64,000 bases of DNA from Solirubrobacter ginsenosidimutans (GTDB lineage Bacteria; Actinomycetota; Thermoleophilia; Solirubrobacterales; Solirubrobacteraceae), in NCBI RefSeq assembly GCF_027587205.1, contig NZ_JAPDOD010000028.1:57546-121545 (forward strand), written 5' to 3'. How positions within the stretch are numbered: position 1 is the stretch's first letter; each line of letters begins with the position of its first letter. The notes beneath the pieces are model-generated. The model was given only the letters and a program-made list of their open reading frames with translations, was not told the origin of the DNA and ran no database searches. Below are positions 1 to 64,000 of this stretch, piece by piece. The translations under genes and the position numbers were made by a program.

Positions 1-370
1 GGCGCCAGCTGGCGGGCGGGGCATCGGCGGGACGGTTGGGCCCCTCCGCCCACGTGGGCGCGCCGGTGAACGTCGCGAGGACGTCCAGCCCGTCGGCGAC
101 GGCGGCCTTGACCGATGCGTCGGCGCTGGTGAAGTCGTACGCGGGATCGGCCGGGTCGCGCGGGTTGGTGGGCGGCGTGGCGGCGTTCCAGCCGATGTCG
201 ACGCGGACGATGTCCGCCCCCGAGTCGGCGGCCCGCTGCAGCCACGGCCCCCGCTCGCCGGTCGAGAAGACGCCGTCGAGGAAGCCGAGCTGCAGCGGCG
301 CCGCCTGGGCGGGCGCGGCGGTCGCGAGCGTGGCCGCCGCGACGGCCACCGCCAGGAGCCCGCGGTTCAT
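1..370 (-). CDS. Secreted glycoside-hydrolase-like protein (partial, runs off window)
   Basis: The frame opens with ATG at 370 and stays open to the window edge (123 codons). It begins with a signal peptide (MNRGLLAVAVAAATLATAA, cleavage near APAQA). The next part resembles the first strands of a TIM-barrel glycosidase (cellulase/GH39-like): a GADIVRVDIGW segment, then DGLDVLATFTGAPTWA. The product is probably exported and acts on polysaccharide. The catalytic residues lie beyond the window, so the family is not certain. It is last in a minus-strand run with the two secreted proteins upstream. Confidence 0.6.
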   Translation of the reverse strand, partial: MNRGLLAVAVAAATLATAAPAQAAPLQLGFLDGVFSTGERGPWLQRAADSGADIVRVDIGWNAATPPTNPRDPADPAYDFTSADASVKAAVADGLDVLATFTGAPTWAEGPNRPADAPPASWR

Positions 371-419
371 AGGACGACCTCCGGTCCGTGGGTCCCTGGG
401 CTGCGCGTGTGGGCCTCGC

Positions 420-962
420 TCACATCGGCAACCGGCGGCGGCGCAGCGTCAGCGCGATCATCCCCACCAGGCTGGCCACCAGGATCACGGGAAAGAAGAT
501 CCCGAGCCCGCCGGCGTCATTGGGGCCGATCGCGGCGGCGAGCGTCGCCTTCACGGGCGAGGTCGCGCGTTCGTCCGCGACGGTCAGCGCCGTCGTGGCA
601 GCGCCGGCGACGGGCGTGGTGACCGGCGGCGTGGTCGCGGTCCCGGTCGCCGGGGTGGACCGCTTCGCCGCGGGCTTGCCCGGCGCCGGCGCGGGGGGTG
701 CCGTCTCGTCGATCAGCTGTGCGAGCTGCTCGCCGACCTCGCCCTCCCGCTCGAGGGCCGCGCGCTGCGGGCGGGTGAGCGCAGGCGACGGCGCCTGGCC
801 CGGGGGGCGCGGCGACCGGTTGCCGGTCGCTCCCGGGACGGTCTCGACGTACTCGTCGATCGCGGAGTTGCCGGGCGGGGCCGTGGAGCCGGCCTGCTGC
901 GCGTGGGCGGCGGGAGCGAGGACGGCGAGGCCGAAGGCGGCGAGGACGAGCGTACGGCGCAT
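420..962 (-). CDS. Secreted, C-terminally anchored hypothetical protein
   Basis: 180 aa, family not recognised. It has a signal peptide (MRRTLVLAAFGLAVLAPAAHA), then a Pro/Thr/Ala-rich low-complexity stalk (residues about 95-125). A single hydrophobic segment (about 152-172) ends in RRRR, the layout of a cell-surface protein held by a C-terminal membrane anchor with a positive stop-transfer. No LPXTG motif is visible. It starts 4 bases after the stop of the 967-1500 gene, so the two are probably co-transcribed. Confidence 0.6.
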   Translation of the reverse strand: MRRTLVLAAFGLAVLAPAAHAQQAGSTAPPGNSAIDEYVETVPGATGNRSPRPPGQAPSPALTRPQRAALEREGEVGEQLAQLIDETAPPAPAPGKPAAKRSTPATGTATTPPVTTPVAGAATTALTVADERATSPVKATLAAAIGPNDAGGLGIFFPVILVASLVGMIALTLRRRRLPM

Positions 963-966
963 GTGA

Positions 967-1500
967 CTAGGGATTCGTGGTGGACAGCGTGAACGTCAGG
1001 GTCTTGCCGTACGGGCCCGTGCGCAGCGGCTCGGACGCGGCGATCGACTGGGCGAACGCAATCGTCACCTGGTCGTTGCTGACCGGGCCGGAGTAGGCGA
1101 GCAGCGGCGTGGGCGCGGCGCTGGAGCCGACCGCGCCCTCGGTGCCGCCCGTCCCGGCGGGGCTGGTCGCCTTGGCGCGCAGCGGCGAGGCGAGCGAGAA
1201 GCTGCCGTTGACGAGGTGGCCGGTGGAGGTCGAGCTCGGATCGGCGACGGCGAGCGTGGCGTCGCCCGCGGTGGAGATCACGGTGCCGGTGGTCGAGGCG
1301 GTGTAGTCGGTGCTCACACCGGGAGCGAACGCGCCGAACGTCGCGGCGGGGCCGAGCGTGAGGCTCAGCGTCGATGCCACCGAGCCGCCGACGGTCGTCT
1401 CCTGGTATTCAGGAGCGTCGGTGCCAGGCGGGGTCTGGGCGGAGGCGGACGGGACGATCACGAGGGCGAGGCCGAGCAACGGGAGCAGCATTCGGTTCAT
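967..1500 (-). CDS. Secreted WxL-like/pilin-like beta protein, hypothetical
   Basis: 177 aa with a clear signal peptide (MNRMLLPLLGLALVIVPSASA). The mature part is rich in Ser, Thr, Ala and Gly and ends in GPYGKTLTFTLSTTNP, an ending typical of beta-sandwich surface proteins (WxL-like) in this lineage. Function is not known; a surface-structure role is inferred. A TATGGA hexamer at 1507-1512 sits 6 nt before the ATG. It is first gene of the minus run 1500 to 1 and divergent from the Wzy-like gene at 1584. Confidence 0.6.
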   Translation of the reverse strand: MNRMLLPLLGLALVIVPSASAQTPPGTDAPEYQETTVGGSVASTLSLTLGPAATFGAFAPGVSTDYTASTTGTVISTAGDATLAVADPSSTSTGHLVNGSFSLASPLRAKATSPAGTGGTEGAVGSSAAPTPLLAYSGPVSNDQVTIAFAQSIAASEPLRTGPYGKTLTFTLSTTNP

Positions 1501-1530
1501 ACCGGCTCCATACGGGCGCGCGGCGCCGAA

Positions 1531-1553
1531 GCTGACAACGAGTCGTTGTCAGC
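1531..1553. promoter_or_regulatory. Perfect 10-bp inverted repeat in divergent promoter
   Basis: Arms GCTGACAACG (1531-1540) and CGTTGTCAGC (1544-1553) around AGT. It lies between the starts at 1500 (minus) and 1584 (plus), over the expected -35 area of the minus gene (its -10-like hexamer is 1507-1512). It looks like an operator for a dimeric regulator; no factor can be named. Confidence 0.5.
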
Positions 1554-1583
1554 CTGTTCACGCCTGATCCGTATGAAGGGGCG

Positions 1584-3572
1584 ATGCAGGTCACCTACAC
1601 CCGCTCCGCGCCCGCCCGGGCCGCGGCCCGGAGCCGCTCGCTGGCCGCGCGCGTGGACCCGCAGGCGCTCGCGGCGTGGACGCTCGCGTTCGCGCTCGTG
1701 TGCTATCTCGCGCTGCGCGGCGGCGGCTATGACACGGTGGTGCGCAGCGAGGTGGGCGTCGCGATCTGGTGGATCGTGCTGCTCGCCGCCGCGGCCGGTG
1801 TGCTGCCGATGCGCTTCCGCGTGCCGGGCCTGGTCGCCATCGGCCTGCTCGCCGGCTTCGTCGCGTGGACGGGGCTCGCCGTCACCTGGTCTGAGAGCAG
1901 CGAGCGCAGCGTCGTCGAGCTCGGGCGCGTCGCGGCCTATCTCGGCGTGCTCGTGCTCGCCATCGCGCTGCAGGGCGCGACCGCCGCGCGGCACACCGTC
2001 AACGGCCTGGCGTCCGCGATCGGCCTGATCACGCTGATCGCCGTGCTCTCGCGGTTGCACCCGCAGGCGTTCGGGCCCAACGACCACTTCGCGTTCCTGG
2101 CCGAGACGAGCGCGCGCAAGCTCAGCTACCCGCTCAACTACTGGAACGGGCTGGCCGCCTTCGCCGCGATCGGCGTCCCGCTGCTGCTGGCGGTCGCGGT
2201 CAACGCGCGCACGCTGCTCGGCCAAGCTGCTGCTGCGGCGGCGCTGCCCGTCACCGCGCTGTGCGTGGAGATGACGCTCTCGCGCGGCGGCGTGCTGGCC
2301 GTGGCGGTGGGCGTGGCCGCCTTCTTGGTGCTCGCGCCGCGCCGCCTGCACGCGTTCGCGACGCTCGCCGCGGCGGCCGCGGCGGGGGCGATCCTGATCT
2401 GGGCCGTCACACGGCGCGCCGCCCTCGACAGTGGCCTCCCGTCGCCGGCCGCGCTCACGCAGGGCTCGCAGGTCCTGTGGCTGCTCGTGATCGCGTGCGC
2501 GGGGGTCGGCCTGCTGCAGGTCGCGTTGGGCTTGACGGCGCGCCACGTCGCGCGCCCGCGGATGCTCTCGCTCGACCGTCGGCGGCTCGCCTTCGCGTGG
2601 CTCGCAGCGGGTGCGGTCATGTGCGTGATCGCGGTGGGAGCGGGTGCGCCGGGCAAGGTGCACGACCAGTGGCGCACGTTCACCGCGCCCGTCGGCACGG
2701 TCGCCCCCGGAGGCGAAGCGACGGTGTTCACGCGCCTGTCGGCCGCCAACGGCAACGGCCGCTACGAGTTCTGGAAGTCCGCACTGGACGCCAACGCCAC
2801 CCATCCCTTCAAGGGCATCGGGCCGGGGACGTTCGAGCTGTGGTGGGCGCGCCATTCGACCGGCGGCGGCTTCGTGCGCGACGCGCACACCCTGTACTTC
2901 GAGACGCTGGCCGAGACCGGGATCGTCGGCTTCGCGGCGCTCGGCGGGCTCTTCGCCTTCCTGCTCGTCTTCGGTGTCGTGCGGCTGCTGCGCGCGCGTG
3001 GCGAGCTGCGGGTGACGCTCGCCGCCGCGCTCGCGGGCGTGGCCGCGTTCATGACCTCGGCGGCGCTCGAGTGGGTGTGGGAGCTGGCGGCGATCGCCGT
3101 CGCCGTGCTGGCGCTGGCGGCCGTGATCGTCGCGGGCCGCGAGGAGGCGCCGCCGGCGCCGGAGCCACGCGCACGCCCACTGCCGCGCATCGCGCTCTGC
3201 GCGCTGGCCGTCGTCGCGCTCGCCACCGTGGCGATCCCGCTCGCGAGCGCGCTGGCGATCCGCGACAGTCAGGCCGCCGCGGCCGACGGCCGCTACGTCG
3301 CCGCGCTCGAGGACGCGCGCACCGCCGAGCGCATGCAGCCCTACGCGGCCACACCGCACCTGCAGCAGGCGCTCGTGCTCGAGCAGGCCGGCGCGATCGG
3401 CCCCGCCGTCACCGCCGCCCGGGCCGCGACCGGCGACGAGCCGACGAACTGGCGCACGTGGGTCGTGCTCGCACGTCTGGAGGCCCGCAGCGGCGAGAAC
3501 GCGCAGGCGCTGGCCGCCTTCACCAAGGCCAAGCAGCTCAACCCCAACTCCAATCTGTTCAGGACGCCATGA
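1584..3572 (+). CDS. O-antigen ligase/Wzy-like polymerase with C-terminal TPR region
   Basis: 662 aa polytopic membrane protein. About ten hydrophobic segments fill residues 30-550. The large periplasmic loop contains the Wzy_C-type stretch FKGIGPGTFELWWARHST and later ETLAETGIVGF, as in O-antigen ligase/polymerase (WaaL/Wzy) proteins. The last 100 residues (about 560-662) are soluble and read as tetratricopeptide-type helices. It likely polymerises or ligates the polysaccharide made by this locus at the outer membrane face. Start is ATG with AAGGGG just upstream (1576-1581). Its stop overlaps the next gene (ATGA). A second family member is encoded at 16199-17749. Confidence 0.85.
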   Translation: MQVTYTRSAPARAAARSRSLAARVDPQALAAWTLAFALVCYLALRGGGYDTVVRSEVGVAIWWIVLLAAAAGVLPMRFRVPGLVAIGLLAGFVAWTGLAVTWSESSERSVVELGRVAAYLGVLVLAIALQGATAARHTVNGLASAIGLITLIAVLSRLHPQAFGPNDHFAFLAETSARKLSYPLNYWNGLAAFAAIGVPLLLAVAVNARTLLGQAAAAAALPVTALCVEMTLSRGGVLAVAVGVAAFLVLAPRRLHAFATLAAAAAAGAILIWAVTRRAALDSGLPSPAALTQGSQVLWLLVIACAGVGLLQVALGLTARHVARPRMLSLDRRRLAFAWLAAGAVMCVIAVGAGAPGKVHDQWRTFTAPVGTVAPGGEATVFTRLSAANGNGRYEFWKSALDANATHPFKGIGPGTFELWWARHSTGGGFVRDAHTLYFETLAETGIVGFAALGGLFAFLLVFGVVRLLRARGELRVTLAAALAGVAAFMTSAALEWVWELAAIAVAVLALAAVIVAGREEAPPAPEPRARPLPRIALCALAVVALATVAIPLASALAIRDSQAAAADGRYVAALEDARTAERMQPYAATPHLQQALVLEQAGAIGPAVTAARAATGDEPTNWRTWVVLARLEARSGENAQALAAFTKAKQLNPNSNLFRTP

Positions 3573-3814
3573 CCGTGCAGCGCGACATCCGCGACGACCT
3601 CGAGCCCGGCAGCAGCGACGATCTCGTCGCGCTGGCCCGGCGCCTGCAGGCGCAGCGCCCGCTCCCGGCGCCCGCGTTCCGCGGGCGGCTTCGCCGGCGC
3701 TTGATCGCGCAGACCGCTCCGCGCGGCCTGGGGGTGCGCATCGCGGCGTTCGCGGGCTCGGGCCTTGGCCTGCTGGCGCTCGCCGCGGCCGGCGCCGCCG
3801 GATTGGGTACGTAA
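3569..3814 (+). CDS. Small single-span membrane protein, hypothetical
   Basis: 81 aa. A hydrophilic N-terminal half (DDLVALARRLQAQRP, then RGRLRRRLIAQ) is followed by one transmembrane helix (about residues 55-78) and almost no tail. The shape resembles the membrane end of small anti-sigma-like or scaffold proteins, but no motif fixes a function. Translationally coupled to the Wzy-like gene through an ATGA overlap, so it probably works with the polysaccharide machinery. Confidence 0.6.
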   Translation: MTVQRDIRDDLEPGSSDDLVALARRLQAQRPLPAPAFRGRLRRRLIAQTAPRGLGVRIAAFAGSGLGLLALAAAGAAGLGT

Positions 3815-3852
3815 AGTCTCTCGAACTTCACAGTAAGCGGGCCGCTCACAAA

Positions 3853-3858
3853 TAGCGT
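3853..3858 (+). promoter_or_regulatory. -10 hexamer TAGCGT of a near-leaderless promoter
   Basis: TAGCGT ends 7 nt before the GTG start at 3866, with no Shine-Dalgarno between. This places transcription start at or next to the start codon. Confidence 0.5.
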
Positions 3859-3865
3859 CCCGCGG

Positions 3866-5008
3866 GTGAATGACACCGGTCGCGTGGCGCTCGTCCACGA
3901 CTACCTCAACCAGCGCGGTGGGGCCGAACGCGTCGTACTGGAACTCGCGGCGCTGTTTGACTCGGCCCCGATTTTCACATCGCTTTACAGACCGGATTCC
4001 ACGTTCCCGAAATTTCGTGAACATGTGATTCACACTTCGCCGCTCGACCGCCTCAAAGTGGATCGCGGCTTCCGTAATTGCTTTCCGCTGTATCCCGCCG
4101 CGTTCCGGTCGTTCGGGGTGCTCGACCACGACCTCGTCATCTCCAGCTCGAGCGCCTGGGCGCACGCGGTCCGCACCGCTCCGGGAGCACTCCACGTCGT
4201 CTACTGCCACACCCCGGCGCGCTGGCTCTACGGCACGGAGTACCTGGGCTCCTCGCGCCGCCAGGCGGCGCTGACCCCGGCGCTGGGCGCGCTGCGCCGC
4301 TGGGACCGGCGCGCCGCGCGGCGCGCGGACCTCTACGTCGCCAACTCGCACGAGGTGCGCCGGCGGATCGAGCGCAACTACGGCATCGACGCGGCCGTCG
4401 TGCACCCGCCGGTCGACGTCGACCGGTTCGTCGCCCGCCCGCGCGGGGAGCGCCTGCTCGTCGTCTCGCGGCTGCTCCCCTACAAGCGCGTCGACGCGAT
4501 CGTCGACACCGCCACGCAATTCGGCATCGGGCTCGATGTCGTTGGCATCGGCCCGTCGCTCGAGGACCTCCAAGCCCGCGCCGGTTCGACCGTCACCTTC
4601 CACGGCCGGCTCCCCGATCGCGACGTGACCGCCCTGATGCAGAACTGCCGCGCGCTCTGCCTGCCCGGCTATGAGGACTTCGGCATCACCCCGGTCGAGG
4701 CGCAGGCCGCGGGCAAGCCGGTGGTGGCGTTCGCCGCCGGCGGCGCGCTGGAGACGATCGAGGAAGGCCGGACCGGCGCGTTCTTCAAGCGCTACGACAC
4801 CGAGGACGTCCTCGACGCGATCCGTCGCTGCGATGCCCTGGAGACCTCGCCGGACGCGATCGCCGCGGGCGCGCGCCGCTTCTCCCGCCAGGCGTTCCGG
4901 GAGCGCCTGCTGGCGGTGATCGGGCTGCGCTCCGCGGCGCGCGAGAAGGCGGGGCGCTTCGCGCCCGCACGCGGCCTGGAGCCCGGCTTCGCGCCGTCGC
5001 GTCCATGA
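3866..5008 (+). CDS. GT4-family glycosyltransferase (WbaZ-like)
   Basis: 380 aa, GT-B fold. The N-terminal domain opens with VALVHDYLNQRGGAERV (Gly-rich donor/acceptor loop) and carries VYCHTPARWLY, typical of mannosyl- or galactosyltransferases of the WbaZ/RfaG kind. The C-terminal nucleotide-sugar domain has YEDFGITPVEAQAAGKPVV, the E-X7-E signature of GT4. Cytoplasmic; it adds one sugar to the repeat unit. GTG start chosen because of the -10 at 3853. The stop overlaps the next ATG by 4 nt. Donor sugar cannot be told from sequence. Confidence 0.88.
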   Translation: MNDTGRVALVHDYLNQRGGAERVVLELAALFDSAPIFTSLYRPDSTFPKFREHVIHTSPLDRLKVDRGFRNCFPLYPAAFRSFGVLDHDLVISSSSAWAHAVRTAPGALHVVYCHTPARWLYGTEYLGSSRRQAALTPALGALRRWDRRAARRADLYVANSHEVRRRIERNYGIDAAVVHPPVDVDRFVARPRGERLLVVSRLLPYKRVDAIVDTATQFGIGLDVVGIGPSLEDLQARAGSTVTFHGRLPDRDVTALMQNCRALCLPGYEDFGITPVEAQAAGKPVVAFAAGGALETIEEGRTGAFFKRYDTEDVLDAIRRCDALETSPDAIAAGARRFSRQAFRERLLAVIGLRSAAREKAGRFAPARGLEPGFAPSRP

Positions 5009-7314
5009 ACGATCGCCCGCTGCTGCTGGGCAAGGGCTGGTTTCCCGACCAGCTCGGCGGGCTTGACCGGTATTACCGCGACCTCCTGGAGCACCTCCCG
5101 GAGGCCCGCGGCATCGTCGTCGGGGGTACGGCCGCGCAGCCCGAGCGGGTGGGCCGCGGCGCGGGCGGCGCGCTGGGGAGCGCGCCGCCCGCCCGGGTCG
5201 TGATCGCCTCCGGGCACGACCGGCCGCTGCCGCACCGGCTCGTCGCCTACTGGCTCGCGGCGGCTCGCGCCGGGCGCGGGGTCGACGTCGTCGACGCGCA
5301 CTTCGCGCTCTACGCGCTCGCGCCGCTGTATCTCGGCCCGCTGCGCCGCAAGCGCGTCGTCCTGCACTTCCACGGGCCGTGGGCCGACGAGAGCGTCGCG
5401 GCGGGTGAGCGCTCGCGGGTGAAGGTCGCGGCCAAGCGGGCGCTCGAGCGCGCCGTCTATCGCCGCGCCGACCACGCGGTGGTGCTCACCAGCGCGTTCA
5501 AGCGCGTGCTGGTCGAGCGCTACGGCGTCAAGCCGTGGATCGTCGCCGTCGAACCGCCTGGGGTCGACCTCGAGCGTTTCAGCCTCGGCTCACCTGCCGC
5601 GGCGCGGGAGCGGTTCGGCCTGGGCAACGAGGCGTTCGTCGCCGTCGCCGTACGGCGCCTCGTCCCGCGCATGGGCCTGGAGGTGCTGCTCGACGCGTGG
5701 GAGGACGCGCGGCCGTCGCTTCCCCCCGGCAGCACGCTGCTGATCGCCGGCGACGGGCCGCTGCGGGGCGCGCTCGAGGAGCGGGCGGGAACCGGCGTGC
5801 AGATCCTGGGCCGGATCGGCGAGGACGAGTTGACCGACCTCTACCGCGCCGCGGACGTCGGCGTCGTCCCCACGCTCGCGCACGAGGGCTTCGGGCTCGT
5901 CGTGATCGAGGCCGCCGCGTGCGGGACGCCGAGCATCGTCACCGCCGTCGGCGGCCTGCCCGAGGCGGTCGCCGGCCTGGACGAGACGCTGATCGTGGAG
6001 CCGGGCAACACGGCCGCGCTGGCGGACCGGCTCATCAGCGCCCAGCACGACCGGCCGACCCCGCGGACCACCCGCGAGTACGCCGAGCGCTTCGCGTGGC
6101 CGCGGGTCGCCGAACGCCACCGGGCGATCATGCGCGGCGGGGTCGGCGACGAGCGGATGAAGGTCGTCTACGTCGACCACGTCGCCCGCCTCTCCGGCGG
6201 CGAGATCGCGCTCCTGCGGCTGCTCCCGCACCTCGATCGCGTCAACCCGCACGTGATCCTCGCCGAGGAGGGGCCGCTGATCGACGCGCTGCACCGCGAG
6301 GGCATCTCGACCGAGGTCCTGCCGCTCGACGACGCCGCCCGCAGCCTGCGCAAGGCGCGCGTCCAGGCCGGTGGCGTGTCGCCCCGCGCCGCGGCGGCGA
6401 CCGCCGCCTACACGCTGCGGCTCGCGCGCCGCCTGCGTCAGCTCCGCCCCGATCTCGTGCACACCAACTCGCTCAAGGCCGGCGTCTACGGCAGCGTCGC
6501 CGCGCGGATCGCGGGCGTCCCGGTCGTCTGGCACGTGCGCGACCGGATCGCCGACGACTACCTGCCCACCCACGCGGTCCGGCTCGTGCGCCGCATGAGC
6601 CGTCACCTCGCGACCGCGATCGTCGCGAACTCCCGGAGCACGATGGCGACGCTCGAGGCGGGCAGCGGTCCGACCGTCATCTACTCGGTGGTGCCCGAGG
6701 TGATGCACCGGATCGGCACCCCGACCCGCATCGACCGCCGCCCGATGACCTACGGGATCGTCGGGCGACTCGCCCCCTGGAAGGGCCAGCACCTCTTCCT
6801 CGACGCCTTCGCGCGGGCCTTCCCGGAGAGCGGCGAGCGCGCGGTCGTGGTCGGCGGCGCGCTGTTCGGCGAGGACGACTACGCGCGTGAGCTGAACCGG
6901 CTGGCGGGAAGCTTCGGCATCGCCGACCGCGTCGAGTTCCGCGGCTTCCGGCCCGACGTGTGGGGCGAGCTCGAACGCCTCGACGTGCTCGTGCACGCCT
7001 CGGTCACGCCGGAGCCGTTCGGCCAGGTGATCCTCGAGGGCATGGCCGCCGCCGTCCCCGTGATCGCCGCCCGCGCGGGCGGGCCCGCGGAGATCCTCGC
7101 CGACGACCTCACCGGCCTGCTCGTCGAGCCCAACGACGTCGGCGAGCTCGCCGCGGCGATGGTCCGCATGCAGGATCCCCAGCTGCGCGCGCGGCTGGCG
7201 ATCGCCGCGCGCCAGGAGGTCCGCCGCTATGAGCCGGACGTGGTCGCCGACCAGTTGCAGGCGCTCTACACGAAGGTAACCGCGCAGCACCGCCGCGCGG
7301 AATCGCCGCGCTAG
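5005..7314 (+). CDS. Bifunctional GT4-GT4 tandem glycosyltransferase
   Basis: 769 aa, twice the usual GT4 length. Residues 1-384 form a complete GT4 (opening GKGWFPDQLGGLDRYYRDLL; signature HEGFGLVVIEAAACGTPS). Residue 385 is Met (codon at 6157) and starts a second complete GT4 (MKVVYVDHVARLSGGEIALL; signature PEPFGQVILEGMAAAVPVI). No stop or frameshift separates them, so two neighbouring genes appear fused by loss of a stop. Both halves keep the E-X7-E pair and should be active, giving two successive transfers in one polypeptide. Overlaps the previous gene by ATGA. Its TAG stop lies in a CTAG at the edge of palindromic element A. Confidence 0.85.
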   Translation: MNDRPLLLGKGWFPDQLGGLDRYYRDLLEHLPEARGIVVGGTAAQPERVGRGAGGALGSAPPARVVIASGHDRPLPHRLVAYWLAAARAGRGVDVVDAHFALYALAPLYLGPLRRKRVVLHFHGPWADESVAAGERSRVKVAAKRALERAVYRRADHAVVLTSAFKRVLVERYGVKPWIVAVEPPGVDLERFSLGSPAAARERFGLGNEAFVAVAVRRLVPRMGLEVLLDAWEDARPSLPPGSTLLIAGDGPLRGALEERAGTGVQILGRIGEDELTDLYRAADVGVVPTLAHEGFGLVVIEAAACGTPSIVTAVGGLPEAVAGLDETLIVEPGNTAALADRLISAQHDRPTPRTTREYAERFAWPRVAERHRAIMRGGVGDERMKVVYVDHVARLSGGEIALLRLLPHLDRVNPHVILAEEGPLIDALHREGISTEVLPLDDAARSLRKARVQAGGVSPRAAAATAAYTLRLARRLRQLRPDLVHTNSLKAGVYGSVAARIAGVPVVWHVRDRIADDYLPTHAVRLVRRMSRHLATAIVANSRSTMATLEAGSGPTVIYSVVPEVMHRIGTPTRIDRRPMTYGIVGRLAPWKGQHLFLDAFARAFPESGERAVVVGGALFGEDDYARELNRLAGSFGIADRVEFRGFRPDVWGELERLDVLVHASVTPEPFGQVILEGMAAAVPVIAARAGGPAEILADDLTGLLVEPNDVGELAAAMVRMQDPQLRARLAIAARQEVRRYEPDVVADQLQALYTKVTAQHRRAESPR

Positions 7315-7315
7315 C

Positions 7316-7694
7316 GGGCCGAACGTCAACTGCGCCGGGTGGGGAGGGGGAAGTGCGAGCCACCGGTCCCGGGCTGCCGTGAGTCCGGCGCGCCTCTCGG
7401 CTCTGTTGCCTCGAACTCTTGCGCCGGGACACCGACAGGTACGGGCTACGGAGACAGAAAGGGCGTTCTCACGCGCGCCGCTCACCCCGCGGGACCGGAT
7501 TGCGAGGGGGTGCGTAACGAGAGCGTCCTCTCAGGAACTTCTCGTTACACACCCCCATCTGCGCGCCAGCTCGAACAGTGCGAACCTGATCGAAACTTGC
7601 GACCCGTGCCTCAAACGCGCACGGTCGACCATGGCGAAGGCAGACCCGGAGGGGGCGCCACTCCCCTTCCCCCACCCGGCGCAGTTGACGTTCG
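7316..7694. mobile_element. Palindromic intergenic element A (MITE-like)
   Basis: Fills the gap between convergent genes ending at 7314 and 7695. Outer arms: 7320-7351 pairs with about 7662-7694 (CGAACGTCAACTGCGCCGGG at left, its complement at right). A sub-arm near 7396-7447 is shared with element B. A central hairpin at 7506-7556 has 17-nt arms with a single U:G mismatch and an apical TCCT/AGGA stem. The whole element is homologous to 30715-31222 but inverted. No transposase inside. Probably a non-autonomous mobile element or structured RNA; the right terminus looks eroded. Confidence 0.6.
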
Positions 7695-9500
7695 TCAATT
7701 CCCAACGACGGCGGTACGCCGGTAGACCACGGTCGAGTCGGCGCCGTTCACGCGCGTGAAGCCGGGCGGTGTGTCGCCGAGCTCGCGGACGAGCCGCACC
7801 GGACCGGAGTCCTCGTCGGTCCACCCGTGCTCCATGAACAGCGCGTCGTGGAGCACCACGTGGCCGTCCGGCGCGACGAAGGGCGTCCACTCCTCCCAGT
7901 CGCGCTTGACCGCGTCGTAGGCGTGGTCGCCGTCGATGAACAGGAAGTCGATCGGCGCGCGCCACCCGCGGACGGCTTCGGTGCTCAGCTGGCGCAGCCA
8001 GTGCACCGTCACGCCCTTGCGGCTCGCCTTGCCCACGAGCCGGCGCGCGGTGACGAGCGAGAAGCTGACGCCGACCCGGCCCTTGGGGTAGGGGTCGATG
8101 AGGTGCAGCGTGGCGTCGTGCGCGACGACGTTGGCCAGCTCGTACGCCGAGCCGCCCTCGGAGACCCCGATCTCGACGACGCAGCGCGCCCCCGCTCCGT
8201 ACTTGACCAGCAGCGCGGCCTCGCGCTCGGAATGCTCCGCCGCGGGCCGGCGCAGGCCGGCCGCCGCAACCACCCGGTGGCGCTGCCAGCCGAGATCCGG
8301 ACGGTGAAGTATCGCCTGTGTCATGTGCTCTCCTGTGCGCGGCCGGTGCAGGGATCGGTAGTACGCCCGCAGCGCTTGCTGCGCCGTGCGCTGCCACGTG
8401 AAGTGCCGCGCCGTCTCACGCGCGCGGGCGCCGAGGTCGGCCCGTAGCGCCGGGTCCGAGGCCAGGCGGCCGAGCGCCGTCGCGAGCGAACGGGCGTCGC
8501 CGGCCCCGACGAGCAATGCGCCGGCGCGCTCGGGCTCGGCGGCGCCGAAGATCTCGCGATGCCCGCGGGCGTCGCTGACCACGCACGCGAGCCCGGCCGC
8601 CGCGGCCTCGAGCGTCGACAGCGGCATGCCCTCAAACCACGACGGCAGCACGTACGCGTCGTGGTCGGCGAGCAGCTCACGCAGGGCCGCGCGCTCGAAG
8701 CGCGGCACGACGGAGACCGAGGCGCGAGCCGGCTGCGGGAAGGCGTCGAGGACCGCGGTCTCCGGCACCGAGGCGCCGAGCACCGAGAGCCGCGCGTCAG
8801 GGAAGCGCCGGCTGGTCTCGGCCCACGCCTCGACCAGCTCGGGCACCCCCTTGCGATCGATCCAGGTGCCGATGAACGCCGCGCGCAGCGGCCCGCCCGC
8901 AGCGGGCGGCGGCGCCGCGAAGAACCCGGGTTCGACGCCGGTCGTCGCGATCGTCACCGTCTCCGGATCGCGTCCGCGCTCGATCAGGAACGCGGCATCG
9001 TCGGAGTTGAGGACGATGACCGCGTCGGCATGCTTGAGCGCGTAGCGCGATTGCGGGAGCCGCGTCAGCGGGACCGAGAGGCGCGATTTCCGGCTGACCC
9101 GCCTGCCCTTGGCGCGCGCACGCGCCAGCAGGGCATGCCAGTACGGCTCGTCGAGGCCGTGCGACTGGACGACGCAGGGCGGCATCCCGCGTCCGCCCAG
9201 CAGCTTGCGCAGCCAGCAGTAGACCGCCGCGCTGGACTCGTGGATCTCGACGACGTCGATCGGGTGCCGCCGCGCCAGCGCGCGGCAGCGCAGCGCGATC
9301 GCGAACGGCGCGACGAACCGGCGGGCAACCGGGGGAACACGTTCAGTGAGGATGTCGCGGCTGAACAGGTACAGCACGCGGTGACCGCCGCGCGTCAATT
9401 CCGCGCCGCTCTGCAGCATGAAGCCGGTCATCCCGCCGTTGGCGTCGGCCTCGACGTCGGCGACCTTCAGAACGGTGAGGCGTTCCTTGGCAGGAGGCAT
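7695..9500 (-). CDS. GT4 glycosyltransferase fused to a class I SAM methyltransferase
   Basis: 601 aa. Residues 1-390 are a GT4 transferase (FEGMPLSTLEAAAAGLACVV gives the E-X7-E site). Residues 393-601 are a Methyltransf_24/CmcI-like domain with CVVEIGVSEGGSAYELAN (SAM loop), LIDPYPKG and FLFIDGDHAYDAV. Met393 (ATG at 8324) is preceded by AGGAGA at Shine-Dalgarno distance, so the methyltransferase may also be made alone. Likely adds a sugar and an O-methyl group to the polysaccharide. The stop TGA lies in the arm of element A. Last gene of the 13111-to-7695 operon. Confidence 0.82.
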   Translation of the reverse strand: MPPAKERLTVLKVADVEADANGGMTGFMLQSGAELTRGGHRVLYLFSRDILTERVPPVARRFVAPFAIALRCRALARRHPIDVVEIHESSAAVYCWLRKLLGGRGMPPCVVQSHGLDEPYWHALLARARAKGRRVSRKSRLSVPLTRLPQSRYALKHADAVIVLNSDDAAFLIERGRDPETVTIATTGVEPGFFAAPPPAAGGPLRAAFIGTWIDRKGVPELVEAWAETSRRFPDARLSVLGASVPETAVLDAFPQPARASVSVVPRFERAALRELLADHDAYVLPSWFEGMPLSTLEAAAAGLACVVSDARGHREIFGAAEPERAGALLVGAGDARSLATALGRLASDPALRADLGARARETARHFTWQRTAQQALRAYYRSLHRPRTGEHMTQAILHRPDLGWQRHRVVAAAGLRRPAAEHSEREAALLVKYGAGARCVVEIGVSEGGSAYELANVVAHDATLHLIDPYPKGRVGVSFSLVTARRLVGKASRKGVTVHWLRQLSTEAVRGWRAPIDFLFIDGDHAYDAVKRDWEEWTPFVAPDGHVVLHDALFMEHGWTDEDSGPVRLVRELGDTPPGFTRVNGADSTVVYRRTAVVGN

Positions 9501-9515
9501 TGCGCGAGGGGGGAC

Positions 9516-10331
9516 TCAGGTCCGGACCCAGCACGCCGCGGGCCCGCGGCCCGGTATCGCGCCAGGGCGGAAGGGGAGGCCGGAGCGGTCGAGCAACGCG
9601 CTGATCGCGTCGGTGTCGGCATGCCCGAGATGGAGCTCGCCCTGAAAGCAGTGGATGCGGTCCAGCCACGACAGGTCGCCGCGGAAGACCGCATCCTCGC
9701 CGCCTTCGATGTCCATCTTCAACAGCACCTGACCGGGGTGGTCCGGGAGCAGGTCGAGGATCGAGGCGATCGACAGGACCTCGACCTCCAGACCTCCCGC
9801 GGTGTCCAGCCGGCCGACATTGGAGTCGCGCTCGCGGCGGAAGCTCGCGCGCCCGTCGACGGGCCCGGCGGCGGCCTCGAGCACCAGCGCCGGCACTCGG
9901 TTCTGCGCGAGGTTGCGGCGCAGGATGGCGGCGTTGGCGGGATCGGGCTCGACGGCGATCACGTAGTCCGGCTTCAGCTGCCGGTGCAGGTACACCGACG
10001 TCAGGCCGATGTTGGCGCCGAGATCCACGACGTAGCGGACGTCGCGCGCCTCCGGGGGCGGGATGTAGGCGCCCTCGATCCAGATCTCGCGGATCGCCTG
10101 CAGGTCACCGCGGTTGAGCCGGTAGGTGAGCCGCGAACCGTCGCGCATGCCGATGGTGCGCGCCGTGTCCTCGCGCGGGAGCGACGTGAAGCGCAACGCT
10201 CGATACCAGAGGATGTCCAGCGCGAGCCGCGGGCGGTCCACCGGCTGCAGTCGCTGGGTGACCGTCAGTTCGCGAGCGATGCCTGCGAGGCGGGACAGCG
10301 GCATGACCGTGGGTGTGGTGTCTGCGCTCAT
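9516..10331 (-). CDS. FkbM-family SAM-dependent methyltransferase
   Basis: 271 aa from ATG at 10331. SAM-binding motif YVVDLGANIGLTSVYLHR, then VIAVEPDPANAAILRRNL and VLLKMDIEGGEDAVF, the motif set of FkbM O-methyltransferases that modify glycans and antibiotics. The frame is open further upstream, but that part is low-complexity and lacks family similarity. It sits between the flippase and the GT4-methyltransferase, so methylation of a repeat-unit sugar is the likely job. An 83-base gap separates it from the flippase gene and may hold a secondary promoter. Confidence 0.82.
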   Translation of the reverse strand: MSADTTPTVMPLSRLAGIARELTVTQRLQPVDRPRLALDILWYRALRFTSLPREDTARTIGMRDGSRLTYRLNRGDLQAIREIWIEGAYIPPPEARDVRYVVDLGANIGLTSVYLHRQLKPDYVIAVEPDPANAAILRRNLAQNRVPALVLEAAAGPVDGRASFRRERDSNVGRLDTAGGLEVEVLSIASILDLLPDHPGQVLLKMDIEGGEDAVFRGDLSWLDRIHCFQGELHLGHADTDAISALLDRSGLPFRPGAIPGRGPAACWVRT

Positions 10332-10414
10332 GTGATGACCGGCCGCGGCAGAGCTTACGTACGACCCAGAGCCACATCGCGGGCCAGACTCGCGATGTTC
10401 ACAACGCCACGAAC

Positions 10415-11722
10415 TCATGCGCTGGGCTGGCGGCGTTTGAACCGTGCGGACCGCCGCCGCACCCGGCCGGAGAGCTCCCACGCCCACTGCAGATCCTCCC
10501 GCGACGGCACCAGGTACTGCCGCAGCGATGCCGGCCAGCGCCGCCGCGCCGCCACGAGCTGGAACACGAAGCTCGCGGAGTACGCCACGAGGCTCACGAT
10601 GGCCGCCCCGACCGCGCCGAGCGGGCCGAGCGTCAGCCACAGCCCGCCGACGGTGATCACGAGCGCCAGCCCTTCGGCCAGCGAGGGGACGGCGGGCGCC
10701 CCGTCGCCCTGGAGCGCCGCCCCGATCACGGCGCCGCCGGCCAGCGGGATCGCTGCCGCGAGCAGGATGAACGTCATCAGCGTCGCGGCCCCGAACTCGG
10801 GGCCGAAGAGCACGCGCAGCAGGATCGGCGTCACGGCGGCGATCGCGATCGAGATCGCCGTGGTCGTGAGCAGCGTGATCCGCAGCGTCTGCGGCAGGAT
10901 CGTCTGCCCGGCGGCGGTACGGGTCAGCAGCGGCGGCGTCACCGCGCTCGTGAACGCGGTGCTCGCTCCGGCCAGGCTGGCGGCGACCGCGTAGAGGCCC
11001 AGCTCACGCGACGAGACCGCGGTGATCATCACGAGCTGGTCGAGTCGCACGTTCGCGGTGTAGGCCAGCCCGCCCAGCCACGTCTTGAGCCCCATGACGA
11101 TCCCCTCACGCGCGACGGCGGCGTCGAAGACGGGGCGGCCGCGCTCTGCGAGCAGCGACGCGGCCGGTGCGATCACGAGCACCCCCGCGACCATCGTCGC
11201 CGCGGCGGCGGTGGCCACGGTCAGCCGGCCGACGGCGAACAGCACGACGATGGCCGCGAACGGCACGCCGAACGCGATCGTGCGCGCGACGAGCCAGCGG
11301 TTCCAGCGCTCGAGGCCCTGGAGGCAGGACATCAGCAGGATGCCGAGCATCCAGACGGGGAGCCCGAGAAAGGCGACGATCAGGCAGACGCGAACCGTCT
11401 CCCGGCCCTCGGCGAGCGCCGTCGCGGCGGGCACGGCGAAGGCCGCGCCGATCAGGCCGAGCACCAGCATCACGGCCCCGACGGAGCCGAGGACCTCGTT
11501 GACCGGCCGTCCGCGCGCCGTCTCGCGGTTGGCGTAGTACGGCAGGGCGAGGCTCAAGAGCACCGGCGCCAGTCCCAGCGGCACCAGGATCGCCGCCAGG
11601 TCGCCGCGCCCCTGCGGCCCGAGCGCTCGCGCCAGCAGCGGCCCGGTGAGGAACCCGGTGGCGGCGGTGAGGATGTTGACGACCGCGAGCCGGCCGACCA
11701 CGGCGCTGAGCCGTGGCGTCAT
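10415..11722 (-). CDS. Wzx-like polysaccharide flippase (MATE/MOP superfamily)
   Basis: 435 aa with about twelve to fourteen hydrophobic helices. The N-terminus LTAATGFLTGPLLARALGPQ and the internal GLERWNRW are typical of oligosaccharide flippases (Polysacc_synt/MVF-like). It should move lipid-linked repeat units across the inner membrane to the polymerase and ligase encoded nearby. Ten bases separate it from the nucleotidyltransferase gene upstream, so the two are co-transcribed. Confidence 0.87.
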   Translation of the reverse strand: MTPRLSAVVGRLAVVNILTAATGFLTGPLLARALGPQGRGDLAAILVPLGLAPVLLSLALPYYANRETARGRPVNEVLGSVGAVMLVLGLIGAAFAVPAATALAEGRETVRVCLIVAFLGLPVWMLGILLMSCLQGLERWNRWLVARTIAFGVPFAAIVVLFAVGRLTVATAAAATMVAGVLVIAPAASLLAERGRPVFDAAVAREGIVMGLKTWLGGLAYTANVRLDQLVMITAVSSRELGLYAVAASLAGASTAFTSAVTPPLLTRTAAGQTILPQTLRITLLTTTAISIAIAAVTPILLRVLFGPEFGAATLMTFILLAAAIPLAGGAVIGAALQGDGAPAVPSLAEGLALVITVGGLWLTLGPLGAVGAAIVSLVAYSASFVFQLVAARRRWPASLRQYLVPSREDLQWAWELSGRVRRRSARFKRRQPSA

Positions 11723-11732
11723 CGCCGCCGCG

Positions 11733-12473
11733 TCATGCCCGTACCGCGTGCAGGTGTTCCTCGTACGCGGCGACGCCCTGCGGCATGGCGAGCGAGAAGT
11801 ACGCCGTGCGGTCGATCTCGTGGACGCCGATGCGTGCCTGGCGCAGCACGAGCTCGTTGTAGGCGGGGCAGATGAAGAACCGCCCGTTGACGTGGGCGTC
11901 CTTGCGGATCATCGCCATCGTCGCCTCCAGGAAGCTGCCGCCGCGTGCGAAGTAGTAGGTGCCGGCGGTCGCCAGCGTGCTGATCGGGCGCTTCTCGGCC
12001 GCCTCGACGACCAGCCCGTCCGGCCCCGTGCGCACGTAGGACCAGCGCGGGTGCACGGCGTTGAAGACGACGACACCGCCATCGAGCTCGCGCGCGGCGA
12101 AGTCGTCGACGATCGCGCCGAGGTCGTCCTCGACGATCTGGTCGCCGTTGTAGATCAGCAGCGGCTCCTCGGGGGCGATCTCCTCGATCGCCAGCAGCGC
12201 CGTGCAGGCTGCGCCCGACTCGAGGTCGGGCACGAGCAGGACCGTCGCGCCCGGGACGAGCAGCCGCAGCACGTCGGCGGTACGGAATGCGTCGTCCTCG
12301 GAGCGGCGCACGATGAAGATCGGTCGCGCGCCCGCGTCCAGCAGCGGCCGCAGGCAGCCGACGACGCGTTCGATCAGCGGCAGGCCGTCGATCTCGATCA
12401 GGTTCTTCGGCCAGGCGTGCCCTGCCTCCTCGAAGCGCCCGGAGTCGCCGGCCATCAGGACGAGGACGTTCAT
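11733..12473 (-). CDS. Sugar-phosphate nucleotidyltransferase-like protein
   Basis: 246 aa. The N-terminus VLVLMAGDSGRFEEAG and WPKNLIEIDGLPLIE follow the nucleotide-binding pattern of NTP-transferases (G-x-G-x-R-F, then P-K-x-L). LLIYNGDQIVEDDL gives the metal-binding Asp. The usual LAAG is LMAG, a variant seen in capsule nucleotidyltransferases paired with HAD phosphatases. Probably makes an NDP-sugar precursor. ATG overlaps the stop of the HAD gene (ATGA), so the two steps are made together. The substrate sugar is unknown. Confidence 0.75.
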   Translation of the reverse strand: MNVLVLMAGDSGRFEEAGHAWPKNLIEIDGLPLIERVVGCLRPLLDAGARPIFIVRRSEDDAFRTADVLRLLVPGATVLLVPDLESGAACTALLAIEEIAPEEPLLIYNGDQIVEDDLGAIVDDFAARELDGGVVVFNAVHPRWSYVRTGPDGLVVEAAEKRPISTLATAGTYYFARGGSFLEATMAMIRKDAHVNGRFFICPAYNELVLRQARIGVHEIDRTAYFSLAMPQGVAAYEEHLHAVRA

Positions 12474-13111
12474 GCGACGGCCCCGGCGGTCTCGGCGGCG
12501 CGGATGCGCTCGACGATCCGGTCGTAGACGACGTCCTCGGGCCGCTGTACCACCATCACGTGCGCCCCGGAGGCGCGCCCGGCCTCGATCCCGTGTGGGT
12601 TGTCCTCGAGCACGAGCGTCTCGCTCGGCGCGACGCCCAGGCGCCGCATCGCGACCTGGAAGATCTCGGGATGGGGCTTGGCGTGCTCGACATCCTGGTT
12701 GGACAGGATCACGTCGAGGTACGGCGTGAGGCTCGCGCGCTCCATCATCAGCTCGACGCTCGCGCGCACCGAGTTCGACGCCACCGCGAGCCGCAGCCCG
12801 TCGGCCTTGAGCGTGGAGAGCGCGAACTCGTGCTGGAACATCGGCTTGCACTCGTTGTGGACGATCTGCAGCGTGTACTGCTGCTTGAGCGAGTTGATGA
12901 ACGCGTGCAACTGGCGCGGCAAGCCCCGTTCGAGCGAGAGCATCTCGAGCTTCTTGCGCGTCGGCAGGCCGTCGTAGGTCGCGATGTGGTCGTAGCGGCT
13001 GATCGCGTGCCCGAGCAGCCCGAGCGCGCGGTTGAGCGCCTCGTAGTGCCACTCCTTGGCGTCGATCAGGACGCCGTCCATGTCGAACACGATCGCGCGG
13101 ATCGGAGCCAT
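12470..13111 (-). CDS. HAD-superfamily phosphatase (beta-phosphoglucomutase-like)
   Basis: 213 aa. Motif I FDMDGVLIDAKEW (nucleophile and acid/base Asp at residues 10 and 12), motif II VASNS, motif III lysine in AKPHPEIFQ, motif IV LEDNPHG. The small alpha-helical cap follows motif I. Likely dephosphorylates or mutates a sugar phosphate for the nucleotidyltransferase encoded right after it. First gene of the minus operon. A TAGAGT -10 sits 8 nt before the ATG inside an inverted repeat, suggesting a leaderless, regulated transcript. Confidence 0.82.
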   Translation of the reverse strand: MAPIRAIVFDMDGVLIDAKEWHYEALNRALGLLGHAISRYDHIATYDGLPTRKKLEMLSLERGLPRQLHAFINSLKQQYTLQIVHNECKPMFQHEFALSTLKADGLRLAVASNSVRASVELMMERASLTPYLDVILSNQDVEHAKPHPEIFQVAMRRLGVAPSETLVLEDNPHGIEAGRASGAHVMVVQRPEDVVYDRIVERIRAAETAGAVA

Positions 13112-13115
13112 CCGG

Positions 13116-13132
13116 GCCGACTCTAAGTCGGC
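13116..13132 (-). promoter_or_regulatory. Inverted repeat over the -10 of the HAD operon
   Basis: Arms GCCGACT (13116-13122) and AGTCGGC (13126-13132) around CTA. On the minus strand the repeat covers TAGAGT (13125-13120), placed 8 nt before the ATG at 13111. A protein bound here would block the promoter; candidate operator. Confidence 0.5.
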
Positions 13133-13216
13133 ACCTGGGCGCCCACGTTCTCAGCGTGTGAATGTTCACCGGTCCGCTACTTCGTGTCCGCGTGGGTGCC
13201 TCAGGCTCAGCCGCAT

Positions 13217-14137
13217 ATGGCGCCGCGCCCCCGCATCTCCGTCGTCGTTCCGGTCTTCAATGGCGCCCGCGATCTCGGCGGCTGTCTGGAGTCGATCCGG
13301 GTCGCGCTGACGCGGGTGCCGCGCTCACGGATCGAGGTGATCGTGTGCGACAACTGGTCGACCGACGCCTCGCGCGAGATCGCCGAGCGCGCGGGGCTGT
13401 CGTGCGACTACCGGATCATGCGTCCCGCGCAGCACGAGCCCAACCGCACGCGCAACTGGCGCGCCGGGCTCGCGCAGGCGCGCGCCGACTGGATGATGAT
13501 GCTGCACGCCGACGACGTGCTCGCCCCAGGCGGCCTCGCCGCCCTGCTGCGGGCCATCGAGCGGCCCGAAGCCGAGCGCGCGACGCTGATCGGCGGCCGC
13601 CACCGGACGTTCCGCGAGCCCGGCGAGCCCGACGGCGGGCTGCATCCGTACTGGCCCGCGACCTCGCTGCTGCCCGGCTCGCTGCTGGTCCGTTCCGTGC
13701 TCCCGCTGCACTGTCCGTTCGTGCCGTTCCTGCTCATGCGACGTAAGGCCTACGAGGCGGTCGACGGCCTCGACGAGCGGTGGGAGCTCGTGCAGGACTG
13801 GGAGCTGTGGATGCGGCTGCTCGGGCGCGGCGACGTGCTCTTCGTGCCGGACGAGATCGGCTGGTGGCGCGTGCATCCGACCTCGCCGCGCTACCGCGAG
13901 ATCAACGCGCGCGAGCACGTCGAGCTCGCGCGGCGCGTGGCGCCGCGCGCGCTGCCCGTGGCGCTGGCGCGCGCCGCCGTGCACCTCGACGGGCTCGACG
14001 CCGACACGCCCTGGCTCAACGGCGACCGGCTCCCGACCGTCGACGCCGCCAACGCGTCCCTGCGGCGCACGCTGCGCCTCGTCTCGGCGCGGCTGTACGC
14101 GCTGCGCGCGGTCGGCGTCGTGCGCCGCGTGCTGTGA
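13217..14137 (+). CDS. GT2-family glycosyltransferase
   Basis: 306 aa from ATG 13217; a GTG at 13184 would add 11 residues. GT-A fold: ISVVVPVFNGARDLGGCLES at the N-terminus, VIVCDNWSTDAS (nucleotide-binding Asp), MLHADDVLAP in the DXD position, and WELVQDWELWMRLLGRGD near the acceptor site. Cytoplasmic sugar transfer to the growing repeat unit. First gene of the plus block 13217-16265 and divergent from the HAD operon. Its stop overlaps the next start (GTGA). Confidence 0.85.
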   Translation: MAPRPRISVVVPVFNGARDLGGCLESIRVALTRVPRSRIEVIVCDNWSTDASREIAERAGLSCDYRIMRPAQHEPNRTRNWRAGLAQARADWMMMLHADDVLAPGGLAALLRAIERPEAERATLIGGRHRTFREPGEPDGGLHPYWPATSLLPGSLLVRSVLPLHCPFVPFLLMRRKAYEAVDGLDERWELVQDWELWMRLLGRGDVLFVPDEIGWWRVHPTSPRYREINAREHVELARRVAPRALPVALARAAVHLDGLDADTPWLNGDRLPTVDAANASLRRTLRLVSARLYALRAVGVVRRVL

Positions 14138-15105
14138 GCGCGGGGCTGGTCGTCTACCGCGCGCTCGGCGGCATCGACGCGATCGACGAGCACTCGCGGC
14201 GGCTGGTCGGGGCGCTGCGCGCCGCCGGCGTCGAGGCCCGCTACGTCCCCGAGGGGCTCGGGGGTGTCCGCGGGACCCGCGCGCCGTGGGTGCTCCTGCA
14301 GTACAACCCGTTCCGGTTCGGCCGCGCCGGCTTCGCGCCGCGGCTGCTCGCCCAGGCGCTCGCGCTGCACGCGCCGCTCGCGCTGATGGTGCACGAGGCC
14401 TGGATCGACATCCGCGACGCGCGCTCGCTGCTGATCGGTGGCTGGCAACGGGCGCAGCTGCGCGCGCTGCTGCTGCGGGCGGGGACGGTGCTCGCGAACA
14501 CCCAGTCGCTGGCCGCCGAGCTCGGTGCCACGCACGTGCCGGTCAGCTCGAACATCACGCCGCTGCCGGTCTCGAAAGCGATGGCGCGTCAGCGGCTCGG
14601 CCTCGGCGACGGGCTCGTGGTCGGCCTGTTCGGGCGCTCGAACCCGAGCCGCGCGCTGGACCACGCGGAGACCGCCGTCGCCGCCCTGGAGCCACAGACG
14701 GTGCTGAACCTCGGCGCCGACGCGCCGTCGCTGAACGCACCCGGGGAGGTCCGCACGCCGGGCGCCCAGGCGCCGGACGAGCTGTCGCTCGCGCTGCGCG
14801 CCTGCGACCTGCTGCTGTTGCCGTTGACCGACGGCGTGTCGACGAAGCGCACCACGTTGATGGCCGCGCTCGCGCACGGCGTGCCCGTCGTGGGCCTGGA
14901 CGGTCAGCGGACCGACGCCATGCTGCGTTCGGGGCCGTTGACGCTCACGCCCGCCGGCGACCCGCAGGCCTTCGCCCGGGCCGCGGTCGCGCTCGCCGCC
15001 GACCGCGACCGGCTGCGCGCGCAGGGCGAGGCCGGGCGGCGCCTGTACGAGCGCGAGTTCGACTGGCCGCACGTGGCCCGGCGCGTCGCGGCGGCGCTCG
15101 GTTGA
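14134..15105 (+). CDS. GT-B glycosyltransferase, divergent
   Basis: 323 aa, start GTG overlapping the previous stop. The second Rossmann domain reads VVGLFGRSNPSRALDHAE, then ACDLLLLPLTDGVSTKRTTL and ALAHGVPVVGLDG, the layout of GT4 transferases. The first Glu of the E-X7-E signature is replaced around STKRTTL, so donor binding may differ from neighbours. The N-terminal half is short. Translationally coupled on both sides. A transferase role in the locus is inferred from fold and context. Confidence 0.7.
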   Translation: MSAGLVVYRALGGIDAIDEHSRRLVGALRAAGVEARYVPEGLGGVRGTRAPWVLLQYNPFRFGRAGFAPRLLAQALALHAPLALMVHEAWIDIRDARSLLIGGWQRAQLRALLLRAGTVLANTQSLAAELGATHVPVSSNITPLPVSKAMARQRLGLGDGLVVGLFGRSNPSRALDHAETAVAALEPQTVLNLGADAPSLNAPGEVRTPGAQAPDELSLALRACDLLLLPLTDGVSTKRTTLMAALAHGVPVVGLDGQRTDAMLRSGPLTLTPAGDPQAFARAAVALAADRDRLRAQGEAGRRLYEREFDWPHVARRVAAALG

Positions 15106-16265
15106 TGGACGTCACGCTCGTCGCGCATCACATCGGCCCGGTCGGCGGGATGGAGCTGCAGGTGGCGCAGCTCGCGACCGGGCTGCTCGCGCGCGGCCAT
15201 CGCGTAACGACGATCGCGCAGGCGAGCGAGCTGCCCGAGCACGAGCTCCTGACCAGGCTCCGCGTGCCGGTGCGGCGAGTGCCCTTTGCCCTGTTCTACC
15301 CGTGGTTCGCCGCCGCCGCCGCACCGCTCGTCGCGCGCCACGCACGTGGGATCGTCCACACCGCGGGGGCGATCGTCCCGAACGCGGTCGACGTCGCCAC
15401 GATCCACTTCCTGCATCGCGCCTACGCCGAGCTGCACACCGCGCCGCGCGTCAGCCGCGACACCGCGGCGCATCGTCTCAACGCGCGCGCGTCCCGTGCG
15501 CTCAGCCTCACGGCCGAGCGGCTCGCGTACCGCCCGGCGCGACTGCGTTCGGTCGTCGCCGTCTCCGGCGGCGTGCGCCGCGAGGTCGAGCGGTGGTTCC
15601 CCGGTGTGCCTGCGACCACGATCCCGCACGGCGTCGACCTCGAGCGCTTCCGGCCCGACGCGCCGCGCCGCGCCGCCGAGCGGCGCCGGCTGGGGATCGC
15701 GCCGGACGCGCTGGTGGCCGTCTTCGTCGGCGGCGACTGGCCGCGCAAGGGCCTCACGCACGCGATCCGCGCCGTCGCCGCGGCCGCGCGGTGGCAGCTG
15801 CTGGTGATCGGGCGCGGCGACGAGGCGGCGTTCGCGCGCGTCGCCGCCGAGGCGGGCGCGGGCGAGCGGGTGCACTTCCTCGGCGTCTCGCGCGACACGG
15901 CGGCGCAGTACGCCGCCGCCGACGCGTTCGTCCTGCCCACCCGCTACGAGACGTTCTCGCTCGTGACCTACGAGGCGGCCGCGTCAGGGCTGCCGCTGCT
16001 GGTGACGCGGGTCAGCGGCCCGGACGAGCTGATCGTCGAGGGCGTCAACGGCGCGTTCATCGGTGACGACGCAGCCGTCACCGCGCGCTGGCTGGAGCGG
16101 CTCGCCGATCCTGAACTGCGCGCGCGCCTCGGCGCGGCGGCGCGCGCGGCGGCCGCGCCGTACTCCTGGGACGCGGTCGTGGACCGCCACGTGGAGCTCT
16201 ACGCGGAGCTGGCGGCTGCGCGCAACGCTGCACGCAGCGCGGCGGGCCGCTCGATCAGCCAGTAG
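15105..16265 (+). CDS. GT4-family glycosyltransferase
   Basis: 386 aa. The N-terminal domain has IGPVGGMELQVAQLATGLLA, and the central part ATTIPHGVDLERFRP is typical of GT4. The C-terminal domain has RYETFSLVTYEAAASGLPLL (E-X7-E). ATG shares one base with the previous TGA. Its last 67 bases overlap, antisense, the 3' end of the O-antigen ligase gene at 16199-17749. It ends the plus transferase block. Confidence 0.87.
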   Translation: MDVTLVAHHIGPVGGMELQVAQLATGLLARGHRVTTIAQASELPEHELLTRLRVPVRRVPFALFYPWFAAAAAPLVARHARGIVHTAGAIVPNAVDVATIHFLHRAYAELHTAPRVSRDTAAHRLNARASRALSLTAERLAYRPARLRSVVAVSGGVRREVERWFPGVPATTIPHGVDLERFRPDAPRRAAERRRLGIAPDALVAVFVGGDWPRKGLTHAIRAVAAAARWQLLVIGRGDEAAFARVAAEAGAGERVHFLGVSRDTAAQYAAADAFVLPTRYETFSLVTYEAAASGLPLLVTRVSGPDELIVEGVNGAFIGDDAAVTARWLERLADPELRARLGAAARAAAAPYSWDAVVDRHVELYAELAAARNAARSAAGRSISQ

Positions 16266-17749
16266 GCGACCACGCCGCCGATCGTCCACAGGTACGGCGC
16301 GTAAGGCGTGGTCGCGGTGAGCCCGCCGCCGGTCCAGTAGAGCGCGAGCAGCGCAGCGAGCGGCGCCAGCATCGCGGCCAGCAGCGCGCGCGCCTCGGGA
16401 TCGGGTTCCTTGCGGATGCGCACGAAGCCGAGCCACAGAAGCGTGATCGTGAAGCCGAACACCGTCAGCAGGCCGGGAATGCCCGTCTCGACGACGATGA
16501 ATGAGAACCACGACTCGGTGTCGACCGTGTCGATCAGGGTCGTGCCGCCCTTGTAGCTCGCCGCCGGCCCCACCGAGCCGAGCCCGGCACCCAACGGGTA
16601 GTCGACGATGTTCTGCGGGATGACCGCGATCGAGCTGCCGCGCGCCTCGCCGGCCGTCGCGACGATCTTCGACGGGGTGAGGCCGGAGTAGCGGAAGGCG
16701 TCGTCGGCGCCGCTCTGGGTCGCCGAGCCGGCGATCCCCTGGAACACGAACAGCACCACGACCGCGGTGACGCCGAGCCCCACCAGCGTCGCCAGTCGCC
16801 CGCCGGCGGTGAGCGTCAGGAGCCCGTAGGTCACGACGATGATCGCCGCGGCGAGCACCGGCGCGCGTCCCTGCGAGGTGACGATCGCGGCGATCACACC
16901 CAGCGCCAGCACCGCGGCGAGCAGCAGGTACCGCATGCGGGTGAAGCGTGTGATCAGCACTAGCAGCGCGCCGAGCGCGAACGCCCCCATCACGCCGCCC
17001 GCGCCCGCGTCGCTGCCCAGGCCGAAGGGGCGCACGAGCCCGGTCGTGTCGCCGGAGGTGAACGTCCGCCCGGCGTCGACGAAGGCGCCGCGGCCGAGCA
17101 CACGGTCGGCGTAGCCCGGACCCCACGCGGCGAACTCCTGCGCGGTCAGGTTGAACTGCAGGTAGCCGGCGACGCCGTTGGCGGCCCCGATCACGAGCAG
17201 GAGGATCACAAAGCCGCGAAGCGCCGCCTTCGTGCGCAGGAACGCGAACGCGAGGAAGAACAGCGGGACGAACTCGAGGTGCTGGCGCACACCCGCGAGC
17301 GAGTGCGTGAACGTCCCGCCACTCGGGTTGAGCACCTGCGCGAACACCACGACCACGAACGTGATGACCCAGGCCGACAGCGGCGGCACGCGCACCGGCT
17401 TGCCGCTCACCTGCGCGCGGACGAGCACGCCGGCGACGATCGCGAACAGCAGCGCGTCGCGTACGAGGGAGACGACGGTCGAACCCGTGGACAGCTTCGC
17501 GTAGCCGTCCACCATCCCGATGTAGGCCATGAACACGGCCAGCGCGACCAGCGTGCGGCGCGTCGCCGCGAACCAGCACAGGGCGACGAGGAACAGCCCC
17601 ATGCCGATGCCCTTGCGGGCTCCCCAGTGGTCGATGAAGTACGTCGAGCCCGCGGCGACCGCGACGACCAGCAGCGCCGCCGTGGTGTCGGTCAGCGCCC
17701 GCCGGGTTCGGTCGCCCCGCAGCGGGAGGGGCAGGGCGAGCGTCCCCAT
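16199..17749 (-). CDS. O-antigen ligase/polymerase family membrane protein
   Basis: 516 aa with about twelve transmembrane helices. The long periplasmic loop contains YPLGAGLGSVGPAAS and the following WFSFIVVETGIPGLL, the Wzy_C hallmark. Start ATG at 17749, seven bases after the stop of the tyrosine-kinase gene, so kinase and polymerase form one operon. This pairing fits BY-kinase control of polymer length in Wzx/Wzy pathways. The 3' end overlaps the convergent GT4 by 67 bases. Confidence 0.85.
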   Translation of the reverse strand: MGTLALPLPLRGDRTRRALTDTTAALLVVAVAAGSTYFIDHWGARKGIGMGLFLVALCWFAATRRTLVALAVFMAYIGMVDGYAKLSTGSTVVSLVRDALLFAIVAGVLVRAQVSGKPVRVPPLSAWVITFVVVVFAQVLNPSGGTFTHSLAGVRQHLEFVPLFFLAFAFLRTKAALRGFVILLLVIGAANGVAGYLQFNLTAQEFAAWGPGYADRVLGRGAFVDAGRTFTSGDTTGLVRPFGLGSDAGAGGVMGAFALGALLVLITRFTRMRYLLLAAVLALGVIAAIVTSQGRAPVLAAAIIVVTYGLLTLTAGGRLATLVGLGVTAVVVLFVFQGIAGSATQSGADDAFRYSGLTPSKIVATAGEARGSSIAVIPQNIVDYPLGAGLGSVGPAASYKGGTTLIDTVDTESWFSFIVVETGIPGLLTVFGFTITLLWLGFVRIRKEPDPEARALLAAMLAPLAALLALYWTGGGLTATTPYAPYLWTIGGVVAYWLIERPAALRAALRAAASSA

Positions 17750-17756
17750 CGGAGCC

Positions 17757-19388
17757 CTAGACGGTCTCGGCGAGCTGCTTCGCCTTGCGCCGCGAGCGCT
17801 TGTCCTCGCCGTAGCCGTACCCGTATCCGTAGCCACTGCCGTAGCCGTAGCCCGCGGCCTCGAAGTTCGACAGGTCGTTGGCGACGACACCGAGCAGGTC
17901 GACGCCCGGCACACGCTCGAGGAACTCGGTCAGCCGGCGCGCGGTGTCGCGGCTCGTGACGCCGAGCCGGCAGACGACGATCGCGGCGTCGGCATAGCGC
18001 AGCAGCGGCACCGTGTCCGTCACGGCGAGCAGCGGCGCGGAGTCGATCAGCACGATGTCGTGGTGCTCGCGTACGAAGTCGAGCACCTCGGCGACCCGCT
18101 CGGAGCCGAGCACGGCCGGCGGGTTGGCGGGGCGCGGGCCGCTGCGCACCAGCGTGATCGTCCCGGTGTGGGCGCCGTGCCCGTTGCCGTTGCCGTTGGG
18201 CCGTGCGTCGTGATGCTCGAGGTCGAGCCGCACGAGCTCGTCCATCCCGGGCATCGCCGTGCCGATCTGCACCGCCACGTCGGCCAGCTCGGCGTCGTGG
18301 CGCAGCACGTCGGTCAGGCCCGGCCCGGCGTGATCGCCGAACAGGGCGGCGAGCGTCGGATGGCGCAGGTCGCCCTCGATCACGGCGACGCGCTTGCCCG
18401 TCTCGCGGAACGCGAGCGCGAGGTTGCGCACCACCGTCGACTTGCCCTCGCCCGGCACGGCGCTCGTGATCACGATGGTGCGCGGCGGCGCATCCAGGCG
18501 TGCCAGCTCGACGTTGGTGCGCAGCACCCGGAACGCCTCCTGGAACTCCGGCCCCAGCGCCGCCTCGCCCGCTTTGAAAGGCACCGGCTTGTCCGTGTGC
18601 GGCAGCGTCGCGAGCAGCGGTGCGTGGTAGATGCCCTCGACCTCGTCCGGGCGCTTGAGGCGGCGGTCGAAGCGCTCGAGACCGAACGCCGCGGCGACCG
18701 CGAGGATCAAGCTCAGGGCGAAGGCGAACAACGCGTTGCGCCTGGGCTGCGGCTCCGACGGCGTCTGCGGCGGCAGCGCGGGGTCGACCTGGCGCGTGAT
18801 CGTCGGCGGGACGTCCGTGGCGATCTCGAGCCGCTGGATCTGCGCCTGCAGGTTCGAGCGCGTGGCCGCGTTGATCGGCCCGCGCGGGAGGTCGCGCAAC
18901 TGCGTGCGGGTCAACTCGAGCGCGCGCTTGACGCGGTCGGACTGCGAGTTGTTGATGTAGTCGACGAATTCCTTCGCGTAGGCGTTCGCGATCAACGCGG
19001 CCTCAGCCGGCGTCGGACCGGTGGCCACCACGTTCACGAAGTCCTGGCCGACCTTGGAAGTGATCTGGATCCGCCGCAGCAGCTGGCCGGGCGTGCCGTT
19101 GAAGTTGATCTTCTCCGCCACGCTCGCGGCCGTGGCGCGCGAATACAGCAGCGACGCCTGGTTGGAGACGGCGCGGTCGGTGCTCTGCAGGCTCGGCGTG
19201 CCGTTCACCGGATCGCCCGGATCCTTGACATACACGAGCGTCCCGGTGCGGTAGACCTTCGGCTTGTGCGCGTAGTACGCGTAGACGCCTCCGGTGGCGA
19301 GCGCCACGGCGAGCAGGATGAGCCACTTGTGCGACCAGAGGGGGCGCAAGTAGTCGGCGATATGCGGTTGTTGAGTGGCGGTATCCAT
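17757..19388 (-). CDS. BY-type tyrosine autokinase with Wzz domain (CpsD/Wzc-like)
   Basis: 543 aa from ATG 19388. Residues 1-50: Wzz N-terminus with TM1 (22-41). Residues 50-215: periplasmic chain-length domain. TM2 about 218-237. The kinase domain has Walker A SAVPGEGKST (309-318), Walker A' VIEGDLRHP (Asp340) and Walker B VLIDSAP. The C-terminal tail 514-527 alternates Gly and Tyr (seven Tyr), the autophosphorylation cluster. An Asn/Gly/His-rich insert sits at 397-408. It controls polymer length and export; its likely partner phosphatase is encoded at 27409-28179. Confidence 0.92.
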   Translation of the reverse strand: MDTATQQPHIADYLRPLWSHKWLILLAVALATGGVYAYYAHKPKVYRTGTLVYVKDPGDPVNGTPSLQSTDRAVSNQASLLYSRATAASVAEKINFNGTPGQLLRRIQITSKVGQDFVNVVATGPTPAEAALIANAYAKEFVDYINNSQSDRVKRALELTRTQLRDLPRGPINAATRSNLQAQIQRLEIATDVPPTITRQVDPALPPQTPSEPQPRRNALFAFALSLILAVAAAFGLERFDRRLKRPDEVEGIYHAPLLATLPHTDKPVPFKAGEAALGPEFQEAFRVLRTNVELARLDAPPRTIVITSAVPGEGKSTVVRNLALAFRETGKRVAVIEGDLRHPTLAALFGDHAGPGLTDVLRHDAELADVAVQIGTAMPGMDELVRLDLEHHDARPNGNGNGHGAHTGTITLVRSGPRPANPPAVLGSERVAEVLDFVREHHDIVLIDSAPLLAVTDTVPLLRYADAAIVVCRLGVTSRDTARRLTEFLERVPGVDLLGVVANDLSNFEAAGYGYGSGYGYGYGYGEDKRSRRKAKQLAETV

Positions 19389-19536
19389 GGCGAAGCCGTC
19401 TCCGCCCAGGCGGATAGGGAACGCAAGCTGCGTTGCCCGGGGAGACCGGTGGAGGCATCCAATCAGCACGCCTCCGGGACGACGCTTACAACCTGTGAAT
19501 ACACGTGTTGGACACGAGTCCCCGGGTGGGCGCGGG

Positions 19537-19542
19537 TAGCGT
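19537..19542 (+). promoter_or_regulatory. -10 hexamer TAGCGT ahead of 19552
   Basis: Nine nt separate it from the ATG and no Shine-Dalgarno is present. It lies in the 163-base divergent gap after the kinase gene, which also holds the palindrome CACGTG (19502-19507). Confidence 0.45.
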
Positions 19543-19551
19543 CGCGCCGCG

Positions 19552-20193
19552 ATGGACGCCACCTTCATCAGGCGGGTCGCGGCGGCCGCGCGGCGGCACG
19601 GCCCGGGGGGCCTCCCGGTCGCCGCGGTGCGCCGGGTCGCGGCGGTCGTCGGTGACCGGCGTGAGCGCGCTCTCGAATGGAGCTTCGACCGCCGTCGCGG
19701 CATCGACACCGCGGGTGTCCTGCGCGACGGCGCGACGCCGTACCAGCCCGTGCACCCCGCGGCGTTTCGTGAGCTCGTCTCGCACGTCCCGGCGCGGGAC
19801 ACGTTCGTCGACATCGGCAGCGGCCGCGCTCGGGCGCTCATCCTCGCGGTCGAGCACGGCTTCCGGGGCGCGGTCGGCGTCGAGATCGACGCCGAGCACC
19901 ACCGGACCGCTGAGGCGAACGTCCGGCGCTACCCGACGATCCGGCTCGTGCATGGCGACGCGCTGCGGTTCCGGTTTCCCGAAGGTCCGCTGACGATTCT
20001 CGTCTACAACCCGTTCCCGCGCTCGGTGATGGAGGCGTTCGTGGACCGCATCCCCGCGGACGCGTGGGTCATCTACGAGGCGCCGCTGGATCGCGACCTG
20101 TTCGACGCGCGCTTCGAGCTCGTCGCCGAGCGCACCGAACGCGCCGGCGCCTCGCCGCGGCGGCCGCGCTTCGCGATCTACCGGACGCGCTGA
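19552..20193 (+). CDS. Class I SAM-dependent methyltransferase
   Basis: 213 aa. DTFVDIGSGRARALILAVEH is a clear SAM motif I, GVEIDAEHHRTAEANV motif II, and LTILVYNPFPRS the motif IV region. It resembles small N6/O-methyltransferase-fold proteins; substrate unknown. A single plus-strand gene inside a minus-strand region, with its own likely leaderless promoter. Its last 16 bases overlap the end of the convergent methyltransferase gene. Confidence 0.75.
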   Translation: MDATFIRRVAAAARRHGPGGLPVAAVRRVAAVVGDRRERALEWSFDRRRGIDTAGVLRDGATPYQPVHPAAFRELVSHVPARDTFVDIGSGRARALILAVEHGFRGAVGVEIDAEHHRTAEANVRRYPTIRLVHGDALRFRFPEGPLTILVYNPFPRSVMEAFVDRIPADAWVIYEAPLDRDLFDARFELVAERTERAGASPRRPRFAIYRTR

Positions 20194-20879
20194 TGCAGGC
20201 GTGAGGCGCGCCGGCGCAGCGCGTGGTAGCGCCCGCCCGCATAGGGCAGGAAGATCGCCGGATGCACGCGCGCGGGGCAGCGCCCGAAGCCGCTGTGGTC
20301 GCGGATCGCCGCGCTCGCGACGCCGCTGTCGACGAACAGCAGCGTGTTCTGGGCGTACCACGGCCCGACGTCGGGATCGTCCCAGATCTCGTCGCGCACG
20401 CAGTCCACCGGCGTGAAGCCGCAGCTGATGAACCGCTGGGCCCAGTACGCCGGCCACTGCTCGTTGACGTGCCCGTTGCCGCCCTGGTGCGGGATCGCGG
20501 CCGAGAAGAGCACGAGCGGCGCGAGCCGGCAGAGGTCGGCGACGAAGTCCGCCGCTCGCTGCCGCGGCAGGTAGTGGGCGACCTCGAGGCAGATCGCGAG
20601 GTCGAAGGAGCGCTCGACGCGCAGTGACAAGGTGAGGTCGCGGGCGAGGAAGCGCGACTCGGGGATGGCCAGCTCCGTCCGGTCGACGTAGTCGCCGTCG
20701 ATGCCGAGCACGTCCGGGACGCCGAGCGCCGACGCGGTCGCCGCCCATGCGCCGAACAGGCACCCCACGTCCACGACGCTGCCCGGCCGGCTCAGCTCGA
20801 ACACCCGCGGCAGGACGACCTGCGCGGAGGCCGTGCTCGCCGCGCTCCATGCGCGCAGTTGCGGGGCCGAGAACGGCAC
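20178..20879 (-). CDS. SAM-dependent methyltransferase (Methyltransf_23-like)
   Basis: 233 aa from GTG at 20879, two bases after the aminotransferase stop. SVVDVGCLFGAWAATASALG is motif I, VLGIDGDYVDR motif II, and FDLAICLEVAHYLP motif IV. Coupling to the WecE-like aminotransferase suggests N- or O-methylation of an aminosugar, as in N-methylated deoxysugars; this is inference. It is the last gene of the long minus run that starts near 28179. Confidence 0.75.
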   Translation of the reverse strand: MPFSAPQLRAWSAASTASAQVVLPRVFELSRPGSVVDVGCLFGAWAATASALGVPDVLGIDGDYVDRTELAIPESRFLARDLTLSLRVERSFDLAICLEVAHYLPRQRAADFVADLCRLAPLVLFSAAIPHQGGNGHVNEQWPAYWAQRFISCGFTPVDCVRDEIWDDPDVGPWYAQNTLLFVDSGVASAAIRDHSGFGRCPARVHPAIFLPYAGGRYHALRRRASRLHQRVR

Positions 20880-20881
20880 GC

Positions 20882-22045
20882 TCAGACCGCGACCGCGCAC
20901 GCCCCGAGCGCGGTGCGCACGGACGCGATCACGCGGGCGACGCGCTCCTCGCCGAGCCCGGCCCACAGCGGCAGCCGGACCAGACGGTCGCTGATGTCGT
21001 CGGTGACCGCCAGCGACCCGCCTTCGCGCCCCAGCTTGCGGCCCGCCGGCGACGAGTGCAGCGGCACGTAGTGGAAGACCGCCTGCACCCCCTGCTCGTC
21101 GAGCGCGGCGATCAGCGCATCCCGGCGCGCGCGGTCGGGGAGCAGCAGCGCGAAGATGTGGGCGTTGTGCTCGCACTCGTCCGGGACGACGGGCCGCTGG
21201 ACGGTGCCTTGGCGCTCGAGCTCGGCGAACGCCTCCCAATACGTGCGCCAGAGCGCCCGGCGCGCCTCGGTCACGGCGTCGGCCTGCTCGAACTGGGCCC
21301 ACAGGTACGCGGCGTTGAGCTCGCTCATGAGGTAGTTGGAGCCCTCGCCGACCCACGTGTAGCGGTCGACCTCGCCGCGCGCGAACTGCGCGCGGTTCGT
21401 GCCGCGGTTGAGCATGATCTCGGCCTCGGGCACGAGCGCGGGCTCGTTGACGAGCAGCGCGCCGCCCTCGCCGCACTGCAGGTTCTTCGTGTCATGGAAG
21501 CTGAGCGTGCCGAGGTCGCCGATCGTGCCCAGCGCGCGGCCCCGCCACGTCGCCCCGACGCAGTGGGCGGCGTCCTCGACGACGATCAACCCGGCGCGCC
21601 GCGCGACGTCCATGATCGCCTGCATGTCCGCGGCGACGCCGCCGTAGTGGACCACGCTGATCGCTCGCGTCCGCGGTCCGATGGCGTTCGCGACCGCGAC
21701 GGGGTCGAGGTTGAAGGTCTCCGGGTCGATGTCGACGAACACCGGCCGTCCGCCGCAGCGCACGACGGCGCTCGCGGTCGAGACGAACGTGAACGAGGGC
21801 ATGATCACCTCGTCGCCGGGGCCGACGCCGGCGAGCCGGGTGGACATCTCCAGCGCCGCCGAGCACGACGACGTCATGAACGCCCTGGCCGTGCCCGACC
21901 GCCGTTGCAGCCACTCGGCACAGAGGCGCCCGAACGTCCCGTTGCCCGAGAGCGCTCCGCCCTCGACGGCCTTGCGTACGTACGTCGCTTCCGCGCCGTG
22001 GGCCTCGGGCACGTTGAAGGGGATGCGTTCGGGGATCCGGGGCAT
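20882..22045 (-). CDS. wecE: PLP-dependent sugar aminotransferase (WecE/RffA-like, DegT family)
   Basis: 387 aa, the normal length. The N-terminus IPFNVPEAHGAEATYV and the lysine loop SFHDTKNLQCGEGG (Lys187, Schiff base with PLP) are characteristic of dTDP-4-amino-4,6-dideoxygalactose transaminase. TSSCSAALEM holds the phosphate-binding residues and VVEDAAHCVGA the Asp that contacts the PLP ring nitrogen. It would turn a 4-keto-6-deoxy NDP-sugar into the 4-amino sugar. No dehydratase or rmlA gene lies in the window, so the substrate comes from elsewhere. Confidence 0.88.
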   Translation of the reverse strand: MPRIPERIPFNVPEAHGAEATYVRKAVEGGALSGNGTFGRLCAEWLQRRSGTARAFMTSSCSAALEMSTRLAGVGPGDEVIMPSFTFVSTASAVVRCGGRPVFVDIDPETFNLDPVAVANAIGPRTRAISVVHYGGVAADMQAIMDVARRAGLIVVEDAAHCVGATWRGRALGTIGDLGTLSFHDTKNLQCGEGGALLVNEPALVPEAEIMLNRGTNRAQFARGEVDRYTWVGEGSNYLMSELNAAYLWAQFEQADAVTEARRALWRTYWEAFAELERQGTVQRPVVPDECEHNAHIFALLLPDRARRDALIAALDEQGVQAVFHYVPLHSSPAGRKLGREGGSLAVTDDISDRLVRLPLWAGLGEERVARVIASVRTALGACAVAV

Positions 22046-22056
22046 GCCACTGGCTT

Positions 22057-24045
22057 CTAATGAAGCGCGGAAGCGCGCTGGTTTTCTTCCTGTGTAGAGC
22101 GGGATTGACGGTCCGCTTTATGCGACTTCCACGCATCGAGGCGTCCTGACTGCGTCGACGTGAAGCGCGTCCACGGCCGCGCGATCCCGGTCGCGGCGTG
22201 GCGAATGAGGTTGGCGAGCCCGGGCGCGTCGTACGTACCGACGCCGAAGCCCCAGAGCGAGAACACGACCCGCTGCGACAGTGAGAAGTAGTCGAGCAGT
22301 TGCAGGCCCTCGTTGTGCGCGGCGTCGCGGATCGCCTCGCCCGAGACGTCCTCGCGCTCGCGGCCGAAGCCGCGCGACTGCGGGTAATGGCGCACCACGA
22401 TCGACGGGTCGTAGAGCAGTCGCAGGCCACGCCGGCGCAGCGGGAGGCAGATCGAGAGCTCGCTGTGGACCTCGACCCCGCGGCCCCGGAGCCGGTCGTC
22501 GAAGCCGTGCGCGACGACGTCGGTGCGCCGGAAGCTCATGTTGACGCCCTTGAGGACGTCGACGTCGCGGGCGCCGCCGACCCCGATGTGGTGGTTGCCG
22601 AGCATGCGGCCGAACCACTGGATGCGGCCGACGTGCGGCGGGCCGAACGTCCGCACGAGCACCCCCTCGTCACCGCGGTTGCGGATGTGCCCGTCGACGC
22701 TGATCACGTCGCGGCCGCCGACGCCGGCGAGCGCTCCATCGCGCACGTAGTGCGAATGCAGCCGCTCGACCCAGTCCAGCTCCGGGATCGCATCGTCGTC
22801 GACGAAGGCAACGATCTCCTCCGTCGCCGCGAGCAGGCCCCGGTTGAGCGCGGCGACGAGCCCCGGCGGGGTGACGGTCACCCGTCGCAGCTGCGGCCAC
22901 TCGGCCGCTCGCGCGTCGACGAACGGGGCGCTCTCGTCATCGGAGGCGTGCACGACGACCACGACGTCGTCGGGCGGCCGCGTCTGGGCGGCCAAGGCGT
23001 CGAGGCATGGCCCGAGCGTGCGAGTGCGGCGGTACGTCGTGACCACCACCGTGATGGTCGGATCCGCCTCGCGTAGCGCGAACGACTGACGCGGCGTGTG
23101 CCGGTGCGTCCGCCACGCGTCGCGGCGCGCCTGCTGTGCGGCGCGGAAGCAGGTCCACGCGCGGCGGCCCGCGAGCCCGTGCCGCGCCAGCGACACGAGG
23201 CCCGGAGCGCGCTTGGTGCCGACGAGCAGCCCCCAGGCGGCGAAGGCTGCGCGCCGCGGCGGCGTCAGATGGTCGAGCAACTGCAGCGCTTCGTTGTAGG
23301 TCCAGTCGTAGACGGCGTCGTGGTCGGAGATCACGCGGCTGTCGCCCGCGGGCCGCGGCGCGGGGTGGTGGTGCACGACGATCGCCGGGTCGTAGACGAG
23401 CCGAAGCCCGCGCCGGCGCAGCGGCAGGCAGATCGACAGTTCCGAATGCGGTTGGGCGCCTGGCCCGCGCAGGCGCTCGTCGTACCCGTGAGCGGCGACC
23501 GCGTCGCGCCGGAAGGCCATGTTCGCGCCCTTGAGGACGTCGACGTCGCGGGCGGCGCCCTCCCCGATGTGGTGATTGCCGATGTGCCGCCCGGACCACT
23601 GGATCCGCCCGACCGCCGGTGCTCCGCGGAAGCGCCCGAGGAACCCCTGGTCGTCGCGGCCGAGGATCTTCCCGGAGGTGTGGACGACGTCGCGCCCGCC
23701 GACCGCGGCGATCCGGGGGTCCTGGGCGAACGTCGCCTTGATCCGCTCGAGCCATTCCGGCACCGGGATCGCATCGTCGTCGACGAGGGCGACGAGGGTT
23801 CCCGTGGCCGCCTTGAGCCCGGCGTTGAGCGCGGCGACCGACCCGCTCTCGGTCACGGCGACGACGCGCACCTCCGGCCAGCGCTCCATCGCGATGGCGC
23901 TCGCCTCGTCGGACGCGTGCAGCACGACCACGAGCTCGTCCGGGCGGTGCCGCTGCGCTCGCAGGCCCTCGAGGCAGTTCTCCAGCGCGTGCGGGCGCCG
24001 GTAGCTCGTCACGACGACGGTCACCGTCGGCGATGGCTCCGCCAT
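22057..24045 (-). CDS. Tandem GT2-GT2 glycosyltransferase (internal duplication)
   Basis: 662 aa from ATG 24045. Two homologous GT2 units: about 7-300 (TVTVVVTSYRRPHALENCL; VDDDAIP at 88-94) and about 330-640 (TITVVVTTYRRTRTLGPCL; VDDDAIP at 415-421). They share long identical blocks such as GNHHIG, RDVDVLKG and SELSICLPLRRRGLRL, so this is a duplication rather than two unrelated transferases. Both keep the Asp cluster for metal and donor. Chimeric enzymes of this kind often build alternating or disaccharide polymers. The C-terminal tail (last 25 residues) is lower in GC and Ser/Gln-rich. Confidence 0.85.
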   Translation of the reverse strand: MAEPSPTVTVVVTSYRRPHALENCLEGLRAQRHRPDELVVVLHASDEASAIAMERWPEVRVVAVTESGSVAALNAGLKAATGTLVALVDDDAIPVPEWLERIKATFAQDPRIAAVGGRDVVHTSGKILGRDDQGFLGRFRGAPAVGRIQWSGRHIGNHHIGEGAARDVDVLKGANMAFRRDAVAAHGYDERLRGPGAQPHSELSICLPLRRRGLRLVYDPAIVVHHHPAPRPAGDSRVISDHDAVYDWTYNEALQLLDHLTPPRRAAFAAWGLLVGTKRAPGLVSLARHGLAGRRAWTCFRAAQQARRDAWRTHRHTPRQSFALREADPTITVVVTTYRRTRTLGPCLDALAAQTRPPDDVVVVVHASDDESAPFVDARAAEWPQLRRVTVTPPGLVAALNRGLLAATEEIVAFVDDDAIPELDWVERLHSHYVRDGALAGVGGRDVISVDGHIRNRGDEGVLVRTFGPPHVGRIQWFGRMLGNHHIGVGGARDVDVLKGVNMSFRRTDVVAHGFDDRLRGRGVEVHSELSICLPLRRRGLRLLYDPSIVVRHYPQSRGFGREREDVSGEAIRDAAHNEGLQLLDYFSLSQRVVFSLWGFGVGTYDAPGLANLIRHAATGIARPWTRFTSTQSGRLDAWKSHKADRQSRSTQEENQRASALH

Positions 24046-24050
24046 CGCGG

Positions 24051-24854
24051 TCAGCCGCGGATGAGCGCGGAGGTCGACGCGCCGCACGTCAGCGTCTTCG
24101 ACCGCGTGACGGACGCGACCGTCACCCGCACCCGCTGATTGCGGGTCTTTGCGGAGCGGCTGAACGCGAAGGTCCCGTCCGTGCGGCTGGTCGTGCGCGC
24201 GAGGACCTTGGAGCCGCGCTTGAGCGTGAGCTTGCGCTTTGAGCGGCAGGTGCGCTCGCTCGCGTTCAGGCGGCCGCTGATCTTGCGTGCGTCACGGTGC
24301 ACGGCGACGCTGGCGAGGATGGTGCGGCGCTTGGGCGTGCTGCCGCCGCCGGGGTTCGGGCTCGAGCCTCCGCTGCCGGACCCCGGGTCCGAGGGCTCGG
24401 GCGTGGGCGTCGCGCCGGGCAGGGGCGGGGCGTCTTCGCCCGGCGTCGCCACCGACCACGCGACGGCGCCCGTGTCGCAGGCCGACGCGCCCGAAGACGC
24501 GACGCGGCGGAGCCGGATGGTCCCCGTCGCGGTCCTGCCGTCGAAGCGGCCGCTGAGCTCGATGCGGTCGTAGAACGTGTAGATGAAGCGGCCGTCGGCG
24601 CCGATGGCGGCTCCGTCCCAGACGCCCTCGTCACCCTTGGCGACGAACGAGCACGTGTCGCCGTCGACGGCGGGGAACGAGTACGCGACGACGCGCTTGC
24701 CGTCGGCGGAGACCTGAAACTCGGCCTTGCCGCCGCGGCCGGCGTCGTGCGTGCCGGTGTAGGTCTTGCCGCCCACCTGGGCGAGCGCGGCGCGTGCGCC
24801 GAACACCGCGACGGCGGCGAGCGTGAGTACGAGGACGAGGCGGCGCACGATCAA
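24051..24854 (-). CDS. Secreted hypothetical protein coupled to an ECF sigma factor
   Basis: 267 aa. Signal peptide (MIVRRLVLVLTLAAVAVFGA), a beta-rich domain (about 28-140) with two Cys (in DTCSF and SACDTG) that may form a disulfide, and a Pro/Gly/Ser linker. The C-terminal part looks like an Ig-like fold (VRVTVASVTRSKTLTC). No zinc-type anti-sigma motif and no internal membrane helix. ATG overlaps the sigma-factor stop by 4 nt, so it is a co-expressed partner or target of that sigma factor. Function unknown. Confidence 0.65.
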   Translation of the reverse strand: MIVRRLVLVLTLAAVAVFGARAALAQVGGKTYTGTHDAGRGGKAEFQVSADGKRVVAYSFPAVDGDTCSFVAKGDEGVWDGAAIGADGRFIYTFYDRIELSGRFDGRTATGTIRLRRVASSGASACDTGAVAWSVATPGEDAPPLPGATPTPEPSDPGSGSGGSSPNPGGGSTPKRRTILASVAVHRDARKISGRLNASERTCRSKRKLTLKRGSKVLARTTSRTDGTFAFSRSAKTRNQRVRVTVASVTRSKTLTCGASTSALIRG

Positions 24855-25360
24855 CGGACCTCCGCGGCGTGAGCCGCCTCCATGCTGGCCCGCATCCGTC
24901 GCAGCGAACGCGAGAGCAACTGTTGGACATTGGCCAGGGTCAGGCCGGTGAGGGCCGCGATCTCCGGGCCGGTCAGATCGCCGCCGAACCGCATCGCGAT
25001 CAACTCGCGCTCACGGTCCGACAGCGTCGTGAGCGCGCGCTCGAGGACCGGGTCCAGGCCGATGCGATGCCGATCCTCGGCGGCCGGCAGCAGCGACTCG
25101 GGCACCTCGTCGACCGCCCGCTGCGCCGCGCCGCGGTCGCTGCGGACGTGGTCGATCAGGAGATTGCGCGCGATCGCGATCAGCCACGTCTGCACCGAGG
25201 CCAGCGACGCGTCGTAGCGTGCGTACGCGCGCAGCGCGCGCTCGAACGTCATCTGCGTCAGGTCCTCGGCGTCCGCGCGCGAGCGCAGGCGGTAGGCGAA
25301 GAAGCCGTAGACGTGCCAGACGTGCTCGTCGTACACGATGGAGAAGTCGGGGTGGGGCAT
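24851..25360 (-). CDS. ECF-family RNA polymerase sigma factor
   Basis: 169 aa. Region 2 covers about residues 5-75 (RSRADAEDLTQMTFERAL, then TWLIAIARNLLIDHVRSDR). Region 4 covers about 105-160 (TLSDRERELIAMRFGGDLTG, then a helix-turn-helix ending NVQQLLSRSLRRMR). It should direct polymerase to a small regulon, perhaps envelope genes. The gene directly downstream is coupled but is not a typical anti-sigma factor. Inside the polysaccharide locus, which makes control of envelope or polymer genes likely (inference). Confidence 0.88.
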   Translation of the reverse strand: MPHPDFSIVYDEHVWHVYGFFAYRLRSRADAEDLTQMTFERALRAYARYDASLASVQTWLIAIARNLLIDHVRSDRGAAQRAVDEVPESLLPAAEDRHRIGLDPVLERALTTLSDRERELIAMRFGGDLTGPEIAALTGLTLANVQQLLSRSLRRMRASMEAAHAAEVR

Positions 25361-25382
25361 GCGGCGCGCACAGCGGTGGCGG

Positions 25383-27374
<1,992 letters not shown>

Positions 27375-27408
27375 CGCACGCTCGCGCGGGTGAAGTTGGC
27401 GTGAAGTT

Positions 27409-28179
27409 TCAGCGCCCGAACAGCCGGCGGCGCGGGCGGCGGGGTTCGGGCGCGGCGGGGGGCTGGGCGCCGGTGAGGATGGCGTTCGGGACGTCGTGGG
27501 CGAGCCAGGCGGTGAGGTGCGGCTCGACGCCCGCCTGCTCGAGCTCGCGCGCGATCGTGGCGGGGCGGTGCGCGCCGTGGCCGTCGGAGGCGGCGACGTG
27601 GACGCTGCGGGTCTCGAGCATCCGGTGGGCGACCTCGCGGACGGTGCGCCCGAACTGCCCGCTCAGCGACCCGGCGGTCACCTGCGCGAGCATGCCGTGT
27701 TGGTTGACGAGCTCGTCGAGCCGCTCCGGGTGGGGCAGGAAGACCGGGCTGCGCTCGGGGTGGGCGAGCAGGAGCTTGTGACCGCGGGCGGCCAGGGCCT
27801 TGGCGGTGGGGATGAAGGCGGGCGCGGCGATCGAGCTGAGCGGACACTCGAGCAGCAGCCACGGCCCGCCGCCGAGATGCAGCGCGCGCAGCTCCTCGTC
27901 CGCGAGCACGAGCGCGTGCAGCGCGTCGACCTCGCCGCCGGGCACGAGCTTGACCGCGATCCCGGCCGCGTCGAGGCGGGGCTGGAGCGCGACGATCCGC
28001 GCCCACACGAGCGCCGCGTCGTTGTTCGGATACTCGGGGTGGATGTGCGGCGTGGCGGCGATCGTCGTGATGCCGTCGCGCTGGGCGTCGCGGGCCAGGT
28101 CGAGTGCGGCTTCGATCGTCGGCGGGCCGTCGTCGATCCCCGGCAGCACGTGGCAGTGCAGATCGATCACGGCGGGCAT
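27409..28179 (-). CDS. CpsB/YwqE-type protein-tyrosine phosphatase (PHP fold)
   Basis: 256 aa. DLHCHVLPGIDDGP (residues 6-19) is the first metal motif of PHP-domain phosphatases; TPHIHPEY, LLAHPERSP and VAASDGHG supply further His, Glu and Asp ligands. The length matches Streptococcus CpsB and Bacillus YwqE. It removes phosphate from the Tyr tail of the BY-kinase at 17757-19388. Here it lies 8 kb from the kinase instead of next to it. The C-terminus is a short Pro/Arg-rich tail. Confidence 0.85.
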   Translation of the reverse strand: MPAVIDLHCHVLPGIDDGPPTIEAALDLARDAQRDGITTIAATPHIHPEYPNNDAALVWARIVALQPRLDAAGIAVKLVPGGEVDALHALVLADEELRALHLGGGPWLLLECPLSSIAAPAFIPTAKALAARGHKLLLAHPERSPVFLPHPERLDELVNQHGMLAQVTAGSLSGQFGRTVREVAHRMLETRSVHVAASDGHGAHRPATIARELEQAGVEPHLTAWLAHDVPNAILTGAQPPAAPEPRRPRRRLFGR

Positions 28180-28229
28180 CTTGGCGCGTGCCCCGGTTCT
28201 TCACGCCTCGGAAACGAGTCTGGCCGAGG

Positions 28230-28745
28230 ATGGCGTCTTGCGTGCGGGGTGCAGTCTTCATCGAAGCGGCGCTGGTGGCCGCGGTGCTCGTGCCCGTCGC
28301 GGCGAGCGCGCGGGTGCGGGCCGGCGCGGTTGCGCTCGGGCGCCCGCGACAGGTCGTGCTCGGTTCGATGCTCGTGCTGGCGCTGGCGGCGCAGTTCGGG
28401 CTCTCCTCGCGGGCGTTCCCGTTCGTCGACTGGCGGATGTACTCGTCGCTGCCGCACGGGGATCCGGTGGTGTTGGCGTACGACGTCGAGCTGCGCGGGG
28501 GCGGGCGGGACGCTTTGGTGCCCGGGCGCTTCCTGGGGCCGGAGAGCGCGGATCGCTTCGTCGAACGGCTGCGGCGGGAAGTGGTGGGCGGCGATCCGTC
28601 CGGGTCGTTGCGGGTGCTGGCGGGGCTGTACGAGGCGGGGACGGGGCGGCGGGTCGCGGCGGTCGTCGTCTCGGAGCGGCGCGTGTCGATCGGGTCCGGC
28701 CGGGCGGGCGCCGCGCGGGAGCGGCTGCGGGTGGTGGTGCCGTGA
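28230..28745 (+). CDS. Membrane-anchored hypothetical protein paired with HTTM protein
   Basis: 171 aa. Two N-terminal hydrophobic helices (about 8-25 and 40-60) are followed by FPFVDWRMYSSLPHGDPV and a soluble alpha/beta domain. This pattern (F-P-F-x-x-W-x-M-Y) is seen in proteins encoded next to HTTM/VKGC-like membrane proteins in actinobacteria. Biochemical role unknown. Stop overlaps the GTG of the next gene. Divergent from the phosphatase gene across a 50-base gap. Confidence 0.65.
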   Translation: MASCVRGAVFIEAALVAAVLVPVAASARVRAGAVALGRPRQVVLGSMLVLALAAQFGLSSRAFPFVDWRMYSSLPHGDPVVLAYDVELRGGGRDALVPGRFLGPESADRFVERLRREVVGGDPSGSLRVLAGLYEAGTGRRVAAVVVSERRVSIGSGRAGAARERLRVVVP

Positions 28746-29596
28746 CGGCCGTGGCGGCGGTGTCGCGACCGGCGGCGCGCTCAGCGGACCCCGCGTTTCG
28801 CCTCGGGGTCGTGCGGGTCGCGATCTACGCGATGTGGCTGCTGGTCGTCGTGCCCGACCCGCTCGCGTATCTGGCGGATCTTGCCCCGGGCGCGCCTGTG
28901 GGTGTGTTCCGCTGGCTGCCCGACGCGCTCGTCACGTCGGCCGGGTTGGGCGCGTTGAAGGTCGCGCTGGTCGTCGTGCTCGTCGTCTGTCTGGTCGGCG
29001 CGCCGGGGTATCGCGTCTGGGCCGTGGTGGCCTCGGCGCTGCTGACGGTGCAACAGGCGCTGTTGCGGGAGTACACGTTCGTCAACCACGAGGAGCTGGC
29101 GCTGCTCGTGTGCACGTGGGTGCTCGTGCTGTTCCCGGCCGCGGACGGGTGCTCATGGCCTCGGCGCGCGGGTGGGTCGCCGGGGTCGCATGCGCTCGCC
29201 CTGGAGGTGCTCACGGCGTTCTTCGTGCTCCCCTACACATTGATCGCCGCGCACCGGCTGGCCTACGCGGCGCCGGACGTCTTCACGGGAGAGAGCCTGC
29301 CGTACTGGCTGGCGTCGCTGAACTCGCTCGACCGGGACGGCTGGGGCGTCGGCGTGTGGGCGCTGGGCCACCCCGCGCTGGTCGATGGCTTGAAGGTCGG
29401 CTTTTTCGTCACGACCGTATTCGAACTCCTCGCGCCGCTCTGTCTGGTGTCGAGGAGCTTCACGCTCGTGTGGGTGGCCGTGGTGGCCGGATTCCACGTG
29501 GTCAATGAGTTCACGCTGAACCTGTTCTTCTGGCAGAACGCGGTGCTCGCACTTTTGTTGGTCGGGTGGTCAAGAGGTGCGCGGTTTCGCCGATGA
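28742..29596 (+). CDS. HTTM-domain (vitamin K gamma-carboxylase-like) membrane protein
   Basis: 284 aa. About seven hydrophobic helices. FVNHEELALLVCTWVLVLFP and NEFTLNLFFWQNAVL match the horizontally transferred transmembrane (HTTM) family related to vitamin K-dependent gamma-carboxylase. Function of the bacterial members is mostly unknown. Starts with GTG in a GTGA overlap with the preceding partner gene, which suggests a two-protein membrane unit. Confidence 0.75.
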   Translation: MTAVAAVSRPAARSADPAFRLGVVRVAIYAMWLLVVVPDPLAYLADLAPGAPVGVFRWLPDALVTSAGLGALKVALVVVLVVCLVGAPGYRVWAVVASALLTVQQALLREYTFVNHEELALLVCTWVLVLFPAADGCSWPRRAGGSPGSHALALEVLTAFFVLPYTLIAAHRLAYAAPDVFTGESLPYWLASLNSLDRDGWGVGVWALGHPALVDGLKVGFFVTTVFELLAPLCLVSRSFTLVWVAVVAGFHVVNEFTLNLFFWQNAVLALLLVGWSRGARFRR

Positions 29597-29605
29597 CTCC
29601 AGGCA

Positions 29606-30715
29606 GTGCGTCTGATCCCTTCTCGCAAGATTCGCGACGGTGTGGAGCTCGCCCGCGACATCGTCGCGGGGCCGCCCGGCACGGCGCCATTGCTCCGGGC
29701 CGGGGTCAAGCTCTCAGCGCGCTACGCGGAGCTCCTGCCGAAGGCGGGGGTCGGGTCGGTCTGGATCGAGGACGACCTCGGTGAGGCGATCGAGATCGCC
29801 GAGCCGCTGTCGGTCGAGACGCGCGCCAAGGTCCATAAGGCGACCGGCGCCGCACTGACCGCCGCGGGCGCCGCGTTGCGCAGCGGCTCTGGGATGCCCG
29901 CCCCGATCGTCGAGTCCCTGAACGACGTCGCGGGCGCGATGGTCGACGATCTCCTGGACTGCCCGGACGCCGCGCTCGCGCTGGACGATCTCTCCTCCTT
30001 CGACGACTACACCCACCGCCACAGCGTCCAGGTCACCGTCCTCGGCCTGCTGATCGCGCGCCGCGCCTGGACCGTCGACGGCTGGACGGACTTCCGCGGC
30101 CGCCTCCGCCACGACCGCCTCGAGGAGCGCATGCGCAAGCTCGGCCTCGGGCTCCTCGTCCACGACGTCGGCAAGCTCGCGGTCCCGCCCGAGATCCTCA
30201 ACAAGCCCGGTCGCCTGACCGGCGAGGAGATGGAGGTGATGAAGACCCACGCCCACGCGGGCGTCGAGCTCCTTCGCCCGGCCGACCTCTCCCCGATCGC
30301 GATCTCCGTCGTCCGCGACCACCACGAGCGCATCGACGGCTCCGGCTACCCGGAAGGCCTGCACGGCGCCCAGGTCCAGGAGTTCCCGCGCATCGCCGCC
30401 GTCGCCGACGTCTACGACGCGGTCACCTCCGAGCGCGTCTACAAGCCGGCCGCGCCGCCGCACGTCGGCGTGCACGTGATCCGCGACGGGACGGGCGCCA
30501 ACTTCTGCCCGTCGATCGTCCGCCACTTCCGCGCCGTGGTCATGCCCTATCCCGTCGGCCACGAGATCAAGCTGCCCGACGGCCGCACCGCCGTCGTCTC
30601 CTCCGTCGACATCCATGTTCCGGACGTGCCCACCGTGCGGGTGATGGGCGCCGCGGGTGTGGAGGAGTTCTCGGTCGATATGACCGCGGGTGCTGAGCGG
30701 GTCGCGGCGCTCTAG
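29606..30715 (+). CDS. HD-GYP-domain cyclic-di-nucleotide phosphodiesterase
   Basis: 369 aa, GTG start. The N-terminal part (1-110) has no clear domain. The HD-GYP domain spans about 130-310: HRHS (His139), HDVGK (186-190), KTHAHAGVELL, DHHERIDGSGYP (238-249) and ADVYDAVTSERVYKP. The GYP signature is GSGYP, still compatible with c-di-GMP hydrolysis. A C-terminal beta domain (315-369) resembles a PilZ- or SH3-like extension. It may link c-di-GMP level to polysaccharide output. Its TAG stop uses the TA next to element B and the element's first base. Confidence 0.85.
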   Translation: MRLIPSRKIRDGVELARDIVAGPPGTAPLLRAGVKLSARYAELLPKAGVGSVWIEDDLGEAIEIAEPLSVETRAKVHKATGAALTAAGAALRSGSGMPAPIVESLNDVAGAMVDDLLDCPDAALALDDLSSFDDYTHRHSVQVTVLGLLIARRAWTVDGWTDFRGRLRHDRLEERMRKLGLGLLVHDVGKLAVPPEILNKPGRLTGEEMEVMKTHAHAGVELLRPADLSPIAISVVRDHHERIDGSGYPEGLHGAQVQEFPRIAAVADVYDAVTSERVYKPAAPPHVGVHVIRDGTGANFCPSIVRHFRAVVMPYPVGHEIKLPDGRTAVVSSVDIHVPDVPTVRVMGAAGVEEFSVDMTAGAERVAAL

Positions 30716-31222
30716 GGACGAAAGTCAACTGCGCCGGGTGGGGAGGGGGAGTGGCGCACCCTCCGGGACTGACTCGCCGTCGTCCGCCGCTCGGCGCGGC
30801 TCTGTTGGCTCGAAGTGCCGTGCTGGGATACCGACAGTTACGGGCGTGGGCTGGCCAGTGTGTCCCGCACTCGCGCTGTCCCGGGTCGCCGTGGTCGACC
30901 GTGCGCGTTTGAGGGACAGGTCGCGGATTTCGATCAGGTTCGCACTGTTCGATGTGGCGCGTCGGTGGGGGTGATGAACAATTGAGTCCTCACAGGACGC
31001 ATTTGTTCATCACCCCCTCGCGCATGACTTCTTTGCTCGCCGAAACCGATCACCGCAAGGCCCGGCGCGGATCGGGGTGTCAGCACCACGCCCGTAACTG
31101 TCGGTACCCCAGCACGCCAATTCGACCCCAACAGAGCCGCGCGCCGAGCGGGTTCACGCCAGCCAGGGACGGGTGGCACTGCCACTCCCCCTCCCCCACC
31201 CGGCGCAGTTGACTTTCGTCCC
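30715..31222. mobile_element. Palindromic intergenic element B (MITE-like, TA flanks)
   Basis: 508 bp between convergent genes. Ends read GGGACGAAAGTCAACTGCGC and its complement; with one 1-nt bulge the outer arms pair for about 44 nt, and a sub-arm (about 30785-30850 with 31086-31160) extends the stem to about 135 nt. Central hairpin: perfect 15-nt arms 30967-30981 and 31003-31017, apical GTCCT/AGGAC with loop CAC. TA flanks both ends within CTAG (30713-30714, 31223-31224), the target pattern of IS630/mariner elements. No transposase. Homologous to the element at 7316-7694. Confidence 0.7.
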
Positions 31223-32592
31223 TAGAACAGCGTCTCGCCGGAGGACGGAACCACCGTCACCCGCCCATCGTGCATCCGCACGGTCAACGTCGCCGCCGCC
31301 CGCGCCGCCTCAGCGCTCGTAACCGGCTCGCCGTCCGCACCCTCGACCAGCGCATACCCCCGCTCCAAGGTCCTCTGCGGGTCATGTGCCGCCAACGTCG
31401 CAAGCACACGATCGAGCTCTCGGCGGCGCCGCTCCAGCGCCACACCCGAGGCCCGCTCCAATGCCACACCATCCCCAAGCGCACGACGCCCCGCCCGCTC
31501 GCTCGCCACCGACGCCGCGGTCGCCTTGCGCTCCAGCGTCGCCGCGCGCGACAAGGTCTGTCGCTCGCCGGTCGTGACCGCCCGGCGCGTCGCCGCGCGC
31601 AGCTCGCGCACCTGCTGGTGCAGGCGGGTGCGGTGGCGGGCGATGTGATGGCCCGGCGCGCGTGAGAGGCGGGCGAGCGTGCGGGCGCGCTCGAGCACGG
31701 CGCGGCGGCCCTGGCGCTCCAGCCGTCTCGTGGCGTTGACCAGCGCGACGCGGGCGGCCGTGCAGTCCACCGGGACCGCGGTCTCGGCCGCGTGGGTGGG
31801 GGTCGAGCAGGCGACGGCCGCGACGTCGTCGAGCAGCGTGCGGTCGGTGTGGTGACCGACGCTCGAGATCACGGGGACGCGCAGCAGCGCGACGGTGCGG
31901 CACAGGGTCTCGTCGCAGAACGCGAAGAGGTCCGCGAGCGAGCCGCCGCCGCGGGCGACGACGATCACCTCGACCTCCTCGCACGCCGCCAGGTCCTGCA
32001 CCGCGCGGGCGATCGCCGGCGCGGCGTGGCGGTCCTGCACCGGCGCGAAGCCCCACACGAGCCGCCCCGCCCAGCCGCGGCGGCGCAGACCGGCGAGGAC
32101 GTCGTCGCGCGCCTTGCCGGATTCACCGGTCACGACGCCGATGCAGCGCGGCAGCTTCGGCAGCGTCAACGCCTTCTGCGGCTCGAACAACCCCTCGGCG
32201 TGCAGGCGGCGCCGCAGCTGTTCGAGCTGGGCGAGCAGATCGCCCTCGCCGGCGACCCGCAGGCGCGTGACGGCGAAGCTGAACCCGGGCGACGCGGTGC
32301 GCGACCCGGGGTAGTAGTCGCACCCGCCGGCCACGACCACCTGCGCGCCGTCCTGCAGCGTGCCGAGCCGCAGCTTCTCGAAGTCCTCGCGCCACATCGA
32401 GCAGGGCAGCGCGCCACCCGCGTCACGCAGCTCGAACCACACCTTCGCCCGCCCGGCCTTGAAGCCGAAGACCTCGCCGAACACCTGCACGCGCGTGAAG
32501 CCCCGCAGCCGGTCGCGCAGCGCGGCCGCGTAGGTGCCGACGGGATAGGGCCCGGTGAGGACCGATCCGGGGATGCCGTCGGGAGCTTCCAT
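31222..32592 (-). CDS. xseA: Exodeoxyribonuclease VII large subunit
   Basis: 456 aa. The N-terminal OB-fold (about 10-110: VQVFGEVFGFKAGRAKVWFE, then LPCSMWREDFEKL) binds ssDNA. The core has IGVVTGESGKARDDVLAGL, VIVVARGGGSLADLFAF and PVISSVGHHTDRTLLDDVA, the ExoVII large-subunit signature. A long Arg-rich coiled region (about 310-410) follows. It degrades single-stranded DNA from both ends with XseB; no xseB is visible here. ATG 32592 chosen because TACCGT (32608-32603) lies 10 nt upstream. The TAG stop uses the element B boundary. Confidence 0.88.
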   Translation of the reverse strand: MEAPDGIPGSVLTGPYPVGTYAAALRDRLRGFTRVQVFGEVFGFKAGRAKVWFELRDAGGALPCSMWREDFEKLRLGTLQDGAQVVVAGGCDYYPGSRTASPGFSFAVTRLRVAGEGDLLAQLEQLRRRLHAEGLFEPQKALTLPKLPRCIGVVTGESGKARDDVLAGLRRRGWAGRLVWGFAPVQDRHAAPAIARAVQDLAACEEVEVIVVARGGGSLADLFAFCDETLCRTVALLRVPVISSVGHHTDRTLLDDVAAVACSTPTHAAETAVPVDCTAARVALVNATRRLERQGRRAVLERARTLARLSRAPGHHIARHRTRLHQQVRELRAATRRAVTTGERQTLSRAATLERKATAASVASERAGRRALGDGVALERASGVALERRRRELDRVLATLAAHDPQRTLERGYALVEGADGEPVTSAEAARAAATLTVRMHDGRVTVVPSSGETLF

Positions 32593-32602
32593 CGCGTCGG
32601 TG

Positions 32603-32608
32603 ACGGTA
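32603..32608 (-). promoter_or_regulatory. -10 hexamer TACCGT of xseA
   Basis: On the minus strand TACCGT precedes the xseA ATG by 10 nt with no Shine-Dalgarno, as expected for a leaderless transcript. Confidence 0.5.
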
Positions 32609-32656
32609 GCCGGGCGGGTGGACGGCGAGCGCGGGCGCCGCGGCCGCCGGGCGCAA

Positions 32657-32690
32657 CGAACGTCAACTTGATCGGGTAGAGCCCGATCAA
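32657..32690. repeat. Stub sharing the terminal motif of elements A and B plus a hairpin
   Basis: CGAACGTCAACT (32658-32669) equals the outer end of element A. It runs directly into a hairpin with 9-bp arms TTGATCGGG (32668-32676) and CCCGATCAA (32682-32690). No matching second terminus is seen nearby. Could be a relic or a different member of the same family, or chance. Confidence 0.35.
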
Positions 32691-32779
32691 CCTTGCTCTC
32701 GCGCCGCTGGTGAGCGCCAACGCGCCAACACCGGCGAAGCGGCTCAAGGTCCACGCCTCGCCTGCCGATAACAAGAACT

Positions 32780-32802
32780 AGGCCGCCCCCCAGAGGCGGC
32801 CT
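32780..32802. terminator. Hairpin, probable terminator after 32809-33126
   Basis: Arms AGGCCGCC (32780-32787) and GGCGGCCT (32795-32802), loop CCCCAGA. It follows the minus-strand stop at 32809 by 6 nt, and the minus strand continues into a TTCTTGTT stretch. Confidence 0.5.
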
Positions 32803-32808
32803 TACTCG

Positions 32809-33126
32809 TTAACCGCGAGGACGGCGGCCGCTCAACGCGGAGCGGCCCGCGTGGTGCGACTTCGGCGCCTTGCCGCCGCGCCGCGGCGCGCGCGGCGAGC
32901 CGTGAGGCGGGCCGTCGTGGCCCGCGTCGGCGAGCAGATGCGCAAGCAGGATCGTCAGCACGACGTCGCGCGCCGCGTCCGCGTGCCGGCCGGAGCTCGC
33001 CCGCAACGCGAGCGCGAGCAGCTCGCGCAACCGCGCGGCGTCGGCGGTCGAACCGCGCGGCACACGCGGCTCGGTCAACGGGCGGGCTCGCCGCGCGCCG
33101 GAGCGGTTCTCAGCCGTCGACGGCAC
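32809..33126 (-). CDS. Small Ala/Arg-rich hypothetical protein
   Basis: 105 aa from GTG 33126, overlapping the previous gene by 17 bases. A central helix-rich part (DAARLRELLALALRASSGRH, then VVLTILLAHLLADAG) is flanked by Arg/Pro/Gly-rich ends. No recognised family. Supported by operon position and by the hairpin just after its stop; codon bias alone does not prove it. Confidence 0.4.
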   Translation of the reverse strand: MPSTAENRSGARRARPLTEPRVPRGSTADAARLRELLALALRASSGRHADAARDVVLTILLAHLLADAGHDGPPHGSPRAPRRGGKAPKSHHAGRSALSGRRPRG

Positions 33127-33421
33127 CCTTGAGGTAGCGCGGCTGCTCGGTCTCGTTGACCGACGGCAGCTCCCGCATGCCGGGCTGTTCGGGCGTCCCG
33201 CGCACTTCGCCGGTGAAGCCGAGCGACTGCATCTTCGCGATCTCCGCCTCGGCGTAGAGCCGCACGGGCGAGTCCGCCGGAAGGCCCTTCGTCAGCGTCT
33301 GGATCCGGTTGCGGATCTGGTAGGCGAAGTGGGGGGTGGCGGACGCGACGAGCTGGCGCACGTCATCGACGGTGACCTCTCGGCCGCCGCGTAGGCGTTC
33401 GGGTTGCTCGGCTTCGGCCAT
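33110..33421 (-). CDS. Conserved-looking small soluble protein, hypothetical
   Basis: 103 aa. The middle is mixed alpha helix (VDDVRQLVASATPHFAYQIR, then LYAEAEIAKMQSLG) with an extended acidic/proline C-terminus ending near PRYLKGAVDG. No motif is recognised. It begins one base before the stop of the lipoprotein gene region (33423), so the two are co-transcribed. A cytosolic helper of the lipoprotein system is possible but not shown. Confidence 0.55.
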   Translation of the reverse strand: MAEAEQPERLRGGREVTVDDVRQLVASATPHFAYQIRNRIQTLTKGLPADSPVRLYAEAEIAKMQSLGFTGEVRGTPEQPGMRELPSVNETEQPRYLKGAVDG

Positions 33422-33422
33422 C

Positions 33423-34610
33423 TCAGGGGGCTCCGGTGTCGACGGGCTGGATCTCCAAGAGCGTATCTATCCGGGCCTGGACCGCGGCGGCGATCGCGCT
33501 CTCGTCGCCGATGATCCAGCCGTGGTTGTAGACGCCCCGGACCGGGTCGGCGTCGTAGCCGGGCTGGATGTCGAGCAGGTAGTCCTGCAACGGCTGGGGC
33601 AGCACGCCCGCGTCGGGGAGCAACAACAGCGGCCCGTAGGTCCCCGTGGAGGAGAGCGCCGCGGCCGCGGCGGCGTCCTGCGGGCGGCGCGTCGAGGCGA
33701 AGACCAGGCCGTGGCCCGGGTCGACCACCGACCAGCCGAACCCGCCTTCACCGTCGGAGTAGCGCGCGAACGTGATCGCCGACGAGACGGCGTCCGTGCT
33801 CGCCACCCGCTTGACCGTGCCGAGCTTCTCCAGCTCGGTCATCACGGAGTCGGGCACGACGTCGGCCGGTCCCAGCACGTAGATCTTGGCCGACTTGTGC
33901 GTCTTGATCGCCGCGGCCGTCTCCGGCGGGACGGCCGTCGGGCTCACCCACAGCAGCGGCACGCCGGCCTTGGCGGCGTAGGCCGCGGCGGGCATCGCGT
34001 ACTCGGGACGCTCGGAGTTGGCGATCATCACCGCGCCCGAGGCGGAGCCGGCCGCGGAGGTGCGCAGGCGATCGACCGCCGCCGCCAGGGCGGGCGGGTC
34101 GGCGGCCGGGACGTCGGTCGTCTTGTAGCCCGGGACGGGCGCCTTGGTTCCCACCCGGATCACCTGCGCCCCGCCCACCTGCTTGGAGCCGGTCGGCTGC
34201 AGCGCGTCCAACGCCGCCTTCGTCGCGTCGGGGATCGTGTCGCCGTCGGCGAACAGGATCGGCGCGCCGATCGGCTTTCCGACCAGCACCGAGGCCGCGA
34301 TGCCGGTGTGCCAGTCGCGCACCTCGGCGAGGATCACGGCTGCGGGCTTGGACTCGGGTGTGCGCGAGGGGTAGGTCGCCAGCGCGACGGCGGCCGCGTC
34401 GGCGATCGCGTCGCCTCCGGCCACCCGCGTCGTGTTTTTTGTCGCGAAGACCGGGAAGCCCAGCGGCGGCCCCGCCGCGGGGACCTCGTCTCCGCTCTGA
34501 CCAGCCACGGGAGGGGTCGAGATCGGGTCGGCCTTCTTGGGGGTGCCACCACCGCCACAACCGGCTATGAGCAGGGAAAGAGCCGCGAGGGCCAGGGGCA
34601 GCGAACGCAC
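33423..34610 (-). CDS. Lipoprotein with cell-wall-binding repeat 2 (CWB2-like) domains
   Basis: 395 aa from GTG 34610. The signal MRSLPLALAALSLLIAGCGG carries a lipobox (LIAGC), so the protein is lipid-anchored on the outer face. The mature part has repeated alpha/beta units ending in patterns such as KIYVLGPADVVPDSVMTEL and GPLLLLPDAGVLPQ, as in CWB2 domains that bind anionic wall polymers. TACGCT at 34625-34620 lies 9 nt upstream, supporting this start over ATG 34634. A wall-polymer binding role is inferred. Confidence 0.78.
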   Translation of the reverse strand: MRSLPLALAALSLLIAGCGGGGTPKKADPISTPPVAGQSGDEVPAAGPPLGFPVFATKNTTRVAGGDAIADAAAVALATYPSRTPESKPAAVILAEVRDWHTGIAASVLVGKPIGAPILFADGDTIPDATKAALDALQPTGSKQVGGAQVIRVGTKAPVPGYKTTDVPAADPPALAAAVDRLRTSAAGSASGAVMIANSERPEYAMPAAAYAAKAGVPLLWVSPTAVPPETAAAIKTHKSAKIYVLGPADVVPDSVMTELEKLGTVKRVASTDAVSSAITFARYSDGEGGFGWSVVDPGHGLVFASTRRPQDAAAAAALSSTGTYGPLLLLPDAGVLPQPLQDYLLDIQPGYDADPVRGVYNHGWIIGDESAIAAAVQARIDTLLEIQPVDTGAP

Positions 34611-34619
34611 GTGGACCCG

Positions 34620-34625
34620 AGCGTA
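34620..34625 (-). promoter_or_regulatory. -10 hexamer TACGCT of the lipoprotein gene
   Basis: Lies 9 nt before GTG 34610 on the minus strand. It decides the start codon, because the resulting N-terminus is a canonical lipoprotein signal. Confidence 0.5.
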
Positions 34626-34760
34626 GTGGGTCATGTGTAAAGAGCGGATACGCGCCAGGGATTCAAGGTCCCGCTAGGATCGCCGATCTCAAGTTGGGAC
34701 TGGGTCGCCCGCAAAAGCGGCCCGTACTACTGGACATAAGACCGCGGCTTCGTATAAGTT

Positions 34761-34897
34761 GCCGCTCACGCCGAGCCTCTGGTTGGTCGCCAGGGGGCGG
34801 GGGACCCAAGTAGTTGGGGCTAATCGTGCCGTGGTGGCATGAGACGCAGGCTCTTTCAGCGTCAGCCCGTCAGCTAACCCCGCAGGCCGACGAAAGA
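34761..34897 (+). ncRNA. c-di-AMP riboswitch (ydaO-yuaA type)
   Basis: Conserved blocks appear in order: GCCGAGCC (34770-34777), GGGGGACCCAAG (34799-34810), and the 3' hallmark CCCGTCAGCTAACCCCGCAG (34866-34885) followed by GCCGACGAAAGAGGA. These match the ydaO consensus as found before actinobacterial cell-wall hydrolases. It ends at the Shine-Dalgarno of the NlpC/P60-like gene at 34908. In known cases c-di-AMP binding turns the gene off. The rest of the leader back to 34611 shows no other clear element. Confidence 0.87.
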
Positions 34898-34907
34898 GGA
34901 ATACGGC

Positions 34908-35528
34908 TTGAAACCGCTGCGGGCATTTGCCCTGTGTGTCACGACATCTTTGATGCTGGTCCTGCCCGCGGCGGCCTCGGCGCAAGCCCCGGGTACCGAT
35001 AAGTCCGGCGGCGCCGCCTACGCGGAGCCGACCCCGACGCCCACGCCGCCCCCGCCGCCCGCGGACATCACGGTTCCCGGCGCAGTGGCGCAGATCCTCC
35101 CGGACGGCTCGGCCGCAGCTCCCGCCGCCGCCCCGCCGCAGGTGCAGCAGGCGATCTTCGCCGCCAACAAGATCCAGGCGATGCCCTACGTCTACGGCGG
35201 CGGGCACGGGGACTTCGAGGACGACGGCTACGACTGCTCCGGCACCGTCTCCTACGCGTTGCACGGCGGCGGCCTGCTCGACTCGCCGCTGGACTCCGGC
35301 AGCTTCATGAGCTGGGGCGAGCGCGGCAAGGGCCTGTGGATCACGGTCTACACGAACCCGGGCCACGCCTACGCGGTGATCGCCGGCCTGCGCCTGGACA
35401 CCAGCGCCGCCTCGGTGACGAAGTCGAACACGCGCAAGTTCAAGAAGGCGCTCGAGCGCGGCCCCCGCTGGCGGCCCACCGAGCGGTCCTCGCGCGGCTT
35501 CAAAGCGCGCCACCCGCTCGGCCTGTAG
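34908..35528 (+). CDS. Secreted NlpC/P60-type peptidoglycan hydrolase
   Basis: 206 aa, TTG start with AAAGAGGA 8 nt upstream. Signal peptide to about residue 25, a Pro-rich linker (41-51), then a CHAP/NlpC-like domain: YVYGGGHGDFEDDGYDCSG with catalytic Cys110, and NPGHAYAVIAGL with His153. It cuts peptide bonds in peptidoglycan during growth. Directly preceded by the c-di-AMP riboswitch, a known pairing that ties hydrolase level to osmotic and wall state. Confidence 0.87.
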   Translation: MKPLRAFALCVTTSLMLVLPAAASAQAPGTDKSGGAAYAEPTPTPTPPPPPADITVPGAVAQILPDGSAAAPAAAPPQVQQAIFAANKIQAMPYVYGGGHGDFEDDGYDCSGTVSYALHGGGLLDSPLDSGSFMSWGERGKGLWITVYTNPGHAYAVIAGLRLDTSAASVTKSNTRKFKKALERGPRWRPTERSSRGFKARHPLGL

Positions 35529-35590
35529 CGCACCCCTCCACCTCCCTGGGGCTACCCGCCCGTCGGCGCCTAAAGATGCCGAGTACGCTA

Positions 35591-35613
35591 GGTCGGACTC
35601 CATAAGTCCGACC
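35591..35613 (+). promoter_or_regulatory. Leader hairpin of pspA with -10 just upstream
   Basis: Perfect 9-bp arms GGTCGGACT (35591-35599) and AGTCCGACC (35605-35613), loop CCATA. TACGCT (35584-35589) upstream would start transcription at about the foot of the hairpin; GGGAAGGGAGG follows at 35619-35629 as ribosome site. Operator or RNA switch. Confidence 0.5.
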
Positions 35614-35633
35614 ACACAGGGAAGGGAGGTGCC

Positions 35634-36431
35634 GTGGCCGGCATGTCCGGGCGGTTCTCCACAGTAATCAAGGCCAAGATCAACCGGATGCTCGACAAGG
35701 CAGAGGATCCGGCTGAGACGCTGGAGTACAGCTACCAGAAGCAAATGGAGCTGCTCCAGAACGTCAAGAAGGGCATTGCCGACGTCGTCACCTCGAAGAA
35801 GCGCCTGCAGCTGCAGCAGCAGAAGCTCGAGCAGCAGGTCGTGAAGCTGGACACCCAGGCCCGGCAGGCCCTCGCGCAGAATCGCGAGGATCTCGCGCGC
35901 GTGGCGCTGGAGCGCAAGCAGTTCGCGCAGGGCGAGCTGCAGGGGTTGGACACCCAGGTCCAGGAGCTCGAGGCGCAGCAGCAGTCGCTCGTCGACAAGG
36001 AAGCGAAGCTGCGGTCCAAGATCGACCAGTTCCGCACCAAGAAGGAGGTCATCAAGGCGCAGTACTCCGCCGCCGAGGCCTCCGTGAAGATCTCCGAGGC
36101 CGCGTCCGGCGTGGGCGAGGAGATGGCCGACGTCGGCATGGCGATGCAGCGTGCGGTCGACAAGACCGAGAACATGCGCGCCCGCGCCAACGCGATGGAC
36201 GAGCTGGAGGCCTCTGGCGCCTTCGACGACCAGCTCAGCCTCACGGCCGGCCAGGACGACATCGACCGCCAGCTGCACGAGCTGTCCTCGGCTTCGGCCG
36301 TGGACGATGACATGGCTCGCCTGCGGGCCGAGCTCGGTCAGGGCCCCGCGCCGCAGCCGGCGCTCGGCTCCGGCGATCCGGCGGCCACGCCGGCTCCCGC
36401 GCCCGCCCCATCCCAGGAGAAGCCGGCGTGA
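35634..36431 (+). CDS. pspA: PspA/IM30 membrane-stress protein
   Basis: 265 aa. Residues 1-220 are the PspA coiled coil: FSTVIKAKINRMLDKAEDPA at the start, then long Gln/Lys/Glu-rich heptads and EASVKISEAASGVG. The N-terminal amphipathic helix binds membranes, and the protein forms ESCRT-III-like oligomers that seal damage. A Pro/Ala-rich tail (240-265) is an addition. GTG start 9 nt before an in-frame ATG. Stop overlaps the PspAA start (GTGA). A hairpin lies in the leader. Confidence 0.9.
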   Translation: MAGMSGRFSTVIKAKINRMLDKAEDPAETLEYSYQKQMELLQNVKKGIADVVTSKKRLQLQQQKLEQQVVKLDTQARQALAQNREDLARVALERKQFAQGELQGLDTQVQELEAQQQSLVDKEAKLRSKIDQFRTKKEVIKAQYSAAEASVKISEAASGVGEEMADVGMAMQRAVDKTENMRARANAMDELEASGAFDDQLSLTAGQDDIDRQLHELSSASAVDDDMARLRAELGQGPAPQPALGSGDPAATPAPAPAPSQEKPA

Positions 36432-36706
36432 TCGTCCGCATCGCCACCGAGGGGCAGTACGACTTCCCCGACGACGACGTAGACAAGCTCAACGAGCTCG
36501 ACAACGAGGTCGTCGAGGCCGTCGAAGCGGGTGACGAGGAGGCCTTCCAGACCGCGTTCGCGTCGCTGCTCGAGCTGGTGCGCTCCGACGGCAAGCCCGT
36601 CGCCGACGACGTGCTCGAAGAATCCGACGTGATCATCCCCCCGCCCGATCTGACGTTCGCCGAGGCGGGCCATCAGTTCACCGGCGACGGGCTGATCCCC
36701 GACTAG
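36428..36706 (+). CDS. pspAA: PspA-associated protein PspAA
   Basis: 92 aa. The N-terminus IVRIATEGQYDFPDDDVDKL and the acidic helical remainder match the small PspAA proteins encoded right after pspA in actinobacteria. Very acidic, soluble. Thought to help PspA at the membrane. Starts inside the pspA stop. Followed by a strong hairpin terminator. Confidence 0.87.
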   Translation: MIVRIATEGQYDFPDDDVDKLNELDNEVVEAVEAGDEEAFQTAFASLLELVRSDGKPVADDVLEESDVIIPPPDLTFAEAGHQFTGDGLIPD

Positions 36707-36724
36707 GGCTAACCACCGTTGAAA

Positions 36725-36760
36725 GATGCGGGGTGGCCGGTCTGGTCGCCGCCCCGCATC
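36725..36760 (+). terminator. Terminator of pspA-pspAA
   Basis: Perfect arms GATGCGGGG (36725-36733) and CCCCGCATC (36752-36760), 19 nt after the pspAA stop. The loop contains additional short GC pairings. No T-tract, as is common in actinobacteria. Confidence 0.6.
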
Positions 36761-36780
36761 CGCCATACCGTTCACAGCGC

Positions 36781-38016
36781 ATGAAGCTGCGAGCGACGTT
36801 CTCCGTCCAGGCCTTTGAGGCGACCGCCTACGTCGCGCTCAGCGCGGTCATCGGCATCGCGGCCTTCTGCTTCCTGCTGCCGACGCTGCTCGTCGGCACC
36901 GCGCTGCTGGTCGTGGCGCTGGCGGGGCTCCCGCTGATCGTCCTCGCGTTCGCGTTCTCGCACCTGATCGCCCGCCTAGAGCGCCGCCGCGTGGCGGCGG
37001 TGTTCGGGATCGACTTCCCCACCCGTCAGCTGCCGCGCGACGGCAACGTGCTCAACCGCGCGCTGCGCTGGCTGGGCTCGCGCGGGGCCTGGCTGGAGCT
37101 CACCTACGCGCTCGTCGCGCTGCCGTTCGTCGGCTGGATCGGCTCCGCCCTGGTCTTCTTCGCCTGGGGCGCCGCGATCGCGATGCTCAGCTTCCCGCTG
37201 TGGGGGCTGTTCGCCGACGGCGCCGGCGTGATCTTCGGCGCGAACATCGGCTACCTCCCGTCCGCGGTCGCGCACGTCGCGGGCGGCGCGGGCGCGCTGT
37301 ACGCGGCGCCGTGGCTCGCCCGCGGCGTCGCCGCGGTGCAGGTCGCGATGGCCCGCCTGCTGCTCGAGCAGGGCGAGCGCGAGCGCCTCACCGCGCGCGT
37401 GGGCGCGCTGGAAGAGACCCGCGCCGGCATGGTCGCCGCGGCCGACGCGGAGCGCCGGCGGATCGAGCGCGACCTCCACGACGGCGCGCAGCAGCGGCTC
37501 GTCGCGCTGGCGATGACCCTCGGCCGCGCGAAGGCGACCGAGGACCCGGCGCTCGCCCGCACGCTGGTGGGTGAGGCGCACGGCGAGGCCAAGGAGGCGC
37601 TCGTCGAGTTGCGCAACCTCGCCCGCGGCATCCACCCCGCGGTGCTCACCGATCGCGGCCTGGACGCGGCGGTCAGCGCCCTGGCGGCGCGCTGTCCGAT
37701 CCCGGTCGCGGTCGACGTCGACCTGCCCCACCGCGCGAGCGCCCACAGCGAGGCGATCGCCTACTTCGTCGTCGCCGAGGCGCTGACCAACGTCGCCAAG
37801 CACGCCCAGGCGACCCGCGCGTGGCTCACCGTCGAGTACCTCGGCGACCGGCTCGTGGTCGAGATCCTCGACAATGGCCGCGGCGGCGCGCTGGCCACCG
37901 GCATCGGCATCAACGGCCTGCGCGACCGCGTCCGCGCCGTTGACGGCGACCTGCATCTTTCCAGCCCGCCCGGCGGGGGAACGACCCTGCGAGTGGAGCT
38001 GCCATGCGAGCCGTAA
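36781..38016 (+). CDS. Sensor histidine kinase (HisKA_3, NarL partner)
   Basis: 411 aa from ATG 36781; TACCGT (36766-36771) lies 9 nt upstream. N-terminal membrane sensor domain with four hydrophobic segments (about 15-60 and 105-160). Phospho-acceptor His233 in ERRRIERDLHDGAQQRL. HATPase_c with EALTNVAKHAQAT (N box), LDNGRGGA (G1) and GINGLRDRV (G2). It phosphorylates the response regulator whose ATG overlaps by 13 nt. Next to pspA, so it may sense membrane stress. Confidence 0.88.
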   Translation: MKLRATFSVQAFEATAYVALSAVIGIAAFCFLLPTLLVGTALLVVALAGLPLIVLAFAFSHLIARLERRRVAAVFGIDFPTRQLPRDGNVLNRALRWLGSRGAWLELTYALVALPFVGWIGSALVFFAWGAAIAMLSFPLWGLFADGAGVIFGANIGYLPSAVAHVAGGAGALYAAPWLARGVAAVQVAMARLLLEQGERERLTARVGALEETRAGMVAAADAERRRIERDLHDGAQQRLVALAMTLGRAKATEDPALARTLVGEAHGEAKEALVELRNLARGIHPAVLTDRGLDAAVSALAARCPIPVAVDVDLPHRASAHSEAIAYFVVAEALTNVAKHAQATRAWLTVEYLGDRLVVEILDNGRGGALATGIGINGLRDRVRAVDGDLHLSSPPGGGTTLRVELPCEP

Positions 38017-38657
38017 TTGCCGAGGACGCCGTGTTGCTGCGCGAGGGCCTCGCGCGGCTGCTCGAGGAGGGCGGCTTCGACGTCGTCGACTGCGTCTCGG
38101 ACGGCGAGTCGCTCCTGCGCTCCGTCGAGAAGAACCAGCCGGACGTCTGCGTCGTCGACATCCGGATGCCGCCGACGTTCTCCGACGAGGGCGTGCGTGC
38201 CGCGCTGGTGATCCGCAAGCAGTGGCCCGACGTGTCGCTGCTGATGCTCTCCCAGTACGTCGAGGAGCGCTACGCGGTGGACCTGCTGGCCGGTGACAGC
38301 AGCGGGATCGGCTACCTGCTCAAGGATCGCGTGGCCGACGTGTCGGAGTTCCTCGAGGCGCTGCGGCGGGTGGCCGCCGGCGGCGCCGCGCTGGACCCGG
38401 AGGTCGTCACGCAGCTGCTCGTGCGCTCCGGCCGCAAGGACCCGCTCGAGCCGCTCTCGCCCCGCGAGCGCGAGGTCCTCGGGCTGATGGCCGAGGGGCG
38501 CACGAACAGCCTGATCGCCGAGTCTTTGGTGGTGACCGAGGGCGCGGTCGAGAAGCACGTCACGAACATCTTCCTCAAGCTCGGCCTGCCGCCGGCCGAC
38601 CAGGCGCACCGCCGCGTGCTCGCCGTGCTGCGCTACCTGGAGCACGATCACAAGTGA
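38004..38657 (+). CDS. NarL/LuxR-type response regulator
   Basis: 217 aa. Receiver domain 1-120 with Asp8/Asp-rich start AEDAV, phospho-acceptor Asp52 in VCVVDIRMPP, and YLLKDRV (switch Lys). LuxR helix-turn-helix 150-205: LSPREREVLGLMAEGRTNSL, then VEKHVTNIFLKLGL. Overlaps the kinase by 13 nt and the DUF4097 gene by GTGA, so the three are one operon. It may activate pspA, the DUF4097 gene or its own operon. Confidence 0.9.
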   Translation: MRAVIAEDAVLLREGLARLLEEGGFDVVDCVSDGESLLRSVEKNQPDVCVVDIRMPPTFSDEGVRAALVIRKQWPDVSLLMLSQYVEERYAVDLLAGDSSGIGYLLKDRVADVSEFLEALRRVAAGGAALDPEVVTQLLVRSGRKDPLEPLSPREREVLGLMAEGRTNSLIAESLVVTEGAVEKHVTNIFLKLGLPPADQAHRRVLAVLRYLEHDHK

Positions 38658-39481
38658 CCGCTCGGGGCCAGCGTGCGGTCGCGCTGTTCTGCGGGCTCGG
38701 GCTCGCGCTGCTCTTCGCCGCGATCGCCGCCGTGCAGGTCGCGGGGTGGACGATCGGCGCGGTCGAGCGCACGACCTCACAGAAGCTCCCAGGCCCGATC
38801 GATCAACTGGTCGTCGAGGCCGACGGCGGGGACATCACCATCGTGCCGTCGCTCGCGGACGTCGTTCGTATCAACTCGACCGTGAAGGGCTCGATCCACA
38901 CGCCGGAGCCGCACGCCTTCCGCGAAGGCAACACGGTGCACCTCAACGGCAAGTGCCCGGACATCAGCTTCGGCCCCTGCCGCGCACGGATCATGATCTA
39001 CGTGCCGCAGGGCACGCCGGTCGAGGTCCACTCCGGCTCGGGTGACCTGACCGCGAGCGGGCTCACGGGCCGCGTCGATCTCGACACCGGGTCGGGCGAC
39101 GTCAACGCGACGGGCCTGACCGGCGCGGCGAACCTGCAGACCGGCTCCGGCGACATCAACGTCCGCGGGCTCACCGGCACGACCAAGCTGCAGTCGGGGT
39201 CGGGCGATATCTCCGGCGAGGATCTCGGCGGCAGCGTCATCTCGGCCGACACCTCCTCGGGCGACGTCGATTTCGCCTTCCGCTGGAGTCCGACCGTCGT
39301 CGAGGCCTCGACCGCCTCCGGCGACGTCAACATCGCCGTCCCCAGTGGCGACGCCTACCGCGTCGACGCCGACCCGGGCAGCGGGGACCAGCAGATCGAC
39401 GTCAAGACCGACCCGAGCGCGGACCGCACCATCACCGCAAGCACGTCCTCTGGCGACGTCACGGTCGCCTACGGGAACTAA
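38654..39481 (+). CDS. DUF4097 beta-repeat protein
   Basis: 275 aa. N-terminal membrane helix (about 8-32), then a right-handed beta-solenoid-like domain. At least eight units carry SGD at a spacing of 15-25 residues (GSGDLTASGLTG, GSGDVNATGLTG, GSGDINVRGLTG and so on). Such proteins often sit with LiaFSR- or Psp-like envelope-stress regulators. Extracytoplasmic and anchored by the single N-terminal helix. Function not established. Confidence 0.82.
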   Translation: MTARGQRAVALFCGLGLALLFAAIAAVQVAGWTIGAVERTTSQKLPGPIDQLVVEADGGDITIVPSLADVVRINSTVKGSIHTPEPHAFREGNTVHLNGKCPDISFGPCRARIMIYVPQGTPVEVHSGSGDLTASGLTGRVDLDTGSGDVNATGLTGAANLQTGSGDINVRGLTGTTKLQSGSGDISGEDLGGSVISADTSSGDVDFAFRWSPTVVEASTASGDVNIAVPSGDAYRVDADPGSGDQQIDVKTDPSADRTITASTSSGDVTVAYGN

Positions 39482-39509
39482 TCCAGCTCTCACGTTGTAG
39501 AACGGGTAC

Positions 39510-40016
39510 ATGCTGCCCGTCCTGCTCGCGTCGCTGGCGGCCGCGGTGCCGACCGCCGACTGCTCGCAACACGTCGAAGGTCCGCCGATTTCCGCCGAGA
39601 CGCGTGCCGCCGCCCTCCGGCAGTCGGTGCGCGTGCACGGCGCGACGTTCTTCGGCCTGCGCAGGGCCCGCACTGCCGACTTCGAGGGGAAGCGGGCGAA
39701 CCCGGTCATCAAGTCCGGCCTGAGCGTGCGAGCGGGTGCGCCGATGCGGATCAAGGTCGCGGCACGCGATCGCGACTGGCTCGCGCTCGACTACGACCGC
39801 ACGGACAAGTCCGGCGAAGGCGCGCCGATGGTGCGGGTCGTGCCCTGCGCGCCCGACACGCCGCGCTTCAGCGATGACGGCGTCGTCGGTGACGAGACCG
39901 GCTGGGCCGGCGGCTTCGTCGTGCGGCGCAACGGCTGCGCGACGCTGCTCCTGCGCCGCGAAGGCGAGGAGCGGTGGCGCACGGCGCGGGTGGCGTTCGG
40001 CGCTCGCTGCCGCTAG
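39510..40016 (+). CDS. Secreted small hypothetical protein
   Basis: 168 aa. Short hydrophobic N-terminus (MLPVLLASLAAAVPTA), then a beta-rich domain with four Cys (CSQHVEG, VPCAPD, NGCATLLL, FGARCR), probably two disulfides. Patterns GLSVRAGAPMRIKVA and VRRNGCATLLLRR recur in uncharacterised secreted actinobacterial proteins. TAGAAC lies 6 nt before the ATG. Its stop overlaps the end of the HxlR gene. Confidence 0.6.
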   Translation: MLPVLLASLAAAVPTADCSQHVEGPPISAETRAAALRQSVRVHGATFFGLRRARTADFEGKRANPVIKSGLSVRAGAPMRIKVAARDRDWLALDYDRTDKSGEGAPMVRVVPCAPDTPRFSDDGVVGDETGWAGGFVVRRNGCATLLLRREGEERWRTARVAFGARCR

Positions 40017-40342
40017 CGCAGCGTCAGGTCGCGATCGCCCCAGGCGGCCATCGCCTCGAGCACCGACCGGAAGCTCTGCCCGCGCTCAGTGAGCTCGTAG
40101 ACGACGCGCGGCGGGACCTCGGCGTACACCGTGCGGGTGAGCACGCCCTGGTGCTCGAGGATGCGCAGGCGCTCGGTGAGCGTCTTCGGGCTGCCGATCT
40201 GGAGCGCCTTCCGGAGCTCCGTGAAGCGCTTCGGACCGCCCAGCAGCTCGCGGATGATCAGCACCGACCACTTGCCGTCGAGCACCAGCAGCGCGCGTTC
40301 GACGGGGCACTCGGCAGTCGGGCGGGGGTCGAGAACGGCCAT
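40013..40342 (-). CDS. HxlR-family transcriptional regulator
   Basis: 109 aa winged helix-turn-helix. CPVERALLVLDGKWSVLIIR is the family N-terminus with its redox- or electrophile-sensing Cys near residue 12; FTELRKALQIGSPKTLTERL is the recognition part. Divergent from the NAD(P)-binding protein gene, the usual arrangement in which the regulator represses a quinone- or aldehyde-detoxifying reductase. The shared 66-base gap holds the GGTAC-TG-GTACC site. Confidence 0.88.
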   Translation of the reverse strand: MAVLDPRPTAECPVERALLVLDGKWSVLIIRELLGGPKRFTELRKALQIGSPKTLTERLRILEHQGVLTRTVYAEVPPRVVYELTERGQSFRSVLEAMAAWGDRDLTLR

Positions 40343-40373
40343 GGTTCCCTCGAGGATACTGCATCCCTTTCTG

Positions 40374-40385
40374 GGTACTGGTACC
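40374..40385. promoter_or_regulatory. GGTAC-TG-GTACC operator candidate
   Basis: Inverted half-sites GGTAC (40374-40378) and GTACC (40381-40385) lie where the -35 of the plus promoter should be (its -10 is TATAAG at 40396-40401). Likely HxlR binding site. Confidence 0.55.
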
Positions 40386-40395
40386 GATCGGGAAC

Positions 40396-40401
40396 TATAA
40401 G
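40396..40401 (+). promoter_or_regulatory. -10 hexamer TATAAG, leaderless promoter
   Basis: Seven nt before ATG 40409, no Shine-Dalgarno. Near the best -10 match in the window. Confidence 0.6.
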
Positions 40402-40408
40402 ACGTGGC

Positions 40409-41245
40409 ATGACCAAGACCATTGCCGTTCACGGCGCGACGGGCTCGCAGGGCGCGCCCGTCGCGGATGCCTTCATCGCCGCCGGCCACGTCGTCCGCCC
40501 GCTCACGCGTGCCACCGGCGCGGACCTCCTCGACCGCGCGTCGTTGGAAGCCGCGTATGCCGGCGCCGACGCCGTCGTGCTGCACCTGCCGATCGTCTAC
40601 GACGAGCGCGTCGTCGCCATGGCCGACAACGCGGCGCGCGCGGTCGAGGCCGCGGGCGTGCGTCACCTCGTCCTCAACACCGGCGGACCGGCGCCGGGAG
40701 AGAAGACCGGCGTGCCGTTCCTCGACGCCCGCGTGCACGCCGCGGCCGCCGACGTGCCGCTCGTCACCGTGCTGCTGCCGACCGCGTACATGGAGAACCT
40801 CAGCGCGCCCTGGTCGGCCGAGCGCCTCGTGCGCGACGGGGTCGTCGCGTACCCGCTGCCGGCCGAGGCGCCGATGCCGTGGGTCGCCACCGCCGACGTC
40901 GCCGCGGCGGCCGTGCGCGCCGTGGAGGACGCGGTGACCGGCTGGTTCGCGCTCCCCGGCGTCCCGGTCACCGGGCACGAGGTCGCCGCCCAGCTGGGGG
41001 CGGTGCTCGACCGCGAGCTGCGCTGGGAGCCGATCGCCCCGCGCGAGTTCGGCGAGCGCCTGCGCCCGTTCCTCGGCGACCACGCGGCCGAGGGAACCGC
41101 GACGGTCTACGAGATGCTGGCGGCGGCGCCGCGCGGTCCGGCGCCCGATCCGGCCGCGGCACGCGAAGCGCTCGGCTGGGCGCCGCGCAGCGTCGCCGAG
41201 TGGGCGAGCGAGGTGTCCTGGCCGCTCGCGCGCACCGCGGCCTGA
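40409..41245 (+). CDS. NAD(P)-binding NmrA/QorB-like protein
   Basis: 278 aa. Rossmann start TIAVHGATGSQGAPVADAFI, then VVLHLPIVYD and VRHLVLNTGG, and TAYMENLSAPW, typical of atypical SDR proteins (NmrA/HSCARG, quinone oxidoreductase QorB). The catalytic Tyr-Lys pair of classical SDRs is not evident. Either a reductase or a redox sensor. Under the divergent HxlR regulator. Confidence 0.83.
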   Translation: MTKTIAVHGATGSQGAPVADAFIAAGHVVRPLTRATGADLLDRASLEAAYAGADAVVLHLPIVYDERVVAMADNAARAVEAAGVRHLVLNTGGPAPGEKTGVPFLDARVHAAAADVPLVTVLLPTAYMENLSAPWSAERLVRDGVVAYPLPAEAPMPWVATADVAAAAVRAVEDAVTGWFALPGVPVTGHEVAAQLGAVLDRELRWEPIAPREFGERLRPFLGDHAAEGTATVYEMLAAAPRGPAPDPAAAREALGWAPRSVAEWASEVSWPLARTAA

Positions 41246-41276
41246 GCGCCGCGGCCAGGTCTATCGCTGGTCCGCG

Positions 41277-41282
41277 TAGACT
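41277..41282 (+). promoter_or_regulatory. -10 hexamer TAGACT ahead of 41291
   Basis: Eight nt before GTG 41291, no Shine-Dalgarno; near-leaderless. Confidence 0.5.
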
Positions 41283-41290
41283 CGCCGGTC

Positions 41291-42043
41291 GTGCCTGGGC
41301 CCAGCACGACCGAGACCTGGGACGCGTTCTTCAGCGACTTCTACCTGCGCGCCTACGCCGGTGACGCCCGCGACGAGAAGGCCGAGACCGACGCCCTCGC
41401 CGCGGCGAAGCTCGCCGGGGTCGAGCCGGGCGCGGACGTGGTTGACGTGCCGTGCGGGTTCGGCCGGCACACGCTCGCACTGGCCCGCGCCGGGTATCGC
41501 GCCGTCGGCGTGGACCGCTCCGGCACGCTGCTCGACGAGGCCCGCCGCCGCAGCGGAGGGGAGCGCTGGCCGAAGTGGACCCGCGCCGACTACCGCGACC
41601 TTCCCTTCGCCGACGAGAGCTTCGACGCCGCGTTCAACCTCTTCACGTCGCTCGGCTATCTCGGCGACGAGGAGGACACCAAGGTCCTGGCGGCGATCCG
41701 CCGCGTCCTGCGCCCTGAGGGCAAGCTCGTGTTGGAGACGATGCACCGCGACCGCCTCGTCACGAACTTCAGCGAGTCCGACTGGCACCTGATGGGCGAG
41801 GGACGCCTGCTGCTCGAACAGCGCACGTGGGACCCGATCACGGGCGTCGCGCAGTCGACCCAGACGCTGATCACCGGCGCGGGCGACCGCGAGACCCGCA
41901 CGTTCAGCGTTCGTACCTACAGCGCGACGGAGCTGATGGCGATGCTCCACCGTGCCGGGTTCTCCGACGCCAAGGCGTACGGCAGCTTCATGGCCGAGCC
42001 CTTCACCACGAGCTCACGGCTCGTGATCGTGGCGACGCGCTAA
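41291..42043 (+). CDS. Class I SAM-dependent methyltransferase
   Basis: 250 aa, GTG start. DVVDVPCGFGRHTLALARAG is motif I, AVGVDRSGTLLDEAR motif II, and SFDAAFNLFTSLGYL motif IV. Methyltransf_25/11 type, small-molecule or protein substrate unknown. Ends 4 bases into the end of the convergent pspAB gene. Confidence 0.8.
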   Translation: MPGPSTTETWDAFFSDFYLRAYAGDARDEKAETDALAAAKLAGVEPGADVVDVPCGFGRHTLALARAGYRAVGVDRSGTLLDEARRRSGGERWPKWTRADYRDLPFADESFDAAFNLFTSLGYLGDEEDTKVLAAIRRVLRPEGKLVLETMHRDRLVTNFSESDWHLMGEGRLLLEQRTWDPITGVAQSTQTLITGAGDRETRTFSVRTYSATELMAMLHRAGFSDAKAYGSFMAEPFTTSSRLVIVATR

Positions 42044-42612
42044 ATCGGGATTCCCCACAAGGGGAACCAGCGTTCGAGCTCGGGCTCGACCGGCAGGTCG
42101 GCGCCGATCTGGGCCTTGAGCCGCAGCTCGCGCTCGGAGTCGCGCTGCTGCGCGCCGCCGGCGGGGACGAACGGGTAGAAGCCGCCGCGCTTGTAGTTGT
42201 AGATCCAGTAGACCGGCTTGCCGCGGTTGTCGCGCAGGGCGAAGACTGCGCACAGCACCCGCTCGCCGTACCCGCCGCCCTGGATCGCCGTGGAGACCGC
42301 GTTGACGCCGACGACGAGGTCCTCCATGTCGTCGTCGGAGAGGATCATCCAGCGGTAGCCGAACTCGTCGTCGGTGGAGGTGACGACGGTGCCGGTCTCG
42401 TCGCCGGTGCCCTTCACGACCTCTTCCATGTCGCGCACGATGCCCTCGAAGTCGGCGGTCGCGAGCGGCTGGAAGACGATCGCCGCCTTGCCCGAGGTCT
42501 TCATCTCGAGCTCCAGCTCGAGCTTCACGTATGCGGTCGACATCGCGAACAGCCGGTCCGCGGCAGGCATCTTGATTTCACGCTTGCCGCGGAGGACGTC
42601 GAAGAAACCCAT
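42040..42612 (-). CDS. pspAB: PspA-associated protein PspAB
   Basis: 190 aa. MGFFDVLRGKREIKMPAADR at the N-terminus and the C-terminal YWIYNYKRGGFYPFVP are hallmarks of PspAB, a PspA-linked soluble protein found with HtpX in actinobacteria. Starts 9 bases after htpX. It ends against the methyltransferase gene. Likely couples membrane proteolysis to the Psp response; the mechanism is unknown. Confidence 0.82.
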   Translation of the reverse strand: MGFFDVLRGKREIKMPAADRLFAMSTAYVKLELELEMKTSGKAAIVFQPLATADFEGIVRDMEEVVKGTGDETGTVVTSTDDEFGYRWMILSDDDMEDLVVGVNAVSTAIQGGGYGERVLCAVFALRDNRGKPVYWIYNYKRGGFYPFVPAGGAQQRDSERELRLKAQIGADLPVEPELERWFPLWGIPI

Positions 42613-42621
42613 GACGCCAGG

Positions 42622-43524
42622 CTACTTGAGCTGGCCCTGCAACTGCGACTCCAGACGCTGAAGGGCGGCGATCCGCTTCTCCATCGGCGGGTGGGTCGCG
42701 AACAGGCCGCTGATGCCCTTGCCGACGCCCGCGGGGAAGATGAAGAACGCGTTCAGCTCACTTGCGGCGCGCAGGTCGCGCTGCGGGATCCGCGACATGC
42801 CGGACGAGATCTTCACCAGCGCGCTCGCCAAGGCGGACGGGCGACCCGTGATCAGCGCCGCGCCGCGGTCGGCGGCGAACTCGCGATAGCGCGACAGCGC
42901 CTGCATCAGCAGGAACGAGACCGCGTAGACGACGAGCGACACGAGGACCAGGACCATCGCCGAAGGGCCATCGTCGTCGTCGGACGAGGTGCCGCCGAAG
43001 AGGAAGCCGAACTGGACGATGTAGGCCGCGATCGTCGCGAAGAACGACGCGAGCGTCATCACCATCACGTCGCGGTTGATGACGTGGGTGAGCTCGTGGG
43101 CCATGACGCCCTCGAGCTCGGCCGGCGTCAGCAGCTCCATGATGCCCGTGGTGGCGCAGACGGTCGCGTTCTTGGGCGAGCGGCCGAGCGCGAACGCGTT
43201 CGGCATCGCGGTGTTGGCGACGGCGACCTTCGGCTTGGGCATGTCGGCCTGGATGCACAGCCGCTCGATCATCGCGTGCAGCTGCGGGGCTTCCTGCGGC
43301 GTGACGACGCGGCCGCCCATCGCGGCCAGGGCGAGCTTGTCGGAGGTGAACAACTGCAGCGCCGCCAGGCCGCCGACGACGACGACCATGATCAGCACAC
43401 TGCCGGACGCCGCGAAGAGCACGCCGGCGAAGACGACGTACAGCGCGCCCAGCAGGAAGAACGTCAGCCCCATACGAAGCTGAAGTCCGGTGTCCTTGCC
43501 GAAAGAAGTGGGTCTGGGCATCAC
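42622..43524 (-). CDS. htpX: HtpX-family membrane zinc metalloprotease
   Basis: 300 aa. Two N-terminal helices (about 17-38 and 42-60), zinc motif HELTH (143-147), RSPKNATVCATTGIMELL before it, two more helices (about 155-175 and 188-210), and a downstream Glu in YREFAADRGAALI as third ligand. M48B family. It removes misfolded membrane proteins. Start is GTG 43524 or ATG three bases later. In operon with pspAB and divergent from the M23 peptidase gene across 119 bases, which hold an inverted repeat CCTGCA/TGCAGG (43582-43596). Confidence 0.9.
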   Translation of the reverse strand: MMPRPTSFGKDTGLQLRMGLTFFLLGALYVVFAGVLFAASGSVLIMVVVVGGLAALQLFTSDKLALAAMGGRVVTPQEAPQLHAMIERLCIQADMPKPKVAVANTAMPNAFALGRSPKNATVCATTGIMELLTPAELEGVMAHELTHVINRDVMVMTLASFFATIAAYIVQFGFLFGGTSSDDDDGPSAMVLVLVSLVVYAVSFLLMQALSRYREFAADRGAALITGRPSALASALVKISSGMSRIPQRDLRAASELNAFFIFPAGVGKGISGLFATHPPMEKRIAALQRLESQLQGQLK

Positions 43525-43627
43525 ATGAAAGTTTGGCAGGCGCGCAAGGGGCCTTAGGAACTTTTACGGCCATCTGAAAGACCTGCACCGTGCAGGGATC
43601 CATGCAGAGCACGCCGTAGGTGTTGCC

Positions 43628-43633
43628 TAGAGT
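43628..43633 (+). promoter_or_regulatory. -10 hexamer TAGAGT of the M23 peptidase gene
   Basis: Ten nt before ATG 43644; favours that start over the upstream GTG codons. Confidence 0.5.
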
Positions 43634-43643
43634 GCTCGCCCGC

Positions 43644-44846
43644 ATGCGGCTTCGGCTCACGCTGCTCGTCCTGGTCACGAGCCTCCCCTTCGTTCTCTGG
43701 TCGGTCCTCCCGGTCGGCTCGTCCGCGCAGAACCCCGGGACGATCCAGAAGAAGATCGATCGCAGCCAGTCCCTGATCGGCGGCCACAAGGCCAAGGAGC
43801 GGGTGCTGACGACCGACATCTCCAGCCAGACCAAGCGGATCAACGACCTCCAGTCGGACATCACCCGCCTTTCGACGCGCCAGCAGACGTTGCAGACGAG
43901 CCTGGATCAGAAGCGCGCCCAGCTCGCCGTCGTCCAGCGCAAGCTCCGCGAGGAGCGCGCCCGCCTCACCCGCCTGCGCGCCCGCCTGCTGGTCGTCCGC
44001 CGCGCCCTCGCCGACCGCCTCGTCCAGCTCTACAAGGCCGACGCGCCCGACGCGATCACGGTCGTCCTGGAGTCCGACGGCTTCGCCGACCTGCTCAACC
44101 GCGCAGACTTCATGGAGCGCGTCTCGCGGCAGGACTCGAAGATCATGGGCGTCGTCGCCAGTGCCAAGACCGACGCGACGACGACCGCGAAGAAGCTCGA
44201 CGGCCTCGAGAAACAGCAGGCGAAGGTCACCAAGGACATCCAGAACCAGCGCGACGAGGTCTCCACCGTCCGGGTCGGCCTCGTCGACCGCCGCGACCGC
44301 ATCCAGACCGCCCGCTCGCAGAAGAACCAGCTGCTGGCGAGCTCGCGCGACCGCCGGCACAAGCTCGAGGACGACGTCGAGGTCCTGCAGAAGCAGCAGG
44401 CGAAGATCCAGGCCAAGCTCGCCGGCTACTCCGGGCCGATGACGTCCGGCCCGGCGAAGCCCGGCTCCGGCGGGCTGATCTGGCCCGTCAATGGCCCGAT
44501 CACGTCGCCCTTCTGCGAGTCCCGAGCGTGGGAGTCCTGCCACCCGGGCATCGACATCGGCGTCCCGTCCGGCACGCCGATCCACGCCGCGGCGGCCGGC
44601 AAGGTCGTGCTGATGCAGTCCGAGGCGGCCAGCGGCGGCTACGGCAACTTCACCTGCATCCAGCACACGGGGTCGCTGTCGACGTGTTACGCGCACCAGT
44701 CGCGCTTCGCGACCTCGCTCGGCGCGCAGGTCAGCCAGGGCCAGGTGATCGGCTTCTCCGGCTGCACCGGGCGCTGCTACGGCGACCATCTCCATTTCGA
44801 GACCCGGGTCAACGGATCGGTGGTCAATCCGCTGAACTACCTGTGA
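43644..44846 (+). CDS. M23 peptidase with N-terminal coiled coil (EnvC/RipA-like)
   Basis: 400 aa. Signal or anchor helix (RLTLLVLVTSLPFVLWSVLP), then a long coiled coil (about 30-250) rich in Gln/Lys/Arg heptads, a hinge, and a LytM domain (about 270-400). HPGIDIGVPSG and GDHLHFETRVNGS carry the expected zinc ligands; four Cys (FCES, WESCHP, FTCIQ, GCTGRCYG region) are unusual for LytM. Probably an active endopeptidase or amidase activator at division. Confidence 0.85.
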   Translation: MRLRLTLLVLVTSLPFVLWSVLPVGSSAQNPGTIQKKIDRSQSLIGGHKAKERVLTTDISSQTKRINDLQSDITRLSTRQQTLQTSLDQKRAQLAVVQRKLREERARLTRLRARLLVVRRALADRLVQLYKADAPDAITVVLESDGFADLLNRADFMERVSRQDSKIMGVVASAKTDATTTAKKLDGLEKQQAKVTKDIQNQRDEVSTVRVGLVDRRDRIQTARSQKNQLLASSRDRRHKLEDDVEVLQKQQAKIQAKLAGYSGPMTSGPAKPGSGGLIWPVNGPITSPFCESRAWESCHPGIDIGVPSGTPIHAAAAGKVVLMQSEAASGGYGNFTCIQHTGSLSTCYAHQSRFATSLGAQVSQGQVIGFSGCTGRCYGDHLHFETRVNGSVVNPLNYL

Positions 44847-44852
44847 CGCCGC

Positions 44853-44858
44853 TAGCCT
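44853..44858 (+). promoter_or_regulatory. -10 hexamer TAGCCT ahead of lgt
   Basis: Ten nt before the TTG start, no Shine-Dalgarno. Confidence 0.45.
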
Positions 44859-44868
44859 CGGAGCAGCG

Positions 44869-45606
44869 TTGCAGCCTGAACTTCACTTCTTCGGCCTGAC
44901 GATCCAGAGCTTCGGCCTCTGCCTCGGCGCGTCGTTCCTCGTCGCGGGCTGGATGGTCGCCAAGCGCCTGAAGGAGCTCGGCCGCAACGTCGACTTCGCC
45001 TACGAGGCGGTCTTCGCCGCGCTGATCGGCGGGATCATCGGCGCGAAGCTCTGGTACATCGCCGAGAACGGCGGCCCGCTCTTCAGCGGCACCGGCCTGG
45101 TCTTCTACGGCGGCCTCTTCGGCGGCGCCCTGGCCGTCTGCGCCTGGGCCTGGTACCGGGGCGAGCTGGACCTGCAGCTCGCCGACATCGTCGCTCCCTC
45201 CCTGGCCGCCGCGTACGCGATCGGCCGGATCGGCTGCCAGCTGGCGGGCGACGGCGACTACGGCAAGAACTGGGACGGCCCGTGGGCGATGGCCTACCCG
45301 CACGGCACGGTCCCGACGACCGCCACCGTCCATCCCACGCCGATCTACGAGATCATCGTCATGGGCGGCTTCGCCCTGCTGCTCTGGCACTGGCGGGACC
45401 GCTGGCGCCCCGGCACGCTGATCGGGGTGTACGTCTTCGGCGCGGGCCTGGAGCGCTTCCTCGTGGAGTTCCTGCGCCGCAACAGCGACGCGGCCTTCGG
45501 ACTGACCCAGCCGCAGCTCGTCTCCGTCGTGATGATGCTCGCCGGCGGGGCCTGGCTGGTCTTCCGGCGAGGCGCCGTGACGGCACCCGCAGCGCGCGCC
45601 GCCTAA
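44869..45606 (+). CDS. lgt: Prolipoprotein diacylglyceryl transferase
   Basis: 245 aa, TTG start, about seven transmembrane helices. GRIGCQLAGDGDYGKNW is the Lgt signature region with the essential Arg. FYGGLFGG stands where Enterobacteria have an HGG-type motif, so the first residue is Tyr, a variant seen outside Proteobacteria. It transfers diacylglycerol to the lipobox Cys, needed by the lipoproteins at 33423-34610 and 53166-53717. Confidence 0.87.
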   Translation: MQPELHFFGLTIQSFGLCLGASFLVAGWMVAKRLKELGRNVDFAYEAVFAALIGGIIGAKLWYIAENGGPLFSGTGLVFYGGLFGGALAVCAWAWYRGELDLQLADIVAPSLAAAYAIGRIGCQLAGDGDYGKNWDGPWAMAYPHGTVPTTATVHPTPIYEIIVMGGFALLLWHWRDRWRPGTLIGVYVFGAGLERFLVEFLRRNSDAAFGLTQPQLVSVVMMLAGGAWLVFRRGAVTAPAARAA

Positions 45607-45609
45607 CCT
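45604..45609 (+). promoter_or_regulatory. -10 hexamer TAACCT ahead of lysA
   Basis: Eight nt before GTG 45618, overlapping the lgt stop; leaderless promoter for the amino-acid operon. Confidence 0.5.
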
Positions 45610-45617
45610 CCCCGGCC

Positions 45618-46844
45618 GTGCTGTACCCGCAGGACTCCCAGATCGCTGGCGGACGCCTGTCGATCGGCGGCTGTGACGCGCAAGACCTCGCGCGCGAGTT
45701 CGGCACGCCCGCGTACGTCGTCGCCGAGGAGGATCTCCGCTCCCGCGCCCGGGAGTTCACCGCCGCGATGGGCGACGGCGAGGTCGTCTTCGCCTCCAAG
45801 GCCTTCCCCTGCACCGCCGTCCTGCAGGTGTTCCACGAGGAGGGGCTGAGCGTCGACGTCGCCTCCGGCGGGGAGCTCGCGCTGGCCCGCAAGGCCGGGT
45901 ACACCGGCGAGCGGATCGTCTTCCACGGCAATGCCAAGTCCGCCGCCGAGCTGCGGGCGGCGAGCGAGGTCGGCGCCCGGATCGTCGTCGACAACTTCGA
46001 CGAGCTCGACAAGCTCGAGCGCCTGCAAGCGCCCGTCGAGGTGCTGATCCGGGTCACGCCCGGCGTCGTCGCCGACACCCACGCCGCGATCCTCACCGGT
46101 CACGCGGGCTCGAAGTTCGGCTTCAGCCTCGCCCAGGCGCCGGAAGCGATCCAACGGCTCACCGACGCGCCGTGGGCGGACCTGAAGGGCCTGCACATGC
46201 ACATCGGATCCCAGCTGTTCGACCTCGAGCCGTGGCGGCTGGCGGTCGAGGCGATCGCCACGCTCGGGACCTTCGGCACCTACGACCTCGGCGGCGGCCT
46301 CGCGGTGGCCTACACCCACGACCGCCAACCGCCCACCGTCGCCCAGTACGTCGAGACGATGAAGGCCACCGCCGACGAGCTCCTCGGCCCCGGCAAGACC
46401 CTGTCGATCGAGCCCGGCCGCGCGCTGGTGGCCACCGCCGGCGTGACGCTCTACACGATCGAGTCGGTCAAGGACGTCGACCTCGAGGACGGCGCCGTCC
46501 GTTTCGTCGCCGTCGACGGGGGCATGTCGGACAACATGCGCCCGATGCTCTACGACGCGCCCTACGACGCCGACCTCGCCCACCGTGTCGGCGAGCCGGG
46601 AACGCCGTGCACCGTCGTGGGCAAGCATTGCGAGTCGGGCGACGTCCTGATCCGCGAGACCACGCTCCCCGATCCCAAGCCCGGCGACGTGCTCGCCACG
46701 CCCGTCACCGGCGCCTACGTGTACGCCATGGCCAACAACTACAACGGCGTCCCGCGGCCGCCCGTCGTGTTCTGCTCAGGCGGCAGCGCACGGCTCGTCG
46801 TCCGCCGCGAGACCTACGAGGACCTGTATGCCAGAGACGTATAG
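45618..46844 (+). CDS. lysA: Diaminopimelate decarboxylase
   Basis: 408 aa, GTG start. Fold-type III PLP enzyme: Lys61 in VVFASKAFPCTAVLQ binds PLP, HMHIGSQLFDLEPW and YDLGGGLAVAY in the barrel, EPGRALVATAG for phosphate, and GKHCESGDVL, the LysA-specific motif with the Cys from the partner subunit. Converts meso-diaminopimelate to lysine. Overlaps hom by 17 bases. Confidence 0.94.
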   Translation: MLYPQDSQIAGGRLSIGGCDAQDLAREFGTPAYVVAEEDLRSRAREFTAAMGDGEVVFASKAFPCTAVLQVFHEEGLSVDVASGGELALARKAGYTGERIVFHGNAKSAAELRAASEVGARIVVDNFDELDKLERLQAPVEVLIRVTPGVVADTHAAILTGHAGSKFGFSLAQAPEAIQRLTDAPWADLKGLHMHIGSQLFDLEPWRLAVEAIATLGTFGTYDLGGGLAVAYTHDRQPPTVAQYVETMKATADELLGPGKTLSIEPGRALVATAGVTLYTIESVKDVDLEDGAVRFVAVDGGMSDNMRPMLYDAPYDADLAHRVGEPGTPCTVVGKHCESGDVLIRETTLPDPKPGDVLATPVTGAYVYAMANNYNGVPRPPVVFCSGGSARLVVRRETYEDLYARDV

Positions 46845-48051
46845 GGTCGGCCTGCTCGGCCACGGCACCGTCGGCGCCGCCTTCGAGCAGCTGCTCGCGG
46901 AGCGCGCCGACGCGATCGCCCACATCACCGGCTACCAGCCGCAGGTCACCGGCGTGCTCACCCGCTCGCGGGGCGACTTCGACGAGATCCTGGCCAACTC
47001 GGACCTGATCGTCGAGCTGATCGGCGGCATCGAGCCCGCGCGCGACTACGTGCTGCGCGCGATGCAGGCGGGCAAGCACGTCGTCTCCGCCAACAAGCTC
47101 CTGCTCGCCACCTACGGCGAGGAGCTGTGGAGCTGTGCGCGCTCCAACGAGGTCCAGCTGCGCTTCGAGGGCGCGGTGGCGGGCGTCGTGCCGGTCATCC
47201 GCGTGCTCCAGGAGTCGCTGGCGGGCGCCCACGTGGAGCGCATCCACGGGATCGTCAACGGGACGACGAACTTCATCCTCACCGAGATGGCCCGGGCGGG
47301 TGCGACCTACGAGGGCGCACTGCAGCGCGCGCAGGAGCTCGGGTACGCCGAGGCCGACCCGACCGACGACGTCACCGGCCGCGACGCCGCCGCGAAGATG
47401 GCGATCCTCGCCCGCCTGGCCTTCAGCACCCCGGTCCACCTCGACCAGGTTCCCTACGAGGGCATCGAGCACATCACGGCCGAGGACGTCGCCTACGCCC
47501 GCGATCTCGGGCTGGGCCTGAAGCTGATCGGCACCGCGGAGCGGGTCGACGGCGGCATCTCCGTCCGCGTGCACCCCGCGTTCCTCTATCCCGGCCACCC
47601 ACTGGCCAGCGTCAACGGCTCCTTCAACGCCGTCACGATCGAGTCCGACGCGATCACCGAGATCACCCTCTCCGGCCCCGGGGCGGGCGGCGCGCAGACC
47701 GCCAGCGCCGTGCTGGGCGACGTGATCAGCGCGATGATCCCGCCCGCTTCGACGCCCGAGACGAGCGAGGCGCTGGCGATCGTCGAGGACGTCGAGAACG
47801 CGTTCTACCTCTCGATGGAGGTCGACGACCAGCCGGGCGTGCTCGCCCAGGTCGCCGAGGTGCTCGGCATGCAGGGCGCGTCGATCAAATCGGTCCTGCA
47901 GCGCGGGATGGACGGCCACGCGCGGCTGACGATGGTCCTGCACCCGCTGCTGGAATCGCGGTTCTACGGCGCCGTCCAGCTCGTCTCGCGGATGGCGTTC
48001 GTCCGCTCCCAACCCCGCGCGATCCGGGTCATCGAAGAGGAGTTCGAGTAG
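46828..48051 (+). CDS. hom: Homoserine dehydrogenase
   Basis: 407 aa. NAD(P) loop [16 protein letters not shown] at 8-23, [40 protein letters not shown] and [17 protein letters not shown] form the catalytic signature. C-terminal ACT domain (about 330-400: [20 protein letters not shown]) for threonine feedback. Reduces aspartate semialdehyde to homoserine. Starts inside lysA. Confidence 0.95.
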
Positions 48052-48053
48052 TC

Positions 48054-49061
48054 ATGGGTCTCATCACGCGCTATCGCGAGCGGTTGCCGTTCGCTCCGGG
48101 AGACCCGGTCGTCTCGCTCGAAGAGGGCTCGACGCCGCTGGTGCTCGCCGAGCGGGTGTCCGAGCGCGCCGGCGTCGAGGTGTGGCTGAAGCTCGAGGGC
48201 GCGAACCCCACCGGCTCCTTCAAGGACCGTGGCATGACCTGCGCGGTCTCGGACGCCGTCCGCAACGGCATGGAGGCCGTGATCTGCGCCTCCACGGGCA
48301 ACACCGCCGCGTCGCTGGCGGCCTACGCCGCCCGCGCCGGGCTGCGCGGGGCGGTGATCGTGCCCGAGGGCAAGATCGCCACCGGCAAGCTCGCCCAGGC
48401 GCTGATGCACGGCGCGAAGGTGATCGCGCTGCGCGGGAACTTCGACGAGGCGCTCAAGCTCGTGCGCGAGCTCTGCGAGCACCACCCGATCGGCCTCGTC
48501 AACAGCGTCAACCCGTTCCGCCTCGAAGGCCAGAAGACCGCCGCGTTCGAGGTCCTCGACGAGCTCGGCGAGCTCGACGCGCTGTGCATCCCGGTCGGCA
48601 ACGCGGGCAACGTGACCGCGTACAACAAGGGCTTCGTCGAGATGGGCGTGCGGCCGCGGCTGTTCGGCTTCCAGGCCGAGGGGGCGGCGCCGCTGGTCCA
48701 CGGGGCGCCGGTCGCGAACCCGGAGACGGTCGCGAGCGCGATCCGGATCGGCAACCCCGCGCGCTGGGAGGAGGCGATGGAGGCCTTCACGTCCTCCCGC
48801 GGCGCCGTCAGGGCCGTCTCCGACACCCAGATCCTCGACGCCTACCGCTTCCTGGCCGCCCACGAGGGCGTGTTCTGCGAGCCGGCATCGGCGGCCTCGG
48901 TCGCCGGGCTGCTGACCCACGGGGTCGACGGCGCCGAGCGGGTCGTCTGCGTCCTCACCGGGCATGGGCTGAAGGACCCGCAGACCGCGCTCTCGCAGGC
49001 GGGCGCCGTGGTGCCCTGCGAGCCGCACATCGCCGCGGTCGAAAAAGCCGTCTTGGGTTGA
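48054..49061 (+). CDS. thrC: Threonine synthase
   Basis: 335 aa. [13 protein letters not shown] holds Lys57 for [19 protein letters not shown] the substrate loop, and [13 protein letters not shown] the phosphate-binding loop. The short actinobacterial/Bacillus form without the N-terminal extension. Turns O-phosphohomoserine into threonine. Two bases after hom; stop overlaps thrB. Confidence 0.94.
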
Positions 49062-49912
49062 ACCGCAAGCGGACAGTCCGCGTCCCCGCGTCCTCGGCCA
49101 ATCTCGGCCCGGGGTTCGACGTCATGGGCGCGGCGCTGGACCTGCACATGGAGGTCGACGTCGTCGAGACCGGGAACTTCGCCGTCCACACCGACCTCAA
49201 GATCGCCCGCGATCGCCGCAACCTGATCGTGCGCGGCTTCGCGGCGCTGCACCCGGTCGACGGCTTCGAGTTCACGATCCGCTCGGACATCCCGCTCTCC
49301 GGCGGCCTTGGGACGAGCGCGGCGGCGATCGTCGCCGGCCTGGTCGCGGCCGACTCGATCTTCGAGCTCGGCGCCGATCTGCTGGCCGAGGCGACCCGCC
49401 TGGAAGGGCACCCGGACAACGTCGCCGCGGCGCTGCTGGGCGGCTTCGTGCTGTGCACCAACTCGCATGCGGAGCGCTTCGAGCCGCCGCCCAACCTCGA
49501 ATGCCTGCTCGTCGTGCCTTCCCAGGCCGTGCGCACGCAGAAGGCGCGCGAGGCGCTCCCGTCGCGGATCCCGGTCGCCGACGCCGTCTTCAACATCGCC
49601 CACGCGTCGCTGCTGGTCCTGGGTCTCGCACAGGGGGACCTGAGCCTCATCTCGCGCGGGCTGGGCGACCGCATCCACCAGCCGCGCCGCGCCCACCTCT
49701 ACCCGCGGTCGTGGGAGCTGGTGCAGTCCGCGCGCGACCTCGGCGCCCTCGGCGCGACGATCTCCGGCGCCGGGCCGACCGTCCTGGTGTGGTGCGACTT
49801 CGAGTCCACCAGCACGGTGGCGGAGCGGCTGCAGGAGCTCGTCGCCGACGGCTGGGCCGAAGTCCACCGCGTGCCGTTCACTCCCACGGGGGCCGAAGTC
49901 CGCTCGTTGTGA
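49058..49912 (+). CDS. thrB: Homoserine kinase
   Basis: 284 aa, TTG start overlapping the thrC stop. GHMP fold: [19 protein letters not shown] at the N-terminus, [17 protein letters not shown] as ATP loop, and [16 protein letters not shown] near the C-terminus. Phosphorylates homoserine for ThrC. Stop overlaps the next GTG. Confidence 0.94.
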
Positions 49913-50682
49913 TCGTCCTGCTGCACGGGTTCATGGACTCGCCGCACACGTGGGACCTCGTGCGGCCGTACCTGCCCGACGACGTGCTCACGCCGGCGCT
50001 GCCCGGCCACCTCGGCGGCCCGCCGCTGAACGGCGACCTCGACCTCGCGGCGCACGTCGAGCGGGTGATGGACGCGGCGGGGGTCGAGCGCGCCCACATC
50101 GTCGGCAACTCGCTCGGCGGCTACCTCGCGCTGGTGCTGGCCGCGCGGGGGAGAGCGGAGTCCGTGGTCGCGCTCGCGCCCGCCGGCGGGGGCGATCACT
50201 CCGAGACGCTGGCGCTGCAGGAGCGCCTCGCGGGGGTCGCGGGCGTGGCGGGAACGGGCCGCGCGAGGGTGCCGCTGCCGGTGGAGATCACGCCCGCGGT
50301 CGCCCGCCGCGCCACGGCGCTCCTCACCGTCCGCTACGAGCATCTCCCGCCTGAGGCGATCGCCTATCTCGTGGCCGGCGCCGCCGCCTGCGACGCCGCG
50401 CCGCTGCTCGCCGACGCCCGCCAGCACGGCTGGCCGCTGGATACCGCGAAGGTCCGCTGCCCGGTGCGGGTCATCTGGGGCCTCGCGGACCAGCTGCTGC
50501 CCTGGCCGGCGTCCGCGGAGGGCTACCGGCGCTCACTCGACGCCGAGTGGGTCGAGCTCGACGACGTCGGGCACGCGCCGCAGCTGGACATCCCGCTCGA
50601 GACGGCTCAGCTGATCCTGGGCTTCACGACCGCGCGGATCGCGTCGAGCAACGGGCCTTCCTCGTCGCCCTTCTCGAGGTAG
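49909..50682 (+). CDS. Alpha/beta hydrolase
   Basis: 257 aa. LLHGFMDSPHTWDLV oxyanion loop, nucleophile elbow GNSLGGYLAL (Ser in GNSLGG), acid Asp in WGLADQLLPWP, and His in DDVGHAPQLDIP. Coupled to thrB by GTGA, yet no threonine-pathway hydrolase is known here, so its substrate is open. The last 76 bases overlap the end of the convergent receiver gene. Confidence 0.85.
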   Translation: MIVLLHGFMDSPHTWDLVRPYLPDDVLTPALPGHLGGPPLNGDLDLAAHVERVMDAAGVERAHIVGNSLGGYLALVLAARGRAESVVALAPAGGGDHSETLALQERLAGVAGVAGTGRARVPLPVEITPAVARRATALLTVRYEHLPPEAIAYLVAGAAACDAAPLLADARQHGWPLDTAKVRCPVRVIWGLADQLLPWPASAEGYRRSLDAEWVELDDVGHAPQLDIPLETAQLILGFTTARIASSNGPSSSPFSR

Positions 50683-50978
50683 CCGTCGGCGCCCTCGCCG
50701 ACCGTGCCCTCCTGCATCAGCCGGACGTAGCCCGAGTAGACGATCACCTTGACCCCGGGCACGGCGTCGCGGATCGCCAGCAGCAGCGTGTCGTCGCCGG
50801 GCCGCCCGAGCGTGTCGAGCAGCACGACGTCCGGTCGCGCTCCCGGGAGCGCGGCGAGCGCGTCGGCGGCGGTGTGCGCCTCACCAACATGCTCCATGTC
50901 GTCGTGCTCGGCGAGCCAGAAGCCCACAAGGCGCGTGAACGCCGCCGAGTCATCACAGTGGAAGACGCGGATCCCCAT
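50607..50978 (-). CDS. Stand-alone receiver-domain protein
   Basis: 123 aa, a single CheY-like domain. Acidic pair in VFHCDDSAAF, phospho-acceptor Asp55 in DVVLLDTLGRPGDD, Ser/Thr switch in VIVYSGYV, and Lys in GYLEKGDEEGP. No output domain and no kinase nearby, so it acts by protein contact. Starts 14 bases after the ParA stop, thus in the ParA/FHA run. Confidence 0.82.
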   Translation of the reverse strand: MGIRVFHCDDSAAFTRLVGFWLAEHDDMEHVGEAHTAADALAALPGARPDVVLLDTLGRPGDDTLLLAIRDAVPGVKVIVYSGYVRLMQEGTVGEGADGYLEKGDEEGPLLDAIRAVVKPRIS

Positions 50979-50992
50979 CGAGGGGCGTCAGT

Positions 50993-51763
50993 CTACGAAA
51001 GTCGAGCGCGAGCGTCTGCGCGCCCGATTCGCTCCAGCACCTCGGCGGCCAGAAGCTCGTAGTCAGCCCCGAGATCCGGGCGATAGTCCAGGATCGAGAG
51101 TGCCTTCTCCGCCGATTCGGCGTACGCGATCGAGGACCGGATGACGGTCTCGAACACCCGCTCGCCGAACGCCTCCTTGAGTTGCGTGAAGGCGTCCTGG
51201 GAGTGCTTGGTGCGCATGTCGGCGATGTTCATCAGCACGCCGAGCACCTGCAGATCGTCGTTGTAGTACTCGCGGGCCTGCTCGATCACCTCGAGCGCGC
51301 CGTTGACGCCCTGCATGGCGAAGTACTGCGCCTCCGAGGAGACGATCGCCCAATCGGCCGCCACGAGGCCGTTGACGGTCAGCAGACCGAGCGCGGGCGG
51401 GCAGTCGATCAGGACGATGTCGTAGGCCTTGCGGGCGTCTCTGAGCGCCTTCTTGAGCACGACCTCGCGGCCCATCTTCCCGCTCAGCGAGCGCTCGACC
51501 TCGGCGAGGTTGAGCGTCGCGGGGACGATGCCGCCGTCGTAGGTCGCGTCCTTGACCTTCGCGTCGCCCGACAGGACGTCGGCGATGCTCGGCGCGGCGT
51601 CCGGCGGAACGTCGAAGTAGTCCGACAGGTTGCCCTGCGGGTCGAGGTCGACGGCCAGCACCTCGAGGCCGACGCGCCGGAGCACGTCGGCCAATGTGCG
51701 GACGGTCGTCGTCTTGCCCGTGCCGCCCTTGAGCGACAGGACCGCGATCGTGTCTGCGGCCAT
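50993..51763 (-). CDS. ParA-family ATPase (Soj/MinD-like)
   Basis: 256 aa. Deviant Walker A LKGGTGKTT (11-19), Walker A' AVDLDPQGNLSDYF, Walker B VLIDCPPALG. Complete ParA fold. No parB or parS is seen nearby; with the FHA protein before it and the receiver after it, a cargo-positioning role (polar or mid-cell) is more likely than chromosome segregation. TAGTCT lies 9 nt before the ATG. Confidence 0.88.
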   Translation of the reverse strand: MAADTIAVLSLKGGTGKTTTVRTLADVLRRVGLEVLAVDLDPQGNLSDYFDVPPDAAPSIADVLSGDAKVKDATYDGGIVPATLNLAEVERSLSGKMGREVVLKKALRDARKAYDIVLIDCPPALGLLTVNGLVAADWAIVSSEAQYFAMQGVNGALEVIEQAREYYNDDLQVLGVLMNIADMRTKHSQDAFTQLKEAFGERVFETVIRSSIAYAESAEKALSILDYRPDLGADYELLAAEVLERIGRADARARLS

Positions 51764-51772
51764 TGCGGCCGC

Positions 51773-51778
51773 AGACTA
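51773..51778 (-). promoter_or_regulatory. -10 hexamer TAGTCT ahead of the ParA gene
   Basis: Nine nt before ATG 51763 on the minus strand, overlapping the 17-base gap after the FHA gene; separate leaderless start possible. Confidence 0.4.
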
Positions 51779-51779
51779 C

Positions 51780-52241
51780 TTACTCGGCCAGCGCTTTCGG
51801 CCGGCCGACTGTGGGTGTGGACACAGTGTCCAAGAAGAACAGCGTGTGCCGGCCGATCGTGAGCTCGTCGCCGTCCACCAGCGGGCTCCACTCGACGCGC
51901 CGGCCATTGACCGAGATCCCGTTGAGCGAGCGGTCGTCGAGGACACGTACCCCGGTTTCCTCGTTGGCGATCAGCGCGTGACGGCGCGAGACCGTTGCGT
52001 CGTCGAAGCGCACGTCGGCGGCCAAGGACCGGCCGATGCGCGTCCACTCACGGCTCACGGCCGCCACGACGATGCGGTCGTCCTGCTCGAACGCGAGATA
52101 GCGCCCGGGGGCGGTGAGACCCGCTCTGGTCTCCTCCAGCCATGCCGGAGGCTCCCGCCTGGCCGAGAGGTCGAGCGCGCCCGCGCCGATACCCGGCAGT
52201 GTGCCGGTGGTCTGGGCGTCATGGTCGAATCGTGGGTCCAT
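51780..52241 (-). CDS. FHA-domain protein
   Basis: 153 aa from ATG 52241 (TTG 52244 also possible; GGGAGGAAG lies upstream). The C-terminal FHA domain (about 70-145): TRIGRSLAADVRFDD, VSRRHALI, and SLNGISVNGRRV, the phosphothreonine-binding residues. The N-terminal 60 residues are a flexible, acidic/Pro-rich segment that could be phosphorylated. Binds phosphothreonine proteins; probably works with the ParA encoded next. Confidence 0.85.
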   Translation of the reverse strand: MDPRFDHDAQTTGTLPGIGAGALDLSARREPPAWLEETRAGLTAPGRYLAFEQDDRIVVAAVSREWTRIGRSLAADVRFDDATVSRRHALIANEETGVRVLDDRSLNGISVNGRRVEWSPLVDGDELTIGRHTLFFLDTVSTPTVGRPKALAE

Positions 52242-52377
52242 CAAGACTGCTTCCTCCCTGGGTCCGACTGACCCCTCCGCTCAGGAAGCATAAAGCTCCG
52301 AGGGTGGGGCTGCGACCCCAATTGGCTCTCGTCTTGCACAGGCAGGGGAGGACGACCCCCCGCCGAATTCCGGACTC

Positions 52378-52638
52378 ATGCCCCAGCTCTCGGTTCTCAA
52401 ACCCTTCGGGCCTCCCGAGCTTTCCTTCGTGCGTTCGAGCATGCGCGCCCTGAAGGGCACCGCCGAGGGCTGCGAGGGCTGTCATCGCACCCCGCTGATG
52501 GGTGAGACGGTCTACTTCTACGCCGAGCGGATGGTCTGCGAGCTGTGCCGTCCGCTGCGCGACGACACCCCGACGCGCAGCGAGGTCGTGCACTCCGCCG
52601 AGCACGAGCTCACCGTCAGACGGCGAATCGCGGCCTGA
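52378..52638 (+). CDS. Small zinc-ribbon-like protein
   Basis: 86 aa. Two Cys pairs: CEGCHRT and CELCRP, spaced about 22 residues, a likely zinc ribbon or treble clef. N-terminal segment LSVLKPFGPPELSFVRSSMR and acidic C-terminus. Family not recognised. Divergent from the FHA gene across 136 bases that hold a short TGGGG/CCCCA hairpin near 52306. Confidence 0.6.
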   Translation: MPQLSVLKPFGPPELSFVRSSMRALKGTAEGCEGCHRTPLMGETVYFYAERMVCELCRPLRDDTPTRSEVVHSAEHELTVRRRIAA

Positions 52639-52644
52639 ACGGAC

Positions 52645-52650
52645 TATTCT
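52645..52650 (+). promoter_or_regulatory. -10 hexamer TATTCT ahead of 52662
   Basis: Eleven nt before ATG 52662, without Shine-Dalgarno. Confidence 0.45.
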
Positions 52651-52661
52651 GCGGGGTCGAA

Positions 52662-53153
52662 ATGGACCCCGTGACCGCACACGTCGTGATCGACCGGCCT
52701 CGTGAAGAGGTCTTCGACTATCTGGCCGACATCGCCAATCACCCGGAGTTCTCCGACCATTACCTGACGGAGTGGCGGCTGACCCGCGTCGATTCGGTCG
52801 GCCGCGGCGCCGGTGCCCGCTTCAAGCTCGAGACGCGCGACCGCTTCGCCTGGGGCGACATGACCTTCATCGAGGTCGAGCGGCCGCACAAGATCGTCGC
52901 CGCGGGTCGCGAGGGGAAGTTCAACCGCAACAAGACGTGGACGACGTGGACGCTCTCGCCGTCGGGGAAGGCCACGCGGGTGGAGGTCTCAACCGAGTCC
53001 GAGCCGGCGCTGATCACCGACAAGTTCATCGAGGCGGTCTCGCGCCGTCGCGGGTGGACCAAGCGCGGCCTCCGCAAGGCGCTGAGCCGGATGCAGTCGA
53101 TCCTCGAAGAGGACATCGACCGCGGCAAGCGCGCCACGGTCGGCGGGCTGTAA
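52662..53153 (+). CDS. SRPBCC/polyketide-cyclase-like ligand-binding protein
   Basis: 163 aa. VTAHVVIDRPREEVFDYLAD and the following beta strands (ARFKLETRDRFAWGDMTFIE, WTTWTLSPSGKATRVEV) form the START-like SRPBCC cup, ending in a long C-terminal helix. Binds a hydrophobic ligand; ligand unknown. Confidence 0.8.
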   Translation: MDPVTAHVVIDRPREEVFDYLADIANHPEFSDHYLTEWRLTRVDSVGRGAGARFKLETRDRFAWGDMTFIEVERPHKIVAAGREGKFNRNKTWTTWTLSPSGKATRVEVSTESEPALITDKFIEAVSRRRGWTKRGLRKALSRMQSILEEDIDRGKRATVGGL

Positions 53154-53165
53154 CCTCCGCCGCCA

Positions 53166-53717
53166 ATGTTGCGCAAGCTCGTCCTCCTCGCATGCGTCGC
53201 CGTCTTCGTCGCCGGCTGCGGGTACAAAACGGCCGTCACCACGATCGCCGAGACCGAAGGCGTCTACGTCGACGTCGCCGGCTTGACCTACCAGATCCAG
53301 CTGTCGCGCTACCTGAACCCGGGCGACGTCGAGGACAAGCAATACCTCCAGGGCCTTCCGCCGGGCGTCAGCCCCAATCTGCCGGGCGACGAGATCTGGT
53401 TCGGCGTGTGGATGCGCGTCAAGAACTACTCGGACGTCCCACTCATGCCGACGGACACGTTCGTGATCACCGACACCGAAGGCAACAAGTACGAGCCGGT
53501 GCCCCTGGACAGCGCGACGAACGTGTTCGTCTACGACCCCATCCTGCTGCAGCACGCGCAGGTCCTGCCGACGCCCGACTCCGCCGCGTCGAGCGGTCCC
53601 ATCCAGGGCTCGCTGATCCTGTTCCGCCTGAAGACCACCTCGCTGCAGAACCGCCCGCTCAAGCTCTCGATCGAGCATGAGGGCGCGGAAAGCGCCGAGG
53701 TCGACCTCGATCTCTAG
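53166..53717 (+). CDS. Lipoprotein, DUF4352-like, hypothetical
   Basis: 183 aa. Lipobox FVAGC with the Cys at residue 18. The mature domain has FGVWMRVKNYSDVPLMPTD and LKTTSLQNRPLKLSIEH, an Ig-like beta sandwich as in DUF4352 proteins. TAACCT (53151-53156) lies 9 nt before the ATG. Exported and lipid-anchored. Ends 4 bases into the convergent penicillin-binding protein gene. Confidence 0.7.
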   Translation: MLRKLVLLACVAVFVAGCGYKTAVTTIAETEGVYVDVAGLTYQIQLSRYLNPGDVEDKQYLQGLPPGVSPNLPGDEIWFGVWMRVKNYSDVPLMPTDTFVITDTEGNKYEPVPLDSATNVFVYDPILLQHAQVLPTPDSAASSGPIQGSLILFRLKTTSLQNRPLKLSIEHEGAESAEVDLDL

Positions 53718-55435
53718 CTCAGCGCGGCTTTGAGGACGGCACCCGCCGCGGGCGCGGCGGTGTCGCCTCCGGTGCCCTGTCCGACGAGCATCACCGCGAC
53801 GGCGATGCTCGGCTTGCTGTAAGGCGCGAAGGCGACGAACCACGCGTCGGTGTCGGTCGTGTCGTCCTCGGGCGGCGGGGTGTTGGGATCGGCGAGCTCG
53901 GGCGCCGGCTCCTCCTTGACCGTGGTCCGCAGCTCGGCGGTCCCGGTCTTGCCCGAGACCTTGATCCCGGGGAGCGCGGCCGCGCCGCCGGTGCCGTCGG
54001 TCACGACCGTGCGCATGTAGCTCTTGATCGTGCGGGCGACGGACTTCGAGGTCGCGCGCACCCGCTCGGGGTCGGCGCCCTTGAGCAGCGTGGGCTTCGG
54101 GCGCATCCCGTCGGCGCCGATCGTCGCGGCCACCAGCGCCATCTGCAGCGGCGTCGCCAGGACCTTGCCCTGGCCGATCGCCGAGGAGCCCACGGCCAGG
54201 TCGTCGCCGATCTCGCCCGCGGCGGGGATCGTCGAGCGGGCGGCGCCCGCGACGAGCGGGTCCTCGTTGAAGCCGAACTTCTGCGCGGTGGCGACGAGCT
54301 TCTCGGCGCCCAGCTTGGCGCCCAGCGGCGCGAAGACGCTGTTGCAGGAGTGCGCGAAGGAGAGCTCGAGCGAGCCGCCGCAGGACTCGCCGTTGGCGTT
54401 CTGGACCTCGACGCCTTCGATCGTCGCCGCGTTCTGGTACTGGAAGGTCGCGCTGCGCTTGGCGATCTTGTTCTGCAGCACGCCGGCGAGGGTGACGATC
54501 TTGAAGGTCGAGCCGGGCGGCTGGGGCGCGGAGGACGCGATCCCGGCCAGCGCGAGCACCTCGCCGGTCTGCGGGGAGACCACCGCGATCCCGCCGTAGC
54601 GCCCGGCGAGCGCCTCGACCGCCGCGCGCTGGATCTTCGTGTCGATCGACGTGCGCACGGCTTCGCCCTGCTTGGCCCGCACGTTGGCGAGCACGCGCTT
54701 GCCGGCGAACAGGATGCCGCCGGGCGTGCCGGTCAGGCGCTCGTCGAACTCGCGCTCGAGGCCGGTCAGGCCGACCGCCGCGCCCTTCGGGACGCCCCGG
54801 GCCGCGAGCTCCGCCGCGCGGGCGGGCGGGGCGGGGCCGACGGTGCCGGCGATCTCGCTCGCCAGCGGTCCGAGGTCGGACAAGCGATCCGGGCCCTTCG
54901 CCAGCGGGGTCCCGTCGCGCGCCTCGATCGTGGCGCGCGGCGGCAGCGACGTCTCGCGCCGCAGCTTCTCGCCACGCCGCAGGCCGGGGTAGACCAGCTC
55001 GGCGCGCCAGTCGACGCCCGGATCGGCGTCCTTGCGGTCGCCCATCGGGAGGACCAGCGTGCCGCGCAGCGTCCCGAACAGGCGGGTGTCGAGCGCGATC
55101 GGGATCGTCGTGTCGTCGACCACTCGGCCCGCCCTGACCTTGGTGAGCGTCAGCGTGTCCGCGGCCTGTTTGTAGGTGCGCTGCAGCCGCGCCTCGCTCG
55201 TGCGCTGCTTGGCGTCGTCGCTGAGCAGCGCGTACATCGCCTTCTCGTCACCGCGCGACCAGGCCTCCGCGAAAGCGGTTGCGGTCTTGCGCTCGGCCGG
55301 GACGTGCCCGGCGCCGAGCGCGACGCCCGCGATCAGGGCGACGAGCGCTGTTGCCGCGAGTGGGGCGAAGCGGCGGGGGTCGGCGATGGCGTGCCGGCGT
55401 CGGCGCGGACGCGAGCGGGGCGTGCTGCTGGTCAA
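53714..55435 (-). CDS. Class B penicillin-binding protein with MecA_N-like domain
   Basis: 573 aa from TTG 55435. Cytoplasmic Arg-rich start, TM about 25-43, NTF2/MecA_N-like domain about 48-155, dimerisation part 165-265, and transpeptidase about 280-570. Catalytic motifs: GSTFK (Ser309-Lys312), SCN (363-365), SGKTGTAE (KTG 496-498). Cross-links peptidoglycan; the MecA_N architecture is that of PBP2a/PBP3-type proteins with low beta-lactam affinity in some members. Divergent from marP-like gene with only 41 bases between. Confidence 0.88.
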   Translation of the reverse strand: MTSSTPRSRPRRRRHAIADPRRFAPLAATALVALIAGVALGAGHVPAERKTATAFAEAWSRGDEKAMYALLSDDAKQRTSEARLQRTYKQAADTLTLTKVRAGRVVDDTTIPIALDTRLFGTLRGTLVLPMGDRKDADPGVDWRAELVYPGLRRGEKLRRETSLPPRATIEARDGTPLAKGPDRLSDLGPLASEIAGTVGPAPPARAAELAARGVPKGAAVGLTGLEREFDERLTGTPGGILFAGKRVLANVRAKQGEAVRTSIDTKIQRAAVEALAGRYGGIAVVSPQTGEVLALAGIASSAPQPPGSTFKIVTLAGVLQNKIAKRSATFQYQNAATIEGVEVQNANGESCGGSLELSFAHSCNSVFAPLGAKLGAEKLVATAQKFGFNEDPLVAGAARSTIPAAGEIGDDLAVGSSAIGQGKVLATPLQMALVAATIGADGMRPKPTLLKGADPERVRATSKSVARTIKSYMRTVVTDGTGGAAALPGIKVSGKTGTAELRTTVKEEPAPELADPNTPPPEDDTTDTDAWFVAFAPYSKPSIAVAVMLVGQGTGGDTAAPAAGAVLKAALS

Positions 55436-55461
55436 CGAACTGGATCGTACGTGCCCGCCGG

Positions 55462-55467
55462 TACGCT
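55462..55467 (+). promoter_or_regulatory. -10 hexamer TACGCT of the MarP-like gene
   Basis: Nine nt before GTG 55477; sits in the 41-base divergent gap. Confidence 0.5.
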
Positions 55468-55476
55468 CGGTGCTAC

Positions 55477-56622
55477 GTGACGGGCATCGACTGGCTGATC
55501 GTGGGGGTCGTCCTGCTGCTGGCCCTGTTCGGCTGGGCGCAGGGATTCGTCGCAGGAGCGCTCGCGCTGGCCGGGTTCGCGGTTGGCGCGTACGTGGGCA
55601 CCCGGCTCGGCCCGCTGCTGCTCGATCAGGGGCGGCGCTCCCCCTGGTCTCCCGCCTTCGGCCTCGTCGGAGCGCTGATCGCGGGGATGGTCTTCGCGCT
55701 CGGATTCGAGGGGGTGGGCGCGCGCTTGCGCGGCCGGGTGTCCTCGCCCGCCGCAACCGCCGTCGATGGTGCGTTGGGTGCCGTTCTGACCGCCGTCGTC
55801 GGGCTCGGGATCACGTGGGTGCTGGGCGCCCTGGCGCTCGCCAACGGCGGCGAGGCGCGGCGCGAGGTCCAGCGCTCCACGATTCTGCAGCACCTCAACA
55901 CGGTGCTCCCGCCGTCGAGCGGGCTGATCGAGGCGCTGGCGCGGCTGGACCCGTTCCCGCGCATCGACGGCCCCGAGGCGCGCGTTCCGGCGCCGACCGC
56001 GGGGATCGCTCGCGCGGCGGGCGTCGTGGCCGCGGCGGACTCGGTGGTGAAGGTCCTCGGCAGCGCCTGCGGGCTGGGCGTCGAGGGGTCCGGCTGGGTG
56101 GCGGGCCCGGAGCTCGTCGTGACCAACGCGCACGTGGTCGCGGGGCAGAAGGACACGCGGGTGCTGCTGCGGGGGCGCCAACCTGGAATCGACGCGCAGG
56201 CGCTCGCCTTCGACCCCAAGAACGATCTCGCCGTGCTGCGGGTTCCAGGTCTGAAGGCGGACCCGCTGCAGATCGTGCAGACGCCGAAGTCGGGCACGTC
56301 GGCGGCGATCCTCGGCTTCCCGGGCAACGGGCCGTACGACGTGCGCGCGGGGAGGATCGGGGCGACCCGCGAGGTCATCACGCAGGACGCCTACGGGCAG
56401 GGCCCGGTGCGGCGCTCGATCACCTCGCTGCGCGGCGCAGTGCGCTCCGGCAACTCCGGCGGGCCGATGGTCGATTCGCAGGGGCGGGTGGTCACGACGG
56501 TCTTCGCGGCGACCACTTCCGGCCCGCGCGGCGGGTTCGGCGTGCCCAACGCGCAGGTGCGTGCGGCGCTCGAGAAGGCGTCGCACTCTTCGGGCGTCTC
56601 CACTGGACCCTGCACGGGGTAG
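55477..56622 (+). CDS. marP: MarP-like membrane serine protease (CvpA + trypsin-like)
   Basis: 381 aa, close to the 397 aa of mycobacterial MarP. CvpA-like membrane part with four helices (about 5-120), then a trypsin-like protease: His219 in VVTNAHVV, Asp250 in PKNDLAVL, Ser327 in RSGNSGGP. Two Cys (SACGL and the C-terminal GPCTG) may form a disulfide. Mycobacterial MarP protects against acid and oxidative stress by processing peptidoglycan hydrolases, such as those encoded in this window. Confidence 0.86.
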   Translation: MTGIDWLIVGVVLLLALFGWAQGFVAGALALAGFAVGAYVGTRLGPLLLDQGRRSPWSPAFGLVGALIAGMVFALGFEGVGARLRGRVSSPAATAVDGALGAVLTAVVGLGITWVLGALALANGGEARREVQRSTILQHLNTVLPPSSGLIEALARLDPFPRIDGPEARVPAPTAGIARAAGVVAAADSVVKVLGSACGLGVEGSGWVAGPELVVTNAHVVAGQKDTRVLLRGRQPGIDAQALAFDPKNDLAVLRVPGLKADPLQIVQTPKSGTSAAILGFPGNGPYDVRAGRIGATREVITQDAYGQGPVRRSITSLRGAVRSGNSGGPMVDSQGRVVTTVFAATTSGPRGGFGVPNAQVRAALEKASHSSGVSTGPCTG

Positions 56623-56625
56623 CGC

Positions 56626-56631
56626 TACCCT
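56626..56631 (+). promoter_or_regulatory. -10 hexamer TACCCT ahead of topB
   Basis: Ten nt before ATG 56642; no Shine-Dalgarno. Confidence 0.45.
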
Positions 56632-56641
56632 CCCGGCGCGA

Positions 56642-58891
56642 ATGGGGAAGATCCTTGTCATCGCCGAGAAGCCGTCCGTAGGCCGGGACCTGACCAAGGC
56701 CCTGCCCGGCGCGTTCGCCAAGCACGAGGGCTATCTCGAGTCCGATTCCCACGTCGTGACGTGGGCGGTCGGGCACCTCGTCCAGCTCGCCGAGCCGGAC
56801 GAATACGACGCCAAGTACAAGAAGTGGCGCATGGCCGATCTGCCGATCGTGCCGCCGAAGTTCAAGCTGGTGGTGCGCGACGAGCGCTCGCGCAAGCAGA
56901 TGTCCGTCATCACGCGCATGCTCAAGCGCGACGACGTCGACGAAGTCATCAACGCCTGCGATGCCGGGCGCGAGGGCGAGCTGATCTTCGCCTGGACGTT
57001 CGAGAAGGCGGGCGCGAAGAAGCCGGTCCGCCGGCTGTGGCTCTCCTCGATGACGTCGAAGGCGATCAAGGAGGCGTTCTCCTCTCTGCGGCCGGCCTCG
57101 GAGTTCGAGCTCCTGGAGCAGGCCGCGCGGTCGCGCTCGGAGGCGGACTGGATCGTCGGCATGAACGCGACGCGCGCGGCGACGATCCGGCTTCGGTCGT
57201 CCTTTGACGGCGCGGTGTCGTTGGGGCGGGTGCAGACGCCGACGCTGGCGATCATCGCGCGCCGCGAGGAGGAGATCCGGGCGTTCGTGCCGGAGCCCTA
57301 CTGGCTGGTCGATGCGACGTTCGAGCCGGTTTCCGGCGATTCGGGGCGTCGCTATGTGGGGCGCTTCCACGCGGGTGCGCACCCGCGGCTGAAGACCGCC
57401 GAGGAGGCTTCGGCGATCGTCGCGGCCGTCGAGGGCGGCTCCGGCGAGATCACCAAGCTCGAGAAGACCACGCGCCGCGAGAAGGCGCCGCTCCTGTACG
57501 ACCTCACGTCGTTGCAGCGGGAGGCGAACACGCGCTTCGGGTTCTCCGCGCGGCGTACCCTGGCGGCGGCGCAGCGGCTGTACGAGGAGCACAAGGTCCT
57601 CACGTATCCGCGTACGTCGTCGCGCTTCCTGCCGTCGGACATGATCGGCGAGATCAAGCCGATCGCGTCTTTGGTCGGGACGCACAAGGAGTACGCGCGG
57701 GCTGCCGCGTACGTGACCGGGCTCGACGTCCTGCCGCTGGGTCGCGTGATCAACGACGCGAAGGTCACCGACCATCACGCGATCATCCCGACCAATTCCG
57801 AGCACAAGCTCGACAAGCTCTCAGACGACGACCGGCGCGTCTACGACATGGTCACGCGGCGCTTCCTGGCCGTCTTCCACCCGGACGCGGTGTTCGAGAA
57901 CACGCGGCTGGAGACGACGGTTCTGGAATACGTGTTCCGGACGTCCGGGCGGGTGCTGATGGAGGCCGGCTGGCGCGGCGTCTACGACGAGGCGGGTCTG
58001 GACGAGGCCAAGGCCTCCGACGACGACGAGAACGACAACCAGACGCTCCCCAAGCTCGAGAAGGGCGAGAACGTCTCGGTGCGCGAGGTCGCCTCCCAGG
58101 AGAAGGTCACCCAGCCGCCGCGGCGCTACTCCGACGCCTCGCTCCTGGGCGCGATGGAGACCGCGGGCAAGCTCGTCGACGACGACGAGCTGCGCGAGGC
58201 GATGAAGGACTCCGGCATCGGCACCCCCGCCACGCGGGCGGCGATCATCGAGCGCCTGATCGACGTGGGCTACGTCGAGCGCGACGGTCGCTCGCTGGTC
58301 TGCACCGAGAAGGGCCTGGGCGTGATCTCCTTGCTGGACGACCACGCCTTGACGTCGCCCTCTTTGACCGGCGACTGGGAGCACCGGCTGTCGCGGATCG
58401 AGCAGGGCGAGGAGGCGCGCCAGCGCTTCATGGCCGACATCGCCGAGTTCGCCGGCGCGACGGTCACCACCCTGGACGAGAAGCTCAAGGACATCCGGAT
58501 TCCGCGGGCGAACATGGGCCCGTGCCCGGTCTGCGGTCACGACATCGTCGAGAACCGCAAGGGCTTCTCCTGCTGGGGCCGCGAGGACCCGGGCTGCGGG
58601 TTCGTCATCTGGAAGAGCAAGGCGGGCAAGACCCTCGCGCCGGCCGTCGCCCGCGAGCTGATCTCCAAGGGCCGGACGGAGAAGGCGGTGACCGGCTTCA
58701 AGGGCCGCTCGGGCCGCTCCTTCCGCGCGAAGCTCGCGTTGATGCAGACCGAAGAGGGCCGCTGGCGCGTCGAGTTCGACGAGCCGTGGGCCCGCGAAGG
58801 CGCCAAGCCCCCCGAGGGCGAAGACCCGGCGCCCGCCGCGACCGCCGAGGCGGGCGGCTCCGCAGTTTCGGCACAGTCCGAAGCCGCTTAA
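56642..58891 (+). CDS. topB: Type IA DNA topoisomerase III
   Basis: 749 aa. Toprim domain: VIAEKPSVGRDL at the N-terminus and NACDAGREGELIFAW (105-119) with the acidic residues. Active Tyr322 in VLTYPRTSSRFL. GDAVSLGRVQTPTL-type region and DSGIGTPATRAAIIERL follow. A C-terminal Cys4 zinc ribbon (CPVCGHDIVEN, CWGREDPGC) and an acidic Ala/Pro tail. Relaxes and decatenates DNA. Most actinobacteria rely on TopA alone, so a TopB is an accessory feature. Confidence 0.9.
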   Translation: MGKILVIAEKPSVGRDLTKALPGAFAKHEGYLESDSHVVTWAVGHLVQLAEPDEYDAKYKKWRMADLPIVPPKFKLVVRDERSRKQMSVITRMLKRDDVDEVINACDAGREGELIFAWTFEKAGAKKPVRRLWLSSMTSKAIKEAFSSLRPASEFELLEQAARSRSEADWIVGMNATRAATIRLRSSFDGAVSLGRVQTPTLAIIARREEEIRAFVPEPYWLVDATFEPVSGDSGRRYVGRFHAGAHPRLKTAEEASAIVAAVEGGSGEITKLEKTTRREKAPLLYDLTSLQREANTRFGFSARRTLAAAQRLYEEHKVLTYPRTSSRFLPSDMIGEIKPIASLVGTHKEYARAAAYVTGLDVLPLGRVINDAKVTDHHAIIPTNSEHKLDKLSDDDRRVYDMVTRRFLAVFHPDAVFENTRLETTVLEYVFRTSGRVLMEAGWRGVYDEAGLDEAKASDDDENDNQTLPKLEKGENVSVREVASQEKVTQPPRRYSDASLLGAMETAGKLVDDDELREAMKDSGIGTPATRAAIIERLIDVGYVERDGRSLVCTEKGLGVISLLDDHALTSPSLTGDWEHRLSRIEQGEEARQRFMADIAEFAGATVTTLDEKLKDIRIPRANMGPCPVCGHDIVENRKGFSCWGREDPGCGFVIWKSKAGKTLAPAVARELISKGRTEKAVTGFKGRSGRSFRAKLALMQTEEGRWRVEFDEPWAREGAKPPEGEDPAPAATAEAGGSAVSAQSEAA

Positions 58892-58918
58892 TTCGCAAAG
58901 CCGTGTAGATCCGTCACA

Positions 58919-58941
58919 GGCCGGAGCGAAATGCTCCGGCC
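58919..58941 (+). terminator. Hairpin after topB touching the next start codon
   Basis: Perfect 9-bp arms GGCCGGAGC (58919-58927) and GCTCCGGCC (58933-58941), loop GAAAT. It lies 27 nt after the topB stop and ends exactly at the ATG of the next gene, so it can end topB transcription and would also hide a ribosome site for that gene. Confidence 0.6.
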
Positions 58942-59820
58942 ATGTCGCCCAAGTGGTCAGAAAACGTTGTAGAGCAACGTTTAGGGACCACTCCCGACGA
59001 ACGAGCCGCGCGACTTGCCGCCGGTCAATGGGGCGTCCTGCATCTCGACGAGCTGCTCGACTGCGGTTTGACCCTCGAGGCGATCCGAGTGCGGGTGCGG
59101 CGGGCCACTCTCCACCCCCTTTACCGGGCTGTTTTTGCTTGGGGCCACCACAACATCCCGACCGAAGGGCGATGGCTGGCGGCGGTGAAAGCGTGTGGAC
59201 CGTACGCGGTCCTGTCCCACTACTCCGCCGCGGCGCTCCGTGAGCTGGTGCGCTGGGACGGGCGGCCGTTCGAGATCACGGCTCCGTCGAAGCACCGTCA
59301 TCCCCGGATCAAGGCCCATCGCTCCAAGAACATCGAGCGCGAGATTCTCAAAGGGATCCCGGTGACGCCGAAGCTCCGGACCGTGATCGACCTCGCGCGC
59401 GTCGCGGAGGAGCCGGTCGTCAAGCGCGCGCTCCGCGCGGCGAAGTTCACCGCCGCCGAGCTCGAGCAGCTGCCGAAGTCGATCCTCGACCTCGGCGCCG
59501 CACCCACGCGGAGCCCGCTCGAGGACCGGGTCCACGACTTCGTCGTGCGCTCAGGCCTCGAACCCCCGCTCGCCAACCCGGTCTACCGCCTGCCCGGGAG
59601 GACCGTGTTCCCGGATCTCTATTGGCCGCAGCACCGGTTGATCGTCGAGGTCGACAGCGTGCAGTGGCACGACGATCCGCTCGCCCGCGCGGACGATGCT
59701 CAGCGTCAGGCCGAGCTTGAGGCTGCGGGTGAACGCGTCCTGCGGGTCACGAGCGCGGACATGCGTAACCCGCGCCTCGTTCTCGCGCGGCTCAAGGCCG
59801 CGGGGGTGAAGGAGGCTTAG
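58942..59820 (+). CDS. DUF559/AbiEi-like protein (winged helix + Vsr-like nuclease fold)
   Basis: 292 aa. N-terminal winged-helix part as in AbiEi antitoxins (WGVLHLDELLDCGLTLEAIR, LHPLYRAVFAWGH), a middle linker domain, and a C-terminal DUF559/Vsr endonuclease-like fold: FPDLYWPQHRLIVEVDSVQWH with the Asp and Glu-x-Asp, then GERVLRVTSADM. Common orphan family in actinobacteria. The first 17 codons contain a strong imperfect hairpin (58952-58992), so a later start cannot be excluded. Confidence 0.75.
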   Translation: MSPKWSENVVEQRLGTTPDERAARLAAGQWGVLHLDELLDCGLTLEAIRVRVRRATLHPLYRAVFAWGHHNIPTEGRWLAAVKACGPYAVLSHYSAAALRELVRWDGRPFEITAPSKHRHPRIKAHRSKNIEREILKGIPVTPKLRTVIDLARVAEEPVVKRALRAAKFTAAELEQLPKSILDLGAAPTRSPLEDRVHDFVVRSGLEPPLANPVYRLPGRTVFPDLYWPQHRLIVEVDSVQWHDDPLARADDAQRQAELEAAGERVLRVTSADMRNPRLVLARLKAAGVKEA

Positions 59821-60146
59821 GGGGTCGGCTCGGCGTCCGCCGAGCGGGGCGCGTGGCGGTCATCCCGCGGGGCGGGGAGCTCGGCGCGGGTGCTCGGCGG
59901 GCGGATGAAGGCGTTCCAGATCGCCGAGATGCCCTGGACCATGGCGACCACGACCTCGGCGAACGGGGAGATCGGGCTCTGCTGCGTCTCGTCGGGCGTC
60001 AGCGTTTCGACCTCCGGCGGCAAGCCCGGACCCTCGCCGTGCGTCCACGTCACATAGAGCTCGTGACTGCCGACCACGTGCGCCACCTCGGTGGCGAGGG
60101 CGACATCCGTGTCTGTGTGGGCGGCGGGGAGGTGCAGGGTCGGCAT
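59817..60146 (-). CDS. Small hypothetical protein
   Basis: 109 aa from ATG 60146, with GGAGG 5 nt upstream. N-terminal half LATEVAHVVGSHELYVTWTH suggests a small alpha/beta domain; one mildly hydrophobic helix (AEVVVAMVQGISAIWNAFI) and a Pro/Arg/Asp tail. No family recognised. Overlaps the DUF559 gene end by 4 bases. The gap to 60312 has a short CGTCC/GGACG hairpin (60221-60233) and no clear promoter. Confidence 0.55.
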   Translation of the reverse strand: MPTLHLPAAHTDTDVALATEVAHVVGSHELYVTWTHGEGPGLPPEVETLTPDETQQSPISPFAEVVVAMVQGISAIWNAFIRPPSTRAELPAPRDDRHAPRSADAEPTP

Positions 60147-60311
60147 CACTGCCTCCGGAGAGGTTCCTTATGGACAAAAGGCAGGGTCGCAACTCTTAAC
60201 GCCCAGTGCCGTCCAACATTCGTCCAGCGGACGTTTGTGGCGCAACGTGCGGGAGCAAGGGCCGGCCGCGACGATTCCAGCCGACCCGCGCGCGACCCTA
60301 TGAGGTCCGCC

Positions 60312-63248
60312 ATGCCCCTGACGCTGATCACCGGTCCCGCCAACGCCGCCAAGGCGGGCGCCGTCCTGGAACGCCTGCGCGCGTCGATCTCGCGCGATCC
60401 GGTGCTCGTCGTGCCGACGTCCGCCGACGCCGCCCACTACGCCCGCGAGATCGCCGGGGCGGGGCTGGTCTTCGGCGCCGACGTCACGACCTTCCCGCGG
60501 CTCATCCGCGACATCGCCCGCGCCGCCGGCGTCCGCGGCAAGCCGCTCGGCCGTCTCGCCCGTGACCGCGTCGTGCGCGCGTCGATCCGCGACGTGGAGC
60601 TCGCCGTGCTGGCCGCTTCGGCCAAGAGCCCGGGCTTCGCCGACGCGCTGGGTGACTTCTTCGCCGAGCTCCAGCGCTCGCTCGCCTCCCCGGGCCGGTT
60701 CGGCGCGGCCGTGCGGGCGTGGCGCGAAGCGGGCACCGCCCCACCGCACGCGGCGGAGCTCGCGGCGCTCTACTCGGCCTATCACCGCCGCCTGGACGCG
60801 TTGGGCGCCCTCGACGCCGACGGCCTCGCCCGCGCCGCGCTGGAGAAGGTCCGCGAGGGCTACAGCGGCGGCCCGCTGCTCCTCTACGGCTTTGACGATC
60901 TCACCCCCGCCCAGCTCGATCTCGTCGAGCAGCTCGTCCGCCACACCGACACCGACGTCACCGTCGCGCTGAGCTACGAGCCCGGCCGCGCCGCCCTCGC
61001 GGGCAGCGCCGCGACGGTCGAGCTGCTCAAGCCGCTCGCCCGCGAGCACGTGATTCTCGAACCCCGCTCGGAGCACTACGCCCCCAGCGCCCGCGGCGCG
61101 CTGCACCACCTCGAGCGCTCCCTGTTTGAGCCGGAACCGGCCGTCGTAGCGCCCAACGGCGCCGTGCGGCTGCTCGAAGCCGGCGGCGAGCGCGCCGAGG
61201 CCGAGCTCGTCGGCGCCTCCGTCCTCGAGCTCCTGCGCGACGGCATGGCGCCGGAGGACATCGCGGTCCTCGTCCGCTCCAACGCCGACCTCTTCGCCCA
61301 GGTCCTCGCGTCCTACGGCATCCCCGTCGCGCGCGATCGCCGCACCCCGTTCGCGCACACCCGCCTCGGCACCGGCGTCCTGGCCTTCGCCCGCGCCGCC
61401 CTCGGGGGAACCGCGAACGACGTCGTGACGTGGCTGCGCACCCCGGGGAAGCTGGGCGAGGAGGCGGGCGCCGTGCGGCCCGCGGCGGGGGCCGACGAGC
61501 CGCCCATCGCGGCGGCGGACGACCGGGCCGCGCGGGCGGGCACGCCGTCGGCCGACCGGCTCGAGGTCCAGGTCCGCCGCCACGCGGCGCGCACGGCCCG
61601 CGACGCGCGGTTCCACTGGCAGCGGCTCGGCGGGCGTGACCTGACAGAGCTCGACGCTCTCGCCGCCGCGGCCGAGGAAGGCGTCGCGCCGTTCCTCACC
61701 GCGCTCCTCGCCGAGGCCGAGGCGATCTGGACCGCGAAGCACGTGCGGCGCGCGGACGTGCTCGACCCGGACGCCGAGGCCGACGCGCGCGCCGCCCGCG
61801 AGCTGCGGGCCGCCACGAAGGAGCTGATCCGGCTCGGCGAGCAGGACCCCGCGCTGGCGGGGAGCCCGAGCGAGCTGCTCGACGCTATCGGCGGCATCGA
61901 GGTGCGCGAGACGGCGCCCGTCGAGGACGGGATGCCCGGCGTGCTGCTCGCCGACCCGCTGGCGATCCGCGCCCGGCGCTTCCGTGGGATCCTCGTGTGC
62001 GGGTTGCAAGAGGGCGAGCTGCCGCAGCGCCCGCAGCCCGAGCCGTTCCTCGACGACAGCGCGCGCTTCGACCTGGCGGTCGCGTCGGGACTCGTGCTCC
62101 CGCGCCACGAAGCGACGCTCCCGCGCGAGCGGTCGCTGTTCTACGCCTGCGTCTCGCGGCCTGAGGAGGCGCTGTTCCTCAGCTTCCGCAGCAGCGACGA
62201 GGAGGGCGGCCCGCAGCAGCCGTCGCCGTTCCTCGACGACGTCCGCGCGCTCTTCACCGACGCACTCTGGGAGGACCGCGGCCGCCGGCTGCTGGCGGAA
62301 ATCACCTGGCCGCCGGCCGAGGCGCCCACGCCCCACGAGCTGCGTCGCGCGCAGGCCGCGGGCGGCGAGGCGCCGGACCCGGCCCCGCTGCAGGCGCCGA
62401 GCGACCAGCAGGTACTGACGCTGCTCGCCGCCCGCGATCGCGAGTCCGCGCGCGGGCTGGAGACGTTCGCGACCTGCCCGGTCAAGTGGCTGATCGAGCA
62501 TGTGCTCAAGCCCGACCCCGTCGACGCGGACCCGTTGCCGATGCAACGCGGCTCGCTCGCCCACGAGGTCCTCGAACGGACGCTGCAGGGGCTGAAGGAG
62601 CGGACGGGCTCGGCCCGGCTCACACCCGCCTCGCTCGCGGACGCGCTCCAGGAGCTGCACGCCGCGATCCAGGCGCTGCAGAAGGCCTCCAAGACGACGG
62701 CGGGGAAGGCCGCGGCCCGCGCGCTGGAGGTCGATCTGGAGCGCTACATCCGCCACGAGACCGCGACCGGTGCGGGCTTCGAGCCGACCCAGCTGGAGTG
62801 GAGCTTCGACGACTACATGCTCGACGGGGTCGCGGTGAGCGGGCGGGTGGATCGCGTGGACCTGCGCGGCAACCAGGCGATCGTGCGCGACTACAAGGGC
62901 CGCACCGTCTACGCGGGTGCGCGCTGGGCGGAGGACGGGCGCATCCAGGCCGCGCTCTACGCGCTGGCGGTGCGCGAGCACCTCGGGGTCGAGATCGTCG
63001 GCGCGCTCTACCAGCCGATCGGCACCGCCGACCAGCGCCCGCGCGGCATCGTCCGCGAGGGCATCCCGGGTCGCTACGTCAACGGCGACGTGACCGATCA
63101 AGCGACACTGGAGGAGCGGCTGCAGGACTCCCGCGCGATCGCCGCCCAGGCCGCCGCAGGCCTGCGCGCCGGCCGGATCGCGCCCTGCCCCGACCGCTGC
63201 GGCTACCAGGGCGGCTGCGCCCACCCGGGGATCTGCCGCGCCGCATGA
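60312..63248 (+). CDS. AddB-like helicase-nuclease subunit (PD-(D/E)XK)
   Basis: 978 aa from ATG 60312, with GAGG 6 nt upstream (ATG 60300 also in frame). UvrD-like folds in the N-terminal two thirds, but the Walker A position reads TGPANAAKAG, lacking the GK[ST]. C-terminal nuclease (about 790-960): GRVDRVDLRGNQAIVRDYKG gives the Asp and Asp-x-Lys. Cys in FATCPVKW plus CPDRCGYQGGC and HPGIC provide a likely 4Fe-4S cluster as in AddB. Works with the next gene to process double-strand breaks. Confidence 0.85.
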   Translation: MPLTLITGPANAAKAGAVLERLRASISRDPVLVVPTSADAAHYAREIAGAGLVFGADVTTFPRLIRDIARAAGVRGKPLGRLARDRVVRASIRDVELAVLAASAKSPGFADALGDFFAELQRSLASPGRFGAAVRAWREAGTAPPHAAELAALYSAYHRRLDALGALDADGLARAALEKVREGYSGGPLLLYGFDDLTPAQLDLVEQLVRHTDTDVTVALSYEPGRAALAGSAATVELLKPLAREHVILEPRSEHYAPSARGALHHLERSLFEPEPAVVAPNGAVRLLEAGGERAEAELVGASVLELLRDGMAPEDIAVLVRSNADLFAQVLASYGIPVARDRRTPFAHTRLGTGVLAFARAALGGTANDVVTWLRTPGKLGEEAGAVRPAAGADEPPIAAADDRAARAGTPSADRLEVQVRRHAARTARDARFHWQRLGGRDLTELDALAAAAEEGVAPFLTALLAEAEAIWTAKHVRRADVLDPDAEADARAARELRAATKELIRLGEQDPALAGSPSELLDAIGGIEVRETAPVEDGMPGVLLADPLAIRARRFRGILVCGLQEGELPQRPQPEPFLDDSARFDLAVASGLVLPRHEATLPRERSLFYACVSRPEEALFLSFRSSDEEGGPQQPSPFLDDVRALFTDALWEDRGRRLLAEITWPPAEAPTPHELRRAQAAGGEAPDPAPLQAPSDQQVLTLLAARDRESARGLETFATCPVKWLIEHVLKPDPVDADPLPMQRGSLAHEVLERTLQGLKERTGSARLTPASLADALQELHAAIQALQKASKTTAGKAAARALEVDLERYIRHETATGAGFEPTQLEWSFDDYMLDGVAVSGRVDRVDLRGNQAIVRDYKGRTVYAGARWAEDGRIQAALYALAVREHLGVEIVGALYQPIGTADQRPRGIVREGIPGRYVNGDVTDQATLEERLQDSRAIAAQAAAGLRAGRIAPCPDRCGYQGGCAHPGICRAA

Positions 63249-64000
63249 CCGCTCGCCGCTGGACCCCCGAGCAGCGCGCGGCGATCGACGCCCGCGGCCA
63301 CTCCTCCCTGCTCACCGCGAACGCCGGCTCCGGCAAGACCGCCGTGATGGTCGAGCGCATCGCCTCAGCGATCCGCGACGACGGCCTCGCCGTGAACGCG
63401 ATCCTCGCGCTGACCTTCACCGAGAAGGCCGCGGGCGAGCTGGCCGAGCGGCTGCGACGGCGCCTGACCGAGCTGGGGGAGGACGAGCACGCCCGCGCCG
63501 TCGACGGCGCGTGGATCGGCACGATCCACGGCTTCTGCGCGCGGCTCCTGCGAGCGCAACCGCTCGCCGCGGGCCTGGACCCGCATTTCGAGGTGCTCGA
63601 GGCGACGTCCGCCGAACGCCTCGCCGAGACCGCGTATGAGGAGGCACTCGAGACGTGGGCGCGCCGCCACGGCGCCGACGCGATCGACCTCGCTGCCTCC
63701 TATGGCCCCGCCCTGCGCGACCTGGTCCAGGGCGCCTACGCGAGCCTCCGCGCCCGCGGCCACGCCCGCCCGCGACTGGTGATCCCGCCGCCCCCGCGCG
63801 TCCCGGACCCGACGACCCTGGCGGCGACCCGCGAGGCCGCGCTGGACGACCTCCGCCTGGCCGGCGGAGGCGTCCGCGTGACCGCGGCGAGAGAGGCGCT
63901 CGAGCAGTGCCGCGAGGTGCTGGACGCGGCGCGCGAGAGCGCCGCGCACGCGGCGGGCGGCGGGCCCGCGGCGGCCGGTGGCCTCGGCTCGGCCGCGCCG
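63245..64000 (+). CDS. UvrD/AddA-like helicase (partial, runs off window)
   Basis: The first 252 residues are present. Q-motif-like WTPEQRAAIDARGHSS, Walker A TANAGSGKTAVMVERI, motif Ia ILALTFTEKAAGELAERL, and motif Ic IGTIHGFCARLLRAQP, as in AddA/RecB. Intact Walker A, unlike its AddB-like partner. ATG overlaps the preceding stop (ATGA). Confidence 0.88.
   Translation, partial: MTARRWTPEQRAAIDARGHSSLLTANAGSGKTAVMVERIASAIRDDGLAVNAILALTFTEKAAGELAERLRRRLTELGEDEHARAVDGAWIGTIHGFCARLLRAQPLAAGLDPHFEVLEATSAERLAETAYEEALETWARRHGADAIDLAASYGPALRDLVQGAYASLRARGHARPRLVIPPPPRVPDPTTLAATREAALDDLRLAGGGVRVTAAREALEQCREVLDAARESAAHAAGGGPAAAGGLGSAAP

Follow-up and report, generated by a model that had tools for sequence, protein, structure and literature searches.

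A palindromic repeat element of Solirubrobacter, probably mobile and non-autonomous, in a CTAG shared by two convergent stop codons

A 508-bp palindrome, here termed E, separates two convergent genes in the 64-kb window, i.e. the whole stretch of DNA that was analysed. Insertion of E into a CTAG common to the TAG stop codons of both genes is well supported. We read E as a non-autonomous mobile palindrome of the MITE/REP-like kind that was guided to the shared site by CTAG/YTAR and rebuilt both stops, and assign this reading a probability of roughly 0.7. The proposed course of events is that a non-coding palindrome from a Solirubrobacter repeat family would enter the CTAG of overlapping convergent TAG stops and duplicate either TA or the whole CTAG, while its G...C ends would recreate both stops and leave the proteins unaltered. 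Guidance by CTAG/YTAR, the presumed true target, would lead to harmless landing sites, and the same site would be open to a new insertion in another species. A trans-acting enzyme would probably bring about this movement, and a hairpin in the core of E may be the recognition site of this enzyme, a bidirectional terminator, or both. E is best assigned to a new Solirubrobacter family of non-autonomous palindromic repeats whose core is conserved and whose placement is of the CTAG type; no description of this family was found among the literature matches listed, which covered few subscription papers.

Architecture of E and its empty sites

The sequence of E and its coordinates agree with those in the preliminary description. 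The element itself covers positions 30716-31221, has no assigned strand and measures 508 bp when the flanking G and C are counted (30715-31222). It fills the entire gap that separates the stop of an HD-GYP domain gene (29606-30715, plus strand; start uncertain and placed at 29642 by the codon-usage caller) from the convergent stop of xseA for the large subunit of exonuclease VII (31222-32754, minus strand; Pfam Exonuc_VII_L; start uncertain, 32592 according to the caller). The left CTAG (30712-30715) supplies TAG as stop codon for the HD-GYP gene, and the right CTAG (31222-31225) supplies CTA as that for xseA, which is read on the minus strand. That a palindrome lies between these stops with CTAG on each side is confirmed by the sequence, by pairing and by folding: the left arm (30711-30853, plus strand) is 83% complementary to the right arm (31081-31226, minus strand) over about 143 nt, and the region 30700-31240 folded as DNA yields -214.8 kcal/mol compared with -121.3 (sd 5.5) for 100 shuffles (z -17). 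The end sequence of E is GGGACGAAAGTCAACTGCG. Terminal inverted repeats had been described as perfect; they are present, and 39 nt pair at 95%, so perfection does not hold. The longest ORF among those of at least 80 aa that touch E, flanking genes aside, comprises 94 aa, and E is thus without a transposase, as originally stated.

E is built in three layers: the arms, a motif within the arms, and the core. The arm motif ACCGACAGTTACGGGCGTGG is located at 30830-30849 on the plus strand and its partner copy at 31086-31105 on the minus strand. A part of it, ACCGACAGTTACGGG, recurs at loci of S. soli, S. phytolaccae and S. deserti, and S. taibaiensis carries the variant GTCAAGGTACGGGC in its place. 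The core, which is an addition to what was described earlier, consists of a 41-nt motif (30926-30966, plus strand) that contains TCGCACTGTTCGATGTGGCGCGTCGGT and is conserved in Solirubrobacter copies as judged by alignment and by the match to R1, a model of the core, followed by a 51-nt hairpin of the form GGGGGTG...CACCCCC (30967-31017). Together they match R1 at 30926-31017 with 88.9 bits, E being one of the 12 source sequences of that model. E has the properties of a MITE in the broad sense, as it is non-coding and multicopy, carries terminal inverted repeats and has empty sites.

Removal of E and one TA should, as was claimed, restore a single CTAG in which both stops overlap, and a search for such empty sites in relatives had been suggested. 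They exist in four species. Fusing the host flanks of E at a single CTAG gives CTAGAACAG, a string found identically in S. taibaiensis. The HD-GYP and xseA genes overlap by the 4-bp CTAG in S. taibaiensis, in S. deserti CPCC 204708 (two assemblies) and in genome G017, and in S. phytolaccae one CTAG terminates both genes as seen from sequence, translation and the Exonuc_VII_L match. Genome G064 is uninformative on the xseA site because its HD-GYP neighbour is without an ortholog among the window genes. As originally proposed, the G...C ends of E recreated the TAG of each gene, so that both proteins stayed the same. Note that a duplication of TA is indistinguishable from one of the 4-bp CTAG, because the target is palindromic and E starts with G and ends with C.

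The gene pair for D-Ala-D-Ala ligase and a Ser/Thr kinase offers a second such locus. Here the two genes of G017 overlap by CTAG. Inserts occupy the junction in two species: that of S. soli measures 522 bp and matches the core strongly (74.9 bits), and that of S. taibaiensis is a palindrome of 474 bp whose core match is weak (30 bits). The gap amounts to 17 bp in S. phytolaccae, 26 bp in G064 and 49 bp, with a different motif, in S. deserti. Relatives have the same gene pair at two loci, and at each of these one or more species show the empty CTAG overlap; the carbonic anhydrase and CheD-like loci are uninformative because the neighbouring gene differs in the relatives. In three species, short convergent gaps (39, 49 and 87 bp) are taken up by a further dispersed motif, GTCGGATGATCGGGGTGGGG; its sites are L130:5690 and L108:420 in S. 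soli, L147:4501 and 5575 in G064, and L161:1474 and L138:11379 in S. deserti. Exact matches to it occur at 8 of 232 loci and nowhere in the window. On a larger scale, the window is largely syntenic with four of five relatives from the HD-GYP gene onward, and positions 1-29600 have two weak orthologs only in the matching stretches of the five.

The xseA site is also occupied in S. soli, namely by an S. soli-type copy whose core lies on the strand opposite to that of E. Over 131 nt, eight further copies in S. soli are 0.89-0.93 identical to this one. E groups with C2, the second copy in the window, at an identity of 0.75, which is hardly above the 0.74 to one S. soli copy. The simplest reading of these comparisons, though not a proof, is that E and the S. 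soli element may have arrived independently at one CTAG. Descent of both from one vertically inherited insertion is disfavoured by the opposite orientation and by the place of the S. soli copy within the S. soli expansion; a relationship through inversion with homogenisation is possible.

A multicopy family and its core

E is multicopy: the window holds a second copy, and many relatives exist in Solirubrobacter genomes. C2 (7315-7694, minus strand) lies between the convergent stops of a glycosyltransferase gene (5005-7314, plus strand) and a glycosyltransferase/methyltransferase gene (7695-9500, minus strand). One of its ends shows CTAG (7311-7314), the opposite one TTGA in gene orientation. 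According to blastn, C2 is 71% identical to E over about 337 nt, with two additional arm stretches at 77% and 87%; part of its left arm is without counterpart in E. Its core motif and 51-nt hairpin (7506-7597, minus strand) score 85.4 bits with R1. Because C2, like E, is among the 12 sequences from which R1 was made, their scores are not independent evidence; the blastn similarity is. The window contains two copies of the family. What looked like a third copy near 22640 proved to be a 12-mer matching by chance, and neither E nor C2 matches there. An exact 20-mer of the E terminus had no match in genome contigs or viral contigs, blastn of E found none in plasmids, and a single weak 44-bp phage match (E 0.5) is taken as chance.

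R1 matches were obtained in all seven genus genomes (two of which are assemblies of one strain; the window species is not among them), with 14 to 126 in each at E <= 0.1 when both strands are counted and the maximum of 126 in S. soli. The total of 421, from 150 candidates scored per genome, includes many places counted on two strands. When 232 genomes of the order were searched with stricter filters (18 candidates scored per genome), 14 had matches at E <= 1e-6. Scores above 50 bits were exclusive to S. soli, S. taibaiensis and S. phytolaccae among the scored candidates; the remaining genomes reached at most 42.3 bits, several of them with the hairpin part alone. In these searches the family was detected in soil bacteria of the genus Solirubrobacter and in a close relative, and its apparent absence elsewhere is provisional. 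At one S. soli locus (L097; C10:232140, 232435) the element is partly duplicated in tandem, with two cores and right arms in series.

The best conserved part of the family is the core, not the termini. Within the hairpin, stem sequence varies and pairing persists. Changes on both sides of the stem number 57 versus a shuffle mean of 22.5 and at most 16 when the structure is slid by one to three columns, and the covariation score is 0.551 versus 0.151; the structure was picked on these same sequences and is therefore favoured over the slid versions. The hairpin is 51 nt long in 34 of 39 copies and 52 nt in five, and another set gave 38 at 51 nt, five at 52 and one at 73, numbers that are biased because most loci were retrieved with a model of that length. 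Copies are more alike within a genome (identity 0.47) than between genomes (0.40), a difference not reached in any of 2000 permutations; it owes much to S. phytolaccae (0.57) and little to S. soli (0.42). The pattern resembles that of repeats spreading or converting inside a genome. At two apparently orthologous pairs of S. taibaiensis and S. phytolaccae loci (L121/L033 and L122/L037), whose flanks are similar by eye, the stems are quite different and both are well paired.

G-T and A-C mismatches in the stem are about equally frequent (9 vs 6 in motif-bearing copies, 20 vs 22 in the others), so that nothing points to wobble pairing within a single RNA strand. This argues that the palindrome is maintained as DNA, either because a DNA hairpin is under selection or because one arm is copied onto the other, and it argues against a one-stranded RNA. 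A further-reaching proposal, which we consider doubtful, is a novel kind of mobile palindrome: the enzyme would read a central DNA hairpin of fixed length by its shape, the terminal repeats could diverge freely, and a CTAG target would confine the element to overlapping convergent stops, where its insertion would be invisible to both proteins and would supply a two-way terminator.

E may plausibly have a terminator role as well. One terminator-like match of five pairs lies within the core, and shuffles average 0.3. In principle, the stable central hairpin, the convergent location and the conserved pairing could belong to a functional bidirectional terminator or a structured RNA that is under selection at convergent gene ends and does not move. 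We regard this explanation as improbable. Four species are without E at the xseA junction, and in 361 kb of the relatives' DNA, selected solely for its position around xseA, R1 finds one motif-bearing copy, the one at the S. soli xseA site, and one hairpin pair in G017, so that most of the 58 convergent junctions in that DNA (the 67 of the six stretches analysed, minus nine in the window) are without the element. The balance of G-T and A-C mismatches also speaks against it. A search of Rfam with positions 30600-31350 returned four matches, the best with E 0.27 and none near the gathering score.

CTAG sites and placement of the copies

From the matches listed, 40 distinct high-scoring places were picked by hand (32 in S. 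soli, three in S. taibaiensis, five in S. phytolaccae), with contig-end places (G001:C21, G005:C157) and others of similar score omitted. They comprised 27 convergent, ten tandem and three divergent positions. The convergent fraction (27/40) compares with 19 of 147 gaps longer than 50 bp in the six stretches (p 3e-11), the first 20 places, all from S. soli, included 16 convergent ones, and convergent junctions make up 67 of 390 in the baseline. Genes of the relatives were predicted with a purpose-written codon-usage caller instead of curated annotation, and the window, together with E and C2, forms part of the baseline stretches, as does the S. soli xseA copy. The 13 of 40 places that are not convergent count against our preferred reading of a CTAG/YTAR-guided mobile palindrome.

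CTAG occurs 134 times in 425 kb, whereas base composition predicts 1083, an eightfold depletion. Seventeen of these sites lie within genes and 60 between them; a single stop is touched by 39, and convergent overlaps account for the other 18. The precise landing of E would be explained by this rarity of CTAG and its concentration at stops and between genes. TA, with 3658 sites in the same DNA, 2788 within genes and 24 at convergent overlaps, is found mostly inside genes, and a CTAG/YTAR target therefore suits the placement better; TA alone would account for it only with strong selection. Selection against insertions within genes also plays a part. Twenty-four of the 67 convergent junctions are 4-bp overlaps (18 CTAG, four CTAA, two TTAG). 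According to the available text of PMC2174442, such overlaps allow four tetramers, CTAA, TTAA, CTAG and TTAG, and all four fit YTAR.

The sequences flanking the copies are mixed: E has CTAG on both sides, C2 at one end only, and other copies vary. The stops at the ends of 29 convergent copies (27 in relatives, two in the window) are 32 TAG, 19 TGA and seven TAA. A T stands before 12 of the 39 TA-type stops at element ends, compared with 15 of 144 for the remaining genes (p 0.004), an excess that would fit relics of YTAR. The preceding base is G at 14 and A at three of these 39 stops, and these 17, along with TGA at 19 of 58 ends, fit our reading less well.

CTAG on each side of E would also be expected for a MITE of an IS5-type element that produces a 4-bp YTAR/CTAG duplication. 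The ends of IS5 begin with GG. YTAR is the IS5 duplication motif given in the accessible part of PMC10359306, and the tetramers possible at convergent overlaps all conform to it. We nevertheless consider an IS5-type origin quite unlikely. PF01609 transposases are few in the genus (nine matches in five of the seven genomes, the window species not included), and the ends at the five of nine loci inspected are unlike those of E; the clearest terminal repeat, at two of the five, is GGGGCTGTCGCGTAAGTC. While a CTAG target is possible for E as for IS5-type insertion sequences, E has no internal transposase and a matching insertion sequence was not detected in the genus genomes searched.

Candidate mobilisers and comparable systems

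Three candidate mobiliser families were searched, DDE_3, PF01609 and PF01797, and no autonomous partner or matching transposase for E was found among them in the genus genomes. This result at the loci inspected weighs against our preferred reading of E as a non-autonomous mobile palindrome, as does the variation of the termini: unlike those of ordinary MITEs, they differ from species to species, and in some cases a single copy has two dissimilar ends.

Y1-type (PF01797) genes are present in six of the seven genus genomes, and REPs sit between convergent and unidirectional genes according to the text available for PMC3733652, two observations that would fit a repeat of the REP/BIME type mobilised by a RAYT tyrosine transposase. 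The same source describes how the ends of GTAG REPs often provide a TAG stop, and like REP/BIME elements as described there E is extragenic, prefers convergent gaps, supplies TAG stops with its ends and has a species-specific sequence. This origin is very unlikely all the same. REPs are hairpins of 20-40 bp with a GTAG/CGTC tag; E, at 508 bp, is more than ten times longer, and its 51-nt core hairpin has a GGGGGTG foot and shows no such tag. Ten of 13 Y1/RAYT loci were inspected, and the palindromes there are of other sequence, with no core match above 9.1 bits and no association of the family with the Y1 genes at these ten loci. The small palindromes near these genes (L201, L203-L208, L210, L211, L213) mostly read TAAAGRGG...TTTA and perhaps resemble the TIRtrons of PMC3733652, as far as its available text describes them.

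ERIC, Correia/NEMIS and RUP are MITEs with TA duplication. E is like them a short, non-coding, dispersed and intergenic palindrome with TA at each end; it is unlike them in that its termini vary between species, its central motif and hairpin are best conserved and it sits at overlapping stops. The preliminary description had placed E in the IS630/mariner group, a membership that is not supported: Pfam DDE_3 had matches in none of the seven genus genomes (two of the same strain, the window species not included), whereas the control search matched in three of 14 genomes, two of them above the cut-off, and the termini are species-specific. A 17-mer inside one terminus type of S. soli occurs singly or at element-size spacings only and never flanks a gene-size interval. 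Least probable of the explanations is accordingly that E is an IS630/Tc1-mariner MITE which a DDE transposase, recognising terminal repeats, excised and reinserted at TA, even though TA stands on each side of E, the 39-nt terminal repeat is nearly complementary and several S. soli termini read TAGGGG, since DDE_3 is missing from the seven genus genomes searched, the termini vary and TA poorly explains the placement.

The core hairpin, nearly constant in length and with arms that vary yet remain matched, can be tested as the substrate of an enzyme or a DNA-binding protein. E provides a clear case of genome rules creating a safe harbour: CTAG is scarce in genes and present at convergent stop overlaps, and an element aiming at CTAG harms nothing and restores both stops.
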